DNA of 64,000 nt from Turritopsis dohrnii (Eukaryota; Cnidaria; Hydrozoa; Anthoathecata; Oceaniidae). Each line of letters starts with the position of its first letter. Positions within the stretch are counted from its first letter, which is position 1. Below are positions 1 through 64,000 of this stretch, piece by piece. The notes under the pieces were generated by a model. The model had not been told where the DNA came from. It did not search any database and saw only the letters and a list, made by a program, of their open reading frames with translations. A program made the translations under genes and the position numbers. The stretch is taken from NCBI GenBank assembly GCA_027922465.2, contig BQMF02000609.1, forward strand, positions 62,001 to 126,000, written 5' to 3'.

Positions 1-104
1 CCAAAAGAACTTATATGTGAAAAATTACAGAATATACAATAGAAAACTCACTTTGATTGGTCTAAATCAATCAGAATATGAGGTGATAGGTTGATTGAAC
101 TATG

Positions 105-242
105 CCAGTGTACTCGTTTTCCGTCTTCGGCATAAAAAAATCATGCACACTACGGAAAACGAGTATATTCGTCACGAGTATATTCGTTTTTCGTAGTGCG
201 CTAATTTTTTTTTTCCCAGTACGTGAGACGAGTATACTCGTC
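105..242. repeat. Cluster of palindromes and short direct repeats
   Basis: A 14-bp word, ACGAGTATATTCGT, occurs twice in tandem at 159-172 and 174-187. A perfect 16-bp palindrome, GACGAGTATACTCGTC, lies at 227-242. An inverted pair, ACTCGTTTTCCGT at 112-124 and its complement at 152-164, brackets the first copy. This could be the remains of a foldback element or a protein-binding cluster; no function is assigned. Confidence 0.6.
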
Positions 243-850
243 ATCATTGTTCACACTTCCTAATGTTAAAAATGTGTTTTTAAAAGCCTGTTAAAAATGA
301 AAAAAAAAAGATATATATGTCCATAGTGGCAATCTTCCGCCGTACGCTAGATAAGGCCACTAAAAATCACTCCGTAGCCAACGCGTTAAAAAGCATTACA
401 GCCCACGCATGAAGCAAACGACCTTTTGTATTTAGAAAGGCTTAAAACAACCCCAGACATTTTCAAAAAAACAAAAACCTTTCCTTTTTCACACACTGTT
501 TTTATAAAACATTGAGAACTTGTTTTTAGAAAAGAATGAACACAGTAGAATCTTTGTAAGATAATCATAAATTTCTACCCTCTACTTTTTTTGGAACTGT
601 AAATCTTCTTTTAAATCTATTCCACATTGATCAATCAACTTCTGGAAATCAAAGGTTTTTTCGGTCACGCTGTAGCGTACCATTATGCGAACGTGTCGAA
701 AAAAACCCGGATGATCACATGGCGAAAATTCAAGCCAATAAACTAGCGCTATTAAAGTTAATTAGTACCCTTTGTGATAGTGGCGTTTTAAGCACCAATG
801 AATATTGAGATGGCTTTTGTATAAACCAATGAAATTGGAGAAACAAATAT

Positions 851-934
851 GCGTAGGTTTGGACAGTAAGATAAAAACAGAAAAACACGGACGATCGTAA
901 AGTATTTCTTGCTTACGCAGAAATCCAAAAATCC
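851..934 (+). repeat. Interspersed repeat end (GGTTTGGACAGT family)
   Basis: The stretch begins GCGTAGGTTTGGACAGTAAG, runs through an A-rich spacer and ends with a CTTGCTTACGCAG block. The same arrangement recurs at 12539-12580 and 14131-14330, and its first part is found in reverse complement near 20575-20595. It is therefore a dispersed repeat whose family I do not recognise. Confidence 0.5.
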
Positions 935-1077
935 TTACATTACTTGAACTGTTAATGTTATAATGCATGTTATAGATATAAATAACTTGTTTTAAAAGTG
1001 CAATAGATTACCATGCACTTCATGTAGATATATCTAGAAACAAAATTAAATTACATTCTTCTTATCCTGTGTCTGTA

Positions 1078-1081
1078 TATT

Positions 1082-1112
<31 letters not shown>

Positions 1113-1130
1113 TTTGTTTACTTATTTATG
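1078..1130. repeat. TTTA microsatellite
   Basis: About twelve TTTA tetranucleotide repeats with a few interruptions near the right end. It is a simple sequence repeat with no associated feature. Confidence 0.9.
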
Positions 1131-1802
1131 AATTTATTCCGTTCTAAAGTCGATTGACGTATACAAGTAAAAAATAACAATGTTTAAAAAAGCATTTCTT
1201 ATAAGAATATGATTAGCATTAATGCTAATAAAAATCGACTAAACAAAATAAAGAAAGGCATATATATACATATAAACATAAAAATAATCAGTGTCTCTTA
1301 GGTTAGGTATATGTTGCACAAAGACGACATTTGCAAAGATGCATCGGATATTATAGAGTTCTTTGTGAAAATGAACCAATGACGTCGCCTCCTTCGCAGT
1401 TACCAGTTACACATGCAGATTTTAATTTATGATTTGACTTGAAAAGCTCATATAACGAACAAGTTGTATTCCTTCAAAGACATAGTGACGGAATTTTTTT
1501 AGATTCACTTCAATTCTAATTTAAAAAATTTCAGATTTGAAAATTTAGAAACTATTCCAATTTTTTTTTAGATGATGGAAATATACATCAATCTGTAAAC
1601 AAAGTAATGTTTTGGAGGAAAAAGTAGATTTATGGAGCGATGTCAATTATAATATTTATTAGTAATATAATATTTAACAGAGCTTCAGCAGTTACATACA
1701 ACCAACGTCACCTAAGTTGACCGCGCAGTCAGTTGATCGCTCCTGCTGGTCGCAGGTGACCAGCCATCGCGTGGACATAAAGTAGCCTCAAAAATCTACA
1801 AT

Positions 1803-2003
1803 CTACAAATCGTAGCATATATTCAAATAGGATTCAAGAAAGTTTTCACAAGTATTAATCAGTTCAGCATGCTTTTCATGTTTAAGGCCAATCGCAATTA
1901 CTCCTACTTTTTTGAAATCGGTTACCTTCAACGTTTTAAGTTCAGCTGGATTCTTGGTAATTAATAATAATGATAATAACAATGGTGTATTTGCCTCTTC
2001 CAA
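1803..2003 (-). CDS. Possible terminal exon, VWA-like
   Basis: The frame encodes about 66 residues ending in a stop at 1803. It is bounded on its 5' side by an in-frame stop just upstream, so it would need a splice acceptor very near its start, and I see only weak candidates. The segment FKKVGVIAIGLKHEKHAEL resembles the late strand and helix of a von Willebrand factor A domain, in which a hydrophobic strand precedes a loop and a helix. No MIDAS motif is present in this fragment. It may be a host exon or a chance frame. Confidence 0.25.
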   Translation of the reverse strand: MEEANTPLLLSLLLITKNPAELKTLKVTDFKKVGVIAIGLKHEKHAELINTCENFLESYLNICYDL

Positions 2004-2452
2004 TTATTTACATTGGCTCTTCGTGCAGAAAATTAAAAATACATTATAAACCGAAAAGATGATAAAAATAATTCTAAAAAAAATAATTATCTACAATTTA
2101 TTGTCCCATAAAAAAACTATTAAAATATTAAAATATAAACAGTTTATATAAAAAAAACCAAAAAAACCCAAAAAAACAAAAAAATTAAAATCGCGTAAAC
2201 TAAATAAATTAAAATTGCAGATTGAATAACCTTGAGGTTAAAATGTTAAAATAGAGTGGGACGAGAAGAAGTATAGCAGGGGTAAAGAAGCTATGAAAAT
2301 TGAAAATTGAAAAAAAAAAAACAAATCTCTGACAAAACTGCATAAAGCCCAGAGAAAAGAACAATAGCTTTAAAATACCATAAAATATTGCTTTGTTTTA
2401 GTCCTAAATGTGTTTTCTTTTTCTATTTCAGGTATATTTTGGGGTAATTAAT

Positions 2453-4049
2453 TTAATATTTTAACAGGTCTTGCCGTGAAGCTATTTCTATGTCCTTTTT
2501 TTTGGTAAATTTTGGTCCATCGTTGTTACAAAATCTCGGTAACCTTTTGCGCTCAAATTCCATTTTAAAGTATGATGGAAAGTCATTGTTGTTGACTGCT
2601 TGATGACACAGTAGTCTCATTTCAATACGCTCCTTTATAGGCAACCATCCGATTGAGAGTACATCCTTTGTACACGTGTAACGTTTGAGTACAAAAGCTG
2701 CTGCACAATTTTGTACCTTCTGAAGCCGTTTTAATTGATCAATGGTCAATGGGTGGAACACCGTATTGCAGTAATCGACTTTAGAGAGTACAAGCGATTC
2801 AGCTAGTCGTTTACATAACTACTTATTTGCAATGTTCTTTATTTTTCGTAAGAATGCAATAGTCGAATAAGAGGTTTTTGTTACGTCGGCAATGTGGGCG
2901 TCCCATTTTAATTACTGTTGGAAGTTTACTCCTAGAATCTTGCTTGAATCAGATCTTTTTAGTATTGTGTTTTCGTCAAGACGTAATTCGTAGTCAATAT
3001 CGCGATGTTTGGATCTGTTGGTTGTAAAGATCATAAATTTCGTTTACTCTGGGTTGAAAATGAGGTTATTATCTTTCGACAAGTTGTTTATACCATTGAG
3101 TGTTGTTTGAAGATCGTTTACGGTTTCATGGATATTGTTTGGTTTGCAGTGTTTGTAAATGTTCGAGTCATTAGCATATTGAGTGCATGTGCAGTTAGTG
3201 CAATTTTCTTTCATGTCATTGACATAAAGGTTAAAAAGAACGGGTCCGAGTATTGATCCCTGTGGGACACTGAATGTTACTCGTTCACAAGATGAAAGTT
3301 TATCATCAATCTGGACAAATTGGAATCTGCCGGTTGGGTAACTCCCGATCAATTTTAAGACTTGCTTTGACACATTTACGAGTGGAGTTTTTCTATCATA
3401 GTAGGGTAGTATACTGTATCGAAAGCTTTGCTGTAGTCCGTTAGTAGTGCTATGGTAATTTCACCCCTATCTAAGTACTTCAGAATGTCATCTCTCATTT
3501 TGATTAGCAAAGTATTTGTGGAATGGCTTTTGCGAAATCCTGATGTGTTATTGAGTGCATGGACTTATCTTCAATATATCGAACCAGCTGCTTCATTATA
3601 ATTCGCTCAAATACTTTTGATAATGTGGGAAGCAGTGAAATTGGACGGAAGTTTTTACTCTCCTTTGGTTCGTCAATTTTTGGAATTGGGCAAATTTTTG
3701 CAATTTTCCATTGTTCTTGAAATACAGATTTGTCGATAGAATTGTTTATAATTTCAGTTAAAGGCGATGCAAGATAGTAAGCAACTAACTTGAAAATATT
3801 TATCGGTATATTATCTGGACCAGTAGAGCAGTCATTACGAATGCTTTTTATTTCGTGTAAAACTTCTATATAATTAATTTTGTGCAATGCGAATGGGTTT
3901 GTATTAGTTGACGATGGTAGTTGGTCAATCAGAATGTCGATATCTTCTTTAGATGTTGTTAGTTTGCTGGTCAAGTCCTTCGCTATATTCGTATAATACT
4001 TGTTCAGAGTATGTGGGTCGAAAGTTACTCTTTTATTACTTGGATTCAA
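2453..4049 (-). pseudogene. Broken LINE reverse transcriptase
   Basis: Three frames (3504-4049, 3044-3373, 2453-2761) make up one decayed polymerase that would copy the element's RNA at the target site. The catalytic YxDD motif reads Y-A-N-D at about 3183-3194, so one of the two metal-binding aspartates is lost. Frameshifts separate the thumb from the palm. The copy is therefore inactive. It shares only general family similarity with the LINE at 46.5-53.9 kb. Confidence 0.85.
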
Positions 4050-4060
4050 AATCCTGTGAA
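2453..4060 (-). mobile_element. Decayed non-LTR retrotransposon (LINE-A)
   Basis: The minus strand carries fragments of one reverse transcriptase in consecutive order: the finger region with RPISLLP near 3640, the palm block VPQGSILGPVLFNLYVNDM near 3220, and a C-terminal segment with RLQKVQNCAAAF near 2720. Such an arrangement is typical of CR1/Jockey-type LINE ORF2. The reading frame changes at least twice and stops interrupt it. The endonuclease half that should lie upstream (above 4060) was not seen, so the copy is 5' truncated or too diverged. Confidence 0.85.
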
Positions 4061-4489
4061 ATGATGGGAATGATGTTCCAAATCTCCTTAAGACTTTTTA
4101 AGGAGAAAATAGTTTCAGATTATTTATTTGTAACAGTTGAATAGATGACATTGATAAAAGATGAAAAAAATATTTTTTTGAAAAATAATCGATAATAGCG
4201 GCTTAAATATGACCGCTTAGCTATTATAAAATGCCTATCCGGGTCGGTCAATAATTTTTGAACCGTAAACAAAAACACTCAAACTTTTATACAGTGCTAG
4301 ACCTTGACGTACTCTATGAACTGAAACTATTCTTGATACAAAAATTTTCACAAGCCGCCATTATTAAATTTATTAGCAACTCGCGTAAAAGCTTTTTACA
4401 GCTTTAATTTTGAAAAGGATGTGCAAAGTTCCCGCGTTCCCGTGTGCGAACCCCGTGACAAAAATTTCAATCAAGGAATCTGGACTAGA
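4061..4489. other. No gene seen
   Basis: AT-rich sequence between the LINE-A fragment and an old Helitron-type repeat. It contains an imperfect inverted repeat around 4190-4230 but no supportable gene. Confidence 0.5.
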
Positions 4490-4750
4490 AAGTGTACTGA
4501 TGCTGTAGAGCTCGAAAAACTGATCAAAAAAATGTATGGTATCGTTTTGCTACGACCAGCCGTTGAATAGATATCGTCGTTCAAAGATTTTGATGAAGTC
4601 ATAACTGCAGTACCAAATAAAATTTAGGCCTAAACGTTGGATCACCCCTTGACCCGTATCGCAAACCTTAAAAAAAGTCATTTATCCCTATTGCTTCTCA
4701 AGAGATTTTCCCAAAAACGTCGCGTTTGATTGGGGATGCAAAGTAATGAT
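4490..4750 (-). repeat. Degenerate internal part of a non-autonomous Helitron
   Basis: The stretch matches the interior of the short units at 40075-40997, including the 'gctgtagagctcgaaaaactg' type block, the GTTTTGCTACGACCA block and the 'ttatccctattg' block, with many substitutions. Both terminal signatures are missing. It is an older copy of the same family, here oriented so that the element's sense strand is minus. Confidence 0.65.
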
Positions 4751-5073
4751 TCCCAGTGATTAGAAAAAAGAACTGACTTCAAATGATGCTACGTGCTTTT
4801 GGAATAATCGTCAAAAAAAGTCTCTCACCTCTACGTGGTTCTACGCGCACATAAGAAGACGATGATTGTAAAATTTTGTTAAATATATCACTCTCTAAAA
4901 TAAAAGTTGGATGCACAACACAGATGTAGCATGCGTTGTGTATCAGAAAAAATGTAAAAGTTTTTTACAGGCATTAATTTTTTAATTTCTTACATTCAGA
5001 AGATTTAAAACCTGGGTAAAAATTTTTACCGAGTTTAACTTTGAAAAGAATGTGTGCAAATCTTGTGTGAAAA
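4751..5073. other. No gene seen
   Basis: AT-rich DNA between the degenerate repeat and the MITE. No supportable gene or structured repeat was found. Confidence 0.5.
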
Positions 5074-5721
5074 CATGGACGTATAAAAAGAGAAGGACTT
5101 ACAACTTTTATAAATCTATTCAAACAAGCTCGCCTCGCTTTATTGAAATTTTGACAAAAGCAGTTTTGAAACTCCCTCAAGTGCTGTTAAAAATACATGT
5201 TTCCATTGGCTTCCACACCAGCAGCCTTTTGTTATAAACACGAAAACTGTTGAAAAACACCAAAACTAAAAGTATGATTCCTTAGGAGTTCCTAAAGCTT
5301 CAGACTTGAAACTTTCAGAAAAGATAGATAAACTATCTCTCTGTTCTGTGTAGCTTAGGCATTTTTGAGGCGCAAATATTAACTTCATAACATGCAGAGA
5401 CGCTATGCCATGATTTTCTTCTATTTTCACTTGTAACATCTTCTAGCAAACACACAGACATTTTAAAAACGATTAAATATCGTCGTCTGTGGCTTTGAAC
5501 AATGAATAAAAGTGTTTTGAAAGCTAATGAGTCTTAATTCCTCTGATATTTCAGTTTTCCGCGTTGGATTGGCACGTAAATAATCGTTCGTCTCAACAAA
5601 AATCCAGTGAAATGCGAGACGCGCTTTGGTATGAAAGGGATGCCGACACAATGGATTTTAACAATAGAATTGAATAGCTATTGAAATGAGTTGTGAGTCC
5701 TTCTCTTTTTATACGTCCATG
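5074..5721. mobile_element. 648-bp MITE with ~32-bp TIRs and 7-bp TSD
   Basis: The left end CATGGACGTATAAAAAGAG is repeated in inverse orientation at the right end, and the inverted repeats extend about 32 bp with one mismatch. The element is flanked by GTGAAAA at 5067-5073 and 5722-5728, which fits a 7-bp target duplication. No transposase is present, so it is non-autonomous. The superfamily is uncertain because a 7-bp duplication is not diagnostic. Confidence 0.8.
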
Positions 5722-6348
5722 GTGAAAATTAGATGACGAAAAGTAGTTTTATTATCAAATATTCAACAGAAACACGAATTCATATGAAAAAAGTGTTACA
5801 ACAATACAATATAGCATATATGAAATATTGCTAACACATAATCCCTATCTGAATGTTTCTCACATGTTCCAAATGACGATCTTTAGTTTTTCGGTCGAGT
5901 GTGATAGTACTTCCTTAACAGTCCTCCAAATGTGTTTTTTATGATTTAGTTCATTTATTCTTGGAAATAATAATTTTCGTCGTTAATAGCAAGTGCATTG
6001 CATCTTTGTATGTAGTTTGTTTTATTGAATCTTCCGAAAAGTGAATTTTTAGCGATTCATGACACTCGTTGTGATATCATAAACGACGAAAAATTCGTAA
6101 GAGATCTTGCTGTTACAATCCGAACCAAAACTCACAATCTAAATAAAATATAAAAATAAGATTGTATTTAAATTCCGAAATGTGCAGCCGACAATATGTA
6201 CGACTAAACTTTCATTCGCAAGTTTCTTGAGCTAACAGCAACTCTAAATTATAAAGACAGTGAGGACTAACCCCTTATACTTCATCTTATAATGTTTTTT
6301 AAAATTTATCTTTTTTGAGTTTTTTGTGGGGGGACGTAACCTTCCCGG
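5722..6348. other. Gene-free stretch; probable 3' UTR and flank of the microexon gene
   Basis: The part nearest 6348 lies just after the stop codon of the minus-strand microexon gene and is probably its 3' untranslated region. No other gene or repeat was recognised in it. Confidence 0.5.
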
Positions 6349-7240
6349 TCACGCCCCCATTTTTTCCATAATTGGAAGGCCCTCCTGGACTTGGAGGAAG
6401 TCTTGTCGTGTCACTATAATAAAATGATAGAAAGTTAAGGATCAGTTAAGATAATAGAAAAGCAAATAGTATGGCTTATACGAAAAACTTCACAACTCAC
6501 AACGTGTGGTCTCTTTTGATTTTAAACAGGAAGATAAAATAAAAAAAAATACGAATATCATAAAGTCCATGAAAAGAGCCAACATGTATTAGTGAAAATA
6601 AATGCTTACTTTGGCCATTTCCTTGGACTAACTGCCCTATAAGATAAAAAACGAACAGTGTAAATACTACATCTATTAAAGTGCATTTTACATTTTAAGA
6701 AGAAAAATATCAAACCACCACCAATCGCGCCATTCTCCTTATCTATGAACGAAATAAAATGAAATTACAATATATTGACAGTGATATCCAAAAAACAGCA
6801 AAAAGAAAATAAGAACTTACCTTCTCTTAGTAATTCCTCTTCTTCTGAAAGGAAAGGAAAAGTATTAATAACCTAATTACTACATTGATGGCATTCTGGT
6901 ATTTATAAAGGATTAAGTCCTTTTACCTTTCTTGGATATATCACCAACTAAAATATAAAAGAAAGTAGTTCTAAATAAACAACCCTTTATTTTTTGTGTA
7001 TATTAACAGTTTCATTTGATAACTTACCACCATTTTCTTCTCCGTCAACTTCAACTAAAATAACAAAGACATTCAATAACCTCTTTAATAATCCCACATA
7101 TGATGAAAAAAACTAAATACTTACTATCCACAACTGAGCTTTTAGAAATTAAAATAAGACAGTGACAAAATCATATTTCATTTTTATTTTAAAATGAATA
7201 AAGCAGAAAGATTTTTACCATTTTGTGCTGACGCAGCCAT
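6349..7240 (-). CDS. Microexon gene 1 (73-aa acidic protein, 8 exons)
   Basis: I assembled eight coding exons by hand: 7219-7240, 7125-7133, 7028-7054, 6927-6947, 6821-6844, 6716-6742, 6610-6636 and 6349-6413. Lengths are 22, 9, 27, 21, 24, 27, 27 and 65 nt, giving 222 nt, an open frame of 73 codons plus a TGA stop. All introns are phase 1 and GT-AG; six are 70-85 nt and the last is 196 nt. Five donors are GTAAG or GTAAA types; the exon 6 donor (GTTTGA) is weak. Acceptors mostly have T-rich tracts ending TAG or CAG. The first exon starts with a good context AAAAAAATGG and has an in-frame stop upstream. The product begins MAASAQN, is rich in Glu and Gly and has no domain I recognise. It has no signal peptide or membrane segment, and a strong acceptor at about 7263 suggests an upstream untranslated exon. 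It lies 0.6 kb beyond the Helitron-1 helicase, same strand. Confidence 0.75.
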
Positions 7241-7879
7241 TTTTTTGTATTATTATTAATTCACTAAATAAAAAAAAACTAAAGATTACACTTCCAAAAG
7301 ACAACAGCATAACTGCCTTGACTTTTGGTTTATGGTTTGTGCATGCAAGGACATAGTAGACTCTAAAAAACCAAAATGAGATGATATCTGTTTCCGATGA
7401 ATTGATAAAAGGCATGCACAACCAATGGTAGCAGAGTGCACGACGTGAACGTAAGTCAATGGGATTTGTACTCCACCTAAAAAAAATGTACAGAAACAAA
7501 ATGTTTTTTAGGTAAAATAGTTCAGTAACTATAAAAGCCTATCATCTATTTTCAGCACTACCACAAAGTAATTGTCAGTGATTTAACAAAATAGCACCAC
7601 TAAATCCATCACAACAGTTGAGTAACACAATGTCACTGAGTTGGTACACCAACTTAGCCGAAAAGTCGCTTTTAGACAACTGCAATGATAGTCACTCTCC
7701 AAATGAGTGAGGATATCAAAATGCTCACCAGAAAAGCAGTGTTTTAATTTCCGGTACTTTTGTAACTAACTCAACAATACAATACTTTTGTGGATATGAA
7801 AAGATGAAAGAAAAGATATGCAGAATTAAGTTACTGTAATACTTGTGGAAAGACAACATTTTGAGTATATATCTTTCCA
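7241..7879 (-). other. Spacer between Helitron-1 helicase and microexon gene 1
   Basis: No gene was supported. It may hold 5' untranslated exons of the microexon gene: T-rich acceptor-like sites on the minus strand occur near 7263 and 7480. No Helitron 3' hairpin or CTRR end was recognised here, so whether the element stops here or continues through the microexon gene is open. Confidence 0.4.
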
Positions 7880-8521
7880 TTGATATAAACCTTGTTTCCA
7901 AGTAGCAGCAACTTTGATTTTCACATTATCAAATGCCTTTGCCCTGGAACACGCAACATATAACTGACCAAAGGCGACAGTTCAACCCTTGGTATGAAAA
8001 TGGTTTTTCCAACTGCTGATCCTGTTAATAAAATTGCCTGAAAGTTCACGGATAATCAAGTGTGTGCAATTACAGAGACCCTTCCTGATATTAAGGTTCC
8101 TCAAGAGCATAATAATAGTCCCAACTTTAAGCTTCAAACAATGAAAAGGCATGCCTGACGGCGTTATGCTATTTAAAAAATCAATCGGATAATTTTGCCG
8201 CTCGTCTTCATCGTCACATACCACCTCATCAGCACTGTAATAACAAACTGCATTTCCTGACAACCTGTCCAACACCTCACCACCCGGCCTGGCTCTCATG
8301 TTCTCAGTAAGTGAGTACTTTACCACTGATGCCCACAAAGCAGAACTTGTCAAGCAAACTTCAATAACATTAGTTGGTTTTGCCTTCTTCACAACTGGCA
8401 AACACTGACGAAAATTGCCACCCCACCAAAGTACCTTTCCACCGAAAAATACCACAAATATCACGTAGTAATATGTCGATAGCATGAAAAATGTGCGTAC
8501 ACACCATTGTAGCTTCATCAA
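7880..8521 (-). pseudogene. Helitron-1 helicase, C-terminal part
   Basis: This is the distal half of a PIF1-like superfamily 1B helicase, the motor that unwinds donor DNA during rolling-circle transposition. Visible motifs are the GGNFRQ loop (the usual GGDFRQ changed at one position), SGMPFHCLKLKVGTIIMLLRN, and, after the frame's stop in another frame near 7900-7985, FGQLYVACSRAKAF, which is the terminal helicase motif. Compared with Helitron-2 the stretch between GGEVLDRL and SGNAVCYY is missing about 60 residues, so there is an internal deletion. Confidence 0.85.
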
Positions 8522-9110
8522 TCAGAAACAGGTCAATACTCCGAAGGTATTCTGCATGTTTAGATGTCGGGGTTATGTTACATACGCTGTTTTCTAAAAC
8601 AGGAACAGGCAAACGAAATAATGAATGCAATGTACACCCACCAGAGAGTAAGGTGGCTGCAATACTTGTATATGCAGCAGTCACAACTTTCCAACCTCTG
8701 GCTCTACATGCTGTAATAACATAGTTATACGTAAAAGTTTTACCTGCGCCAACTGGTCCATCCAGATAAAACAATGTTTCAAGTTGTGCTAAACCATTGT
8801 ACACATTTGAAACAGCAGACAAAATTGCATCAACCAAAGCTACCTGCTGTTTGTTAAGCTGAGGCCTTACCTGCTGGGCCCTGTCAATGTAAACTTTCAC
8901 ATGCACTTCTTCCTCAGCAATTTGCTGCACCAACTCTGGAAGATTAAATTGTGTTAAGGACATACCAAATTGTTTCAAGACATTATCAATATAACCCAAA
9001 GCTTTTTGTTCTGCTTGGGCAAGAGCTAATGTTCGTGTGTAGTCCTCACATAGATACTCCTTGAATGTATTCCACAATTCAAGAGAATTAGAGGGCTCGC
9101 AGTGAGTCAA
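8400..9110 (-). pseudogene. Helitron-1 helicase, N-terminal part
   Basis: The frame contains Walker A as GPVGAGKT near 8745, then TAAYTSIAATLL and the Walker B-like LIDEAT near 8515. These are the ATP-binding motifs of PIF1-like helicases. Near 8440 the translation leaves the family pattern, which marks a frameshift into the downstream half. The upstream part links to the Rep region through a poorly conserved Glu-rich stretch. Confidence 0.85.
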
Positions 9111-9795
9111 AATAATACAAACAGTTGTCTAAACTGTTGGGGCATTTGAAATGTTGATGCCTCTTCCAATGTATTGTGCCACTTTTCGTCATCTTGTAAA
9201 AGACGTCTGGCAACACACGCTTCACGGAACGTGTTGTAAACCACTCCACCAAAAGTGCGTAGATACTCGAATGATGTAGCAACAAATCGCCAAGGAAAAA
9301 GCGTTCTCCTTCTGATGGACGGTGATTGTATAACCGAGCGGCAATCGGTTTGAATGTCTTTTTTCGTTTTTTCTGTTTTTTCTCTTTGTCATGAAAGACA
9401 TAATGACATGGAAAATCTGAATAAAGAAACTGTCGAGCATCAGGATCTTCCACATTTAGCTAAAACCATGCTGTTAGGTGACTATCTTTTAATGCGCCTT
9501 CAGCAGCTGCCTCTTCCTCACCAGCTCTAAAATAAACCTGATGACAATTAGGTAAATAAACAGCTAAGCGTTTGATAACGTGAGATTTATCATTCATGGA
9601 GAACTCAAAAATTCTCCACAATGCTTCCGGTGCACTGACATGTCGACCATCATTGCATCTGCGACACATTGGATACCCATTTGCATTCATTTGGGTTGCA
9701 TTACAGAATAGGTTTGAAAAATTCTTGGTACAGTTGCCATCATCTCCCATGCAGACTGAATTAGGATTTGCATTCCCACAGGGACCATGAATCAT
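9111..9795 (-). pseudogene. Helitron-1 region between Rep and helicase
   Basis: Frames 9088-9453 and 9460-9795 together match the middle of the Helitron-2 protein: HGPCG..NPNSVC..G.C.K.F, a cysteine-rich segment ending in CRRC, then EALWR.FEF.MNDKSH and LTAWF, followed by DPDARQFLYSDFPCHYVF. The function of this region in the family is not well defined. A shift separates the two frames near 9455, and about 60 residues present in Helitron-2 (the segment with YKGHD) are missing. Confidence 0.8.
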
Positions 9796-9798
9796 ACA

Positions 9799-10206
9799 TC
9801 ATCTGATGATGTTATGTAGCTCTGATTCACGTTCAGGATCTGGAATTTCAGCAGAAATTAAGCTATCAATATCATCAACATTCTGCAGTGTGTCCTCTTG
9901 AGTTAAATGGATAAGAGTATGTGCACGAGGTAAAGAACGTTTATGACACTCAATAACATACAGGCGAGAAATGGCTTTTTCCAAAAATCCATTTTTAGTA
10001 ATATCCTCTAAAAGTGATTTCAATTTCAAATTAAAAACACGTGCAACCAAGTCAGTTTGATAATGTGCTGGCTGATTATCCAAATTTGCAGTAATTTCTG
10101 GCCATTTGGGATTGCACGTGAAAGTGCAAAACAAATCTGGTTTTTTCCATTTTAGTGACCGTAACCATAGCATCCTAATAAATTTGTAGCATGGCTCTTG
10201 GACCAC
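9799..10206 (-). pseudogene. Helitron-1 Rep nuclease, HUH region
   Basis: The Rep domain cuts and joins single strands. It shows the family block DLFCTFTCNPKWPEI and the region around the HUH metal site. There the usual first histidine of the LPHxH motif is replaced: the sequence reads SLPRAHTLIH (codon CGT), so metal binding should be lost. The frame ends near the helicase-side stop at 9799. The copy is disabled. Confidence 0.85.
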
Positions 10207-10341
10207 CCTAAAATAAAAAAAGTAGAATTACTGGTCTGCCTGCATGAAGGCCACGATTTTCCGCAAAGTTGGTAAGATGATCAATAAGGCCTTGATACTT
10301 TTCAACCCGAAGAGCTGCCTGGTTCATCCGTATGCAAACAA

Positions 10342-10467
10342 TTAGATGGGGCTAAACGCATCTCTAAATGCAAACCTAAATGTGTAATATTGGAGCATGG
10401 TCGTGCGACGTTGCTGACCAACTGCATATTCTGCTACATGGGGAATGTCGGAACTCCAACCCAACTC
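10342..10467 (-). pseudogene. Helitron-1 fragment next to the 6-kb insertion
   Basis: About 42 residues ending at the insertion boundary match Helitron-2: GELGWSSDIPHV followed by QQRRTTMLQYYTFRFAFRD corresponds to the Helitron-2 block RWSPNMNHV...QLQYYIYRITIRRE. The reading frame is directly resumed at 16536 once the insertion and one copy of the 3-bp duplicate are removed. The frame upstream of 10468 in the ORF belongs to the inserted element. Confidence 0.85.
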
Positions 10468-10470
10468 TCC

Positions 10471-10750
10471 CCAGCCGGCACAAAACGTTTTTAAAACCTC
10501 TTTTTTTGGTGTCTTTATGGTTTTCCAAAAAACTGCTTTTTTAAGTGGTGTCAAAAGCGCATTTCAAACTGATTTTTGAAGCCGTGTTTTTAAAAACGTC
10601 TTAAATCGGTTTTATTTTTGTATCGATAACACTGCAATGTCTTCAGGTTTTCTCTGGGAGTTTTAAAGAGGTTTTTTATAGGTTTTCTTAAAGAGGTATT
10701 TTAAAGACCTCTTTAACACTAAAAGAAAACCGTTTGCTTTAAGGGGGTTG
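10471..10750. repeat. Left subterminal repeat array of the 6-kb element
   Basis: Short words of the type AAAGAGGTTTT and its complement recur roughly every 20-60 bp, together with GTTTTTAAAAC-like blocks. They match the array near the right end. Such arrays are often transposase-binding sites, which I infer here only from their position. Confidence 0.55.
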
Positions 10751-11062
10751 AAAAAAAACTTAACACATTATAGTCAACACTAAGATTAGTTTTGTTATTA
10801 AAATATGTATTGGAATATCTCTGTCATAGTTATTTCTATGTATAATTTTTGATTATGAATAAAAGATTTCATCAATATATATATTGTTTGTTTTTTTGTT
10901 GTTGTTATCATTTCTTCATTTCCTCCCGTCTTATATTTTTGCGCTTGTCTTGGAGCAGAAAAGTTCAAAGAATTTTCAGTCTGCTGGGGCACAACGTAGA
11001 AACGAAGCGAACAATAAAGTAAGTAGTCCTTATTATTCAAAACCAATGGTGCAAAGCAATAA
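10751..11062. other. Interior of the 6-kb element, no gene
   Basis: AT-rich DNA with overlapping short frames on both strands that carry no recognisable domain. I see nothing to annotate. Confidence 0.5.
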
Positions 11063-14000
11063 CAACAAGATGCCCTATTGGGCAGAAGTATTCCTGCGGA
11101 TGACTGTAAGACTTTCTGGGGCCTCTTCAGAAAGAAATGAGTGTTAGTTCACGCTTTAAAACGATATGCATAACGCAGAATGATGTTTGCAGTATTTTAC
11201 ATTTTATCTTTTAACAACGATAACAATTAAACTTTGTTGTCTGATATAAAACTTCAGTCTTGCTTCAATTTAGAGATTTTTTAAAAAAGATTTTAATTCA
11301 AAGTTGTATTCCCTAAAGAATCTTCAAGAAGTAATTAAGTAATAAAAAGTTTGTCGCGTCAAGAAAAGTCTGTGCTTAAGAGTGTGTTTATCTAACAATT
11401 TCAGACCACCAAACTTTTCGGTAAAAACACTCATAAAAGCGTTTGAAAAAACGAGGCAAGAGTTGTTCATAAACTCGGCTATCCAAACAAATCTTATAAG
11501 GTTTACACCAAATAGTTTTAGTGGTCTGAAATTGTTAGATAAACTGTATGTTAAGAAGTAATAACTTCGAATTCATTTAATTACATTCCCGAGAGCATCA
11601 TAAGAGTTAAGAGACTTTGAAAAATTTTGCCGGAGATCAAGCTTAAAAAGGAACACCGTCAGTTTAAAAATCCATTAGAGAACACTCTTCCGTGGACGTT
11701 TCAAAATACTCCTTTTAAAACTATACAGTATCAAAATCTTTATGTTGTTTGTACCTGAACTTCATAATAAAAACTTTTACTTGGCCTTGCGAAATAATAA
11801 AAATATCTGTGTTTCCTTTTTATCGTCAGCTTGATAGTATACAAATTTTAGAATCATACAATATTTTAAATTCGACTAGTCAATAAAAAAAGTGGTCCTC
11901 AAATGATAAATAAAATAGGTAGAAGTTGATGAGGAAGATGAGCTGTGCTTCATGATTCCAGAGCTTTATAAAAACAGGGTAGCTTATCTAGGAACATGAA
12001 TTAAAAAATTATATTATATTTAGAAAGACTAATAGAAACCTTACGCATTAAATCGATATAAACATACCCTATTGGTAGTCGTTCATATCTGTTTTGAAGC
12101 ATCAAAAACTGCTTATTTATCAAGAATGACTACTAAAGAATATTAGTTTCACGTAGATTATCAGTTTGGATCATAAATGTTCTTGATTCTTTTAAGTTTT
12201 ACAGCCGTACTACAACCTCTTCTATATCCATATATTCAACAAAGAAACTTTCACAGATCTACGCATGCTTCTTCGCTTCCATTTTTAAAACAACTACGGA
12301 AAACGTAAGAACGTTGCATAAGACTCACATGAAACAACATTTCTACCTTGGCATCTGCGATTTAGCCATATGTTAATTATTTCTTTCACTAGAGCTTATA
12401 TTTTACACTTTTAGAGTCTTTTCAAGCAAAGTACTTGTATACAATAAATATAGTGTGAGTTTAGACTGTTAAATCATAAAAAGAATGTAAGTTGGGAACA
12501 TTAATGATTTGAGTGGCTATTTCCCATCGACAAAAATTGGTCTAGGTTTGGACAGTGAAAAAAAAAAAAAAAAACAAGATGCCCTACCGGGCAGAAGTAT
12601 TCCTGCGGATGACTGTAAGACTTTCTGGAGCTATTTCAGAAAGAAATGAGTGTTAGTTCACGCTTTAAAACCATATGCATAATGCGGAATGATGTTTGCA
12701 GTATTTTACATTTTACCTTTTAGCTACGATAACTATTAAACTTTGTTGTTTCATATAAAACTTCAGTCTTGCATCAATTTAGAGATTTTTTTAAAAAGAT
12801 TTCCATTCGAAGTTGCACTCCCTAAAGCATCTTCAAGAAGCAATTAACTAATTAAAAGATTATCGCGTTAAGAATAATCTGTGCTTTAAAAGGTGAATGT
12901 TTGTTCACGGCTTAAAACAATATGCATAATGTGGTATGATGTTCTTTGTGTTTTACAGTTTATCTTGTAGCTGTGAAAGAAGTAATATTTGTTATTTCAT
13001 ATAAACTGCACTGTTTTGCATCATTTAGAGATTTTTTCAAAAAGTTTTTTATTCATAGTTATATTCCCTAAAGCATCTTCAAAAAGTAATTAGGTGATGA
13101 AAACTTTGTCACATTAAGTTTTGAATCCCTTCAAAACCTGTGGCGTAAATAGTAATAACTTCGAATTCATTTAATTACATTCCCGAGAGCATCATAAAAG
13201 ATAAGAGACTTTGAAAAATTTTGCCGGAGATCAAGTTTAAAAAGGAACACCGTCAGTTTAAAAATCCATTAGAGAACACTCTTCCGTGGACGTTTCAAAA
13301 TACTCCTTTTAAAACTATACAGTATCAAAATCTTTATGTTGTTTGTACCTGAACTTCATAATAAAAACTTTTACTTGGCCTTGCGAAATAATAAAAATAC
13401 CTGTGTTTCCTTTTTATCGTCAGCTTAATAGTATACAAATTTTAGAATCATACAATTATTTAAATTCGACTAGTCAATTAAAAAAGTGGTCATCTATTGA
13501 TTAATAAAATGGGTATAAGCTGATGAGGAAGATAAGCTGTGCTTCAAGATTCCAGAGCTTTATAAAAACAGGGTAGCTTATCTAGGAACATGAATTAAAA
13601 AATTGTATTACATTTAGAAAGACTAATAGAAACCTTATGCATTAAATCGATATAAACATACCCTATTGGTAGTCGTTCATATCTGTTTTGAAGCATCAAG
13701 AACTGCTTATTTATCAAGAATGACTACTAAGAATATTAGTTTCACGTAGATTATCACCTTGGATCATAACTGTTCTTGATTCTTTTAAGTTTTACAGCCG
13801 TACTACAACCTCTTCTATATCCATATATTTAACAAAGAAACTTTCACAGATCTACGCATGCTTCTTCGCTTCCATTTTTAAAACAACTACGGAAAACGTT
13901 AGAACGTTGCATAAGACTCACATGAAACAACATTTCTACCTTGGCATCTGCGATTTAGCCATATGTTAATTATTCCTTTCACTAGAGCTTATATTTTGCA

Positions 14001-14158
14001 CTTTTAGAGTCTTTTCAAGCAAAGTACTTGTATACAATGAATATAGTGTGAGTTTAGACTGTTAAATCATAAAAAGAATGTAAGTTGGGAACATTAATGA
14101 CTTGAGTGGCTATTTCCCATCGACAAAAATTGGTCTAGGTTTGGACAGTGAAAAAAAA
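11063..14158 (+). repeat. Tandem duplication of ~1.5 kb within the 6-kb element
   Basis: A segment starting at AACAAGATGCCCTA near 11063 recurs from about 12572. A further block from 11558 to 12560 recurs at 13151 to 14152, nearly identical at a constant offset of 1,592-1,593 bp. A third, shorter and more diverged copy of the first part lies at 12893-13130. The arrangement is a recent tandem duplication plus an older internal repeat. No coding potential is visible. Confidence 0.8.
11386..11544. repeat. 159-bp foldback with 24-bp perfect arms
   Basis: The word starting GTTTATCTAACAATTTCAGA at 11386-11409 is repeated inversely at 11521-11544. The segment is absent from the equivalent position of the duplicate copy near 12880, so it may be a small foldback or MITE inserted into the first copy only. 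Confidence 0.65.
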
Positions 14159-14330
14159 AAAAAAAAAACAAAAAAAACACGAACGGTTTCAAAGTATTCC
14201 TTGCTTACGCAGGAATACAAAAAAAACAAAAAAAACACGAACGGTTTCAAAGTATTCCTTGCTTACGCAGGAATACAAAAAACACGAACGGTTTCAAAGT
14301 ATTCCTTGCTTACGCAGGAATACAAAAACG
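14155..14330 (+). repeat. Three tandem copies of an A-rich ~45-60-bp unit
   Basis: The unit has AACACGAACGGTTTCAAAG, then CTTGCTTACGCAGGAATAC, then an A-rich linker with AAAAAACAAAAA. It occurs three times. A diverged single copy appears at 880-934 behind the same GGTTTGGACAGT leader. The frames read through it are artefacts of the repeat. Confidence 0.75.
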
Positions 14331-15231
14331 TTTTTTATTGAACCGAATTATGATAATTCTACATCGAATCTTTAAGCTATTTCTCAAATGTTTAGCAGAT
14401 GTTTTTCTCAAATGTTTTTCCCATACACACGTGTACAGAAGAGAGGATGTTTTTGTTTTGCTTTTATAGATTCAATTTTAGTAAATGTCGAGTAACTAGT
14501 TTTAACCTTAATGAGTTGTTCTAAAATGTGGTCATAAGTTTTGAGTCACAGAATTTAATGTCGAAGTAATATTGTCGAAGTAATACTGCTGGTTTTTGAA
14601 AATCATATTAATCCAAAAGTAAGATGAAAACAACATTTTGTTGTTACAAATCCAAACTGATTTTGGTTACTTTTCCTTAATTCTGATTTTTTGTTTGGAA
14701 TATTTCAAAGTAATGTACGAATTGACAAACGTATCTTCTACCAAGTAATAAGAGAGATAGTATATTGCAAATTTGCAAAGAATTTCTCAGAATTTCTTTA
14801 ATGTTTTTTCTTTGTTTTAGGAGATCAGATCATGCAAAGCCGTTATAGCTTCCTATATGAAGAATGTGGAAAGAAAAAAACCATGAAATGAAAACATCAA
14901 AATTTACCTTGATTTGGAATTTATTGCAAGACAAATGGATTTTAACGTTACCAATAAATGATCGTTGGGTACAAATCATTCAAAGTATACTTGTTTGCAG
15001 GAGCCTGAGCATGTAATAATCAGTTTTCAGTTTTTATTTTTGCACTTAAAAGTTGTACCTTAGGAAGAGGTTATGTAATGTTTATTTTAACTTTCTATGT
15101 TAGAAAAAATGTCTTATTAAGACCAAATGTAAAAAGCTAAGCCTCTTACAAGAATGAGATATATATATATATAATGTCTATATGATAAGATGCATATAAG
15201 ATGTATGATATACGTTAATTTTATTTATTAA
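14331..15231. other. Interior of the 6-kb element, no gene
   Basis: AT-rich sequence without a supportable gene. A short TA dinucleotide run occurs near 15155-15175. Confidence 0.5.
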
Positions 15232-16094
15232 TCTATATATTAATAGCCGATTTTCTGTCTGTCTGTTTGTTTGTTTGTTTGTAAGTCACGCAAAATGGTA
15301 GATTGAGTTGTGAGCGAAATTATTTTTTTTTGTGTGCGCGACGTGAGTTCGAAGCAAATACATTGCAACCCCCAATCGAACGTGACTTTGTTTGGCTGAT
15401 GAACTAATAGGAATAACGTTTTGTTTTTATTATTATTGTTAGTTTTATATTCCACGTTGACTTGGCTTTGAAAACAGTACATCAACTAAATACAAAGAAA
15501 CTAACTGATTAAACATTTTGGACAAAAAGCAGCAGTGGCAGAACGTGGCAGCATATGTTCGGTTTGCCACTAACTCTTGCCTGACTGTCTGAGACGGGTG
15601 AACTTTTTTTTTGAGCAATCAAAATGTTTAAAAACCGATAGGTAAAATAAGAGTATCATATCAAAACAAAAAGTTTTTTTTTTTTTTTTTTTTGCTTTCT
15701 TTTTAATAAATTAATTTCTTCTTTTAATTGTTAAGCGTTCTGATCGAACGTTTTTTTATTTTATTTATTCATTTAGCACGTGCCTTTTTTCTCTCCTCCG
15801 TGTGAACTTTTCAAGAAGAGAAACCATTTCCCCCTTACGTTTGATAGCACCCATGTTAGAGCGCGTAACTTTTTTGAAACAAAAGTTAATAAAAAGTTGA
15901 AGTTTTCTCTCTATACGTTTTGAGTGTATTGTTACACTGATAAAAAATTGGTTTTACCAGAGGTTGTGACTTCGAAACTGCTTCTGGTTGAACACAAGTT
16001 GTACGAGCCGTTTATAAGGAAATTTGACGTTTATTGATACAGTGATACAGAGCAGGTGGACATGGGCGGCGAGCGACGCCGCCTTGGCGGCTAG
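15232..16094 (+). mobile_element. Non-autonomous Helitron, long type, 863 bp
   Basis: It begins TCTATATATTAATAGCCG, preceded by A, and ends GGCGGCTAG, followed by T, which is the A^T target and the 5'-TC...CTRR-3' pattern of Helitrons. A hairpin GGCGGCGAGCGACGCCGCC stands just before the terminal TTGGCGGCTAG. The CTGT/TTTG-rich tract near the start and the internal blocks are shared with 40998-41864, 41865-42714 and 58245-59100. There is no credible coding frame. It is nested inside the 6-kb element. Confidence 0.85.
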
Positions 16095-16244
16095 TCTATT
16101 TATGATATTTATGGTTTGGTGATGAGATAATTGTATGTCGATAAGATTTAAAATTACAAACTGATACACTGTTTTCATTTCAAATCTTCAATAAATCGGA
16201 AACATATTCGGATTCCCCATCAGGCGTATTTTCCTATCGTATTA

Positions 16245-16532
16245 CAGAGGTTTTTGTTCAGAAGTATTTTGAAAGGAGTTTAAGAAAGAATGAAAAAATA
16301 CCAATTAAAGAGGTTTTTAACATCTGAAAGAAAGACGTTTTTAAAACGTTTTTGAAAAGAAGTTTTTAAAACGTTTTCGAAAGAGTTTTTTCAGAGGAAT
16401 TAGGAAGAGGTTTTAAAGAGGTTTCTCAAAAGAGGTTTCGAAAGTGGACATTTGAGACATAAAAAGAACTTCTTGAATACTCCTTCAAAAACCTATTAAA
16501 AACCACTTTAAAACCACTTCTTTCCGTCTGGG
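16245..16532. repeat. Right subterminal repeat array of the 6-kb element
   Basis: Repeated AAAGAGGTTTT and GTTTTTAAAACG words like those at the left end. Together the two arrays mark the element's termini. Confidence 0.55.
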
Positions 16533-16535
16533 TCC

Positions 16536-17690
16536 TCTTGGAGAAAATACAGGATACACCATTGGGTCCATATTAGGTAATTGAAAAGGCAAATTTTGCA
16601 ATGGTCTATCTCGAGGGTAAACAACAATGTCTCGAGCTAATGGTGGTGCACCATCTTCACCAACAACAACAGGTGCTACTTCATCATGATGAGGTAGACT
16701 ATATCGGCGGCGGTTACCACCACTTCTCAAGTGCATTTTAACCTGAAAATCAATAAAAAATTATCAAAATCAGTTAAAAGATCAATAAAGTATAAATATC
16801 TATTTCCACTTACCTCAGATGGGTGGCGATTCTGTTCATTTGCAAGTTCCTCCGCCTCTACCTCACCCATGGGTTTATATGCAGCTGCATACGGACTCTC
16901 CTTTAGAATGATATCTTGCAAAGTTTCCATGCCTTCAGGGGAGCAACCTTGATTTTCTGGTCTTGCCATTCGCTCGTTGAATGCATCCATACCGTCATAA
17001 ATATAAAGTTGACCATAGGATAAAGGAACACTTGGTGGTGGGTGTAAATTACCTGTTTGGTGACATACCTGGCCATTTGTACGAAAAACTGGTAGACCAC
17101 GACCTGCCGGTTCAGCCAATTTTGCACCAATGGAAGCAAAAGCAACCGAACTGTTGAATTTTCGAATATTTTCTTGAAAGTTCTTTGCTTGATTGTTATT
17201 ACCTACTAAAAGATCTTTAAGATCATTAAGATCACAAAACTTAAAATTAGTTTTATCAACAAACATCTTGGCACCACAAAACTGACAGACTTTGTCCATG
17301 TCACCAAGATAGTGTAGCTGAAGTAATTCGTCTTGCCAAGCAGCGAAATGCAAGGGTGGAACAGCAGTTCGTTGAACAGCCCGCCTTGCCCTCCTTATGC
17401 GAAGAAAATTAGCATTTCGCCGGGCTACCCTTTGATCTTCATCGTCAACCTGACGATACTGAACGCGTCTTTCGGTATCATTGATTCTAAACCGTTCATT
17501 ATCTGCCTAAATATCTGGGGCTGGATATTAATGTTTTGCTGAAGCCGTTGGCGCTCTGCCTCAGCCACTTCCTCGTGACGCTGAACAACAGAGCGTATTT
17601 GCTGCTGATCAGGTGGCTGGAGCACAAACTGGCCATTCCTAAAAACTGCTTGGAAGCGAGAAATAATATAAGTGCATTAAGCATCACAGT
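16536..17690 (-). pseudogene. Helitron-1 N-terminal region, with one intron
   Basis: The minus strand encodes an Arg-rich leader, a zinc-finger-like C-x2-C (VCQFCGAKMF) near 17270, then AFASIGAKLAEPAGRGLPVF, SPYAAAYKP and DGAPPLARDIVVYPRD, all with counterparts in Helitron-2. Between HPSE and VKMHLRSGG lies a 71-nt intron (16743-16813) with donor GAG|GTAAGT and acceptor TTTTCAG; Helitron-2 is continuous there. The frame above about 17353 is broken by at least one shift. The intron makes the element unusual, and the remaining damage makes it inactive. Confidence 0.8.
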
Positions 17691-18289
17691 TCAGAAACAC
17701 TACTAACAAAAAAAGGAAAGAGATAGCTACCCACTGTGAATAAACATCACAAATCTAGGCAGAAGCAGAAGCAAAATGACTAATACGAAATAAAAAGAAA
17801 TAGTCGAAACTGTGATAATAATCTTCAACAAACCTTTCTATCTAAAAATAACGTCTTTTCAAAACAAACAGGAGAAACTAACGTACAAAAAACCAACCTG
17901 GAATGCAAATAGAAAACACGTTAGACGACAGAAAAAGTAAGGATAAACAGTTCTTATAAACAAAGGATAAACAGCCCTTTAAAAAGGGATAAACCGCCGT
18001 AAAGTTTACCATTTTTAAATTATTATGAAAACAAAAAAAGAGATCTGATTATTTGTTATGACTGCGTTTAACAATTATTTGGTCGATTAAAGACAATTAA
18101 ATATTTTATAGATACATGTACAGTGTGTATCAAAATGTCTTATCCACCAACTTTCAAGGCGTATATCTCATTACATGTCTGATAAAATATTGTGAATTTT
18201 ATATCACAAGAAGGAGCTTTTCATGCTCTATCCTTAAATATAAAATGTTTGTTTTTCAAAAAGATATGGAAGAAAAACTCAACGATTTG
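17691..18289. other. No gene seen
   Basis: AT-rich DNA upstream of Helitron-1. A Helitron 5' end on the minus strand was sought and not found. Confidence 0.5.
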
Positions 18290-18747
18290 GTTCATTAAAT
18301 TTTGAAAAAGAAATCGGGGAGTCAGCAATGTAAGATCACACATAAATTATTTCTTTTCTTGTGCGCGACGTCAGTGTGAAACCATTGTATTGAGACCCTA
18401 AGCGAATGCAACGTTTAGGGAAAATTATCTCGGCAACCAATAGGGATAATTGACGTTTTTTGGGGTCCGCCATGCATGCGATAGGGTGACGAGAAATTTA
18501 GGTCTAATTTTTTTTTTTTTGGGGGGGGGGCGGGTCTGTGACGTCATTAAAATTTTTGATCGACGATATTTCCGTAACGGTTGGTCGTAGCAAAACGTTC
18601 CCATACATTTTTTTGATCAGTTTTTCGAGCCCTACAACATGGGCACACTTATTATTGCCACTTACTTAATTTTATTTTTCGTGAAATCTGAAGATGACAC
18701 AACGCATGCTGAACATGGGCGGCGAGCGACCCCGCCTTGGCGGCTAG
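18290..18747 (+). mobile_element. Non-autonomous Helitron unit, 5' altered
   Basis: From about 18345 it matches the short-type unit that follows, and it ends with the hairpin region and GGCGGCTAG at 18747. The usual TCTATATATT start is absent; instead 18290-18345 resembles the leader of Helitron-2 around 58140-58175 (AAATCGGGGA...AGATCAC), suggesting a recombinant 5' end. The hairpin has one substitution. Confidence 0.65.
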
Positions 18748-19204
18748 TCTATATATTAATAGCCGATTCTCCGTTTATTTGTTTGTCTGTAAGTCACGCA
18801 AAATGGTAGATTGAGTTGTGAGAGTAATTTCTTTATTTCGTGCGACGTCAGTGTGAAACCATTGTAATGAGACCTTAATCGAATGCGACGTTTAGGGAAA
18901 GTTATTTCCGTAACGAATAGGGATAACTGACGTTTTTTGGGGTCCGCGATACAGGCGATAGGGTGACGAGGAATTTGGGACTATTTTTTTTGGGGTACGG
19001 GTCTATGACGTCATCAAAATTTTTGATCAACAATATCTCTGTAACGGTTGGTCGTAGCAAAACGATCCCATAGATTTTTTTTTGATCAGTTTTTCGAGCT
19101 CTACAACATGGGTGCACTTATTATTTCCAATTCCTTAATTTTATTTTTCGCCAACTCAAAGCAGGCTGAACATGGGCGGCGAGCGACGCCACCTTGGCGG
19201 CTAA
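18748..19204 (+). mobile_element. Non-autonomous Helitron unit, short type, 457 bp
   Basis: It follows the previous unit directly, so the junction reads CTAG then TCTATATATTAATAGCCG. It ends CTAA, which still fits CTRR, followed by T. Internally it matches 40075-40532 and 40533-40997. There is no coding frame. Confidence 0.85.
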
Positions 19205-20339
19205 TATTTAATATTTTATAAAGCTCTCGTTCACCGAAGATTATGTAGTGCCTGAAAATTATCTTTACTTTCCGACATATTTTCTACTGCAAACATTTAT
19301 TAAACATACTTTTTCTCATTCGTTAATACTTGTTTGTTTTCCACTGAACAGAGATGTGTAAAAAGGAAAGATAAATAACCCATTGCTTCTTGTAAAAGCT
19401 ATCCGTGTCCCTTTTTCTGGTGTGAGTATTGTTTCGCGCGAATATTTTAAACATATTCATTGGTTGAAAATTAAAATTATACGAATATTCATAGCATTAT
19501 TTGCGTAACTTTTCCTAGTTGCAAATTTTTCAATATTTCATAAAGCTTGTGCCTAACTGTAGACGAGTACATTAATTATGACGAATATTTCATCTGTAAA
19601 CACTGAATTTTAGGTCTAACTTATCTCAAAATATATTGTTTTAAAACGAATGCTGAATAATCTTGATCAAAGAAACTGGTAAATAAAAGCATAACTTACG
19701 TGTTATTAGCCAAACTTGCGTCAGATTTCAGTACTTTCTTTGAAAAATTGATTTTAATGAGAGTCACTTCTTTTTACGAGAAAATTATTGTTTATTTCTT
19801 TTTCTAAAATGATAATCCCTGCTACAAACATTAAGAAAAATGAAAGGCATATGTGTGAAATTGAGAATCGTCTGTAAAATATCGAAATCTCTCAAAAGAT
19901 ATTTATGAAGGACAGATCAAAAACAACTTAAATTGTCGGTAACACTCGTAATATCTTAATTATATCTTAATTTAATATCTTAATTTAATTATTATAAAAT
20001 TTAATTATTCGCAAAAAAAAGAGTCTGGAACTAGGGACACGTATCGCGTTGAATAGAAGCGTGAAACAACAAGATTAACAGTAAGGTGTCAATCAAATTC
20101 AAACGTTCTGTTTATCTTTTTTTTTTACATATCTCTGCACTGAAGTTTCGCTATTTTGCATTGAAAAGTATATATGGGACTTCTAGATTTGCAAGATGTT
20201 CATCTTCCGTTAAAAATAATGGCCTAACTACTGCTACATGACCACGATCACGAAGATTTTGACCGTAAATTTGAAAAAAGACTATCACTCTGGATATAAA
20301 ATGTGTTACACACGCACGTGGATTAGTATATACAGAGTG
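19205..20339. other. No gene seen
   Basis: Very AT-rich. A short frame beginning near 20486 on the minus strand has no recognisable domain. Nothing further supportable. Confidence 0.5.
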
Positions 20340-20432
20340 CGTTTGAAAAAAAAAGCTACCCAAAAACTTATTCACTGTAGCGTTTGACATAATTCTAAAT
20401 ATAAGAAAAGTTTCATACGAAAAAAAGTAATT
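20340..20432 (-). repeat. ~90-bp interspersed repeat shared with 39968-40058
   Basis: In reverse complement it contains TTTAGAATTATGTCAAACGC followed by TACAGTGAATAAGTTTTTGG, as does 39985-40028. The two copies differ at a few sites. The full repeat extent and family are unknown. Confidence 0.6.
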
Positions 20433-20879
20433 TGGAGTAATAGAATGTACGATAAAACCCCTTATAACTTTTGAAATATTTAACATTTCAATGTGATTTT
20501 AATGTCAGTGGATATCCTTTCTCATTGGATTTCTGCGAAAGCAAGAAATACCTTAAAACCGGCTCTGTTCTTCTTCTTCTTACTGTCCAAACCTAGCGGT
20601 TTTTTGAAATCTCGTGCGAATGTTTACACGAAACCAAAGTCACGCATTTCAGTCGAAGAAATTCACAACAAAGAACCAACCAAAAGGATCCCAAAGGATC
20701 TTTAGTCAGTATAATTAAAGAAGATGCACGTTTCCAAAACTGAAAATGAAGAATAAAATCTCTAGCAGTAATTTATTGACTTTAGGACACCCGTGGTGGA
20801 GTAAAGTATTTAAAATACCCTTGGTTTCTCCTCCTCCTACTACTACTACTACTCCTCCAAGTTATGAACGTTTTCGTGC
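20433..20879. other. No gene seen
   Basis: Contains a reverse-complement match to the GGTTTGGACAGT repeat near 20575-20595 and a CTC/CTA-rich short tract near 20828. Nothing else was supported. Confidence 0.5.
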
Positions 20880-22840
20880 AGCGTTTCCATGACATCGTTG
20901 CCGAATTCGCAAATTTGGTCAAATTAGGACTTCCAGTTGACCAATTTTCATGAAAATTTGCACAGAGCACAATTGAAAGGTGCTGATTTCGAATTTGACA
21001 ATGATTTTGCCAGGTTTGACTAAAATTGGCCAATTTAGGCCAAATTTGGACCAAATTTCGAAAGTTCTTCAATCTTCATGAAATTTTGCACGGATCACAA
21101 TTGAAAGGTGCTGATTTCAAATTTGACAATGATATTGCCAGGTTTGACTAAAATTGGCCAATTTAGGCCAAATTTGGACCAAATTTCGAAAGTTCTTCAA
21201 TTTTCATAAAAATTTGCACGGATCACATTTGAAAGGTGCTGATTTCAAATTTGACAATGATATTGCCAGGTTTGACTAAAATTGGGCAATTTAGGCCAAA
21301 TTTGGACCAAATTTCGAAAGTTCTTAAATTTTCATGAAATTTTGCACGGATCACAATTGAAAGGTGCTGATTTCAAATTTGACAATGATATTGCCAGGTT
21401 TGACTAAAATTGGCCAATTTAGGCCATATTTGGACCAAATTTCGAAAGTTTTTCAATTTTCATGAAATTTTGCACGGATCACATTTGGAAGGTGCTGATT
21501 TCAAATTTGACAATGATTTTGTCATGTTTGACTAAAATTGGCCAATTTAGGCCAAATTTGGACCAAATTTCGGAAGTTCTTCAATTTTCGCAAAAATTTG
21601 CACGGATCATACTTGATAGGTGCTGATTTCGAATTTAACAATGATATTGCCAGGTTCGACTAAAATTGGCCAATTTAGGCCAAATTTGGACCAAATTTCG
21701 AAAGTTCTTCAATTTTCATGAAATTTTGCACGGATCACAATTGAAAGGTGCTGATTTCAAATTTGACAATGATATTGCCAGGTTTGACTAAAATTGGCCA
21801 ATTTAGGCCATATTTGGACCAAATTTCGAAAGTTTTTCAATTTTCATGAAATTTTGCACGGATCACATTTGGAAGGTGCTGATTTCAAATTTGACAATGA
21901 TTTTCTCATGTTTGACTAAAATTGGCCAATTTAGGCCAAATTTGGACCAAATTTCGGAAGTTCTTCAATTTTCGCAAAAAATTTGCACGGATCATACTTG
22001 ATAGGTGCTGATTTCGAATTTAACAATGATATTGCCAGGTTCGACTAAAATTGGCCAATTTAGGCCAAATTTGGACCAAATTTCGAAAGTTCTTCAATTT
22101 TCATGAAATTTTGCACGAATCACAATTGAAAGGTGCTGATTTCAAATTTGACAATGATATTGCCAGGTTTGACTAAAATTTGCCAATTTAGGCCATATTT
22201 GGACCAAATTTCGAAAGTTCTTGAATTTTCATGAAATTTTGCACGGATCACATTTGGAAGGTGCTGATTTCAAATTTGACAATGATTTTGTCATGTTTGA
22301 CTAAAATTGGCCAATTTAGGCCAAATTTGGATTAAATTTCGGAAGTTCTTCAATTTTCGCAAAAATTTGCACGGATCACATTTGATAGGTGCTGATTTCG
22401 AATTTAACAAAGATATTGCCAGGTTTGACTAAAATTGGGCAATTTAGGCCAAATTTGGACCAAATTTCGAAAGTTCTTCAATTTTCATGAAATTTTGCAC
22501 GGATCACAATTGAAAGGTGCTGATTTCAAATTTGACAATGATTTTGCCAGGTTTTACTAAAATTAAGCAATTTAGGTCAAATTTGGACCAATTTAAAAAG
22601 TTCTTCAAATTTCAAACAATTTTGCTCCGATCACATTTAAAAGGTGCTGATTACGAATTTGTGAGTCATTTTGTCAGATTTGTCGAGAAATGGGTAATTC
22701 GGGCCAAATTTGGATCAAACTACAATTATGCAATATTCATAAAAATTTCTACAATGCACAATTAGAAGTTGCTGATTTTGAATTTGCCAGTCATTTTATT
22801 AGATTTGAACAAAATTTGGTAATTCGGCAACGTTGTATTT
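20880..22840. repeat. 128-bp satellite array, ~15 copies
   Basis: A unit containing AATTTAGGCCAAATTTGGAC and TTTGCACGGATCA repeats with a period of 128 bp, measured between 21028, 21156 and 21284. Copies differ by scattered substitutions and become more diverged toward 22840. The variant ATCATACTTGATAGGTGC recurs at about 21606 and 21988, three units apart, so part of the array has a higher-order trimer structure. Frames through it are artefacts. Confidence 0.9.
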
Positions 22841-23974
22841 TTGAGACTAAATAAGCATCGTTGTGTTACGTCCTGAAGTCTTCAAGCCAAGCGGCTTCTT
22901 GTTATTATCTTGTAATGATTCAATGGTGACTTTTCGTATCGTTTTGTAAACAGAGAATGAAAAAGGTATAGCTATATGCTTTTTTTGTTTTTGAAATGTC
23001 TGGGATTTTATCTGAAAAAAGTTCATTGTTTGTTTCATGTGTGGGCTGTAATGCTTTTTAAGCTCTGGATGCGTACAGCTCAGCTTAAGTTCCACCTCAG
23101 CTCCAAATGTCTGTCTACTCAGCATCACTTTAGCTATTTTAAGGTTATTTGCTTTGTATAATGCTTTGAAATAAGTATTGTTTTTTGTTGGTGATCAGTA
23201 GTTTTTAGGTTACCAATGTCTCTAATTATGAACAGTCTTCCTAATTTTAATAAATATGTAATTCGAAACACTTCACATTCTGTATATAAAAAAAATTTCA
23301 ACTTTCAGTTATATATGTATATAATATTTGGATCATGTATTTTTCATGATCAAAATTTTTGTTTACTTTTTTGTTTGTGATACACTTTACATTTTTCTGT
23401 GCCTCCAAAATAAAGTAAATATTTTCTTTCGGATGTAAATAAATTTAATGGTGGAATATATAGTTTAACGTTTTTTAGTGTCAACAAAGTTTTTGTAGTG
23501 TCAATTAAGCTTTCATGAAGCTTTCATGAATAATTCTTCTGTAGTGTGATTATTCTTTTCTAACTAAAAAGTTGTACAAAGTCAAAAAGCTATGTGTTTG
23601 TATTAGGGAAAAATGTCTCAATGTTTAAGCCTTTCTAGATACAAAAGATTTTTGTTTGTTTCCTGCTTGTGCTGTATACTTAAGCTCTTGATTCATACAG
23701 CTCAGCTCTGTTTCCTCCTTAGCTCCAATGTTAAGTGGTTGTCTACTCTGCACCACTCTTGATTGATGATTTTCTAGCTATATTATACTGCCAATCCCCC
23801 TAATTACGAATGATCTTCCTAATCACGCAAATCGAAATGTTCTGTGTATAAATTCAAAATACTTTATACAATTAGTAACACTACAAAATTTTTGGTATAA
23901 ATTTATAGAGCATATACTTTTTTTTTGATTACGTACTTACAGCATTGGGAATTCTGTTTGTATGTATATAATTA
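22841..23974. repeat. Gene-free stretch with a diverged ~250-bp direct duplication
   Basis: The segment around 23035-23290 and that around 23665-23855 share blocks such as ACAGCTCAGCT, TTAGCTCCAA/CAGCTCCAA, GTCTACTC and AATTATGAA/AATTACGAA in the same order. They are old direct repeats about 0.6 kb apart. No gene was supported between them and the Polinton. Confidence 0.5.
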
Positions 23975-24405
23975 AGGGGCTGTTCATATGGAGGTGAGCT
24001 GGCCCGGTTAACCGGGCTGGCTCACTTGAATGAGATGAAATTCACCCCGAGAGATAGGAAAGTGCCGATGCTAGGACAGAAATTATGTCCCTCATAATCA
24101 TAAGCGAGAATCCCTGTCAATTATTCTCTCATAACATGGGAAATCATATGATTTCGGGAATTTCCCTACTATAGCTAATATTATCATCTAAGACCTTTGT
24201 TTTCATAACGCGATACGAGTTATGAAACGTGTTATTTTGATTACATAACAAATAACAACACGTAAGCAGTTTTAATTATTATCATATAACCACAAATTAC
24301 TCATAAATGTAAACAATTAAATATCTCATAAAAATGTAGTAAAAAGCAGTTTGTAGTAGTTTCATTTTTATAACATAAATGAGCTAACAATACATATAAC
24401 ACACA
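23975..24405 (+). repeat. Polinton left terminal inverted repeat
   Basis: About 431 bp matching the right end in inverse orientation at high identity, apart from one segment. Compared with the right repeat, the left one lacks about 250 bp next to the outermost 55 bp. Confidence 0.9.
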
Positions 24406-24406
24406 G

Positions 24407-24480
24407 ATCAGCGTAGTCTAGTGGATAAGAACGCTAACTTGTAACAACAAGGTCGTGTGTTCGAACCCCACGCAGTTCGT
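24407..24480 (+). tRNA. tRNA-like sequence (Thr-type, degenerate)
   Basis: A-box-like TAGTCTAGTGGATAAG and B-box-like GTGTTCGAACCCC occur at tRNA spacing, and CTTGTAA at the anticodon loop position would give UGU (Thr). The anticodon stem does not form properly, the T stem has one mismatch and the acceptor stem does not pair, so it is probably a pseudogene or a SINE head. It sits just inside the left inverted repeat. Confidence 0.4.
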
Positions 24481-24751
24481 CTGAGAGGAAGTATATATAT
24501 ACTTCGGCGGTTGTAGATCTCTCATGTTCTGGTTGTAAAACTTGCATGAGTGCGCACTTCCCCGCAGTTGTGTTGAATATATCGCGGAATGGTTAGCATT
24601 GCGTCTGGGTGATTTATCACTGTCAGGTTTCTCTGGTCCATAGAGACATTCAGGTTACCGTCATTTCGATCGAAATTCAACAAACGCCAGGGCTTAGAAG
24701 TGTTAGCATGTATCCACAATGCCGGCTATAATTGCAAACTACATGCGCTGA
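24481..24751. other. Polinton spacer, no gene
   Basis: A short minus-strand frame here has no recognised domain. This stretch separates the tRNA-like sequence from the first gene. Confidence 0.4.
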
Positions 24752-25882
24752 TCAGCGAAATACATACCATATAATAAACATCGCTAAAACCAAAGCTATT
24801 TTCTCTTCTTCGTGAGATGGGAGTGAATCTGTTTGACTCACTCTTGTTTGAACTTTCTTTTGTGTTGGAGAGCTAGTCACTTTGTGTGAAATATGATGCT
24901 CTTGCATAACATTAATCATTTTATTTCTTCCGAGGCTCAAGTTGTCATTAGATATGAGAATTTTGTTATTATAACCAGACACTCCCGACTTGATGTTTAG
25001 ATTCATGTCACTAGGTAACATGTAAATACCTTGTCCAACAGAATAATCAACTTTGCTTGAAGCGTAATTTAAAGTATCTTGATAACGTTTAATGTCATCT
25101 TGAATATCAACTCTGCGGTTAACAATGGCTTCAAAGTTGTTCATAAAAACTCTTTGAGCTGTCAAAGAGCTTGAATTATTACCTAAAATAGAAGAACGAG
25201 CTGAGGCTTGCGAACTAAGAACAAGATAAGCATATGCTCTAACACTCTCTGAAATTTTTACAAGACCTGTTTTTGTAAAGCCTTTAGATTTTTCTATAAT
25301 CCATCGTGTCATGGAGTCGTCTGTGAAATAACTCAGACCTGGCGTTGGATAGTCTCTACGTCTTTTTTGATACGAGCTGTAAAAATATTGCCCTTTGTAT
25401 TTTTTAGGATCAGAATCGACACCATATTCACTACAGATTTTTAAAAACTCTTCTTTGTTATAAGGATTATCGTATTGGTTGAAACTATCTTCAAAAGGTA
25501 GAGGTGTCTGCAGACGCTTAATGATTCGTCTAATATGATAATAGACGTGAAAACGATATACTGCTCTAATCATAGGAGTAGAGCGACCTTCTTTCAGATG
25601 TTCAGAACTGACCCCACAAGCACTTGAAGCACACCAAGTGACAAAATTGAGTTGGGTTTGCCATAATTTAAATGGTTGTTCCTGCCAAATTTTCATGCGT
25701 TTTTCATTTTCATCCATTTCATAATTAGTAAAAATATTGGGAAAGCTCGCAGGAAAAGAACCATTTTCAGAGACAATAATTGTTTGTTTGTATAAATCTT
25801 TAGAATTCAATATCTGAAGGTATTGTCCTCCATTTGGTTTATAAAGCGCATTGGGAGCATATTTAAAAATATAATCCTCCAT
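24752..25882 (-). CDS. Polinton protein, 376 aa, C-terminal membrane segment
   Basis: Function unknown. The protein has a block QLNFVTWCASSACGVS (residues ~97-112) and an Arg/Tyr-rich middle with DYPTPGLSYFTDDSMTRW, features I associate with an uncharacterised Polinton protein that occurs beside the capsid genes. It ends in a hydrophobic stretch IALVLAMFIIWYVF that could anchor it in a membrane. It starts back-to-back with the next plus-strand gene, only 38 bp away, so the two probably share a promoter region. A structural role (minor virion component) is possible but only inferred from position. Confidence 0.75.
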   Translation of the reverse strand: MEDYIFKYAPNALYKPNGGQYLQILNSKDLYKQTIIVSENGSFPASFPNIFTNYEMDENEKRMKIWQEQPFKLWQTQLNFVTWCASSACGVSSEHLKEGRSTPMIRAVYRFHVYYHIRRIIKRLQTPLPFEDSFNQYDNPYNKEEFLKICSEYGVDSDPKKYKGQYFYSSYQKRRRDYPTPGLSYFTDDSMTRWIIEKSKGFTKTGLVKISESVRAYAYLVLSSQASARSSILGNNSSSLTAQRVFMNNFEAIVNRRVDIQDDIKRYQDTLNYASSKVDYSVGQGIYMLPSDMNLNIKSGVSGYNNKILISNDNLSLGRNKMINVMQEHHISHKVTSSPTQKKVQTRVSQTDSLPSHEEEKIALVLAMFIIWYVFR

Positions 25883-25920
25883 TATTTAAAAATATAATCC
25901 TCTATTCTCTAATACAAGAA

Positions 25921-26472
25921 ATGTATATCACAGTAAATATCGCAAAAGGAGAAAAGACAATCTATTTTTCTTACCCCATTCAAAACTTGGATGGCTCAAA
26001 AGAAATTGCATTGGTTGATATATTTGCAGACAATGTTACGTATGAAATAACCAAAGAGTTGAAACTGACTCATGGGAAAGCTGAAAAGTTGGTACCTCAA
26101 GGAACATTCACGAGCAGGGAATTCAATGCCTTTTTAGCAGGTGCCTTTTTAGCAGGTGATGTAAAACTTACCTCATTAGACAAAGACCCTCGAATAATCA
26201 AAACAAATAAGCTCGCTAAAATAATCAAAATTAATTTGCATCTATCTGAACTCGACAACACTCAAAATCTTGAGAATGGAAAGCTGAGTGATATTTTACT
26301 AACCTATCACATGGCTGAATATAGTGACTTCACACATGTTGAGCCTAAAAACCCTCAGTACAAAAAATTAAAAAATGGTGTATTTCAGTCTCTCACGTTG
26401 AAACTCACAGATCAACATTGCAATATGCTAAAAGAAGACCTAGGAAGAACCGTTGTTTTGCACATCCGCTAA
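25921..26472 (+). CDS. Candidate minor capsid (penton) protein, 183 aa
   Basis: It lies directly before the major capsid gene, where Polintons usually keep the penton (single jelly-roll) gene. The sequence is strand-rich, opening with YITVNIAKGEKTIYFSYPI, and has no membrane segment. Residues near 78-87 show a duplicated FLAGAFLAGD caused by a 15-nt tandem repeat. Membership of the penton family is an inference from order and predicted composition; a structure prediction would settle it. Confidence 0.55.
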   Translation: MYITVNIAKGEKTIYFSYPIQNLDGSKEIALVDIFADNVTYEITKELKLTHGKAEKLVPQGTFTSREFNAFLAGAFLAGDVKLTSLDKDPRIIKTNKLAKIIKINLHLSELDNTQNLENGKLSDILLTYHMAEYSDFTHVEPKNPQYKKLKNGVFQSLTLKLTDQHCNMLKEDLGRTVVLHIR

Positions 26473-26515
26473 ACCGAGATAAAAAGTAATAATTAATTAT
26501 ATATCATAATTAGTA

Positions 26516-27832
26516 ATGGAGTATGGAAAGAGGTTAAATCCAGAACGTTCACTTAGAACTGCCCGCGGTGTAAAAGGCTCTCGTCAAAAAGTAATTGTCA
26601 CACACAATCCGAGTGAGATCGATCAAAATCAGCTATTATTGGTTAGGTTTCCAAATTTAGGAAGCGATGATGTTATTATCCCAGGAACAACGAATCTAAG
26701 TTTTGATATTGAACTCGAGTCGAAAGCTGACTCAAAAAGAACATTGGTCAGTAACATTGGGAGAGCTATTGTTAAAAAGTTGGCTGTCAAGTTCGAAGGT
26801 AACGAGATATTGAGTATCGATGACTTTGATCTTTTTGGATGTTACAAAGATTTATGGTTAACCAAGTTTGAAAAGAGAAACGCGATAAGACAGGGTATCA
26901 TCATCGATGATGGATGTACAGAGAATTGTATGAAATTGAGGATTGGTGCTTCAGATAAAGACACCTCTGATGCAGAAGACAAAGCCATTGCTGACACCTA
27001 TAAAAACAAGTTTGTCATTCCACTCGACTTTGAGATGCTAGATAGTACTATTCCATATTATCAAGCGGGTTTAGGGAATAGGTTATGCTACGAGATCACA
27101 TTTAACGACTATAACCGAGTTATCTATTCTGACCCTCCAGATACTGCCGCAGGTCAAAAACGTAACCCAGATGGTAAATACAAAATATCTAACATCTCAC
27201 TTGAATATGAGCTTGTGACACAACCCACGTTGGCTAGACAAATCGCTTCTGAATATCAAAACATGGCTTTGCTCTATGATAGGATTTTGCGACACAGACA
27301 AATTAGAGTAAACAAGTCAGACACAACGTGGAATTGGTCATTCAACACACCTGCCAAATCTTTGAAGGGTATTTTAGTTCTATTTGAAGAAGAAAAATCC
27401 TACAAACGAGAAACCTGTAAATTCTACAATCCAAAGATCAAAAAGGTATCTGTCATCGTTGAGGGTAAGCCTAACCAACTTTTTGCTCAAGGGATGCAGC
27501 CGTTTGAACAATACAATGAGATTTGCAAGTATTTTGCTGAAGGAAAACCAAAAGATAATAGCGCCGGCGAAAACCGAAAGCGCTTGGGATTACATGATGT
27601 AAAAGTCTCTGATTACTTGACAAACAAGTATGCTCTATGGTTAGATTTCAGAACAATTGATGAGAATGCCTTGCATGGGACCGGTCGAAGGATTGAAAAT
27701 GCGAGTGAAGGCATCACTTTACAGATTGAAAAGACCGCTGAAACTGCAGGAAACTTAAACGCATATATATATCTAATCATGGATGCTCAATTAAATATTC
27801 AAAACGGAGAATTTATGTCTGCGTTATATTAA
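26516..27832 (+). CDS. MCP: Polinton major capsid protein (double jelly-roll), 438 aa
   Basis: This is the main shell protein of Polinton-type virions. Evidence is its length, the N-terminal GSRQKVIVTHNPSEIDQNQL, the repeated strand-rich pattern and the C-terminal block LWLDFRTIDENALHGTGR at about residues 374-391, which recurs in invertebrate Polinton capsid proteins. Its stop is followed after one base by the ATPase start, so both are probably co-transcribed. The frame is intact over the whole length, unlike the polymerase. Confidence 0.88.
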   Translation: MEYGKRLNPERSLRTARGVKGSRQKVIVTHNPSEIDQNQLLLVRFPNLGSDDVIIPGTTNLSFDIELESKADSKRTLVSNIGRAIVKKLAVKFEGNEILSIDDFDLFGCYKDLWLTKFEKRNAIRQGIIIDDGCTENCMKLRIGASDKDTSDAEDKAIADTYKNKFVIPLDFEMLDSTIPYYQAGLGNRLCYEITFNDYNRVIYSDPPDTAAGQKRNPDGKYKISNISLEYELVTQPTLARQIASEYQNMALLYDRILRHRQIRVNKSDTTWNWSFNTPAKSLKGILVLFEEEKSYKRETCKFYNPKIKKVSVIVEGKPNQLFAQGMQPFEQYNEICKYFAEGKPKDNSAGENRKRLGLHDVKVSDYLTNKYALWLDFRTIDENALHGTGRRIENASEGITLQIEKTAETAGNLNAYIYLIMDAQLNIQNGEFMSALY

Positions 27833-27833
27833 A

Positions 27834-28439
27834 ATGGACACACTTTACATGAAAGAACCTCACACGGCATTATTCGTCGGACCAACATCGTGCGGCAAAA
27901 CGGATCGTGTTGTAAAATTATTAGAAAATCAATACTATGATCACTTTGATTTCATCGTGATTATATGTCCCACCTTGAGGTGGAATCTGACTTACAGAGA
28001 CCGGAAGTGGTTCTGGAATGACAGCTATGTGATTTTAATTGAGCCGGAAGGTCGCTTGTATGAATGTATTAAAAAAATGGACTTTTTCTGTGCTGGATAT
28101 AAAACCTTATTTCTGATTGATGATATAATAGCTGATGAAAAATTGGACAAAAAGAGACAGCCTTTGCTCGAGTTGGCAATTAGTGGTAGACATCGAAATC
28201 ATTCGCTATGGTTACTTACACAATCATACACGGCTATACCTAAAAATTTACGACGGCAAGCTAAAATGTTATATGTGTGGTATCCAAAAGATAGAAACGA
28301 TCTAGCCACCATTCATGAAGAGAACGACGTCATTGAATCGCAAGAAAAATTGAAAGATGTCAAGGAAAAACTGAAAGGAGGGAAACACGCGTGCCTAGTC
28401 ATGAGAATGGAACACCCAAGGACGCACGTGATTTGTTAA
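27834..28439 (+). CDS. ATP: Genome-packaging ATPase (A32/FtsK-HerA type), 201 aa
   Basis: The enzyme powers DNA packaging into capsids. Walker A is GPTSCGKT at residues 16-23, Walker B is TLFLIDDI at 91-98, and WLLTQSY near 126-132 carries the sensor glutamine. The length suits the small ATPases of Polintons and adintoviruses. The start codon follows the capsid gene stop by a single base. The gene ends just before a strong hairpin (28453-28477). All catalytic residues are present. Confidence 0.92.
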   Translation: MDTLYMKEPHTALFVGPTSCGKTDRVVKLLENQYYDHFDFIVIICPTLRWNLTYRDRKWFWNDSYVILIEPEGRLYECIKKMDFFCAGYKTLFLIDDIIADEKLDKKRQPLLELAISGRHRNHSLWLLTQSYTAIPKNLRRQAKMLYVWYPKDRNDLATIHEENDVIESQEKLKDVKEKLKGGKHACLVMRMEHPRTHVIC

Positions 28440-28452
28440 ACAGGTTGACATA

Positions 28453-28477
28453 TTTGTTACAAGACTCTTGTAACAAA
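28453..28477. terminator. Hairpin at convergent junction 1
   Basis: Perfect 11-bp arms (TTTGTTACAAG and its complement) with a 3-nt loop stand 13 bp after the ATPase stop, before the minus-strand gene. Comparable hairpins occupy the other two convergent junctions of this Polinton, so a 3'-end or termination signal is inferred. Confidence 0.5.
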
Positions 28478-28479
28478 AA

Positions 28480-28842
28480 CTGTAAAACTCCTATAAGACT
28501 CCTATAAGACTACTATAAGACTCCTATAAGACTACTGTAAGACTACTATAAGACTACTATAAGACTACTGTAAGACTACTGTAAGACTACTATAAGACTC
28601 CTATAAGACTACTGTAAGACTACTGTAAGACTACTATAAGACTACTATAAGACTCCTATAAGACTACTGTAAGACTACTGTAAGACTACTGTAAGACTAC
28701 TGTAAGACTACTGTAAGACTCCTATAAGACTACTGTAAGACTACTATAAGACTCCTATAAGACTCCTATAAGACTACTGTAAGACTACTATAAGGCTTCT
28801 ATAAGACTACTGTAAGACTGTTATAAGACTACTATAAGAGAA
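28480..28842. repeat. 11-bp minisatellite, ~32 copies
   Basis: Copies alternate between TATAAGACTCC-like and TGTAAGACTAC-like versions. The array fills the junction between the ATPase and the minus-strand gene, and it encodes the last residues of the latter. Confidence 0.92.
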
Positions 28843-29055
28843 TAATTTACGTCTCAATACAGGTTCTAGAATTTTACCAATACGTTTAATCCTCGATTCA
28901 AAGCGTACTCTGTCAACAGCAGCCTCTATCCAGTTACCTCTACGAGATTCACAAGCAGAGATATAATGGACCATTACTATACCATTAAAAGTAACCCTTT
29001 TTGTATCTTGATGGGAAAATATAATATCATCATCTGAGGATTCATCATCGGACAT
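28807..29055 (-). CDS. PPP1R15/GADD34-like PP1 adaptor, 82 aa
   Basis: The sequence shows a PP1-docking RVxF motif, KRVTF at residues 19-23, then VMVHYI, and an Arg-rich helix region RRGNWIEAAVDRVRFESRI at 38-56 followed by LEPVL at 63-67. This order (RVxF, short spacer, R-G-W, D-R-x-R-F, R-I, L-x-P-x-L) is the core of the PPP1R15 family, whose members recruit protein phosphatase 1 to dephosphorylate eIF2alpha. Proteins of that type occur in animals and in some large DNA viruses. Here the gene sits on the minus strand inside a Polinton, behind an acidic N-terminus (SDDESSDDD). The last ~12 residues are encoded by the minisatellite. Function in reversing translational shut-off is inferred, not shown. 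Confidence 0.75.
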   Translation of the reverse strand: MSDDESSDDDIIFSHQDTKRVTFNGIVMVHYISACESRRGNWIEAAVDRVRFESRIKRIGKILEPVLRRKLFSYSSLITVLQ

Positions 29056-29275
29056 AATTGTTTAAGTAAACAATGTTTATTTATTTAACAATGTTAGAAT
29101 ATATCAACTTTATATTATTAAACATCATCATCCTCTTATCATTATTTTGTCTTAAAAAATACCTCTCTCTAATAAAAATGGCGGAAACAGCGATCGATAA
29201 TTTAATCAGCTACGATATTCCAGGTGAATTCCCACCACCACCTTAACTGGAAATAGCAAGCTATACTTAGGGAAA
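29056..29275. promoter_or_regulatory. Divergent spacer between minus- and plus-strand genes
   Basis: The 220-bp AT-rich stretch lies between two diverging genes, the PPP1R15-like gene and the 137-aa gene, and is likely their promoter region. An ATG at 29179 opens a short plus-strand peptide of about 22 codons (MAETAIDNL...), which could also be translated. Confidence 0.4.
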
Positions 29276-29689
29276 ATGTACACGGAAGAGCAAATTAACA
29301 AACTCAAAGATGAAGAGGTAGAAAAACTTTTTAGTATCTACGAGGCTAAACTATCAGATCAAACGGTAAAATACTTGAGGAAATTACTCATACGTATTTA
29401 TTCGATGGGGGCTTGTGCAACGTTAGGAATAAACAATCAAGAAGCGCTGAGCAATGACCTGGAAACTGACCCCTCCTTAAACTCTGCTCTTCAAAGATTT
29501 ATATGTGACTTATATTATAAATTCGGCCCATTATTAGCACCACTCAGTGTTGGACTTATTACCGGGTGGCATTATATCAATGAAAGAAATTTAAATAAAT
29601 CCGATGATAATATAAATACAGCAGATAATAAAAATGTCAGAAGAACAGACTCCCATTCAAGTGACAACGAAGAACCCAAAAAAGGTTGA
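29276..29689 (+). CDS. Polinton small protein, 137 aa
   Basis: Unknown function. The N-terminus YTEEQINKLKDEEVEKLF is a helical segment of a type common in Polintons. A hydrophobic run near residues 82-97 (FGPLLAPLSVGLITG) could be membrane-associated, followed by a charged tail. The end overlaps the start of the next gene by 56 nt. Confidence 0.7.
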   Translation: MYTEEQINKLKDEEVEKLFSIYEAKLSDQTVKYLRKLLIRIYSMGACATLGINNQEALSNDLETDPSLNSALQRFICDLYYKFGPLLAPLSVGLITGWHYINERNLNKSDDNINTADNKNVRRTDSHSSDNEEPKKG

Positions 29690-29870
29690 AGCGGGTAAGA
29701 AGTTGGCGGAATACAACCGTAAAAAACGAGAACAATTAAAACAAGTGTCACCTCAAAAAGAAATGGAGAAGCCTGAGGCCTCTCTCACCAAACCAAATGA
29801 ACAACCTATAAACTACACCTATGGTGTCGGTGGAATAATAGCTCTCGGTTTAGTTGGTGGATTTGCTTAA
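29634..29870 (+). CDS. Polinton small basic membrane protein, truncated by a stop
   Basis: A Lys/Arg-rich N-terminus with NPKKVEAGKKLAEYNRKKRE is followed by a hydrophobic GVGGIIALGLVGGF segment at the end. The frame meets TAA at 29868-29870 in the middle of what looks like a transmembrane helix, then stays open in the same frame to 29978 with a basic and Pro-rich tail. The stop is therefore probably a disabling mutation. Function unknown. Confidence 0.65.
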   Translation: MSEEQTPIQVTTKNPKKVEAGKKLAEYNRKKREQLKQVSPQKEMEKPEASLTKPNEQPINYTYGVGGIIALGLVGGFA

Positions 29871-30024
29871 TTTGTGTATAAAAAGAAAGAGCAAATATTA
29901 CCCCGTGGGTCACCATCCACCCCCCTTCCACAAAAATCTAAAATACCGGTGAAAATCAATAAACATGAAATGGAATAAAAAGAAAAATAACGCTATATAT
30001 AATCTCGCAATATATGTAACAAAT

Positions 30025-30252
30025 ATGGACAAGAAAAGTATCGTCAACGATTTATATCACGCATCAGTCGTCTGCTTTTTCGCTATCGGCTACTCTATGC
30101 TAGGAAAAAAGGTATTAAAAATGACACCTCCCTCTATTCAAAAATTCGACTTGGGAGATACGGGAAAACTAGTTGCCATTATCGCCGCTAGTGAAGTGAC
30201 AAAGGACTACTTAATCAAACAAAAGATTTTGCCTGAAAATATCAATATCTAA
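30025..30252 (+). CDS. Polinton small membrane protein, 75 aa
   Basis: Start chosen at 30025 (MDKKSIVNDLYH); the longer frame from 29965 has a poor leader overlapping the preceding extension. There is a hydrophobic segment ASVVCFFAIGYSML and the block KFDLGDTGKLVAIIAASEVT, which appears to be conserved in this element class. The gene abuts the next one. Function unknown. Confidence 0.65.
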   Translation: MDKKSIVNDLYHASVVCFFAIGYSMLGKKVLKMTPPSIQKFDLGDTGKLVAIIAASEVTKDYLIKQKILPENINI

Positions 30253-30254
30253 AT

Positions 30255-30677
30255 ATGGCTTCTATCGCAATGATGTTAGGTGGAGCTTTGGCTAACGCTT
30301 TGGCTTTCACAGGATCAAGCTATCTGTTTTCAAGTTTATCTAAAGACAGAATCGATAGGGAAAGAAAACGTCATGATTTGGCCATAGAAAAATTACAAAA
30401 AGCACAGATTGAATGGCAGCAAAAACGACAGGAAAGGATCGATTTCATCAATAAGCAGCTCATGCTCGAAAAGAAGGCTGATTCAAAATTCGTAGAACTA
30501 AATGATGCAATGAGAGAGTACAATAGAGTATTTAGTAATCATCTTGAACCGCTACCACGAGAGCCTGTATTGAGCGACTTTTATACACCGAGTCATGATC
30601 AACATGAAAGAGAATTGGCTTTTATAGCTCTGAGTATGCTTGGAATTGGTGGAATTGTGTGGTATTTTGAAAGATGA
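30255..30677 (+). CDS. Polinton coiled-coil membrane protein, 140 aa
   Basis: Residues 4-25 are hydrophobic (ASIAMMLGGALANALAF), followed by a long charged coiled-coil-like stretch from about 30 to 90 (HDLAIEKLQKAQIEWQQKRQ), and a second hydrophobic segment near the C-terminus (FIALSMLGIGGIVWYF). The start lies 2 bp past the preceding stop. It could be a virion membrane or minor structural protein; this is inference. Confidence 0.65.
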   Translation: MASIAMMLGGALANALAFTGSSYLFSSLSKDRIDRERKRHDLAIEKLQKAQIEWQQKRQERIDFINKQLMLEKKADSKFVELNDAMREYNRVFSNHLEPLPREPVLSDFYTPSHDQHERELAFIALSMLGIGGIVWYFER

Positions 30678-30694
30678 AGACCATCAACAAAAAT

Positions 30695-30719
30695 TATGTT
30701 ACACGATACATGTAACATA
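30695..30719. terminator. Hairpin at convergent junction 2
   Basis: Perfect 9-bp arms, TATGTTACA at 30695-30703 and TGTAACATA at 30711-30719, lie between the plus-strand gene ending at 30677 and the minus-strand gene ending at 30735. It shares the GTTAC/GTAAC core with the hairpin at 28453-28477. Confidence 0.5.
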
Positions 30720-30734
30720 TACACTTTCAGATGG

Positions 30735-32003
30735 TTACCGTCTAGTGACAAGGTATGTATAGATCAACCCTACAATCAGAGCCCATAAATTTTGACTTAA
30801 CCAACCTACAACTTCTTTTGCTCTGTTCAATATCCATGATACGATAGACCCAATTATTCCTGGTAAAGCCTCTGTCGCTTTAGATGCCAATCTACCTAGA
30901 AGTGATGCTAACGCTTTGAGTTTATTTTTTATCCATTCCTTTGCATCACCACCTTTGTCAGGATTTTGTGAAGAGCTTCCAGCTGCTGATCTTCCAGGTA
31001 GCAAAGCTTCCACAAGAACACCGATAGCCATACCAAACGCTGTCAGAATGCTAACGATTGTGATACCTTGTTCACGGAATAGTGTTCGTATCCTTTCACC
31101 TAATGTGGTATCTTTGCCGAGGACTTTAGCAATGGTTTCTTTGATGCTCGTAACTTGACTGTTTAGTTTGCCTTTGAGAATATTAATGTTCTCTTTCCTA
31201 GCTTCCAACTCTTCACGTAATCCCTCCATTCTCTCTTCAACCTCTTTTCGTTGTTCATCTGTGTATGTTGCAACATTTTCCATTTCTTCCAACTTGTTTT
31301 TCTCCTTATCGATATGCTGTTCCATTCGAACCTTTTTTGCAACCTCTTCCTGAAGACCTCCTCGTATGTTTCTCAGCGCTTTATCCAACCCTAACAGCTC
31401 ACGCACAGGATATTCAAATAGATCGCCGGTCTGAGTTGTTTCATGATCGACCGATTGTTGTCTAAGCGTTGAAATTAAATCTTCCGTACTGTTCACCACA
31501 TCACCGGACATATCTTCCAACTCTACATCGGTTGCTGTTGTGATTTTAGATGTCGAAGGAAGGTCTTCTGCTATTTTATTAAGTACAGCTGCCTGTCTGG
31601 CTGAAAATTTGCTCTTAGGTATATCATACCCTAAACTACGTAACCTGTTCTTACCCAATATGTCAGCTATAGTACCAGTAGCCCTTAGTCTTCCATTGTT
31701 TGTCAATGGTTTGCTTCTGTCTTTGTAGTATAATTCACCATCTCTAATTTCAAACTGATCGGTATATAACACCTCAGGTTTTGACCGGTATTTTTCGAAT
31801 AATCTATCATACAGCCCTTCAACTAGTTCTTTCAAAACTCTAGTATTCAGACTGTGACCTCCAAATGATGTTTCTCGTTCACCTGATGTATGTATCTGTG
31901 CACCCGTACGGTCTCCGGTCGGTATGAGAGGAAACGTCTCATCGGTTGTCTCATCTGTCGTCATCCCATGTTCTCCAAAGGGGTCAATGTCAATGTCTGC
32001 CAT
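30735..32003 (-). CDS. Polinton membrane protein with long coiled coil, 422 aa
   Basis: Unknown function. The first ~60 residues are acidic and low-complexity, a block FEIRDGELYYKDRSKPLTNN follows near residues 84-103, and a strong coiled coil spans about 210-300 (EEVAKKVRMEQHIDKEKNKL). Two hydrophobic stretches occur near residues 310-335 and 395-418, so the C-terminal part should be membrane-embedded. Proteins of this type are frequent in invertebrate Polintons. The frame is intact. Confidence 0.7.
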   Translation of the reverse strand: MADIDIDPFGEHGMTTDETTDETFPLIPTGDRTGAQIHTSGERETSFGGHSLNTRVLKELVEGLYDRLFEKYRSKPEVLYTDQFEIRDGELYYKDRSKPLTNNGRLRATGTIADILGKNRLRSLGYDIPKSKFSARQAAVLNKIAEDLPSTSKITTATDVELEDMSGDVVNSTEDLISTLRQQSVDHETTQTGDLFEYPVRELLGLDKALRNIRGGLQEEVAKKVRMEQHIDKEKNKLEEMENVATYTDEQRKEVEERMEGLREELEARKENINILKGKLNSQVTSIKETIAKVLGKDTTLGERIRTLFREQGITIVSILTAFGMAIGVLVEALLPGRSAAGSSSQNPDKGGDAKEWIKNKLKALASLLGRLASKATEALPGIIGSIVSWILNRAKEVVGWLSQNLWALIVGLIYTYLVTRR

Positions 32004-32058
32004 TTTATTTATTTAGAGGATAATTTATTATTAATTATGTTATAACAACCCTCTAAAT

Positions 32059-32652
32059 ATGAGTTTTAAAATTTATCCAAAACTACCCACTGCTCCTAAG
32101 GATTTGAATGAGCAGGAAAAATTTAACGCAAGCGTAATAAATTCTGAGTTTGAAGAGTTGATAAAACTGAAGAACAAGTTTAGCATCAAGCTCAAGAGAT
32201 ACAACAAGGCGATAGAACGATCGATGCTACTAAATGCTAGCTCAAGCGCTATAACCATTGGCTCTGGCATCGGTTCAATTGCAACAGGGGCTACTATTAT
32301 CGGATTGCCTATTTCTGCAGGATTAGGTGGTGTAGCCCTAGCTGGCTCTATCTGTACCGGACTTACCACAGCTGTCATCAAAAGATATCAAAAGAAAGTA
32401 GAAAAAGTCATAAAATTATATGATATTGTTACATCCTCAATTGCTGTGTTCGAAACTAACATAAGTCAGGCGCTGACTGATGGAAGGATCAATTACAAAG
32501 AATTCCAGGTTTTGCAGGGAACATATTACAAAGCTTTAGAAAGACTCAGTTCTACAGATAGAAAGATGGAGACTGAAACCCAAAATCAATTTCAAAAAAG
32601 TTTGATGGTAGAACTTCAAAACCTGAAAAAATCCATAAACGAAAATGGTTAG
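32059..32652 (+). CDS. Polinton protein with Gly/Ala-rich hydrophobic core, 197 aa
   Basis: A charged helical N-terminus is followed by a Gly/Ala/Ser/Ile-rich hydrophobic region around residues 60-105 (IGSGIGSIATGATIIG...GLGGVALAGSI) and a helical C-terminal half. The hydrophobic core could penetrate membranes, as in some minor virion proteins, though this is only inference. It diverges from the 422-aa gene across a 55-bp AT-rich spacer. Confidence 0.65.
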   Translation: MSFKIYPKLPTAPKDLNEQEKFNASVINSEFEELIKLKNKFSIKLKRYNKAIERSMLLNASSSAITIGSGIGSIATGATIIGLPISAGLGGVALAGSICTGLTTAVIKRYQKKVEKVIKLYDIVTSSIAVFETNISQALTDGRINYKEFQVLQGTYYKALERLSSTDRKMETETQNQFQKSLMVELQNLKKSINENG

Positions 32653-32744
32653 TAGGATGTGCAGTTATGTGCTCCTCAATTTGAAAAAGTGATAAATGAA
32701 ATGAAACTGTTATAAAGACATATGATCACAAGTATATATAGACA

Positions 32745-33083
32745 ATGGAATTTCCAACAGTTGCAACATTTGAACAAAACATGGAACAAATTATTCCGAT
32801 CATAAAGTGGAGAGAGCTACCTGAAAATGTGATTTATTATGTTAAATCTGTGGGTGTGTCTATCACACCTGCATCTGAATTTGGTTCTGGAAAAGCTATG
32901 TATGCAGAGGTCCAAGACAGAACAGGAAATTTATATAAGACATAGTTGCCTGCAAGACTTTGCGTTGAATTGAAGGTTTATCTCTGGAGTTACAAAAAAG
33001 CTTTTATCATACCGAAGGGGCTCAAACAATCTGAAAAGAATCCTGAAAGACAATTCTTTGATTATGACATTATGTGGTTCTAA
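32745..33083 (+). pseudogene. Polinton small protein broken by an in-frame stop
   Basis: The frame runs from MEFPTVATFEQNMEQI and hits TAG at 32943-32945 after 66 residues, then stays open to 33083 for 46 more codons, including GLKQSEKNPERQFFDYD. The two halves look like one conserved Polinton protein of 112 codons with a nonsense mutation. Function unknown. Confidence 0.65.
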
Positions 33084-33103
33084 ACCTCGTCGCTAGACGA
33101 CTC

Positions 33104-33128
33104 ATCTTTACTTATTTCTAGTAAAGAT
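33104..33128. terminator. Hairpin at convergent junction 3
   Basis: Perfect 9-bp arms, ATCTTTACT and AGTAAAGAT, with a 7-nt loop, lie between the plus-strand stop at 33083 and the integrase stop at 33145. The third of three convergent junctions with such a structure. Confidence 0.5.
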
Positions 33129-33144
33129 ACTTTGTATTTACGGT

Positions 33145-34128
33145 TCACCAACCTTGCACATAATCAGGAGGTAGCTCTGTATCCTCAGGTATCAACATCA
33201 GCTCTTCATTCACAAAAGATCGTTCAGGTCCATCTTGAAGGTAATATAGTACGCGGTTACCAGGTTGATCTATTACCTCACTCAATCTATATGTCCTCTT
33301 TGACCATATCCTATCTGTTGCTCTTTTTCGATGGTCATCGTGCTCTTCACCCGGTTGCAATAGATATCTATACAAACCATCTTGAGGTAGCTCTACTTCA
33401 GGTGGATAGCTCTCTCGTTTAGCGAGAGGCACCTCTTTCAATTTGATGGCATCTTTCGGTTTCATACCGATCATCTGCGTCTCCGTATCATTTAATCTAC
33501 CCACAAGTTTATACAAATATTTGACCCATGTAGATGATACCTTTTCCGAATCATTCAGTTCTTGAGCATCTTGTATTTTGAATAAATTTTCAGCAAGTAT
33601 CTTGTTCAATGCCTCAACAAAAGCTGTATGGGTATGCTTATATTTAGTAGTTGCTCTTTTAATTTCAACATTATTCTTCTCCAACAATTTTGATACATCA
33701 GCTTTGAATTCTGAACCGTTATCACATTGAAATACTTTTGGATAGTTTAAGGGTCCAACCTTGTAGATGTCTTCAATCATAGCGGCAACCTCTTTCGCTC
33801 TCTTAGTATTCAAAGGTCGGGCCACCTTATAGCGTGAAGCAACATCGACACCAGACAAAATGTACTTGTATTTATTACCATATAGCATATCACTAGGCAT
33901 ATACAATATATCAAATTGATGAATCTCATTCGGTTTAGTTACCTCATAATGCGGACGTTCGATCCTTTTCGGTGCCGGTAGATGTACCTGCCACAAAGCT
34001 TGTTTTAATAACCACTTCTTAATTTCCTTCAGTTTGAAATCAAATCCTCTTAGATTGCGAACAGCCTTTTGTCCTTTCCATAAGTTTTGAGGTTGATAGT
34101 AAATCACTTGAAGTTTAGAGTTTGACAT
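33145..34128 (-). CDS. INT: Polinton integrase (retroviral type), 327 aa
   Basis: This enzyme inserts the element by cutting and joining at target DNA. The RNase H-fold core has the catalytic triad D73 (in QFDILYM), D136 (in FQCDNGSEF) and E172 (in AFVEALN), with exactly 35 residues between the last two. The C-terminal part (RIWSKRTYRLSEVIDQPGNR...LYYLQDG) resembles a chromodomain-like or SH3-like tail. The N-terminal zinc-binding segment is not clearly visible. It diverges from the SAP-protein gene; the frame is intact. Confidence 0.92.
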   Translation of the reverse strand: MSNSKLQVIYYQPQNLWKGQKAVRNLRGFDFKLKEIKKWLLKQALWQVHLPAPKRIERPHYEVTKPNEIHQFDILYMPSDMLYGNKYKYILSGVDVASRYKVARPLNTKRAKEVAAMIEDIYKVGPLNYPKVFQCDNGSEFKADVSKLLEKNNVEIKRATTKYKHTHTAFVEALNKILAENLFKIQDAQELNDSEKVSSTWVKYLYKLVGRLNDTETQMIGMKPKDAIKLKEVPLAKRESYPPEVELPQDGLYRYLLQPGEEHDDHRKRATDRIWSKRTYRLSEVIDQPGNRVLYYLQDGPERSFVNEELMLIPEDTELPPDYVQGW

Positions 34129-34186
34129 CTTTTATTTATACATATAGCGTTATTTATCTCATTTTATTATGATATAACACGAGATA

Positions 34187-34200
34187 AAGTGATATAAAAA
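34187..34200 (+). promoter_or_regulatory. Shared upstream motif, copy 1
   Basis: AAGTGATATAAAAA begins 46 bp before the 34233 start. An almost identical motif precedes the next gene at a similar distance (34601). It is TATA-like and is likely the core promoter. Confidence 0.5.
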
Positions 34201-34232
34201 AGAGACTTTATATATAGAGAGTGTAGAAAGAA

Positions 34233-34505
34233 ATGTCTTCATATAACGAATTGACTTACAAAAAGTTGCGACAGCTCGCAAAAGCTCGAGGTATCAAGTA
34301 TTGTTCACAGATGACCAAACCGCGTATAGTTGAGATGCTAGAAAAAAACGATGTAGACCCCTCGATCGTGCTAGATGAAGAGGCCAAAGCCACTTGTTTC
34401 GCTGGCTATGATAGATGGCGCAAGAATCCAGAGAATAGAGAGAGGTACCTAACCTACCACAGATCCTACAACCGTCGAGTCCGCGCTGAGGCTAAATGTA
34501 CCTAA
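34233..34505 (+). CDS. SAP-domain protein, 90 aa
   Basis: Residues about 5-38 form a SAP motif (LTYKKLRQLAKARGIKYCSQ...RIVEMLEKN), a small helix-turn-helix that binds DNA or nuclear proteins. The C-terminal part is rich in Arg, Tyr and His (WRKNPENRERYLTYHRSYNR). It may bind the element's DNA. An intact frame; another SAP motif starts the next frame. Confidence 0.7.
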   Translation: MSSYNELTYKKLRQLAKARGIKYCSQMTKPRIVEMLEKNDVDPSIVLDEEAKATCFAGYDRWRKNPENRERYLTYHRSYNRRVRAEAKCT

Positions 34506-34600
34506 TGCGCTATATTTAACATTTTATTACCCATATCGAGTAATGAATGAATGAATCAACGATATTTTACGATCATTTGACACCTGACTTCTGATGAAAA

Positions 34601-34615
34601 AAGTGATATAAAAGG
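34601..34615 (+). promoter_or_regulatory. Shared upstream motif, copy 2
   Basis: AAGTGATATAAAAGG begins 50 bp before the SAP-polymerase start at 34651 and repeats the motif at 34187. Its spacing to the start codon is conserved within a few bases. Confidence 0.5.
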
Positions 34616-34650
34616 ATCAGATATTCTATATAACAAGTCAAGATCCAAAC

Positions 34651-35139
34651 ATGACTTCACAAAATACCTTTGTTGAATTAAAAGCTCTCGCAAGAGAACG
34701 CGGCCTACAGGGCTACTCGAAACTAAGAAAGGCCGAGCTCATTGAATTATTAGCTGGCTCACCAGCTCGTTTGTCTACACCAACACCAACGAGGAATGAC
34801 CAACCTATTCCACCACCAAAATCTACTAGGCGATTCAAACCAGTCCGACCTGTTACAATTATTCCTAACCGACAAGACATGGATTTGTTTGAGCAGCAAG
34901 AAATGGCAAAAAATAGACCTCAGGTAAAAAGTAAGTTGGATGAGTTGAAGGAGTGGTTGGTAAATCACACACCTAAACCTATTCGTGAGAAAGTGAGTAG
35001 CGCTTTCAGAGAGATGAAGAAGAAGATTCTTAATCTCTACAAGAGGAAGAATGATGAAAAAGATGAAAAATTGGTGAAACCAAAAGCGTTTGTCCCATTG
35101 AAACGGCGTTTGATGGTTCTTACAAAAGGTTCAAGATAA
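34651..35139 (+). pseudogene. POLB: N-terminal SAP part of the Polinton polymerase, frameshifted
   Basis: A SAP motif at about residues 6-38 (FVELKALARERGLQGYSKLR) leads into a Pro-rich and Lys-rich linker with VKSKLDELKEWLVNHTPKPI, a pattern at the N-terminus of Polinton polymerases. The frame ends at 35139. The polymerase frame is already open upstream of 35100 in another phase, so one frameshift near 35095-35110 separates this domain from the polymerase body. Confidence 0.7.
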
Positions 35140-35207
35140 ACTCAGATGGAAAAAAGGACGTTGATTCGTTTCTTGAAAAGGTTCGACCCATCCTAATTGA
35201 TCTGATT

Positions 35208-37313
35208 ATGAGGGAACTCAAAAACAAAAAATTAATAAAAATTCAAGCAACTGTGTGGATCAAATGGAGAAAGGAGGATTTATCCAATCCTGAAGCGACA
35301 ATCTATGTTGATAAGGCGTTCAATAGCAATATGGAAACAATTCATAGTAAAAGTGATATATCTGATGTTGTCAATAAGATGTTCAATAAGATAATCGAAC
35401 AGGTTGAAAACCCCGCGTTACCTCAATCCGGCTTTGTTATCGATAAGATTTTAAATATTGATGTGGACTTTCACAAGCTAAAATTAACGAGAGGCAGCTC
35501 TTACTTGCCGCTACCTAAGAATTTTAGCGGTAAGTATTCGATAATCAATCCTAAAAACGAAGATGATGAAGAATGCTTCAAATGGGCTGTTATCGCAGCT
35601 CTCAATCATGATAAGATCGATAATCATCCTGAACGAATCTTGGCTCTCAAAAAGTATGATAAATATAATTGGGAGGGTTTATCGTTTCCAATGGCGCTAA
35701 ATAAAATAGATTTGTTTGAGAGGAGGAACCCTGATATCGCTGTGCATGTTTTGACAAAAAACGAGAAAGAAGGTATCTATATGTGTCGTAAGTCGAAGCA
35801 TCTTGATCGCAAAGAAACGGTTGTTTTGTTTTTACTATGTGAAGAGGAAAAGAGACATTATATAGCTGTAAAGAACTTGAGCGGTGTCTTGAGCAAGGTC
35901 AACTCGAAGCATGAACATAAGGAGCATTATTGTTTGAATTGTCTCAATGGATTCTCAAGTGAGAAAACACGAGATGAACACTTTCAATATTGTAAAAATA
36001 ATGATGTCGCGAAGATCGAAATGCCAAAGGAGGGTAGCACCGTTAAATTTCATGATGGTCAGTACCAGCTCAAAGCTCCTTTCATAATGTATGCTGATTT
36101 CGAAGCTTTGTCAAAAGAGGTTTGTAAAGAACCGCGTAGTGGATCATCCACTGAAAAGGTTGGTATACATATCCCCACAGGCTTCTGTTGTTATAGCAAA
36201 TTTGCTCATGGTGAAGTTTCAGACCCTCTAACGCTTTATCGAGGTGAAGACTGTGTTTTACGTTTTGTAGATCATGCAGTAGGTGAAGTGAAAAGGCTAT
36301 ACAATATGTGTCCTAAACAGAGAATGCGAGACCTCACATATGAAGAGGAACAGGGATTTATCGATTCTGATAAATGTCACATATGTATGAAAGAATTTGA
36401 AAAAGATAATATTAAGGTTAGGGATCACTGTCATTTTACTGGTAAATTTCGTGGAGCTGCACATCAGTCTTGTAATCTCCGTTACAAAGTGCCTAAATAC
36501 ATCCCGATCGTCTTTCACAATCTAAGCGGATATGATGCTCATCTATTTATCAAAGAACTAGCCAAACAGTATGGAGATGAAGGGATTGCCGTCATCGCTG
36601 AAAACAAAGAAAAATATATCTCTTTTTCATTGGATGTTAAGGTTGGTGAATATACTGACAAAAATGGGGAGACTAGGGTTCAAAAGATACAGTTGAGATT
36701 CATCGATAGTGTGCGTTTCATGGCTAGTAGTCTGGATAACTTGGTAAACAATCTATCCGACGATCAGTGTAAAAACCTTCGAAAATTCTTCAAGGGTGAT
36801 GAGCAATTCAAACTATTGAGAAGAAAAGGAGTTTATCCTTATGAATACATTGATTCTTTTGATAAGTTTAACGAAACTAAGCTCCCACCGAAAGATGCTT
36901 TTTATAGCAAGTTTAACATGAAAGGTATCAGTGATGCTGATTATACGCATGCACAGAAGGTGTGGAAACATATGAAAAATAAAAATATGGGTGCGTATCA
37001 TGATCTCTACCTCAAGACAGACGTTCTATTGCTTGCTGATGTTTTTGAGACTTTTAGGGAAACATGCATAACGAACTATCAACTGGATCCTGCACATTTT
37101 TACACTGCTCCAGGACTAGCTTGGCAAGCCTGTTTGAAAAATACAGAGGTTGAGCTGGATCTGTTGTCAGATATGGATATGTTTCTCTTCGTAGAGCAAG
37201 GTATTAGAGGAGGTCTCTGTCAGGCTGTTCATAGACATGCTAAAGCTAATAACAAGTATATGGATGCTAAATATAAGAAGACTGAAGAAAGTAGCTATCT
37301 CCAAATATCTTGA
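35208..37313 (+). pseudogene. POLB: Protein-primed family B DNA polymerase, exonuclease half
   Basis: It replicates the element's DNA, primed by a protein. Visible are an N-terminal Zn-binding segment (CLNCLNGFSSEKTRDEHFQYC), Exo I MYADFEAL near residue 294, an endonuclease VII-like block CHICMKEF...RDHCHFTGKFRGAAH near 390, Exo II HNLSGYDAH near 436 and Exo III YHDLYLKTDVLLLADV near 597. Exonuclease residues are intact. In-frame codons also continue upstream of this start to about 35090. The frame ends at 37313, where one frameshift moves the polymerase core to the next frame. Confidence 0.88.
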
Positions 37314-38535
37314 TGCAAATAATCTATATGGATGGGCTATGATTCAGAAGCTACCGACAGGGAATTTCAAGTGGGTAGATGCTAATAAATTTACCGCCGA
37401 TTTCATTTCAAAGTTGGCTGAGAAAGACGGTAAATATGGTTATCTTCTTGAAGTTGATGTGAACTATCCTCAGGAGTTTCATGATTCACATAACGATCTT
37501 CCGTTTATGCCTGAGCGAAAGAAGATCAATGGTGTAGAAAAGCTAACTCCATGTCTTTCAGACATGAAGAACTATATTATTCATATCCGTGCACTTGATC
37601 AAGCGCTGAAGCATGGTCTTGTTCTTGAGAAGGTTCATAGAGTACTGAGATTTAGGCAAAGCGCATGGTTGAAGCCGTACATCGATTTCAACACCAATTT
37701 GCGTACCAAATCAAAAAATGACTTTGAAAAGGACTTTTTCAAGCTCATGAACAATTCAGTCTTTGGTAAAACTATGGAGAATCAACGTAAACATAAAGAC
37801 ATACGCTTGGCTACCAAGAAAGAACAATATGATGAATATAATATAATGCTGGTGATGAAACCTAATTTCAAGGGTAGTATCTGTTTCAGTGAACATTTGA
37901 TGGCTGCTGAAATGCAAAAGATCAAACTCGTGTTGAACAAGCCAATCTATCTGGGACCTACAGTTCTTGATTTGTCAAAGACGATTATGTACGAGTTTCA
38001 CTATGATTACATGAAACCAAAATATGGTGACAATCTAAAGCTCTGCTATATGGATACAGACAGCTTTGTCTACCACATCAAAACCGACGATTTTTACAAA
38101 GATATCGCTGATGATGTAGCTTTGAGATTTGACACTTCAGCGTACGATGAGAAAGATAACAGACCTTTACCCATAGGTTTGAATAAGAAAGTCATTGGTC
38201 TAATGAAAGATGAGTTGGGTGGTAAGATAATGACAGAGTTTGTTGCTCTAAGAGCGAAGACCTATGCATATAAACAGCTGGATGGAAAAGAAGACAAGAA
38301 GTGCAAGGGAGTCAAGAAGTGCGTAGTAAAGAAGACCATGGGGTTTGATGATTACAAGAGATGCTTGTTCGATGGTAAGAATGTTTACAGAGAACAGATG
38401 ACCTTTCAATCGATTAAGCATGATGTTCACACTATAAAAACAAACAAACTCGCTCTCAATGCGGATGATGACAAAAGAATTATTGCAAAAGATGGTATTG
38501 CTACATATGCCAGAGGACATTATAGATATGTATAA
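37237..38535 (+). pseudogene. POLB: Protein-primed family B DNA polymerase, polymerase half
   Basis: Motif A is KYLDANNLYG near residue 24, motif B is KLMNNSVFGK near 168, and motif C is YMDTDS near 271, so both catalytic aspartate sites are present. The true junction with the exonuclease half lies in the overlap near 37290-37310; the first ~20 residues of this frame are out-of-frame sequence. Length of both halves together is usual for Polinton polymerases. With two frameshifts the gene is probably inactive unless sequencing error explains them. Confidence 0.88.
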
Positions 38536-38543
38536 GATAACAA

Positions 38544-38583
38544 AGAGGTAAGAGGTAAGAGGTAAGAGGTAAAAAAAAAAAAC

Positions 38584-38614
<31 letters not shown>

Positions 38615-38640
38615 ACAAACAAAATAAACGAATTATACAT
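38544..38640. repeat. AGGTAAG repeats followed by A/AAAC-rich tract
   Basis: A few tandem copies of a 7-bp AGGTAAG-like unit lie a few bases after the polymerase stop and are followed by a long A- and AAAC-rich tract. This is a simple repeat with no assigned role. Confidence 0.7.
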
Positions 38641-38708
38641 GATACCTATGGATATTGACTTTGAAGATCTTTTTGACTGCATCGATGATCTGTGTGTGTG
38701 TCTGTGTC

Positions 38709-39390
38709 TGTGTGTTATATGTATTGTTAGCTCATTTATGTTATAAAAATGAAACTACTACAAACTGCTTTTTACTACATTTTTATGAGATATTTAATTG
38801 TTTACATTTATGAGTAATTTGTGGTTATAATAATAATAAAAAACTGTTTACGTGTTGTTATTTGTTATGTAATCAAAATAACACGTTTCATAACTCGTAT
38901 TGCGTTATGAAAACAAAGGTCTTAGATGATAATATTAGCTATAGTAGGGAAATTCCCGAAATCATATGATTTCCCATGTTATGAGAGAATAATTGACAGG
39001 GATTCTCGCTTATGATTATGAGGGACATAATTTCTGTCCTAGCATCGGCACTTTCCTATCTTTCCCCGCGTTCATATGGCTTTTCTCATCCCACTTAACC
39101 GGGCTGGAGAATGTTGTTTACATCACGTAAACAATAATTCGAATTTCGACGCGTGCGCACTTGTCTAAAATCTATCCCACTAAGCCGGGCTGGTCTGTTC
39201 ATATGAACAAATTTCATCTCACTTAGGTGAGATCCCGGTCAAATGAAATGAGATCTCACTTAAGTGAGCCAGCCCGCTTTTCATATGAACACAATTTATT
39301 TTTATAAAGATTTCTTAATGACAGTGAGATCTCTGCTAAGTGAGCTAGCCCGGCTAACCGGGCCAGCTCACCTCCATATGAACAGCCCCT
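38709..39390 (-). repeat. Polinton right terminal inverted repeat
   Basis: About 682 bp matching the left repeat in inverse order. It is longer because it holds about 250 bp near the outer end with several diverged copies of the GTTCATATG / CCGGGCTGG terminal words, which suggests nested duplication of the terminus or a deletion on the left. Confidence 0.88.
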
Positions 39391-40074
39391 AAGAAGATTG
39401 GAAGTACATCATATCAAGTTTTAACATGATTTTATGCTGAAAAGATCATTCAACCTTTTTTTCGAATTTCTTAAAGAATTTTTATAAACTTTCTTCTATT
39501 TTGTTAGATTAAATTAGGTCATGTTCGGTTGATCGTTATGTCACACTTTTCTTTTATATGTAATTTGTGTATTGTGTATATATGTAATTATATATAAGAG
39601 TACTTTTTACATTTTTCACTCTCATTCAAACATTCAAAAGAGTCAACATATAATTTACAATCACTTATTCATGAAAATTTTCACTGGTAGCACATTTTTG
39701 GCCAGTTGTTTGAACACATTTAACTTTAAAATTTCAATAACAAAAACTCATTTTACTTTGTGTGTTACAATTCCCACCTGCTGTATGCAGTCTACACTGA
39801 GCAGCAGTCAATGTTGTACTGTATTGTATTGTATTGTATTGTATTGTTCAATCATTCAAAATCATTCAAGTTTCAAGAATGTTATTGTTAGTCTTCCATC
39901 TTTCATACTTCAGCTGATTTTGCAGAAATCTTTCTGCCCGTAAGGGCATCTTGTTCTATTTCTTTTGGTATAAAACTTTTATTATATTTAGAATTATGTC
40001 AAACGCTACAGTGAATAAGTTTTTGGTTAGCCTCATTTTTGAAACACACTGTAGATAAATTTTTAATTAAGATA
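39391..40074. other. Gene-free flank with short repeats
   Basis: Contains a TATTG microsatellite at 39817-39846, a ~90-bp repeat (39968-40058) shared in inverse orientation with 20340-20432, and a short word (CTGCCCGTAAGGGCATCTTG) resembling the inverse of the block near 11067 and 12577. No gene was supported. Confidence 0.5.
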
Positions 40075-40532
40075 CTAGCCGACAAAGCGGCGTCATTCGC
40101 CGCCCATGTTCCCAAAAAATACCACCCAAAGAGTTCACGAAAAATAAAATTAAGTAATTGGCAACTGAAAGTGTACTCATGTTGTTGAGCTCGGAAAACT
40201 GAGCAAGAAAATGTATCGGATCGTTTTGATACGACCAATTGTTACAGAGAAATTGTTGATAAAAAAATTGACGTCACAGACCCGTCTCCAAATAAAATTA
40301 GGCCCAAACTTTTCTTTGCCCCATCGCCTGTATTTCAAACCCCCAAAACGTCAGTTATCCCTATTGGTTACCGAGATAATTTTTTCTACACGCTGCGTTC
40401 GATTTGCGTCTCAATACAATGGCTTCTTCACACAAAAGAAATGGCTTCATAAGTAATTTCTATCACAAGACAATCTACTATTTTGACAGACAAACAAACA
40501 AACAGACAGAGAAGCGGCTATTAATGTATAGA
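40075..40532 (-). mobile_element. Non-autonomous Helitron unit 1 of the array, short type
   Basis: On the minus strand it ends CTAG with the flanking base T; the start is adjacent to unit 2. The 3' hairpin carries substitutions (GCGGCGAATGACGCCGC). Short-type internal blocks match 18748-19204. No coding frame is credible. Confidence 0.85.
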
Positions 40533-40997
40533 AGCCGCCAAGGCGGCGTCGCTCGCCGACCATGTTCAGCCTGCGTTGTGTCACCTCCCAAAGAGTTCAC
40601 AAAAAACGGAATTAAGAAATTGACAGTGGAAAGTGTTACCATGTTGCAGAGCTCAAAATTTTGAGAAAGAAAATGTATAGGATCATATGTATATGACGCA
40701 CCGTTTCCGAGATATCACCAATCAAATGTTTTGATGACGTCATAAATCCCCGTATCTAAAAATTTTGCCCAAATTTTTTCGTCACCCCATGGCCAATATC
40801 AAAGACCCCATAAGACGTCAGTTATTCCTATTGGTTACCGAGATAATTTTCCCTTAACGTCGCATTCGATTAGGGTCTGAATACAATGGTTTCGCACTGA
40901 CATCACACAAAATAAAATGAAATATTCACTCTTACAACTCAATCTGCCATTTTGCGTGACAGACAAACAGACAGAGAATCGGCTATTAATATATAGA
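40533..40997 (-). mobile_element. Non-autonomous Helitron unit 2, short type, 465 bp
   Basis: It abuts units 1 and 3 head to tail. The CT of its CTAG end appears deleted at the junction with unit 1 (the plus strand reads TATAGA then AGCCGCC). Internal sequence diverges moderately from unit 1, so the array is not a single very recent amplification. Confidence 0.85.
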
Positions 40998-41864
40998 CTA
41001 GCCGCCAAGGCGGCGTCGCTCGCCGCCCATGTCCACCTGCTCTGTGTATCACTGTATCAATAAACGTCAAATTTCCTTATAAACGGCTCGTTCAACCAGA
41101 AGCAGATTCGAAGTCACAACCTCTGGTAAAACCAATCTTTTATCAGTGTAACAATACACTCAAAACGTATAGAGAGAAAACTTCAACTTTTTATTAACTT
41201 TTGTTTAAAAAAAGTTAGGCGCTCTAACATGGGTGCTATCCAACGTGGATTCTCTCGAGGAAAGTGGATTCTCTTCTTAAAAAGATCACACGGGAGGAGA
41301 GAAGAAAAGGCACGTGCTAAATGAATCAAGTGAATAAAAAAAACGTTCGATCTGATATGAAATAAAATAGATTAAAAGAAATCGATTAAAGACAATTATT
41401 ATGACAAAAGCAAAAAAAAAATATTTTGTTTTATGATATTTTTTTTTTACCTATAGGTTTTTAAACATTTTCATTACTCGAAAAAAAAGTTCACCCGTCT
41501 CAGACAGTCAGGCAAGGATACGTTAGGTACACTGGCAAACCGAGATGCTACCACGTTCTCCCACGGCTGCTTTTTGTCCAAAATGTTTTATCAGTTAGTT
41601 TCTTTGTATTTAGTTGATGTATTGTTTTCAAAGCCAAGTCAACGTGGAATATAAAACTAACACCATAGTAATAAAAACAAAACGTTATTCCTATTAGTTC
41701 ATCAGCCAAAAAAAGTCACGTTCGATTGGGGTTGCAATGTATTTGCTTCGAACTCACGTCGCACACAAAAAAAGAAATAATTTTGCTCACAACTCAATCT
41801 ACCATTTTGCGTGACAGACAAACAGACAGACAGACAGACAGAGAATCGGCTATTAATATATAGA
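40998..41864 (-). mobile_element. Non-autonomous Helitron unit 3, long type, 867 bp
   Basis: On the minus strand it starts TCTATATATTAATAGCCG and ends with the hairpin GGCGGCGAGCGACGCCGCC and GGCGGCTAG. It matches the long unit at 15232-16094 over its length. No coding frame is credible. Confidence 0.88.
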
Positions 41865-42714
41865 CTAGCCGCCAATCAGGCGTCGCTCGCCGCCCATGTC
41901 CACCTGCTCTGTATCACTGTATCAATAAACGTCAAATTTCCTTATAAACGGCTCGTACAACTTGTGTTCAACCAGAAGCAGATACGAAGTCACAACCTCT
42001 GGTAAAACCAATCTTTTATCAGTACACTCAAAACGTAGAGAGAGAAAACATCAACTTTTTATTAGCTTTTGTTTTAAAAAACTTACGCGCTCTAACATGG
42101 GTGCTATCAAACGTAAGGGGGAAATGATTTCTCTTCTTAAAAAGATCACACGGGAGGAGAGAAAAAAAGGCACGTGCTAAATGAATAAAGTGAATAAAAA
42201 AAAACGTTCGATCTGAAACGCATAACAATTAAAAAAAGAAATTAAGTTATTAAAAGAAAAGCAAAAAAAATATTTTGTTTCCTGTAACTCCTTTTTTACC
42301 TACCGGTTTTTAAACATTTTGATTGCTCAAAAAAAGTTCAGCCGTCTCAGACAGTCAGGCAAGAATTAGTGGCAAACCGAACATATGCTGCCACGTTCTG
42401 CCACTGCTGCTTTTTGTCCAAAATGTTTAATCAGTTAGTTTCTTTGTATTTAGTTGATGTACTGTTTTCAAAGCCAAGTCAACGTGGAATATAAAACTAA
42501 CAATAATGATAAAAACAAAACTTTATTCCTATTAGTTCATCAGCCAAAAAAAGTCACGTTCGATTGGGGTTGCAATGTATTTGCTTCGAACTCACGTCGC
42601 ACACAAAAAAAGAAATAATTTCGCTCACAACTTAATCTACCATTTTGCGTGACTTACAAACAAACGAACAAACAAACAAACAAACAGACGGAGAATCGGC
42701 TATTAATAAATGGA
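41865..42714 (-). mobile_element. Non-autonomous Helitron unit 4, long type, 850 bp
   Basis: Directly adjacent to unit 3 and strongly similar to it. The 5' end on the minus strand is slightly altered (TCCATTTATTAATAGCCG). Short open frames here repeat those of other copies and are not genes. Confidence 0.88.
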
Positions 42715-42956
42715 CTAGCCGCCAAGGCGGCGTCGCTCGCCGTCCGTTCAGCCTGAGTTGAGTTCACGAAAAATAAAATTAAAGAGTTGTCAATGATAAG
42801 TGTGTCCATGCTGTAGAGCTCGTAAACCGATCCAAAAAATGTATGGAATCGTTTTGCTACGACCAACTGTTACGGAGATATCATCGTTCGAAGATTTTGA
42901 TGACGTCGCTCGCCGCCCATGTTCAGGATACCTCCCCCAAAAGAGTTGACAAAAAA
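42715..42956 (-). mobile_element. Truncated Helitron unit 5 joined to a second 3' end
   Basis: 42715-42905 is the 3' portion of a short-type unit. At GACGTC near 42900-42905 it joins the 3' hairpin part of another copy (CGTCGCTCGCCGCCCATG), which continues to about 42956. The junction looks like recombination at a short shared word. The second fragment may be the remaining 3' end of Helitron-2, since it continues into that element's side. Confidence 0.65.
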
Positions 42957-43093
42957 TATAATGGCATGGAAAGAGGGGAATCAAGGAAAGAACCGAAGAA
43001 GACTTTTAATTCAGCATTTATAATTCAACAAACATGAAACATAAAACAACATGAAACAAAAAAACAAAACATAAAAAACACAAACACAAACAT

Positions 43094-43836
43094 TTAGTAT
43101 GGCCGCGGCCTGTGATGGTAGCTGCGGTTCTGCCCCCGGCACCTACCGCGGGTTTGGTCTGGAGGGAGAAAAACCCCTCCATGCCGCACCCACGAACCGA
43201 GAGCGGCATCGGTGGTTGGCCCTCCTCGGGGCAGCTGCTCCCGCAGGAACCTGGTAGATACTGCAACTATAATAAGAAATTATCTTTTGTTAATAATTGA
43301 AGAATGATAATGATAAGAAGATTATTTGAATTCTTACTGATTTGCGGGTCCGGCTCCCGGCCATCGTCAATTTGTAAATTTTCTAAATTATGGCATGAAT
43401 TAGAAATGACATATCTGCACATTAAATCCAATTATAAAAAATAGGAAACGACTATAACAGCTACTTACGAAGCAGCCGCTCCATATCTAAAAAAAAAAAA
43501 ATAATAAGCAACAACCAAAAAAGTATATTTTTTAGAGAGAACCATAGAAATATTTTGCGAAAGGAAATGGACATACCTATAATATTATTATTATTCAAAT
43601 TTCGAACTGAAAAGAAAAACAAAGATTTAATGAAGCATTTTATAGATTTGAAATCAGTATTTATAAAACAAAATGAAATTATCATAGGTGCTTACATAAC
43701 GCCGCAACTGCTGCTTGGAAATTATTGTCATTATTATTTGCCATCTGAAAAAGTAACGATATTTATATTGTTAAGACTACTTTTTTCTTGGACATGCAGT
43801 CACTATGTCATTAACAAGTCATAATACGAACGTTGA
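43094..43836 (-). CDS. Microexon gene 2 (partial), inside the Helitron-2 3' part
   Basis: Coding exons in order: 43828-43836 (9 nt, weak donor, tentative), 43696-43707 (12), 43577-43606 (30), 43469-43486 (18), 43338-43382 (45) and 43094-43266 (or 43260), ending with TAA. All join in phase 1 and the frame stays open across every junction. Introns are 71-120 nt with GTAAG/GTATG donors and T-rich acceptors. The readable product includes FRNLNNNNIIDMERLLQNL, an acidic DDGREPDPQ stretch and an Arg/Pro/Gly-rich tail ending RSYHHRPRPY. The last exon is strikingly GC-rich against its surroundings. The start codon and earlier exons were not found. No domain recognised. Confidence 0.6.
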
Positions 43837-45039
43837 CTAAAAGTATTCTAGGTGTTAAAAGTATAACATTCAATATGACAACATGAATGAGATACAGAAA
43901 AGCAACATATAACGGCCAATACGTTTAATGCTAATTTAGTCTGTAAAAGAGAAAATATTGGACAATAGTTCAAGTTATATATTCTCAATATATATTTACA
44001 ATGTATAATCAGATAAATATGAAATCACTTTAAACACTTTTATAGAGAAAAACTGTGGATCAAGTTACTTCTTATAAGCATGTTCTCAAGTTAGTTTTTC
44101 TCAAGAATATATGAAACACATGTGATTATAATACCGACTCCAGGGAAAATACTCCTGGTTATCCCAAGCAAAAGGGGATTAATTAAGTCTATTCTTCCAG
44201 AAGAAACCGTATAAATACGTTGGGGGATGTCACTGAATTATAAACAAAACCACTTGTGAACATTCTAACCTTCTAACTTTTTATTATCTCAATAAACATA
44301 GACCAATCTCTCAAGTGCAACGAAATTTCATCTTTCTTCACATTAAGCTGATACGTATTTTCTATTCTACGACTATACGCAAACTCTAAACATATGAAAT
44401 TAAGTTGTGCTCACAACATGAACTTGTGAAAAAATCTAACTGAATCTTCTTTCAATTTGTTAGCAAAGTCTCAAGTTAGGAGGAATATTTTCAAAAGATT
44501 TCTTACCCAAGTGTCTCAATCCAAAGCTACACAACATGCAAATTATGTGTAGAGGTTTACGCTTTGTCTCATTATCTAAAAAAGAAAAGAAAATCTAAGA
44601 GAACTGCAGGTACAAAAAATAGTAATGGACTATCAGGTTAAAAAAGGAAAAGAATTGTAAGCGAAACATTCATACCAATTTTTAAAAGAAACCATGCAGT
44701 TCAACATGTATGGCCATATGTTGCTGTATAACAATGATAAAGCTGCCTTATCAATGACATCAGAATCTCAAAAAAAGAGAATAAATTACAATATGTCACA
44801 CATACAACGGCTTTTTGCCGCTTGCCTACCCTCCTTCACCCGGCTCCATTCCGCTTTCATACCCTCCTCCACCCGGCTCCATGCCGCTTCCATATTTTTC
44901 CATAATCTATTCAATCTTCAATCTACTCAAAGTTCAAGGTAATCTAATCTAATGCTATATACTAATCATTTGGCATATTCAATCTAATCTATTTAATGTA
45001 AACTAATCTAATTTCTAGGTCATCTAATCTAATGCTATA
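43837..45039 (-). other. Spacer between microexon gene 2 and Helitron-2 helicase
   Basis: Probably holds missing 5' exons of microexon gene 2. Several T-rich acceptor-like and GTAAG/GTATG donor-like sites occur on the minus strand (for example around 43957, 44488 and 44669), but I could not connect them in frame. No other gene was seen. Confidence 0.4.
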
Positions 45040-45130
45040 CTCATTCAATTCAATTCAATTCAATGTAATTCAATTCAATGTAATTCAATTCAATGTAATT
45101 CATTTCAATGTAATTCATTTCAATGTAATG
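45040..45130. repeat. CAATT/CAATG short tandem repeats
   Basis: Repeats of TCAATTCAATGTAAT-type words, about seven copies with some variation. Simple repeat. Confidence 0.8.
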
Positions 45131-45211
45131 CCGCCTCATTAATCTTCCATACAGTTGCAATTCAAAACATTTAATATCAATTGCACAAATATTTTTGCAA
45201 GATAAAAATAT

Positions 45212-46180
45212 TCATAATAACTGTTGGTAGACTACATTTCTAGCGTAGCATCTGTCTCTATCATAGCGTTGCTGCAAAGTTCTACAAACCATTACTTTCA
45301 CCGCTTCAAAGCGTCGTGTTCGTGAAAATGCAACATACAGTTGACCGTGACTGAAGCAAGGCCTTTGCATGTAAATACCAACCCGTTCAAAAGTCCGACC
45401 TTGACTTTTGTTCATGGTTATTGCGTAGGACAAACGGAGAGGAAATTGTGTACGCTTCAGCTGAAACGGAACGTTGGTGTCATTGGGACACAATGTTACT
45501 CTAGGAATGAGCACCCAATTTCTAGCGAAGATACCTGTCATCACTTCACAATCAAGGATGTTCTCTCGGAGATTACAGATGACTAGTCGGGTGCCGTTGC
45601 ATAAACCGTCCTTCAACGATAAATTTCTCAGCAGCATCACTATACTGTTGACTTTCAAGTTGAACCGGTGTAGAGGCATTCCAGAAAAAGTAAGCAAATT
45701 GATGAACTCCATCGGATACAGGTCAATCTCTTCTTGCTCATCAGAAACAACAGAATCGACGCTAAAGTACGTGGCTGTTTCACCAGGCATTCCCTGAAGA
45801 ATCCGTTCGTTAATTACTAAAGCCTCATCATTGATCGGTGTCAGAATTACACGATTCGACATATCCTCTCCTCCAGCATCACTAAAAATAGAATGGACAA
45901 TATCATTATTTTCGTGCACAACACATTCGTACGGAATTTCGATGGAGTCTTTAAATGGCTCATTCACTTTTTTCGGTATCGTTCCACTTCCTAATTCAAG
46001 TAGGAATTCTGCAAATCCCCTTTCCCCAGGTGCAGTTCTCATGTTGACATTTAGATGAAAGATTTGCACTATTGGCCACAAGACAGAGCTCTTGATGCAT
46101 GCTTTCACTATCTGAGCTGGTCTGCTTCTTTTCACTACAGGAAGAGTCTGTCTAAAATCACCACCTAAAAGAACAACCAT
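45212..46180 (-). pseudogene. Helitron-2 helicase, C-terminal part
   Basis: The distal PIF1-like helicase: GGDFRQTLPVV near the start, NMRTAPGE, SGMPLHRFNLKVNSIVMLLRN, the YAITMNKSQGRTFERVGIY motif and GQLYVAFSRTRRFEAV near the end. These are the late helicase motifs and all appear intact. Directly before this frame, in the same phase, an in-frame TGA at 46181-46183 interrupts the gene. Confidence 0.9.
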
Positions 46181-46520
46181 TCAAGCAAAAGGCACATCAC
46201 TGTTACAGATATCTCTGAACATTCTATCAATATCCTCAAGTGCATGCTCAGGAATCATACTTGCCTCATCAAATATCAAAATATGCTGACTACGTAAGAA
46301 ATCGGCATGCCTACTGTTAGGCTTGACATTGCATGTTGAATTGTCCAATACAGGAACAGGTAAATTAAAAAGAGAATGGACTGTCTTACCATTTTGTAAC
46401 AGTGTTGCTGCAATTCCAGTGCATGCACACGTACTTACTGATAGGTTTCTTCCAATAACCTCGCGAATGATGTAATTGTACGTGAAAGTTTTACCTGTTC
46501 CACCGGGTCCATCCCAGGAA
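46181..46520 (-). pseudogene. Helitron-2 helicase, ATP-binding part
   Basis: It contains Walker A as GPGGTGKT near 46490, TCACTGIAATLL, PVPVLDNSTCNVKPNSRHA and the Walker B-like IFDEAS near 46250. The segment upstream of 46520 in the same frame belongs to the antisense strand of the LINE leader. The stop at 46181 separates it from the C-terminal part. It corresponds to 8500-8760 in Helitron-1. Confidence 0.9.
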
Positions 46521-46675
46521 AGGTTGGTCGCTTCTAGTACGCTGTTGAGTGCAGACGTGTTTTGAAAGCGCGCCAAAACTAGGCGTCAACTTTCTCTAAC
46601 ATTGAGCCAGTTTTAACTTTTTCTCTTGTGAAAATTATTCTACGTACATCAATAATATATATCTACGTATTATAA

Positions 46676-47619
46676 ATGGTTCTTACAACAAAAGGCACAA
46701 CAAATATATCTCAAGATCCTGACCATGAACATTCTACAGATATTCCAGATGCTGTTACTTCTGTTATTCAATCGAACATTGTTGAACCTCCTCCAGATGA
46801 TGCTTGTTCTCAACACAGTAGTGCTTCACCAGATAACAGTGATCATGCTGATGATGTGTTTCATGATTCAAAAGCCACCCTGGAAGTAGAAGATGACCTT
46901 CCTGAATTAGTCACACTAGAAATACTATATTACCAAATAAAGCTCTACAGGTCAGAACAAAATTAGATCACGTCAAAGAAGACATCTTTATTCAAGTGCA
47001 GAATGAAAATCGCTCGCTTCACACTCAAATTGACGAACTTAAACTAAACCTTGCAGAGAAAGAAAACACTATAAAATCTTTACAAGCTGATGTCGAGGAA
47101 ATCAAAAAGTCTCTTTCCAACGTAGTCACGCGTGAAGAGTTTGTTGGTGTCGAGAGAAACGTTATTTACATACAGCAATATACCCGTTGTAATAATATAG
47201 AGATCTCCGGCATACCTGAAGAAAAAACTGACCTTGAGAACTGTGTGGTTGATATAGCAGCTGCTGTTGGTGTCCAGATCAAGCCTGATGATAATCAAGC
47301 GTGTCATCGACTTAAAAAGAGCCGAAATCACCGCGGTCCAAAGAAAGTCATTGCCAGGTTCGTTAACCGCAAGATATCAGAGTCACTCATTAAATCAAGC
47401 AAACGATTCAAAAGTCGCGATGTTTTTGAAAAAGCTGGTTTACGTGAGCAAATATACATCAACAACAGCCTCTGTAATTACAATAAATTCCTTTGGGGCA
47501 AGGCTCTCAAGCGGAAAAATGCCATTTCAAAGTTTGGGTGCTTCAATGAAACTATCAGTGTGCTCATTAATGAAAACAAGAGGCCCTTAGGCCCTAAGGT
47601 CAGCGCAAAAGAAGACTAA
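46676..47619 (+). pseudogene. LINE-B ORF1 protein, one frameshift
   Basis: ORF1 proteins bind the element's RNA. The acidic first part (46676-46966) changes frame near 46930-46945, after which the sequence continues through HVKEDIFIQ into a coiled coil (NLAEKENTIKSLQADVEEIK) and an RRM-like core NIEISGIPEEKTD with CHRLKKSRNHRGPKKVIARF, a pattern shared with L1-type ORF1 proteins. Length over both frames is about 314 codons. Confidence 0.75.
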
Positions 47620-50100
47620 GAAATTAAAAGTAATTGCAATATTTTTTAGATTATTATGTTATTATCCTTTAAGACTTAATGCCAGGAATCAAAGCTTCTG
47701 ATTTTAAACCGAAAAAGTTAAAGATTACAAACAGGGCGTTAAAGAGGTCGCATATAACTGCGAACTAATTACACACAGAATGACTGACCAGTGACTTCTA
47801 TTACGGAAATGAAAGATCAGTGGCGTTAACCAAAGGGAGAAAGAAACAGCGGACTTTCTTCCAAACATGTACAATTTCAAGCAGACTAATATTCGTCATC
47901 ATAGAGTTCAAATAAAAAAATTGTATCAAATTTTCAGGTACACATTTGGAAGATCAAGTTAGCTAATGTTCCTGAAATGCCCATCCAGGTCCTGGTTACC
48001 ATGCATTAGAACTAACACAATCTGAAACCATTGACAAATTGTTGACAAATAGCGCTAAGATCAGATCTCAGCAATATAAACAATATAGGCAAAATCAGTG
48101 TGTTGATGTGAGTGTATTGAAGCTTGAGAATCTGGGTAGGACATAAAAAGCCTTCATAAATGTGATGACATCAAATAAATTTATAGATTAAATACTTTTA
48201 GACAAATGATGTATCAACTGTATTCTCATACCTCTAGTACTTTTTTTAAAAAACATTTATACAGAAAATACTCTAATAGTAACCTGTACTTACATGACAC
48301 TTAAAACTGTAGTAATGACAGTTATTCAAAACAATCAAACATCAAAAAATAATGAGTAATAACAATAAGGAATACACTTTCTTAAATTACTAACAAACAT
48401 TATATGATAATCATGAAATCCAATAATCAGAGGCCGCGCAACAGGGAACCGGCGGGGGGGTCATTTCCCATTGTCATTATGTCACTCAATGAATCTATTG
48501 GTGAAGGTAACCACAAAACAAACGAAGCTTCTGGGAGATACCATGGACATCATCGCAAAAATCAATGTCTGATAATACACCTTTTACCCATGAAAATAGT
48601 TTTTTGAATACTTAACTATAATTAAAATTTATGAGTGCATTTTAGCCAGAAAACCAAAATTCCATAATTTTCTTGACCGCCGGCCCAATCATGATGTTAC
48701 CTCCTTAGTAAAAACTAAATCATCAGCCCCACAACTTTTAATTTGCTCCACCGCCCCTGGTCCTACACACTTTGATGATATCTTATCAATTCTAAAAGAT
48801 CTTTCACCTAGTCAGATAGCTTTGATGCCAAATGTCATGCATTGTGAGAGTCATCCTTGTGACTGGAGTTACGATTGCAACTCCCAAAAGAACAAATTAC
48901 TACCTATGAAGTAGTAAAGTATATTTTTTTAATAGCCTGTAATACGGGTTATTGTGATCGCCATAATTATAAAGTGTTATTCAGCAGCAAAGAGGATTAT
49001 AAATAAAATGATATTACTTTTTGCTTTTTTTTAAATATATAAATGTGATTATTATGATAGTTTAGCTGCTATCAATAAACAACAATGAGTACCAAAACAA
49101 CTTTTATACAGATGACTTACCAAGTGACGCAATGTTTATAAACCAAAACATTCTTTACTTGATAATTGCTGCATAATAAGTTTCATCATAGAACACTTTT
49201 GATCAAGTCACTTTCTTGTGAGCATGTGCATGGAATTTCGCAGGAAATAAAACATTCTTTATTATACATTTCAAAACTGCTTTCTGTTCTCTGGTACTCT
49301 AGAGGACCCCATAAAGACAATAAAAGCTAAAAAAAGGAGGCAAGTTTATATATATTTTGTTTGATTTTGTTAGATATTTCTTAACAGTTTTAGCCGTTTT
49401 GTTATTTATTTATCTTAAAAGAGCTAAAAATGATTTAATAAGATCAAAATTAATCCTCAATGATATGTGTTGCTGGTTTTTGTTTCCCAATTTTTTTTTA
49501 CCACGAGGTTTTTAACAAAAAACAATAAACTTCAAGTCATTTTAATGCACACTGACCCTATCAATCAACTATTCTTTGATTTTTAGTTTAGGCGCCAGAA
49601 GTAATATAATATCGTCCAGTTCCCAACAAATATATAAATAAATAAACAATAAATAAACAACACTACTACTACTAAATATTTCATAGAAAATATGAATAAT
49701 AATAAGAAATGAGACAAGACAACAAATGAAAACATGTATATCCAAGAGAACATGGACCCTTGGAAGCAGCCGAGCTATCATAGGTCACTTAATAACCACC
49801 TTCCCCATCACACCCCCACCAAATATTAATTAATAAACACACACCACAAAAAACTCCACATAATTCAGTATATAAGCTAGGGTCCTCAAAATACACAGTC
49901 GAAACTATGAAAATTTCATTGCCTTCTAGGTAGCATAGATATAAAAAGCGTAATTCTTGATTCATTACCAAAATTTGGCAAACAAAGCACGCTGAATCTT
50001 TCTTCTGGCAAGTTCGCGTTCCAATTTTTTATTTTTAGGCCGCACTTACCATGAAAAAAAAATATGTAACTACTGAATCATGAAAGTTTCTTAATGGAAC
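47620..50100 (+). other. LINE-B interval without recognised genes
   Basis: AT-rich and frame-poor. The word GGAAATGAAAGATCA occurs at 47809 and again at about 50189, so a duplication or an inserted element may lie between them. A GC-rich tract occurs near 48425-48465. No terminal inverted repeats were recognised. Confidence 0.45.
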
Positions 50101-50299
50101 CATGGATCAAAATAGCCTTAGTTCTGGCAGTCTGCAGGGTATCAGCCTACAACTGCGATCTTACAAGGACTGACTGACGGACACGGGGAAATGAAAGATC
50201 AACTTCCTTGCGGCGCTGACCAATGACGATCCAATTAAAATCCGTCACATCAATGACCTGATCGATTTATTTCCTGATGATGACCTATGGTCATCCTAA
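50101..50299 (+). CDS. Short LINE-B leader ORF remnant
   Basis: Two short frames follow each other: MDQNSLSSGSLQGISLQL from 50103, ending early, and a shifted one with FLAALTNDDPIKIRHINDL ending in TAA at 50297-50299. They look like one small acidic protein broken by a frameshift just before ORF2. Identity unknown; could also be chance. Confidence 0.3.
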
Positions 50300-50389
50300 A
50301 TTAGTTTTTAAAAGAACTCGTGTTTTTCTTTATCAAAATTTATTTAATTTCTAATTATGTGGTTTTGGCTCTAGCGTATTCACAAGCGA

Positions 50390-53300
50390 ATGAGTAGAGA
50401 AAGTGGAATTTGCTTTATATGTGAGAAAAAGGTAAAGAGTGGTAAGTCACATTTTTGTTCTATTTGCAAGCGAACTTCTCATGCTAAGTGTGGCACTGGT
50501 ACTGACTTAAAATCTGCATCCAACGTTTGGCTCTGTAAAATATGCAGAAATGAAGTTCTACCTTTTAGTGAAAATAACGAAAAAAATAGTTTTGCTAATG
50601 ATTTAGGTTATTTGAAATCTTATTTTAAATATCTTAATTCTATCTCGGACAAATTTTCTAATTTTGATTTTGACGATGACGACGGCATTGATTATATTGA
50701 CGATGTTGCTAAAATTAATTGTAAATATTATAGCCCTGAAGACTTTTTATCTATTCCTTCTAAATCTAAATCTTTATCTCTTTTCCATTTGAATGTCGCT
50801 TCTCTCGAAAAGCATTTTTGTGAACTTACATCTCTTTTTTCGCGTCTTGATCATTCTTTTGATATCATTGGCATCAGTGAAACTAAAATTCAATCATCTC
50901 CTCCTTCAAACATTTTGCTCGAAGAAAACTACAAAGTTTTTCATACACCTGCTGTTACATCTCATGGGGGTACTGCTCTGTATATATCTCGGTATTTCAC
51001 CAGTGAAGCACGAGAAGATCTTTCCAAATCTTTCTGTTCGGATAATGGACATCCTGAAGCTGTGTTTGCTGAAGTAGTTTTCAAAAACAAAAAAAATCTC
51101 GTGGTTGGCTGTATCTGTAAACATCCATCTATGGATGTAGATCTTTTTAATGACCAGTGCCTCTCATCTCTATTGAAGTCCGTTGACAAGGAAAACAAAT
51201 CTTTAATTTTACTGGGTGATTTTAACATTGATCTTTTGACTTGTGACTCTGCAATCTCGCATTCTAATTTTCTAGATCTTCTCGGTGCCTATCAAATGCT
51301 TCCGTCGATTACTCTCCCAACTCGAATCACGGAGACTTCTACCACTCTTATCGATAACATCTTAATTACTCCTACTGATTCTACACTTGTCTCTGGTAAT
51401 CTTACCGTGTCTATCTCAGATCATCTTCCTCAATTTCTTTTTTTTGACATCAAGCCAGAGGCTAAGCCTAATCAACCTTTGGAATTTCGTCGTGATTGGT
51501 CAAAATTCAACCACAAACAATTCAAAACCCAATTTGAACGTTTAGTTTGGAATGAAATTTTAAAAATCGAGGAAGGTGATGTAAATTCTTCTTTCGATTC
51601 TTTTTTAGATCATACTACATCTTTATTCAACGACCATGTTCCTTTGGTAAAAATCACTCGTCGTGAATCGAATCTTTTTAATGAACCTTGGATAACCAAA
51701 GGTCTTCTTGTATCGATGAAAGTTAGGGACAATCTTTTTCGTGACTACATTTCTGCTTCTTCTCCTGATATCAAATCTTTTCTACGTTCTAGGTATAAGT
51801 TTTATCGTAATCGCATTGTTTCTTTGCTTTGTTTCAGTAAAAAACTTCACTATTCTCGCTATTTTCTATCCAACTCTACTAATCTCCGGAAAATTTGGAT
51901 AGGCGTTCGTGAAATAATCTCGTCTAAATCTATTAAGTCAGATTCTTCTATCTCTCTAATACTCAATAATTCGATTACTTCGGATCCTGCAAAGGTTTCT
52001 GAAGCTTTTAATGATTTCTTCTCCTCCATTGCTGACAAAATTCGCTCGAAAACTCCTTTCACCCGACACCATTTCTCCAATTGGCTCAAAAACCGAAACG
52101 CTAACTCTTTCTTTACTTCCCCTACTTCTCCACTTGAGGTTTCAGAAATTCTTCTTTCCCTGGACAAATACAAAGCTTCTGGTCCTCACAGTTTACCTCT
52201 TCCTGTCATTTCAGCAGTGAAAGACCATCTCTCTGTTATTCTTTCTGATATCATAAACCTTTCTTTTTCTACTGGGGTCTTTCCTACTAAGCTCAAGGAG
52301 GCTCTTGTTATTCCTGTCTATAAAAACAAAGGCTCGCCATTAGAGGTCTATCGATAAGATTTTTCAAAAACTAATGCATAAACGTCTTATCAAATTTCTC
52401 GAGAACTCAAAGGTTATCTATCCTTCTCAGTTCGGTTTCCGCTCGAAACATTCGACTGTATCTGCCCTTTGTCATTGTGTGGAAAAAATTTACAAGGCGG
52501 TCGATAGTGGTAAGTTTGGCTGTGCTGTTTTTATAGATCTCCAAAAAGCCTTTGATACCGTTGATCATGATATTTTGCTTTCTAAACTTGATTATTATGG
52601 TATTCGAGGAATTCCTCTTGATTGGTTTCGCTCTTTTCTTTCCAATCCCACACAATCTGTTTCAGTAGCCGGCTCTAAATCTAAACTCAGACGTATTCTT
52701 CACGGTGTTCCACAAGGATTTGTACTTGGACCTCTTCTTTTCCTCCTTTATGTTAATGACCTTGCATCTGCTATTTCTTATTCCGATGTTAATCTTTTCG
52801 CTGATGACACCATGTTATTTCAAAGTGACCATTCTTTGAAGTCAATGACCAAAAAAATCAACATTGATTTGAAATTACTCACAAACTGGCTGAATGCCAA
52901 CCAGATTGCTTTAAACCGCAGCAAAACAGAACTTTTAATTTTCAAGCCTAAACGAAAGGTTAGTGACTATGAAATTAAAATTAAAATTAATGGTCACAGG
53001 TTGATTCCAAGAAAATTTGTAAAATACCTTGGTGTTTATATCGACGATGAGCTCAGTTGGAAATATCATATAAACTTTGTTTGTAGTAAACTCAAGCGCG
53101 CTAACGGTGCTCTGAGTAAACTTCGTTATTTTCTGTCTAAAAAAATCCTCTGATCTCTTTACTTTTCTTTATTTCATTCTCATCTTTCATATGGTGCTCA
53201 AATCTGGGGTCAACGTAATAATATCCACAGTAATCGTATTCTTAATCTTTGCGAATCATGTCTTTTTCTGATTTTCGCGCTCCATCTTCACCTCTTTTTC

Positions 53301-53644
53301 TTCGATATAAAATCTTGTCATTTTTCGATTTCGTTAAATTCTTAAACACACTTTTTGTATTTAAGTTCTTTAACAACCAGTTACCCTCTGCTCTCTCCAC
53401 TACATTTAATTTGCAGCGATTAAATCAGCATAATCGTGGTCATCTAAGTCGCGCTAAACCTGGATTACTTAAACTACCAAAAGTGACAACTGTCTCCTTT
53501 TGCAACAACTCACTTTGTTACCAAGCTGTTTTATCTTGGAACTTATTACAAAATTACCTTGCTGTTGATGACATCTCAACTTCAGCATTAAGTCGCTTAA
53601 AGTATCTCGCAAAATTATTCTTTTTCTCATCCTATGTTGATTAA
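50390..53644 (+). pseudogene. LINE-B ORF2: zinc finger, endonuclease, reverse transcriptase
   Basis: Residues ~8-54 form a PHD-like zinc finger (CFICEKK...CSICKRTSHAKC...WLCKIC). An exonuclease-endonuclease-phosphatase domain follows, with LFHLNVASL, GISETK, LGDFNIDL and SDHLPQF. The reverse transcriptase has FIDLQKAFDTVDHD, GVPQGFVLGPLLFLLYVNDL and FADDTM with both aspartates. Near 52345 about 30 nt are lost, including the RPIS block, with a frameshift; TGA at 53151-53153 and a further shift near 53250 break the C-terminal part. The enzyme is inactive. Confidence 0.88.
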
Positions 53645-53920
53645 ATTAACCTTTTTCTTACATTTTTCTTTTCTTTTTCTTTTCTTTCTTTTTCTTTTTC
53701 TTACATTTTCAAGTATAATTTTCACTTTCTTTTTGATGTTTTTTTTTTATGTTTTTATATTAATTTTTGTCAATTACGATAAATTTTTTCTATCTTTGTA
53801 ACAGTTTATAGGGGACCACCTCCTTTGTTTAGATTAACTCTATGAGTGTGGTCTCCCGTCGAGTTATAGACAAATAAATAAATAAATCGTAATCGTAAAA
53901 TCGTAAAAATCGTAAAATCG
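53645..53920 (+). repeat. LINE-B 3' untranslated region and tail
   Basis: Pyrimidine-rich (CTTTTT) runs are followed by a conserved-looking stretch near 53808-53870, an AAATAAATAAAT stretch and then TCGTAAAA-type repeats that end at 53920, where Helitron-2 codons resume. Such short tandem tails are common at LINE 3' ends. Confidence 0.75.
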
Positions 53921-55305
53921 AAGAAAACTTTAGCATTATTATTGTCGTTTGTTGCCACTGCATCTAGGACTGCATCAACAACAGCAGGTTGGTCAGCATT
54001 CAACGTGTTCCTCATTTTGATGGCCTCTTCCCTCATTTTATCAGCATTTGGTAGATCGTCAGCAATAGCTTGTTCAAAAGCAGGTAAATCAAAATCAGTA
54101 ACAACCCTACCAAATTGCTGCAGGACTTCCTGAATTTTACAAGGAGCTGACTGCTCTGCTTGTACTTCCGGCTGGTGTCTCAAAAAATCTTCAATCATGT
54201 GAGCACGGAATCTTTCCCACAACTCAGCTGGATTGCTTGGCTCTCCATGGATCAGAATGAAAGAGAACGCTTTGCGAATTTTAGAGGGAGTTGCTGATTC
54301 GACAAGTTCTTCCATGGTTCGTATCCACAAAGTATCGTCATCCAATAGTCCAAGTGCAATACAAGCTTCCCTAAAAGATCTATATAAAATCCCATTAACA
54401 GTTCTAAGGTATTCAAAGGAAGTCGCACCAGGAACATGTAACAACAGCACACGTAAGAAATACCTTTCACCCTGCAGAATGCTAGCATTGTACATTCTAC
54501 TTACAATTTTTTCTGATCCACGCTCACGTGTCACCCACTTATGTTGTCGTGTTTGAAACACATAATGGCGGGGGATATCAGGATATAAATATTGACGTGC
54601 CTGTTCGTCAACACGATTCAATTCGAACCAAGCAGTTAACTTAGTGTGCTCTTGTCCTCTTTCCAGTGCTGCTTGTTCCTGTCCTTCTCTGAAAAAAATC
54701 TGCTGCTCATTTGAAAGGTGAACAGGAAGTCGTAAAATTGCATGGCCTTGAGTGTGCATTGGAAAAGAGCATAAACGCCACACAGCTTCTGTAGCAGATA
54801 CATACCTTGCATCTAAAAAGGTTTTGATTTCGTCGTGATCCATTTGCTCATTGATTTCAATATGAGCAGTATCGTGTCCTTTGTAAATGTAATTGTACAA
54901 ATACTTGACACTTTTAATGGAAACGCAAGCTTCTAGGTTTATATGTGCATTGTACTTTTTGCTGAGGAAAGGATTGTGTGGGACGATCCATCTGTTGTCA
55001 AGATCCATATTCCGAATTCGAACAGTTCTTCCGTCATCTGGTCGGTGATATAAAGGATAGCAATCCACATTTAAAACAGTTCTACTGTTGAACTGCTTTG
55101 GAAAATTTTTGCTGCACTTACCATCTTGCATACACGGTGAAGACACATTCAAATGGCCACATGGACCATGGACCATGCAGGATTTGATGATTTCATAAAG
55201 TTCTGTTTCTTGATCGCGATTTGGAATTCGTGCTGATATCAATGAATCATTGTCATCACCATTGCGCCACTTACATTCGTTGCCAAGATGCAACAGCATG
55301 TGCAC
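53921..55305 (-). pseudogene. Helitron-2 Rep C-terminal and pre-helicase region
   Basis: Starts with the HUH end (PHVHMLLHL lies at 55290-55322 in this frame). It continues through SCMVHGPCGHLNVSSPC and SKKYNAHINLEACVSIKSVKY, NYIYKGHD, a WFELN block and QQFGRVVTDFDLP, to NDNNNAKVFF, where the LINE interrupts it. The tail beyond that in the frame is LINE sequence. The YKGHD segment is expected near the catalytic tyrosines of Helitron Rep; I see Y-N-Y-I-Y here, fitting the two-tyrosine motif. Confidence 0.88.
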
Positions 55306-56651
55306 ATGAGGTAGACCCCTTTTACAAATTCTATAACATCCACCTGTGCTACAGATACACCTAGAACAGAATCTTTAATAATATCGTTTTTAAGAATTTC
55401 CAACTTCAATTTGAATACTCGTGCAACCAGATATGGCCTATCTGATGCGGTTTGACCAGGCAAAAGATTTTGAACAATTTCAGGCCATTTAGGATTGCAT
55501 GTAAAAGTTAAAAATAAATCTGGTTTACCTTGTTTTGAAACTAATGCCATAGCATCTAGGTACAATTGTTGCATATTTCGCGGTGAACCTGAAAAGGTAG
55601 ATGGCAATACAACGATATTACCTGCACGGACGTTTCGTTCATGAGCAGCTTCCTCTAAATAGTCCATCAGGCCTGTGTAGCTATCTGCCCGTAATTGCTC
55701 TTGATTCTGGCGTATGAAGTTGAGTCTCGCTCCCTCAACTTTGACATAGCTGTCAACAACGAACTGATGAAATAGTTTTCCAGCTAAATGTAAAACAGAA
55801 AATTCACGTCTAATGGTAATACGATAAATATAATACTGCAATTGTGTAACTTTATTCCGCCTTTCAGTTGAATGCTGTTGGACGTGATTCATGTTTGGAC
55901 TCCATCTAAGATCATCTCTAGGAAAAATCATTGGATACATCATGGAGTCAATGTTTGTAGATGTGTAAGGAATATTGCGCAAGGGCTGATCTCTTGGATA
56001 AACAACAATATTTCTACAAGCGGGAGGTGCACCATCGTTACCTACAAAAATTGCTGCAACTTCTTTGTGATGTGGAGCATTGTATCTTCTCCTGTCTTCA
56101 CCTTCTCGCATATACATACCCACTACGGAGGTTGGTCTATTTTCTAAAAGCGCCCTTTCCCCCTCTTCCTGTTCAACCTGAGCCAAGTTACGATATGCTG
56201 CGGCATAAGGTGAAACTCTAATAATGGCGGTTTGTATTTGTTTCATCAAGTCTCTGTTGCAATCCGCACTAGAAGGGTTTTGCATACACATATCCAGTGA
56301 ATTAGCAGCTTCGATAATGTGAAGTTGGCTAAACATGGGCACTTGGTTTTCATTAGCATGCAGCGCTCCATACTTATGTAGCAGTTGTCCACATATCCTA
56401 AAACATGGAAGCCCATTTCCTGGGAGCGGACGTAGGTTAGCTGACAGAGAAGCAAAACTAAATGCAATATTATAAACTCTAATGCACTTACGGAAATGTT
56501 TACCGAGTGCGGAATCATCAAGTAAAAGATTCCGTAACTCAGGCGGATAATCTAATAAATTTGGAAGTTGTACCTTACCATTTGTGCTTAAAATTAATTT
56601 CATGGTCAAATTTAATTGCTCCACAATGTTCACACAAAACGTTAAATTCAC
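55306..56651 (-). pseudogene. Helitron-2 Rep N-terminal half
   Basis: Family blocks in order: AFSFASLSANLRPLPGNGLP, SPYAAAYRNLAQVE, NDGAPPACRNIVVYPRDQPL, IFPRDDLRWSPNMNHV, AGNIVVLPSTFSGSPRNMQQ and DLFLTFTCNPKWPEI. This frame then passes the HUH motif in the wrong phase: one base shift near 55325 puts the histidines in the neighbouring frame. No intron is present where Helitron-1 has one. Confidence 0.88.
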
Positions 56652-57675
56652 CTAAACAATGAATGTCAGGTAAATTATTGTTTTCAATATCAATCCGTGC
56701 AGCATTTAAAAAGCGAGCCCTGCGCACTCGTCTGTTTCGGACATATGCTTTTTGGTGTTGTTGAGGATTAGCTGCACGTCGAGCATCAGCTTGTTCGGGT
56801 TGCTCATTGCTTCTATCATATTGGTGCTGCTGAGCATCAGATGCACGTCGAGCAGCAGCTTGTTCGGGTTGCTCATTGTTTCTCGGAAGTTGGTGATGTT
56901 GAGCATCAGTTGCACGACGAGCAGCGGCTTGTTCGGGTTGCTCATGATCTCTTAGCGACTGTTGTCGGAGGGCTTGCGCTTCAAGTCGAGCAGCTACTTG
57001 ATCAGGTTGCTCATTATCTCTTAGCGACTGTTGTCGGAGGGCTTGTTCTTCAAGTCGAGCAGCTACTTGATAAGGTTGCTCATTATCTCTTAGCGCCTGT
57101 TGTCGTTGAGCTTGCGCTTCAAGTCGAGCAGCAACTCGCTCAGGTTGCTCGTTATCTCTTAGCGCCTGTTGTCGGAGGGCTTGTTCTTCAATTCGAACAG
57201 CTACTTGATCAGGTTACTCGTTATCTCTTAGCACCTGTTGTCGGAGGGCTTGTTCTTCAAGTCGAGCAGCTACTTGATCAGGCTGCTCCATATCTCTTAG
57301 CGCCTGTTGTCGGTGAGCTTGCGCTGCAAGTCGAGCAGCAACTTGCTCAGGTTGCTCATTGTTTCTTAGAAGTTGGTGCTGTTGAGCATCAGCTCCACGT
57401 CGAGCAGCAGCTTGTTCAGGTTGCTCATTAGCCCGTCGCTGTCTTTGATTTTGTGCATCCCTCTCCCTTCTCAACTGAGCACGAATTGCACTTTGATTTG
57501 CACGGTATCTCCTTTGTCGTTCAGCATTCCTAATTCGACGACGTTGTTGAGGGTCATCAGGGAGTTGTTGTTGCCTCTCCTGTTGATGTTGCCGTGCATC
57601 AACTATGTCTCTATCAAATTGTGATCGGGGCAAAACAAACCTTTGAGGGATTTCGTAGTCATGATCAGAATTCAT
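56652..57675 (-). pseudogene. Helitron-2 N-terminal region with ~23-residue repeats
   Basis: From the start at 57675 an Arg/Gln-rich leader is followed by about ten repeats of a 23-residue unit (EQPDQVAARLEEQALRQQ type) encoded between 56760 and 57430. A CAA-to-TAA change near 57213 makes a nonsense codon, after which the frame stays open. The zinc-finger-like segment NVLCEHCGAIKF follows near 56630. The repeats are probably helical and could multimerise; their role is unknown. Other frames here are shadows of the repeats. Confidence 0.8.
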
Positions 57676-58244
57676 AACTCAAAAGAACAATGTATATAAC
57701 AAAAACAGGAATGTTTTTTAATTTTTATCATCACAAAAATAAAAACACAGGACTTGTGTTTTTTGTCAGTTTACCTAGCTAAATAGACAACATATAAACA
57801 AAAAAGCAAACTTTCCTTTGCTGCCTTTAGGCAAACAAAATGATCGTTTTTCTCAACTTTATTTCTTTCTTTTCGCGAGAATAAGAATCAAGATGGTTGA
57901 AAGCGAACTTGATAAATTTCCTTTCGTTGCCATGACGGGGGTTACAAATACTTAAAAGTGTATTCGTTCAAGGTCAGTCTGAGGAAGTCATTGTAGAAAT
58001 ATGAATTCAAAATTAGCTAATAATTTCATATATGTATATTTGCAGTTAAAAGTGTTACATATTCTTGCAGCCATTGTCATTTCTTTGGTGGGAGCTACAC
58101 ATTTATACCCCCTAAATGTTTAAGTTCTCCGTGATCTCTCCGTTGCAGATCCCCGATTTCTTATGAAGTTCAATCTACCATTTTGCGTGACTTACAGACA
58201 AACAAACAAACAGACAGACGGAGAATCGGCTATTAATATATAGA
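57676..58244 (-). promoter_or_regulatory. Helitron-2 leader and 5' terminus
   Basis: From 58244 downward the minus strand begins TCTATATATTAATAGCCG, then CTGT and TTTG repeats and CACGCAAAATGGTAGATTGA, all shared with the non-autonomous units, and then diverges into a unique leader leading to the ORF at 57675. It should hold the element's promoter. No clear TATA box was singled out. Confidence 0.7.
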
Positions 58245-59100
58245 CTAGCCGCCAATAAGGCGTCGCTCACCGCCCATGTGCGCCTGCTCTGTATCACTGT
58301 ATCAATAAATGTCAAATTTCCTTATAAACGGCTTGTACAACTTGTGTTCAACCAGAAGCAGATTCGAAGTCACAACATCTGGTAAAACCAATCTTTTATC
58401 AGTGTAACAATACACTCAAAACGTAGAGAGAGAAAACTTCAACCTTTTATTAGCTTTTGTTTTAAAAAAGGTACTCGCTCTAACATGGGTGCTATCAAAC
58501 GTAAGGGGGAAATGGTTTCTTTTCTTAAAAAGATCACACGGGGGGAGAGAAAAAAAGGCACATGCTAAATGAATAAAGTGAATAAAAAAAACGTTCGATC
58601 TGAAGCGCATAACAATTAAAAAAAGGAATTAAATTATTAAAAGAAAAGCAAAAAAATATTTTGTTTCATGATACTCTTTTTTTACCTACGGTTTTTAAAC
58701 ATTTTGATTGCTCGAAAAAAGGTTTACCGTTACAGACAGTCAGGCAAGGATGCATTAGGATACACTGGCAAACATGCTGCCACGTCCTGCCACTGCTGTT
58801 TTTTGTCCAAACTGTTTAATCAGTTAGTTTCTTTGTATTTAGTTGATGTATTGTTTTCAAAGCCAACGTAGTCAACGTAGTCCTTCGAATATAAAACTAA
58901 CAATAATAATAAAAACAAAACGTTATTCCTATTCGTTCATCAGCCAAAAAAAATCACGTTCGATTGGGGTTGCAATGTATTTGCTTCGAACTCACGTCGC
59001 ACACAAAAAAAGAAATAATTTCACTCACAACTCAATCTACCATTTTGCCTGACTTACAAACAAACATACAAACAAACAGACAGACAGAGAATCGGCTATT
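58245..59100 (-). mobile_element. Non-autonomous Helitron, long type, next to Helitron-2
   Basis: On the minus strand its CTAG end at 58245 directly abuts the TC start of Helitron-2 at 58244. Internally it matches the long units. Its own 5' end is truncated: the plus strand reads CGGCTATT and then unrelated sequence at 59101, lacking the last 10 bases. Confidence 0.85.
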
Positions 59101-60429
59101 TCCACATTATTTTTTCAATCTTCAGTAAGTTTTTGGTCTTTATTTATTTGTTTACCTATTTGATATTGTATTACGTGACTAGCCTCACTCAGTTGCCAAT
59201 GCATCTGCTTTCCAGGAAAGACCGCGGCTAAGGTCGGAGGCTCCGAAGTATTTGACACTCTCATGAGTGACACAAACCCAATCAAGGGCTGTGCCCTTCT
59301 GGAAGATATGCTGCAACACCTGATGTATTATCTACCGAACTAGTAACCCGTGTAAAATTTTTTTACAGGTTTTAAAAGATGTGAGCTGAATAGAGAGAAA
59401 AGCTTAGTATAATGAATTAAAGTATAGTAAAGTTCCTCAATTGTTTTGAATGTAGAATGTTTAGAATGTAGTATCCTGTGTAGAACAATATTTACGGGTT
59501 TTAATTCATCAAAAATAAAAATACGGTGCCGCATCCGCTTTTTTCACTCTGTAACATAAATTGTATCGATTAAAGATGCAATGCAATGGTTCCCTGTGAT
59601 GAAAATATCTAACGTGAATACGGAAAAACACTTCTTACCTTTTTAATTAAAAATCTCTAGGTATTCCAGCTAAAGCATTTTTAGTTCACTATCAACACTG
59701 GAGTTGTGAACAGAAAAAGTTTTTAACGGAAGATCTAAAACACATTGAAATATTCATAATACATCTTTTAGGATACGATATATGCAAAAGTAAAATTAAA
59801 TTGTACTTACAGGAAAACAACAAAAAGATTAAAATCGCTGTAACTGTTCATGGAATCCTTATCCCAACATAAATAAAAGCCAAACGCGTAAGTGTCAAAA
59901 TATGAATTGTAAACAATTTTATACTATATTTTATACGTTCTAGTGATTTTCTTTGCACGAACCCAGAACGTCATGATTTAAAACCATGATATTCGTTTCT
60001 TCGATCGTTTATACATTGTTTTTATGTGTCTGCGCTAAAAGAAAAGTAATAATGCAGAAACCATACTATAAGAAAAATAAAACAAAAAATTTTAAAAGCG
60101 GACTTACCCTAAAAACATTAATTAATCTTCCTGCAATACTTTCGTTGTTGTCTACTGTTTCTTGATCAATTAAAATATTTACAACCAATAAAGACGTTCG
60201 AAATGATAAAAATAGAAGCGCTGCAAAGGTTTCCCCCCATACTAATCGTAGAAAAATATTAACCGTGGTCTGACATACTTTTATATATAAGGGACCGCAA
60301 AAACGACCCGATAATTTAAAGAGTAAAAGCGTAAAAAAAGCGGACGCACAGCGCGTATTAGGATATAGATTTCCCTTACATGGCATGGGTCGACCCGGCG
60401 CTATGGTACATTATCTCGCTCATGGTGAA
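59101..60429. other. No gene seen
   Basis: AT-rich. A somewhat GC-richer stretch at 59215-59300 has no convincing frame. The minus-strand frame near 60386 has no recognised domain. Confidence 0.5.
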
Positions 60430-60503
60430 TCGCCGCCAAGGAGAATTGAACCCCAATCTCTCACATAAATTACGAGAGTGATAACCACTATACTACGGCG
60501 CCA
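60430..60503 (-). tRNA. tRNA-like sequence (possible pseudogene)
   Basis: On the minus strand GGCGCCGTAGTATAGTGGTT matches a tRNA 5' half with A box, and GGGGTTCAATTCTCC matches a T arm with B box. The anticodon region forms a CTCTC/GAGAG stem but with an oversized loop, and the acceptor stem pairs only partly (CGCCG with CGGCG), so no anticodon can be assigned with confidence. It may be a pseudogene or SINE-derived. Confidence 0.45.
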
Positions 60504-60810
60504 CGATATATATTACCACGGTCATATTTCTATGCAATATCCTAAATTATTATTATTAATTTGAATTATTTCATTGCAAGTTTTATATTTTAAAAGTGGT
60601 TTTGATTGTAAACAGAACGAAAACAGGAAAATTCATCAACGTTTGATTAAATAATTATGGGCTTTGAAATAATATATCATTGCTTTCTAGACATTTTTAT
60701 AATAGGAAAAAATTGCCTAATAAATTTAATCCACCATTTTGTCTGAAATGTCTCCTTAAATAGTAACATAAATTTGAAATTTTCATGTTCTGTGGAGAAA
60801 GTGGCGAAAG
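60504..60810. promoter_or_regulatory. Upstream region of the VWC-domain gene
   Basis: AT-rich 300-bp stretch before the first coding exon, presumably promoter and 5' untranslated region. An in-frame TGA at 60775-60777 supports the start at 60811. No specific element was identified. Confidence 0.4.
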
Positions 60811-63800
60811 ATGGATTGCAACGTTATGATACGGACACTGAAAATCTTTCTAACAATTAGTTTGATAGCAAACGAATGTGTGGTGGCAGGTAATAGAGAA
60901 ACTTCTTTATTCATTAACTTTATTAGGAGTACTTTACTAGGTTGTAAAGCAGATGCACTTCTGTGTATAACAAACCTCTATTATTTTATTCGGATAAGTG
61001 GAACTTTCGATCAGTGGAACCATTTTTTTCAGTCCCGTGGAGGTTCCACTTATCGAGAGTAGACTGTACCATGAAATTCGAATCTTCAAAGAGAAGGAAG
61101 TATTATGAATCTAATTAGTTGAATTTGCTTCCTTGTTGCTTGTTTGTGCTTCAGTTGTTCAGTAAAATTGTTCTGGTGTGTTTTTATTTTACTTTATTAA
61201 TAAGTTGATACTTTCATTATCTTTCCTAGATAAGCCTCCGGGTTGCGAACTACTTGTTGAAGATGTACTAAGGTTTATCGGTTTAAATCAAACATTGAAC
61301 GTTTCGCCTTGCATCTCCTGTACTTGCTTACAAGGCACTGTGAAATGTTATGATAGCCATTATGATCATTATTCAAATATTTTGAATAAAACAGAATTGT
61401 GTTCATATTGCTTGGTCATTATGAAAAAGAGTTGTAATCATTGCATTGACCACGATGGGCTCACCCGCAAACATCAGGAAAGATGGAAACCGAAGTTATG
61501 TATGAACTGTATTTGTGACCATGGTGTAACTAAATGTCAGTTTCCTGTAATGAATGATGCTAGCATAGACATTATAAAAACATCCTGCAAATTTTGTAAT
61601 AGAGAACCTGCCCCTTTACTTCACTCTTACAAGTGTATCACATGCCAAGACAGTAGTAAAGTCAGGACATTGTCAGAATCATGGCAGATACATTCCACGA
61701 AATTGCCAAGCCTTACATGTTCTTGCACCAAAAGTGGCGTGCGTTGTGGAAATTACTCTTCAATAAAAGAAATTCCAAACAAATTCGAGTGCAAAGGCTG
61801 CTCCAGTCAGGATTATTTACATTTATACGAAAAAGGTTGTGATTCCTTCTAATTAATTGGCATTGGTCACGGCAGGAAAAATCTATTCCCTCCACTCTTC
61901 TGCGTAGTCACTCGCTTAGCTTCAAGCCGGTGAAGCTTTTGCACGTTTAAAATAATTTTTTTAAATTTTAGCTAATTTTAAGTAATTTTCTTCCACCTGT
62001 AACTCACTCAGTTGTCAAGCATATTACATGTAATTTTGTTCAAATCAAAACTGATGTTTTCATATTTCTTTCACTCATCTGCGTTTACATACACAAAATT
62101 TCTTGATAATATCCACTCGTTTGTGGAGAAATCTCAAACAAATCTATCATGATGAGAATTGATCAATTTATTCAAGCAAACTGTATCGTAAGTATCTACA
62201 TAGAAAGTTTTTGAAAGAACTCTAACATTTAAAAGAAACTTGAAGCCCGTATAATTTCCCTATAAATATGGAAATTTCACACAACAAAAGATTATGTTTT
62301 TCTCAAGGTAGGGGATATCGAAATCACTCATGTCAGTGCTTCAGTGCTTTCTCAACATTACCGTGCAATGAAAAGGTAGAGTTTTTATAACAGATTTCGA
62401 TTATTAGTGCTTTTACGCTTATTTCTACTCGTGTTTACTTAACTACGACTCTTTCTTATGTCACCAGGGTTCCACTTGGTGACAGCACCTTCAACGATCA
62501 AAGGAATAAAAAACGTTTCATTGAATAGCAGTGGTTTTTCACCTTGGAAGAACGAGTTGCAACATTTTTCTTCTCACAAATATTAAAAAGCATTTAAAAG
62601 AAGTTATCAAGTGTCTGCGTTTTCTTGCGCAACAAAAGATAGATCCGCAACGTCACGCTGGTAGCTAATAAAAATTACAAAAATATTACAATTTATTTGG
62701 AAGAAAAAAGAGTTAAGGATATTCCCGTAATGACTTGGAAAATGGCCGGTTGAAAACAGTTTCTGTGTTAACATTGGAAGAAAACATAGTAGTTACACAT
62801 AAGTGTTAATATTTTCTATTTTTCCTACTAACTGTAGCAGTAAAAAACAGCCACCACTTTGAGTCCAAATTTTGCATAAAAATTTGAATCCCCAGGCAGA
62901 TTTTATTCATTTTTATGCATTGGAGAATATGAAAAGTGACATGACACTGCATGTTATCAAAGATATTTTTCCTAGAACCGATTTGAGTTTAGAAAATTGC
63001 AAGCATCAAAGGTAATTTTAGAATTCTTTCTCTATAGCCGAAAGATATACTGGTAAGCAGTGGCGGATTTAGAGGTATGTCGAAATTTGTGTAGGAGAGC
63101 ATTAACATAATTTGTGAATTCAATTTATATTTCCAATGGGATTATTTGAACACTTTTCTTTTATGGTTAGATTGCTAGCACTCTCCTACACAAATTTCGA
63201 CATACCTCTAAATCCGCCACTGGGTAAGGGCACTCTCTGGATCTATCTGTGATATCAGTAACTAATGAGTTTAATATTTTGATGGATGACTTGCGAAATA
63301 GACAAATATGGTCAAAGCAACAATCAACCTGCAAAAAATGCCTGCTTAAAAGTGGCAAGCAAGCAATACTATGCGGACAAAGCGTAAAATTTTTTCAAAT
63401 CAGTTTATGTCGAAGCAGTTTTAGCAATAACTAAGGATATCTAAAATGAATGCATCACCTCTCTCTCTTCAATTAAACTTAAATACTTATCGGTGTTCCA
63501 AAGTTATCTATGTTACCTAACGGTATTGGCTCAGAGTTAGGACATCTTTTGAAACATATTTCTATTTAAATTTGAACCGTAATCTAAAATAACACGCCGT
63601 GGCCTATGTTGCTAAATACAATATTTTTCTTATTTTGATCAAAACATTTTTAAATTCCATTTATATTAGGGTGCATCTTTCAAGGAATTCACTTCAACCA
63701 TGGGGACTATAAAAATGTTGACGTATATGGCATGCCTATTTGCTTGGAGTGCACCTGTTTTTTTAATGAAATTGCGTGTATCTTTGAGCATGGTCTTTAC

Positions 63801-63861
63801 CACAACTGCCATGGATTGGAAGATTGTAATGCGTTAGCAGCTTCTGAGCAAGTCAATGAAG
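60811..63861 (+). CDS. Secreted VWC-repeat (cysteine-rich) protein, 5' part
   Basis: Exon 1 (60811-60889) encodes a signal peptide: MDCNVMIRTLKIFLTISLI followed by ANECVVAG. Exon 2 begins at 61230 after TTTCCTAG and encodes Cys-rich modules: CISCTCLQGTVKC, CMNCICDHGVTKC and CSCTKSGVRC, the C-x-C core of von Willebrand factor C domains. It probably ends at 61835 (AAAAG|GTTGTG, a weak donor) because exon 3 (63670-63861), starting GGTGCATC and encoding CIFQGIHF...CLECTCFFNEIAC, joins there in phase. All junctions are phase 1. Exon 3 ends at a strong donor AG|GTAAGT, so the gene runs on beyond the window. Proteins with such domains often bind BMP-type ligands or matrix, which is inference here. 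Confidence 0.75.
60985..61068 (-). mobile_element. Terminus of a pogo/Tigger-like DNA transposon
   Basis: On the minus strand TACAGTCTACTCTCGATAAG and GTGGAACC form an end typical of Tc1/mariner-related pogo or Tigger elements, with an internal inverted repeat (GATAAGTGGAAC at ~60992 and its complement at ~61043). No second terminus or transposase was seen. It lies in intron 1 of the VWC gene. Confidence 0.45.
61836..63057 (+). other. Putative intron 2 of the VWC gene, first part
   Basis: If the donor at 61835 is used, this is intronic. A stop codon follows 15 nt after it in read-through, so an alternative end of the protein at 61852 is possible. No exon was recognised within. Confidence 0.45.
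63058..63222. mobile_element. 165-bp foldback MITE (hAT-like termini)
   Basis: Ends start CAGTGGCGGATTTAGAGG and are perfect inverted repeats of about 41 bp. GGTAAG occurs directly outside both ends (63052-63057 and 63223-63228), a 6-bp duplication. Termini CAGTGGCGG are common in hAT-type elements, but these make 8-bp duplications, so the class is uncertain. It is located in the VWC-gene intron. Confidence 0.75.
63223..63669 (+). other. Putative intron 2 of the VWC gene, last part
   Basis: Intronic DNA between the foldback element and exon 3. A short minus-strand frame and its plus-strand partner have no domain. The acceptor TTATATTAG ends at 63669. Confidence 0.5.
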
Positions 63862-64000
63862 GTAAGTTTTACAACTATTTTGATTTTTAAAATAATCCGT
63901 GTCCGTTTAATTAGTACCTCATCTCGTTTACAAATTGAACAATAATTACGATTTTATCACTCAAAGAAAGTAATAGTTTCATAGGAAAACTTATTAAGTA

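Follow-up and report, generated by a model that had tools for sequence, protein, structure and literature searches.

The window, a stretch of 64,000 nucleotides of the hydrozoan Turritopsis dohrnii (contig BQMF02000609.1, positions 62,001 to 126,000), contains a 15.0-kb Polinton element bounded by terminal inverted repeats of approximately 358 bp, which are identical at 98% of their aligned positions. The features of the element, in window coordinates, are as follows.

24045..24049, no strand: direct repeat CCCCG (5 bp), candidate target-site duplication, abutting the left terminal repeat
24050..24407, plus strand: left terminal inverted repeat, identical to the right one at 353/360 aligned positions
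24752..25882, minus strand: 376-aa frame without a Pfam match at E <= 1
25921..26472, plus strand: 183-aa frame, taken as the minor capsid (penton) protein by its place only
26516..27832, plus strand: 438-aa frame, putative major capsid protein, Capsid_N (PF16903) 13.3 bits, cut-off 24
27834..28439, plus strand: packaging ATPase, Pox_A32 (PF04665) 30.8 bits, cut-off 22.8
28479..28839, no strand: 11-bp tandem array of approximately 33 units, overlapping the 3' end of R15-1
28807..29055, minus strand: R15-1, PPP1R15-like frame of 82 aa, PF10488 match at residues 13-59
28843..29090, no strand: presence/absence module, approximate extent by comparison with six elements without it
29091..29246, plus strand: 51-aa hydrophobic frame (MLEYIN...), shared by the six compared elements that lack the module
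29276..29689, plus strand: 137-aa frame, flanking control gene
32745..32945, plus strand: 66-aa frame, a relative of which adjoins the second form of the gene on contig C773 (91% DNA identity over 32704-32947)
33145..34128, minus strand: integrase of retroviral type (rve, PF00665), 42.3 bits, cut-off 32.6
35208..38535, plus strand: putative protein-primed DNA polymerase, split in this copy into two overlapping frames, 35208-37313 and 37237-38535
38707..39063, minus strand: right terminal inverted repeat
39064..39068, no strand: direct repeat CCCCG (5 bp), abutting the right terminal repeat

The criterion for Polintons/Mavericks is a 6-bp target-site duplication, whereas here a 5-bp CCCCG repeat is found on both sides. 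The putative capsid protein has 3500 relatives at E <= 0.001, with no telling name among the 120 listed, and a PDB profile search with it returned only weak ribosomal-protein matches. The 183-aa frame gave three weak PDB matches, the best at E 0.041, and no Pfam family at E <= 1. The frames at 35208-38535 matched no Pfam or NCBIfam polymerase family; an Endonuclease VII domain lies in the first of them, and by a YMDTDS motif read by eye we take both to encode a protein-primed family B polymerase.

R15-1 is convergent with the ATPase gene and divergent from the small hydrophobic frame. These two are its real neighbors, which corrects the earlier note, where the frame had been placed between capsid-module and membrane-protein genes. 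According to the accessible part of a study of vertebrate Mavericks (PMC8097293), those elements likewise have diverse extra genes beside conserved core modules, and their accessory regions flank the core modules, whereas R15-1 adjoins the ATPase gene; a word search of the text of that study did not return "phosphatase."

The frame of R15-1 runs from ATG to stop exactly where the earlier note, made from the letters alone, had put it, with KRVTF at residues 19-23. It is followed in the claimed order by R38-R39-G40-N41-W42, D48-R49-V50-R51-F52, R55-I56, and L63-E64-P65-V66-L67. The Pfam profile PF10488 (PP1c_bdg), which the earlier note had suggested as a check, matches R15-1 above its cut-off (30.6 vs. 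26.1 bits, E 3.5e-7), residues 13-59 falling on profile positions 164-210. A hidden Markov model (HMM) built from six outside PPP1R15 rows only scores R15-1 at 39.7 bits (E 3.5e-10). No other of the window's 1108 six-frame stretches reaches E <= 10 with this model, and 22160 shuffled control stretches score 9.5 bits at most. Among PDB chains compared by sequence, the African swine fever virus (ASFV) protein DP71L (9nb9, 28.4 bits) and human PPP1R15B (4v0x, 28.3 bits) match R15-1, and 20 of 46 positions (43%) are identical to the human PPP1R15B core in an ungapped alignment. Low-scoring UHRF1 matches also turn up in the Pfam and PDB-chain searches. Approximately the last ten residues of R15-1 are encoded by the 11-bp tandem array, so that its C-terminus lies outside the PPP1R15 family core; units of this array also supply the last codons in other R15-1 copies. 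As far as sequence allows, R15-1 is established as a homolog of PPP1R15 that resides in a Polinton family.

The RVxF motif of R15-1 (RVTF, residues 20-23) stands at the start of the core. From Trp42 on, human PPP1R15A numbering equals that of R15-1 plus 540 in the alignment, and W42, R51, F52, R55, and I56 thereby correspond to W582, R591, F592, R595, and I596, with R38 corresponding to R578. Mutations of R658, W662, F672, and I676 in PPP1R15B weaken the actin response, according to excerpts of Chen et al. (2015; PMC4394352); counterparts of all four are present in R15-1 at the same spacing (R38 and W42 for R658 and W662). For PPP1R15A, contacts with actin (F592, R595, and R612) and with eIF2alpha (R591 and R594) are given in the accessible sections of Yan et al. 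(2021; PMC8500838). Of the eIF2alpha contacts, R591 is kept as R51 in R15-1 and R594 is replaced by Ser54 (Lys in human PPP1R15B); for R612, the actin contact of the second helix, no clear equivalent is seen in R15-1, whose tail is array-coded. In the alignment with DP71L, the LEPVL tail of R15-1 falls on the LLSAVL region, and LSAVL is required for bridging PP1 and eIF2alpha according to part of a review (PMC10807198). In excerpts of PMC7615683, the C-terminal core binds PP1 and alone produces no rise in activity toward eIF2alpha, the substrate being recruited by regions upstream of the core.

The cellular proteins GADD34/PPP1R15A and CReP/PPP1R15B have in common with R15-1 the PF10488 core, the RVxF motif, the Arg and Trp sites, and the helix residues Arg51, Phe52, Arg55, and Ile56. 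The L-x-P-x-L tail of R15-1 is as in PPP1R15A and its short linker as in PPP1R15B, whereas its 82 aa lack the long N-terminal part of the mammalian proteins, which exceed 600 aa (PMC4394352, in part). The short form of ASFV DP71L is likewise a stand-alone viral core of similar size (a 71-aa chain); it aligns over residues 16-70 with one single-residue gap and has AAVDR in the helix. R15-1 differs from DP71L in its carrier, an integrated transposon-like element of approximately 15 kb, and in grouping with the host gene, by a core tree that had no viral row. An invertebrate DNA virus with a PPP1R15 core, which we take to be a granulovirus, is similar to R15-1 by description, its carrier not being a Polinton. 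Herpesvirus ICP34.5 (gamma-34.5), likened here by description, is also a viral PPP1R15-like PP1-eIF2alpha adaptor, in which the core forms the C-terminal domain rather than standing alone (PMC10807198, in part).

Searches of the 436-Mb assembly of the same genome revealed at least 221 R15-1-type places when the protein and PF10488 listings were combined. The best 150 of 449 candidates found with the R15-1 protein all have E <= 2.6e-42, and 149 of them are free of stops; of the 413 candidates found with PF10488, the best 150 are all above the cut-off. With the capsid protein as query, the best 96 of 1108 candidates are 97-100% identical and contain no stop. A listed R15-1-type gene lies within 6 kb of 36 of these 96 capsid loci, at 0.9 to 2.4 kb, and one of the 36 neighbors, on C606, has a stop. 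Forty of the other 60 capsid loci were fetched: 29 carry the frame (including L074, in which only residues 19-81 match), 4 carry a broken version (L061 and L087-L089), and 7 are without it. Nine of the last 20 show a match at the expected distance. Overall, at least 74 of the 96 capsid loci have the module, 4 have it broken, 7 are without it, and 11 were left out of the count. In most of the examined capsid loci, the gene has the same position, next to the ATPase gene. The earlier note had named the lack of a PF10488 match, or absence of the frame from all other copies of the family, as arguments against a PPP1R15 gene; since the match is above the cut-off and other copies carry the frame, both arguments fail.

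The R15-1 gene is a presence/absence module in this Polinton family. Six module-less elements (L051, L059, L060, L062, L063, and L068) were compared in detail, the seventh (L083) being left out; they have the same flanks and a tandem repeat of approximately 44 bp in the gap. This gap repeat differs from the 11-bp array of the window copy. On a tree of the ATPase genes (79 rows, 75 of them with a module state), the module state requires five changes. Three of the broken loci, L087, L088, and L089, have identical ATPases, and their PPP1R15-like frames are interrupted in nearly the same way; either the broken version was itself copied or these are haplotypes.

Among the 62 elements that have all three genes, R15-1 shows a synonymous diversity of 0.032, the ATPase 0.148, and the next gene 0.085; at four-fold sites the values are 0.026, 0.135, and 0.075, respectively. 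Twenty-two pairs of elements have an identical module, with ATPases up to 9% apart, and identical modules in elements with diverged ATPases imply that the module moved between elements after these had parted. Its spread within the Polinton family is that of an exchangeable accessory unit.

Selection on the frame was assessed in 93 copies (63 distinct), composed of the best-scoring lists, the 40 fetched capsid loci without a listed neighbor, and 20 hand-picked short stretches; the set is not random, and the assembly may contain both haplotypes of some insertions. L034, a second reading of the C149 locus and equal to L046, was dropped from this set and is still included in the 59-copy sets. Twelve core codons had been set beforehand as the invariant columns of the alignment with PPP1R15 rows. 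Nine of them (V21, F23, V27, W42, D48, R51, F52, R55, and I56) never change in the 93 copies, R38 is kept in 92, and A46 is changed in three. Codon 40 is divided between Gly and Ser at nearly 1:1 (48 G, 44 S, and 1 D), with glycine in all three aligned PPP1R15 rows. The most variable codons of R15-1 are 26, 33, 40, 64, and 17. Stops within codons 4-70 occur in only 2 of the 93 copies, in both at codon 70.

Over the 93 copies, pN/pS is 0.33 for the 12 core codons and 1.22 for the other codons of 4-63. The value for the whole gene is close to 1 (0.945, and 0.92 in an earlier set of 47 copies), and neutral drift would give the same; in the same 62 elements R15-1 has 1.04, against 0.19 in the ATPase and 0.30 in the next gene. 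Comparing the core with the rest by the number of variable codons gave Fisher P values of 0.055 and 0.16 in the 59-copy sets, and permutation P values of 0.06 to 0.13 in the 93 copies with all 12 core codons. By amino-acid diversity, the 12 codons gave P values of 0.29 to 0.34 (0.31 for codons 19-56). Without codon 40, a choice made after the data were seen, P falls to 0.006-0.017 by diversity (0.017 for codons 19-56) and to 0.024-0.058 by variable codons. The contrast between core codons and the rest is suggestive of constraint.

Genome queries with R15-1, PF10488, and a core of human type gave only window-type places among the matches listed. P0133, a candidate from the protein search described below, led as query to a second form of the gene on C773 (E 0.59), and the C773 form led in turn to C11. 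The second form is located at G000:C773:16082-16276 (L110) and at 11 further places. Its 12 copies show 91-100% identity, 11 of them without a stop in the core, and it has a longer linker: AWDHAYRKSRKGDW. PF10488 scores it at 25.1 bits, just below the cut-off of 26.1. On C773, the core frame and an acidic N-terminal frame are in different phases, which may reflect an intron, an error, or a break. One window-type copy, on C105, was found by the second-form query and keeps the long linker.

C11 contains an open frame of 345 aa that ends in TKRVHF...SRKGDW...RRIENVGKVLEPVLKLMCDKGRD. Its 315 aa from the first Met, used as query, have a single full-length match in the genome, C11 itself (745 bits). 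The other 125 matches listed cover only parts of residues 194-308: the second form scores 57 to 40 bits, C105 45, and the window type up to 34. The C11 gene has no PF10488 match at E <= 1; the outside-row HMM scores it at 25.8 bits (E 7.9e-6), and with PPP1R15A (7nzm) its core gives a match at E 2.9e-4. We take C11 to be the host PPP1R15 gene, and the LEPVL tail of R15-1 is common to it.

The comparison with the host gene that the earlier note had recommended was carried out as a core tree of 10 rows and 69 columns. Alignment A5 excludes P0132 and P0134. R15-1, C105, the second form, and C11 make up one group (100/100) against five vertebrate-type rows and P0133, the latter on a long branch, and the second form stands next to the window type (85/86). 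Relative to C105, the window copy is missing 15 linker bases and has smaller gaps, which makes it probable that its PPP1R15B-like spacing arose secondarily. The simplest sequence of events leads from the host gene through the second form to the window form, the alternatives being two separate captures or an exchange between the two forms at C105. The earlier note had left it at "captured or evolved," and with a host-type gene, a second form, and the core tree, "captured" is now better supported than "evolved." The PPP1R15-like reading itself gains support from the PF10488 match together with the host-type gene and the second, Polinton-flanked form. Descent of R15-1 from PPP1R15 of the host lineage is well supported.

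Both flanks of the second form are Polinton-type sequence and recur in the genome. One is found in at least 29 places without the second form, and in the cases compared by coordinates (C13, C540, C374, C610, and C571) it precedes listed capsid genes by approximately 1.8 to 2.2 kb. The other flank contains the relative of the 66-aa frame of the window and is found in at least 28 further places. On C819, the second form is located 2.9 kb upstream of the capsid gene of an element without a window-type gene. In the window, the left terminal repeat begins 2.5 kb upstream of the capsid gene, so the second form on C819 may belong to a neighboring element.

Outside this genome, neither the 82-aa protein nor the capsid protein had a confirmed relative among viral contigs. 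A strict DNA pattern for the R15-1 core had no match, and two stretches found with a looser pattern were rejected, since they translate as Arg/Pro-rich chance frames. In a wide protein search, the only candidate obtained with R15-1 alone did not score, while a three-row alignment yielded 15 candidates, of which 13 have E <= 10 and bear PF10488. Two of these 13 are named mammalian proteins. The others are ten that resemble exons of vertebrate PPP1R15 and the unplaced P0133, and not one of these eleven is recognizable as Polinton-borne. A full-text literature search, its coverage excluding most subscription papers, returned no described Polinton PPP1R15 gene, and none of its best-ranked matches joined Polinton/Maverick with eIF2. 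The six papers naming both Polinton and protein phosphatase use the latter term once each and are, by title, surveys or reviews on other subjects. A word search of a preprint on gene transfer among animal viruses (PMC11071296) returned neither "phosphatase" nor "GADD34."

Taken together, R15-1 is probably a functional minimal PPP1R15, captured from the host lineage, that brings PP1 to eIF2alpha. A PPP1R15 gene of the host lineage would have been taken up by a Polinton, cut down to the conserved core and a short acidic N-terminus, and passed through the family as an exchangeable accessory module. By analogy with known structures, the RVxF motif (20-23), Arg38, and Trp42 would grip host PP1; Phe52, Arg55, and Ile56 would bind G-actin; and the other face of the helix (Arg51) would be offered to eIF2alpha, from which PP1 would strip the Ser51 phosphate. 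Translation of the capsid and replication genes could then continue despite active host eIF2alpha kinases. The conserved residues strongly suggest action on eIF2alpha, and a counter-defense role against an eIF2alpha kinase may follow from it.

Another target for a core acquired by descent comes first among the alternatives and is unlikely: bound through RVxF, Arg, and Trp, PP1 would be redirected to a viral or immune-signaling protein, or PP1 or actin would be tied up, with no action on eIF2alpha. It is consistent with the retention of RVxF, Arg38, and Trp42 beside the change of R594 to Ser54 and the lack of a clear counterpart of R612, but R51, F52, R55, and I56, which are contacts of eIF2alpha and actin rather than of PP1, are invariant in the 93 copies, and the LEPVL tail is common to the host gene. 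Rather improbable, too, is a functionless captured fragment that hitch-hikes with an active Polinton family and remains open because the copies are young. The overall pN/pS near 1, the absence of the module from 7 and its breakage in 4 of the 96 capsid loci, and the 98% identity of the terminal repeats, which makes the window copy young, all agree with a passenger. Against it stand the nine invariant core codons and the core pN/pS of 0.33, the spread of the module by exchange, the retention of the gene through the change from the long-linker to the present form, and the stop-free core of 11 of the 12 second-form copies. Chance or convergence, by which R15-1 would be a small protein of other ancestry that carries an RVxF motif and an amphipathic helix, is very improbable, since the shortness of the core and the low-scoring UHRF1 matches are outweighed by a profile match far above 22160 shuffled controls (39.7 vs. 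9.5 bits), the graded similarity of the C105, C773, and C11 forms, and their 100/100 grouping.

A broader reading, about as likely as not, is that the Polintons of T. dohrnii carry an exchangeable "translation-restart" module: a host-captured PPP1R15 in two forms, with a fixed PP1/actin/eIF2alpha core and fast-changing surroundings, traded by recombination. If it is true, phosphorylation of eIF2alpha would be a real antiviral barrier to Polintons, and therefore Polintons would make proteins in bulk, as viruses do. Mavericks encode capsid-type proteins, and viral particles had not been observed according to excerpts of PMC8097293. R15-1 suggests that Polintons must fight translation shut-off much like true viruses: the best-known use of such a gene is to sustain translation during stress, and its presence speaks for an antiviral translation block that Polintons encounter, which is directly testable.

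The carriers of viral PPP1R15 proteins described earlier, a herpesvirus, ASFV, and an insect virus (PMC10807198 and PMC4394352, both in part), are larger DNA viruses; here the gene lies inside a Polinton family with hundreds of copies. Three things make R15-1 more than one further viral PPP1R15: its carrier, the series of forms that can be seen to lead from the host gene to a mini-gene, and the exchange of the module between elements. As the host gene and the intermediates occur together in one genome, the capture could be traced step by step.

The window also contains repeats outside the element. An inverted-repeat family occupies 15229-15717, 41090-42691, and 58170-59084, on both sides of the Polinton, and two tandem arrays are located at 20942-22719 (128-bp units, approximately 14 copies) and 56752-57430 (69-bp, or 207-bp, units).
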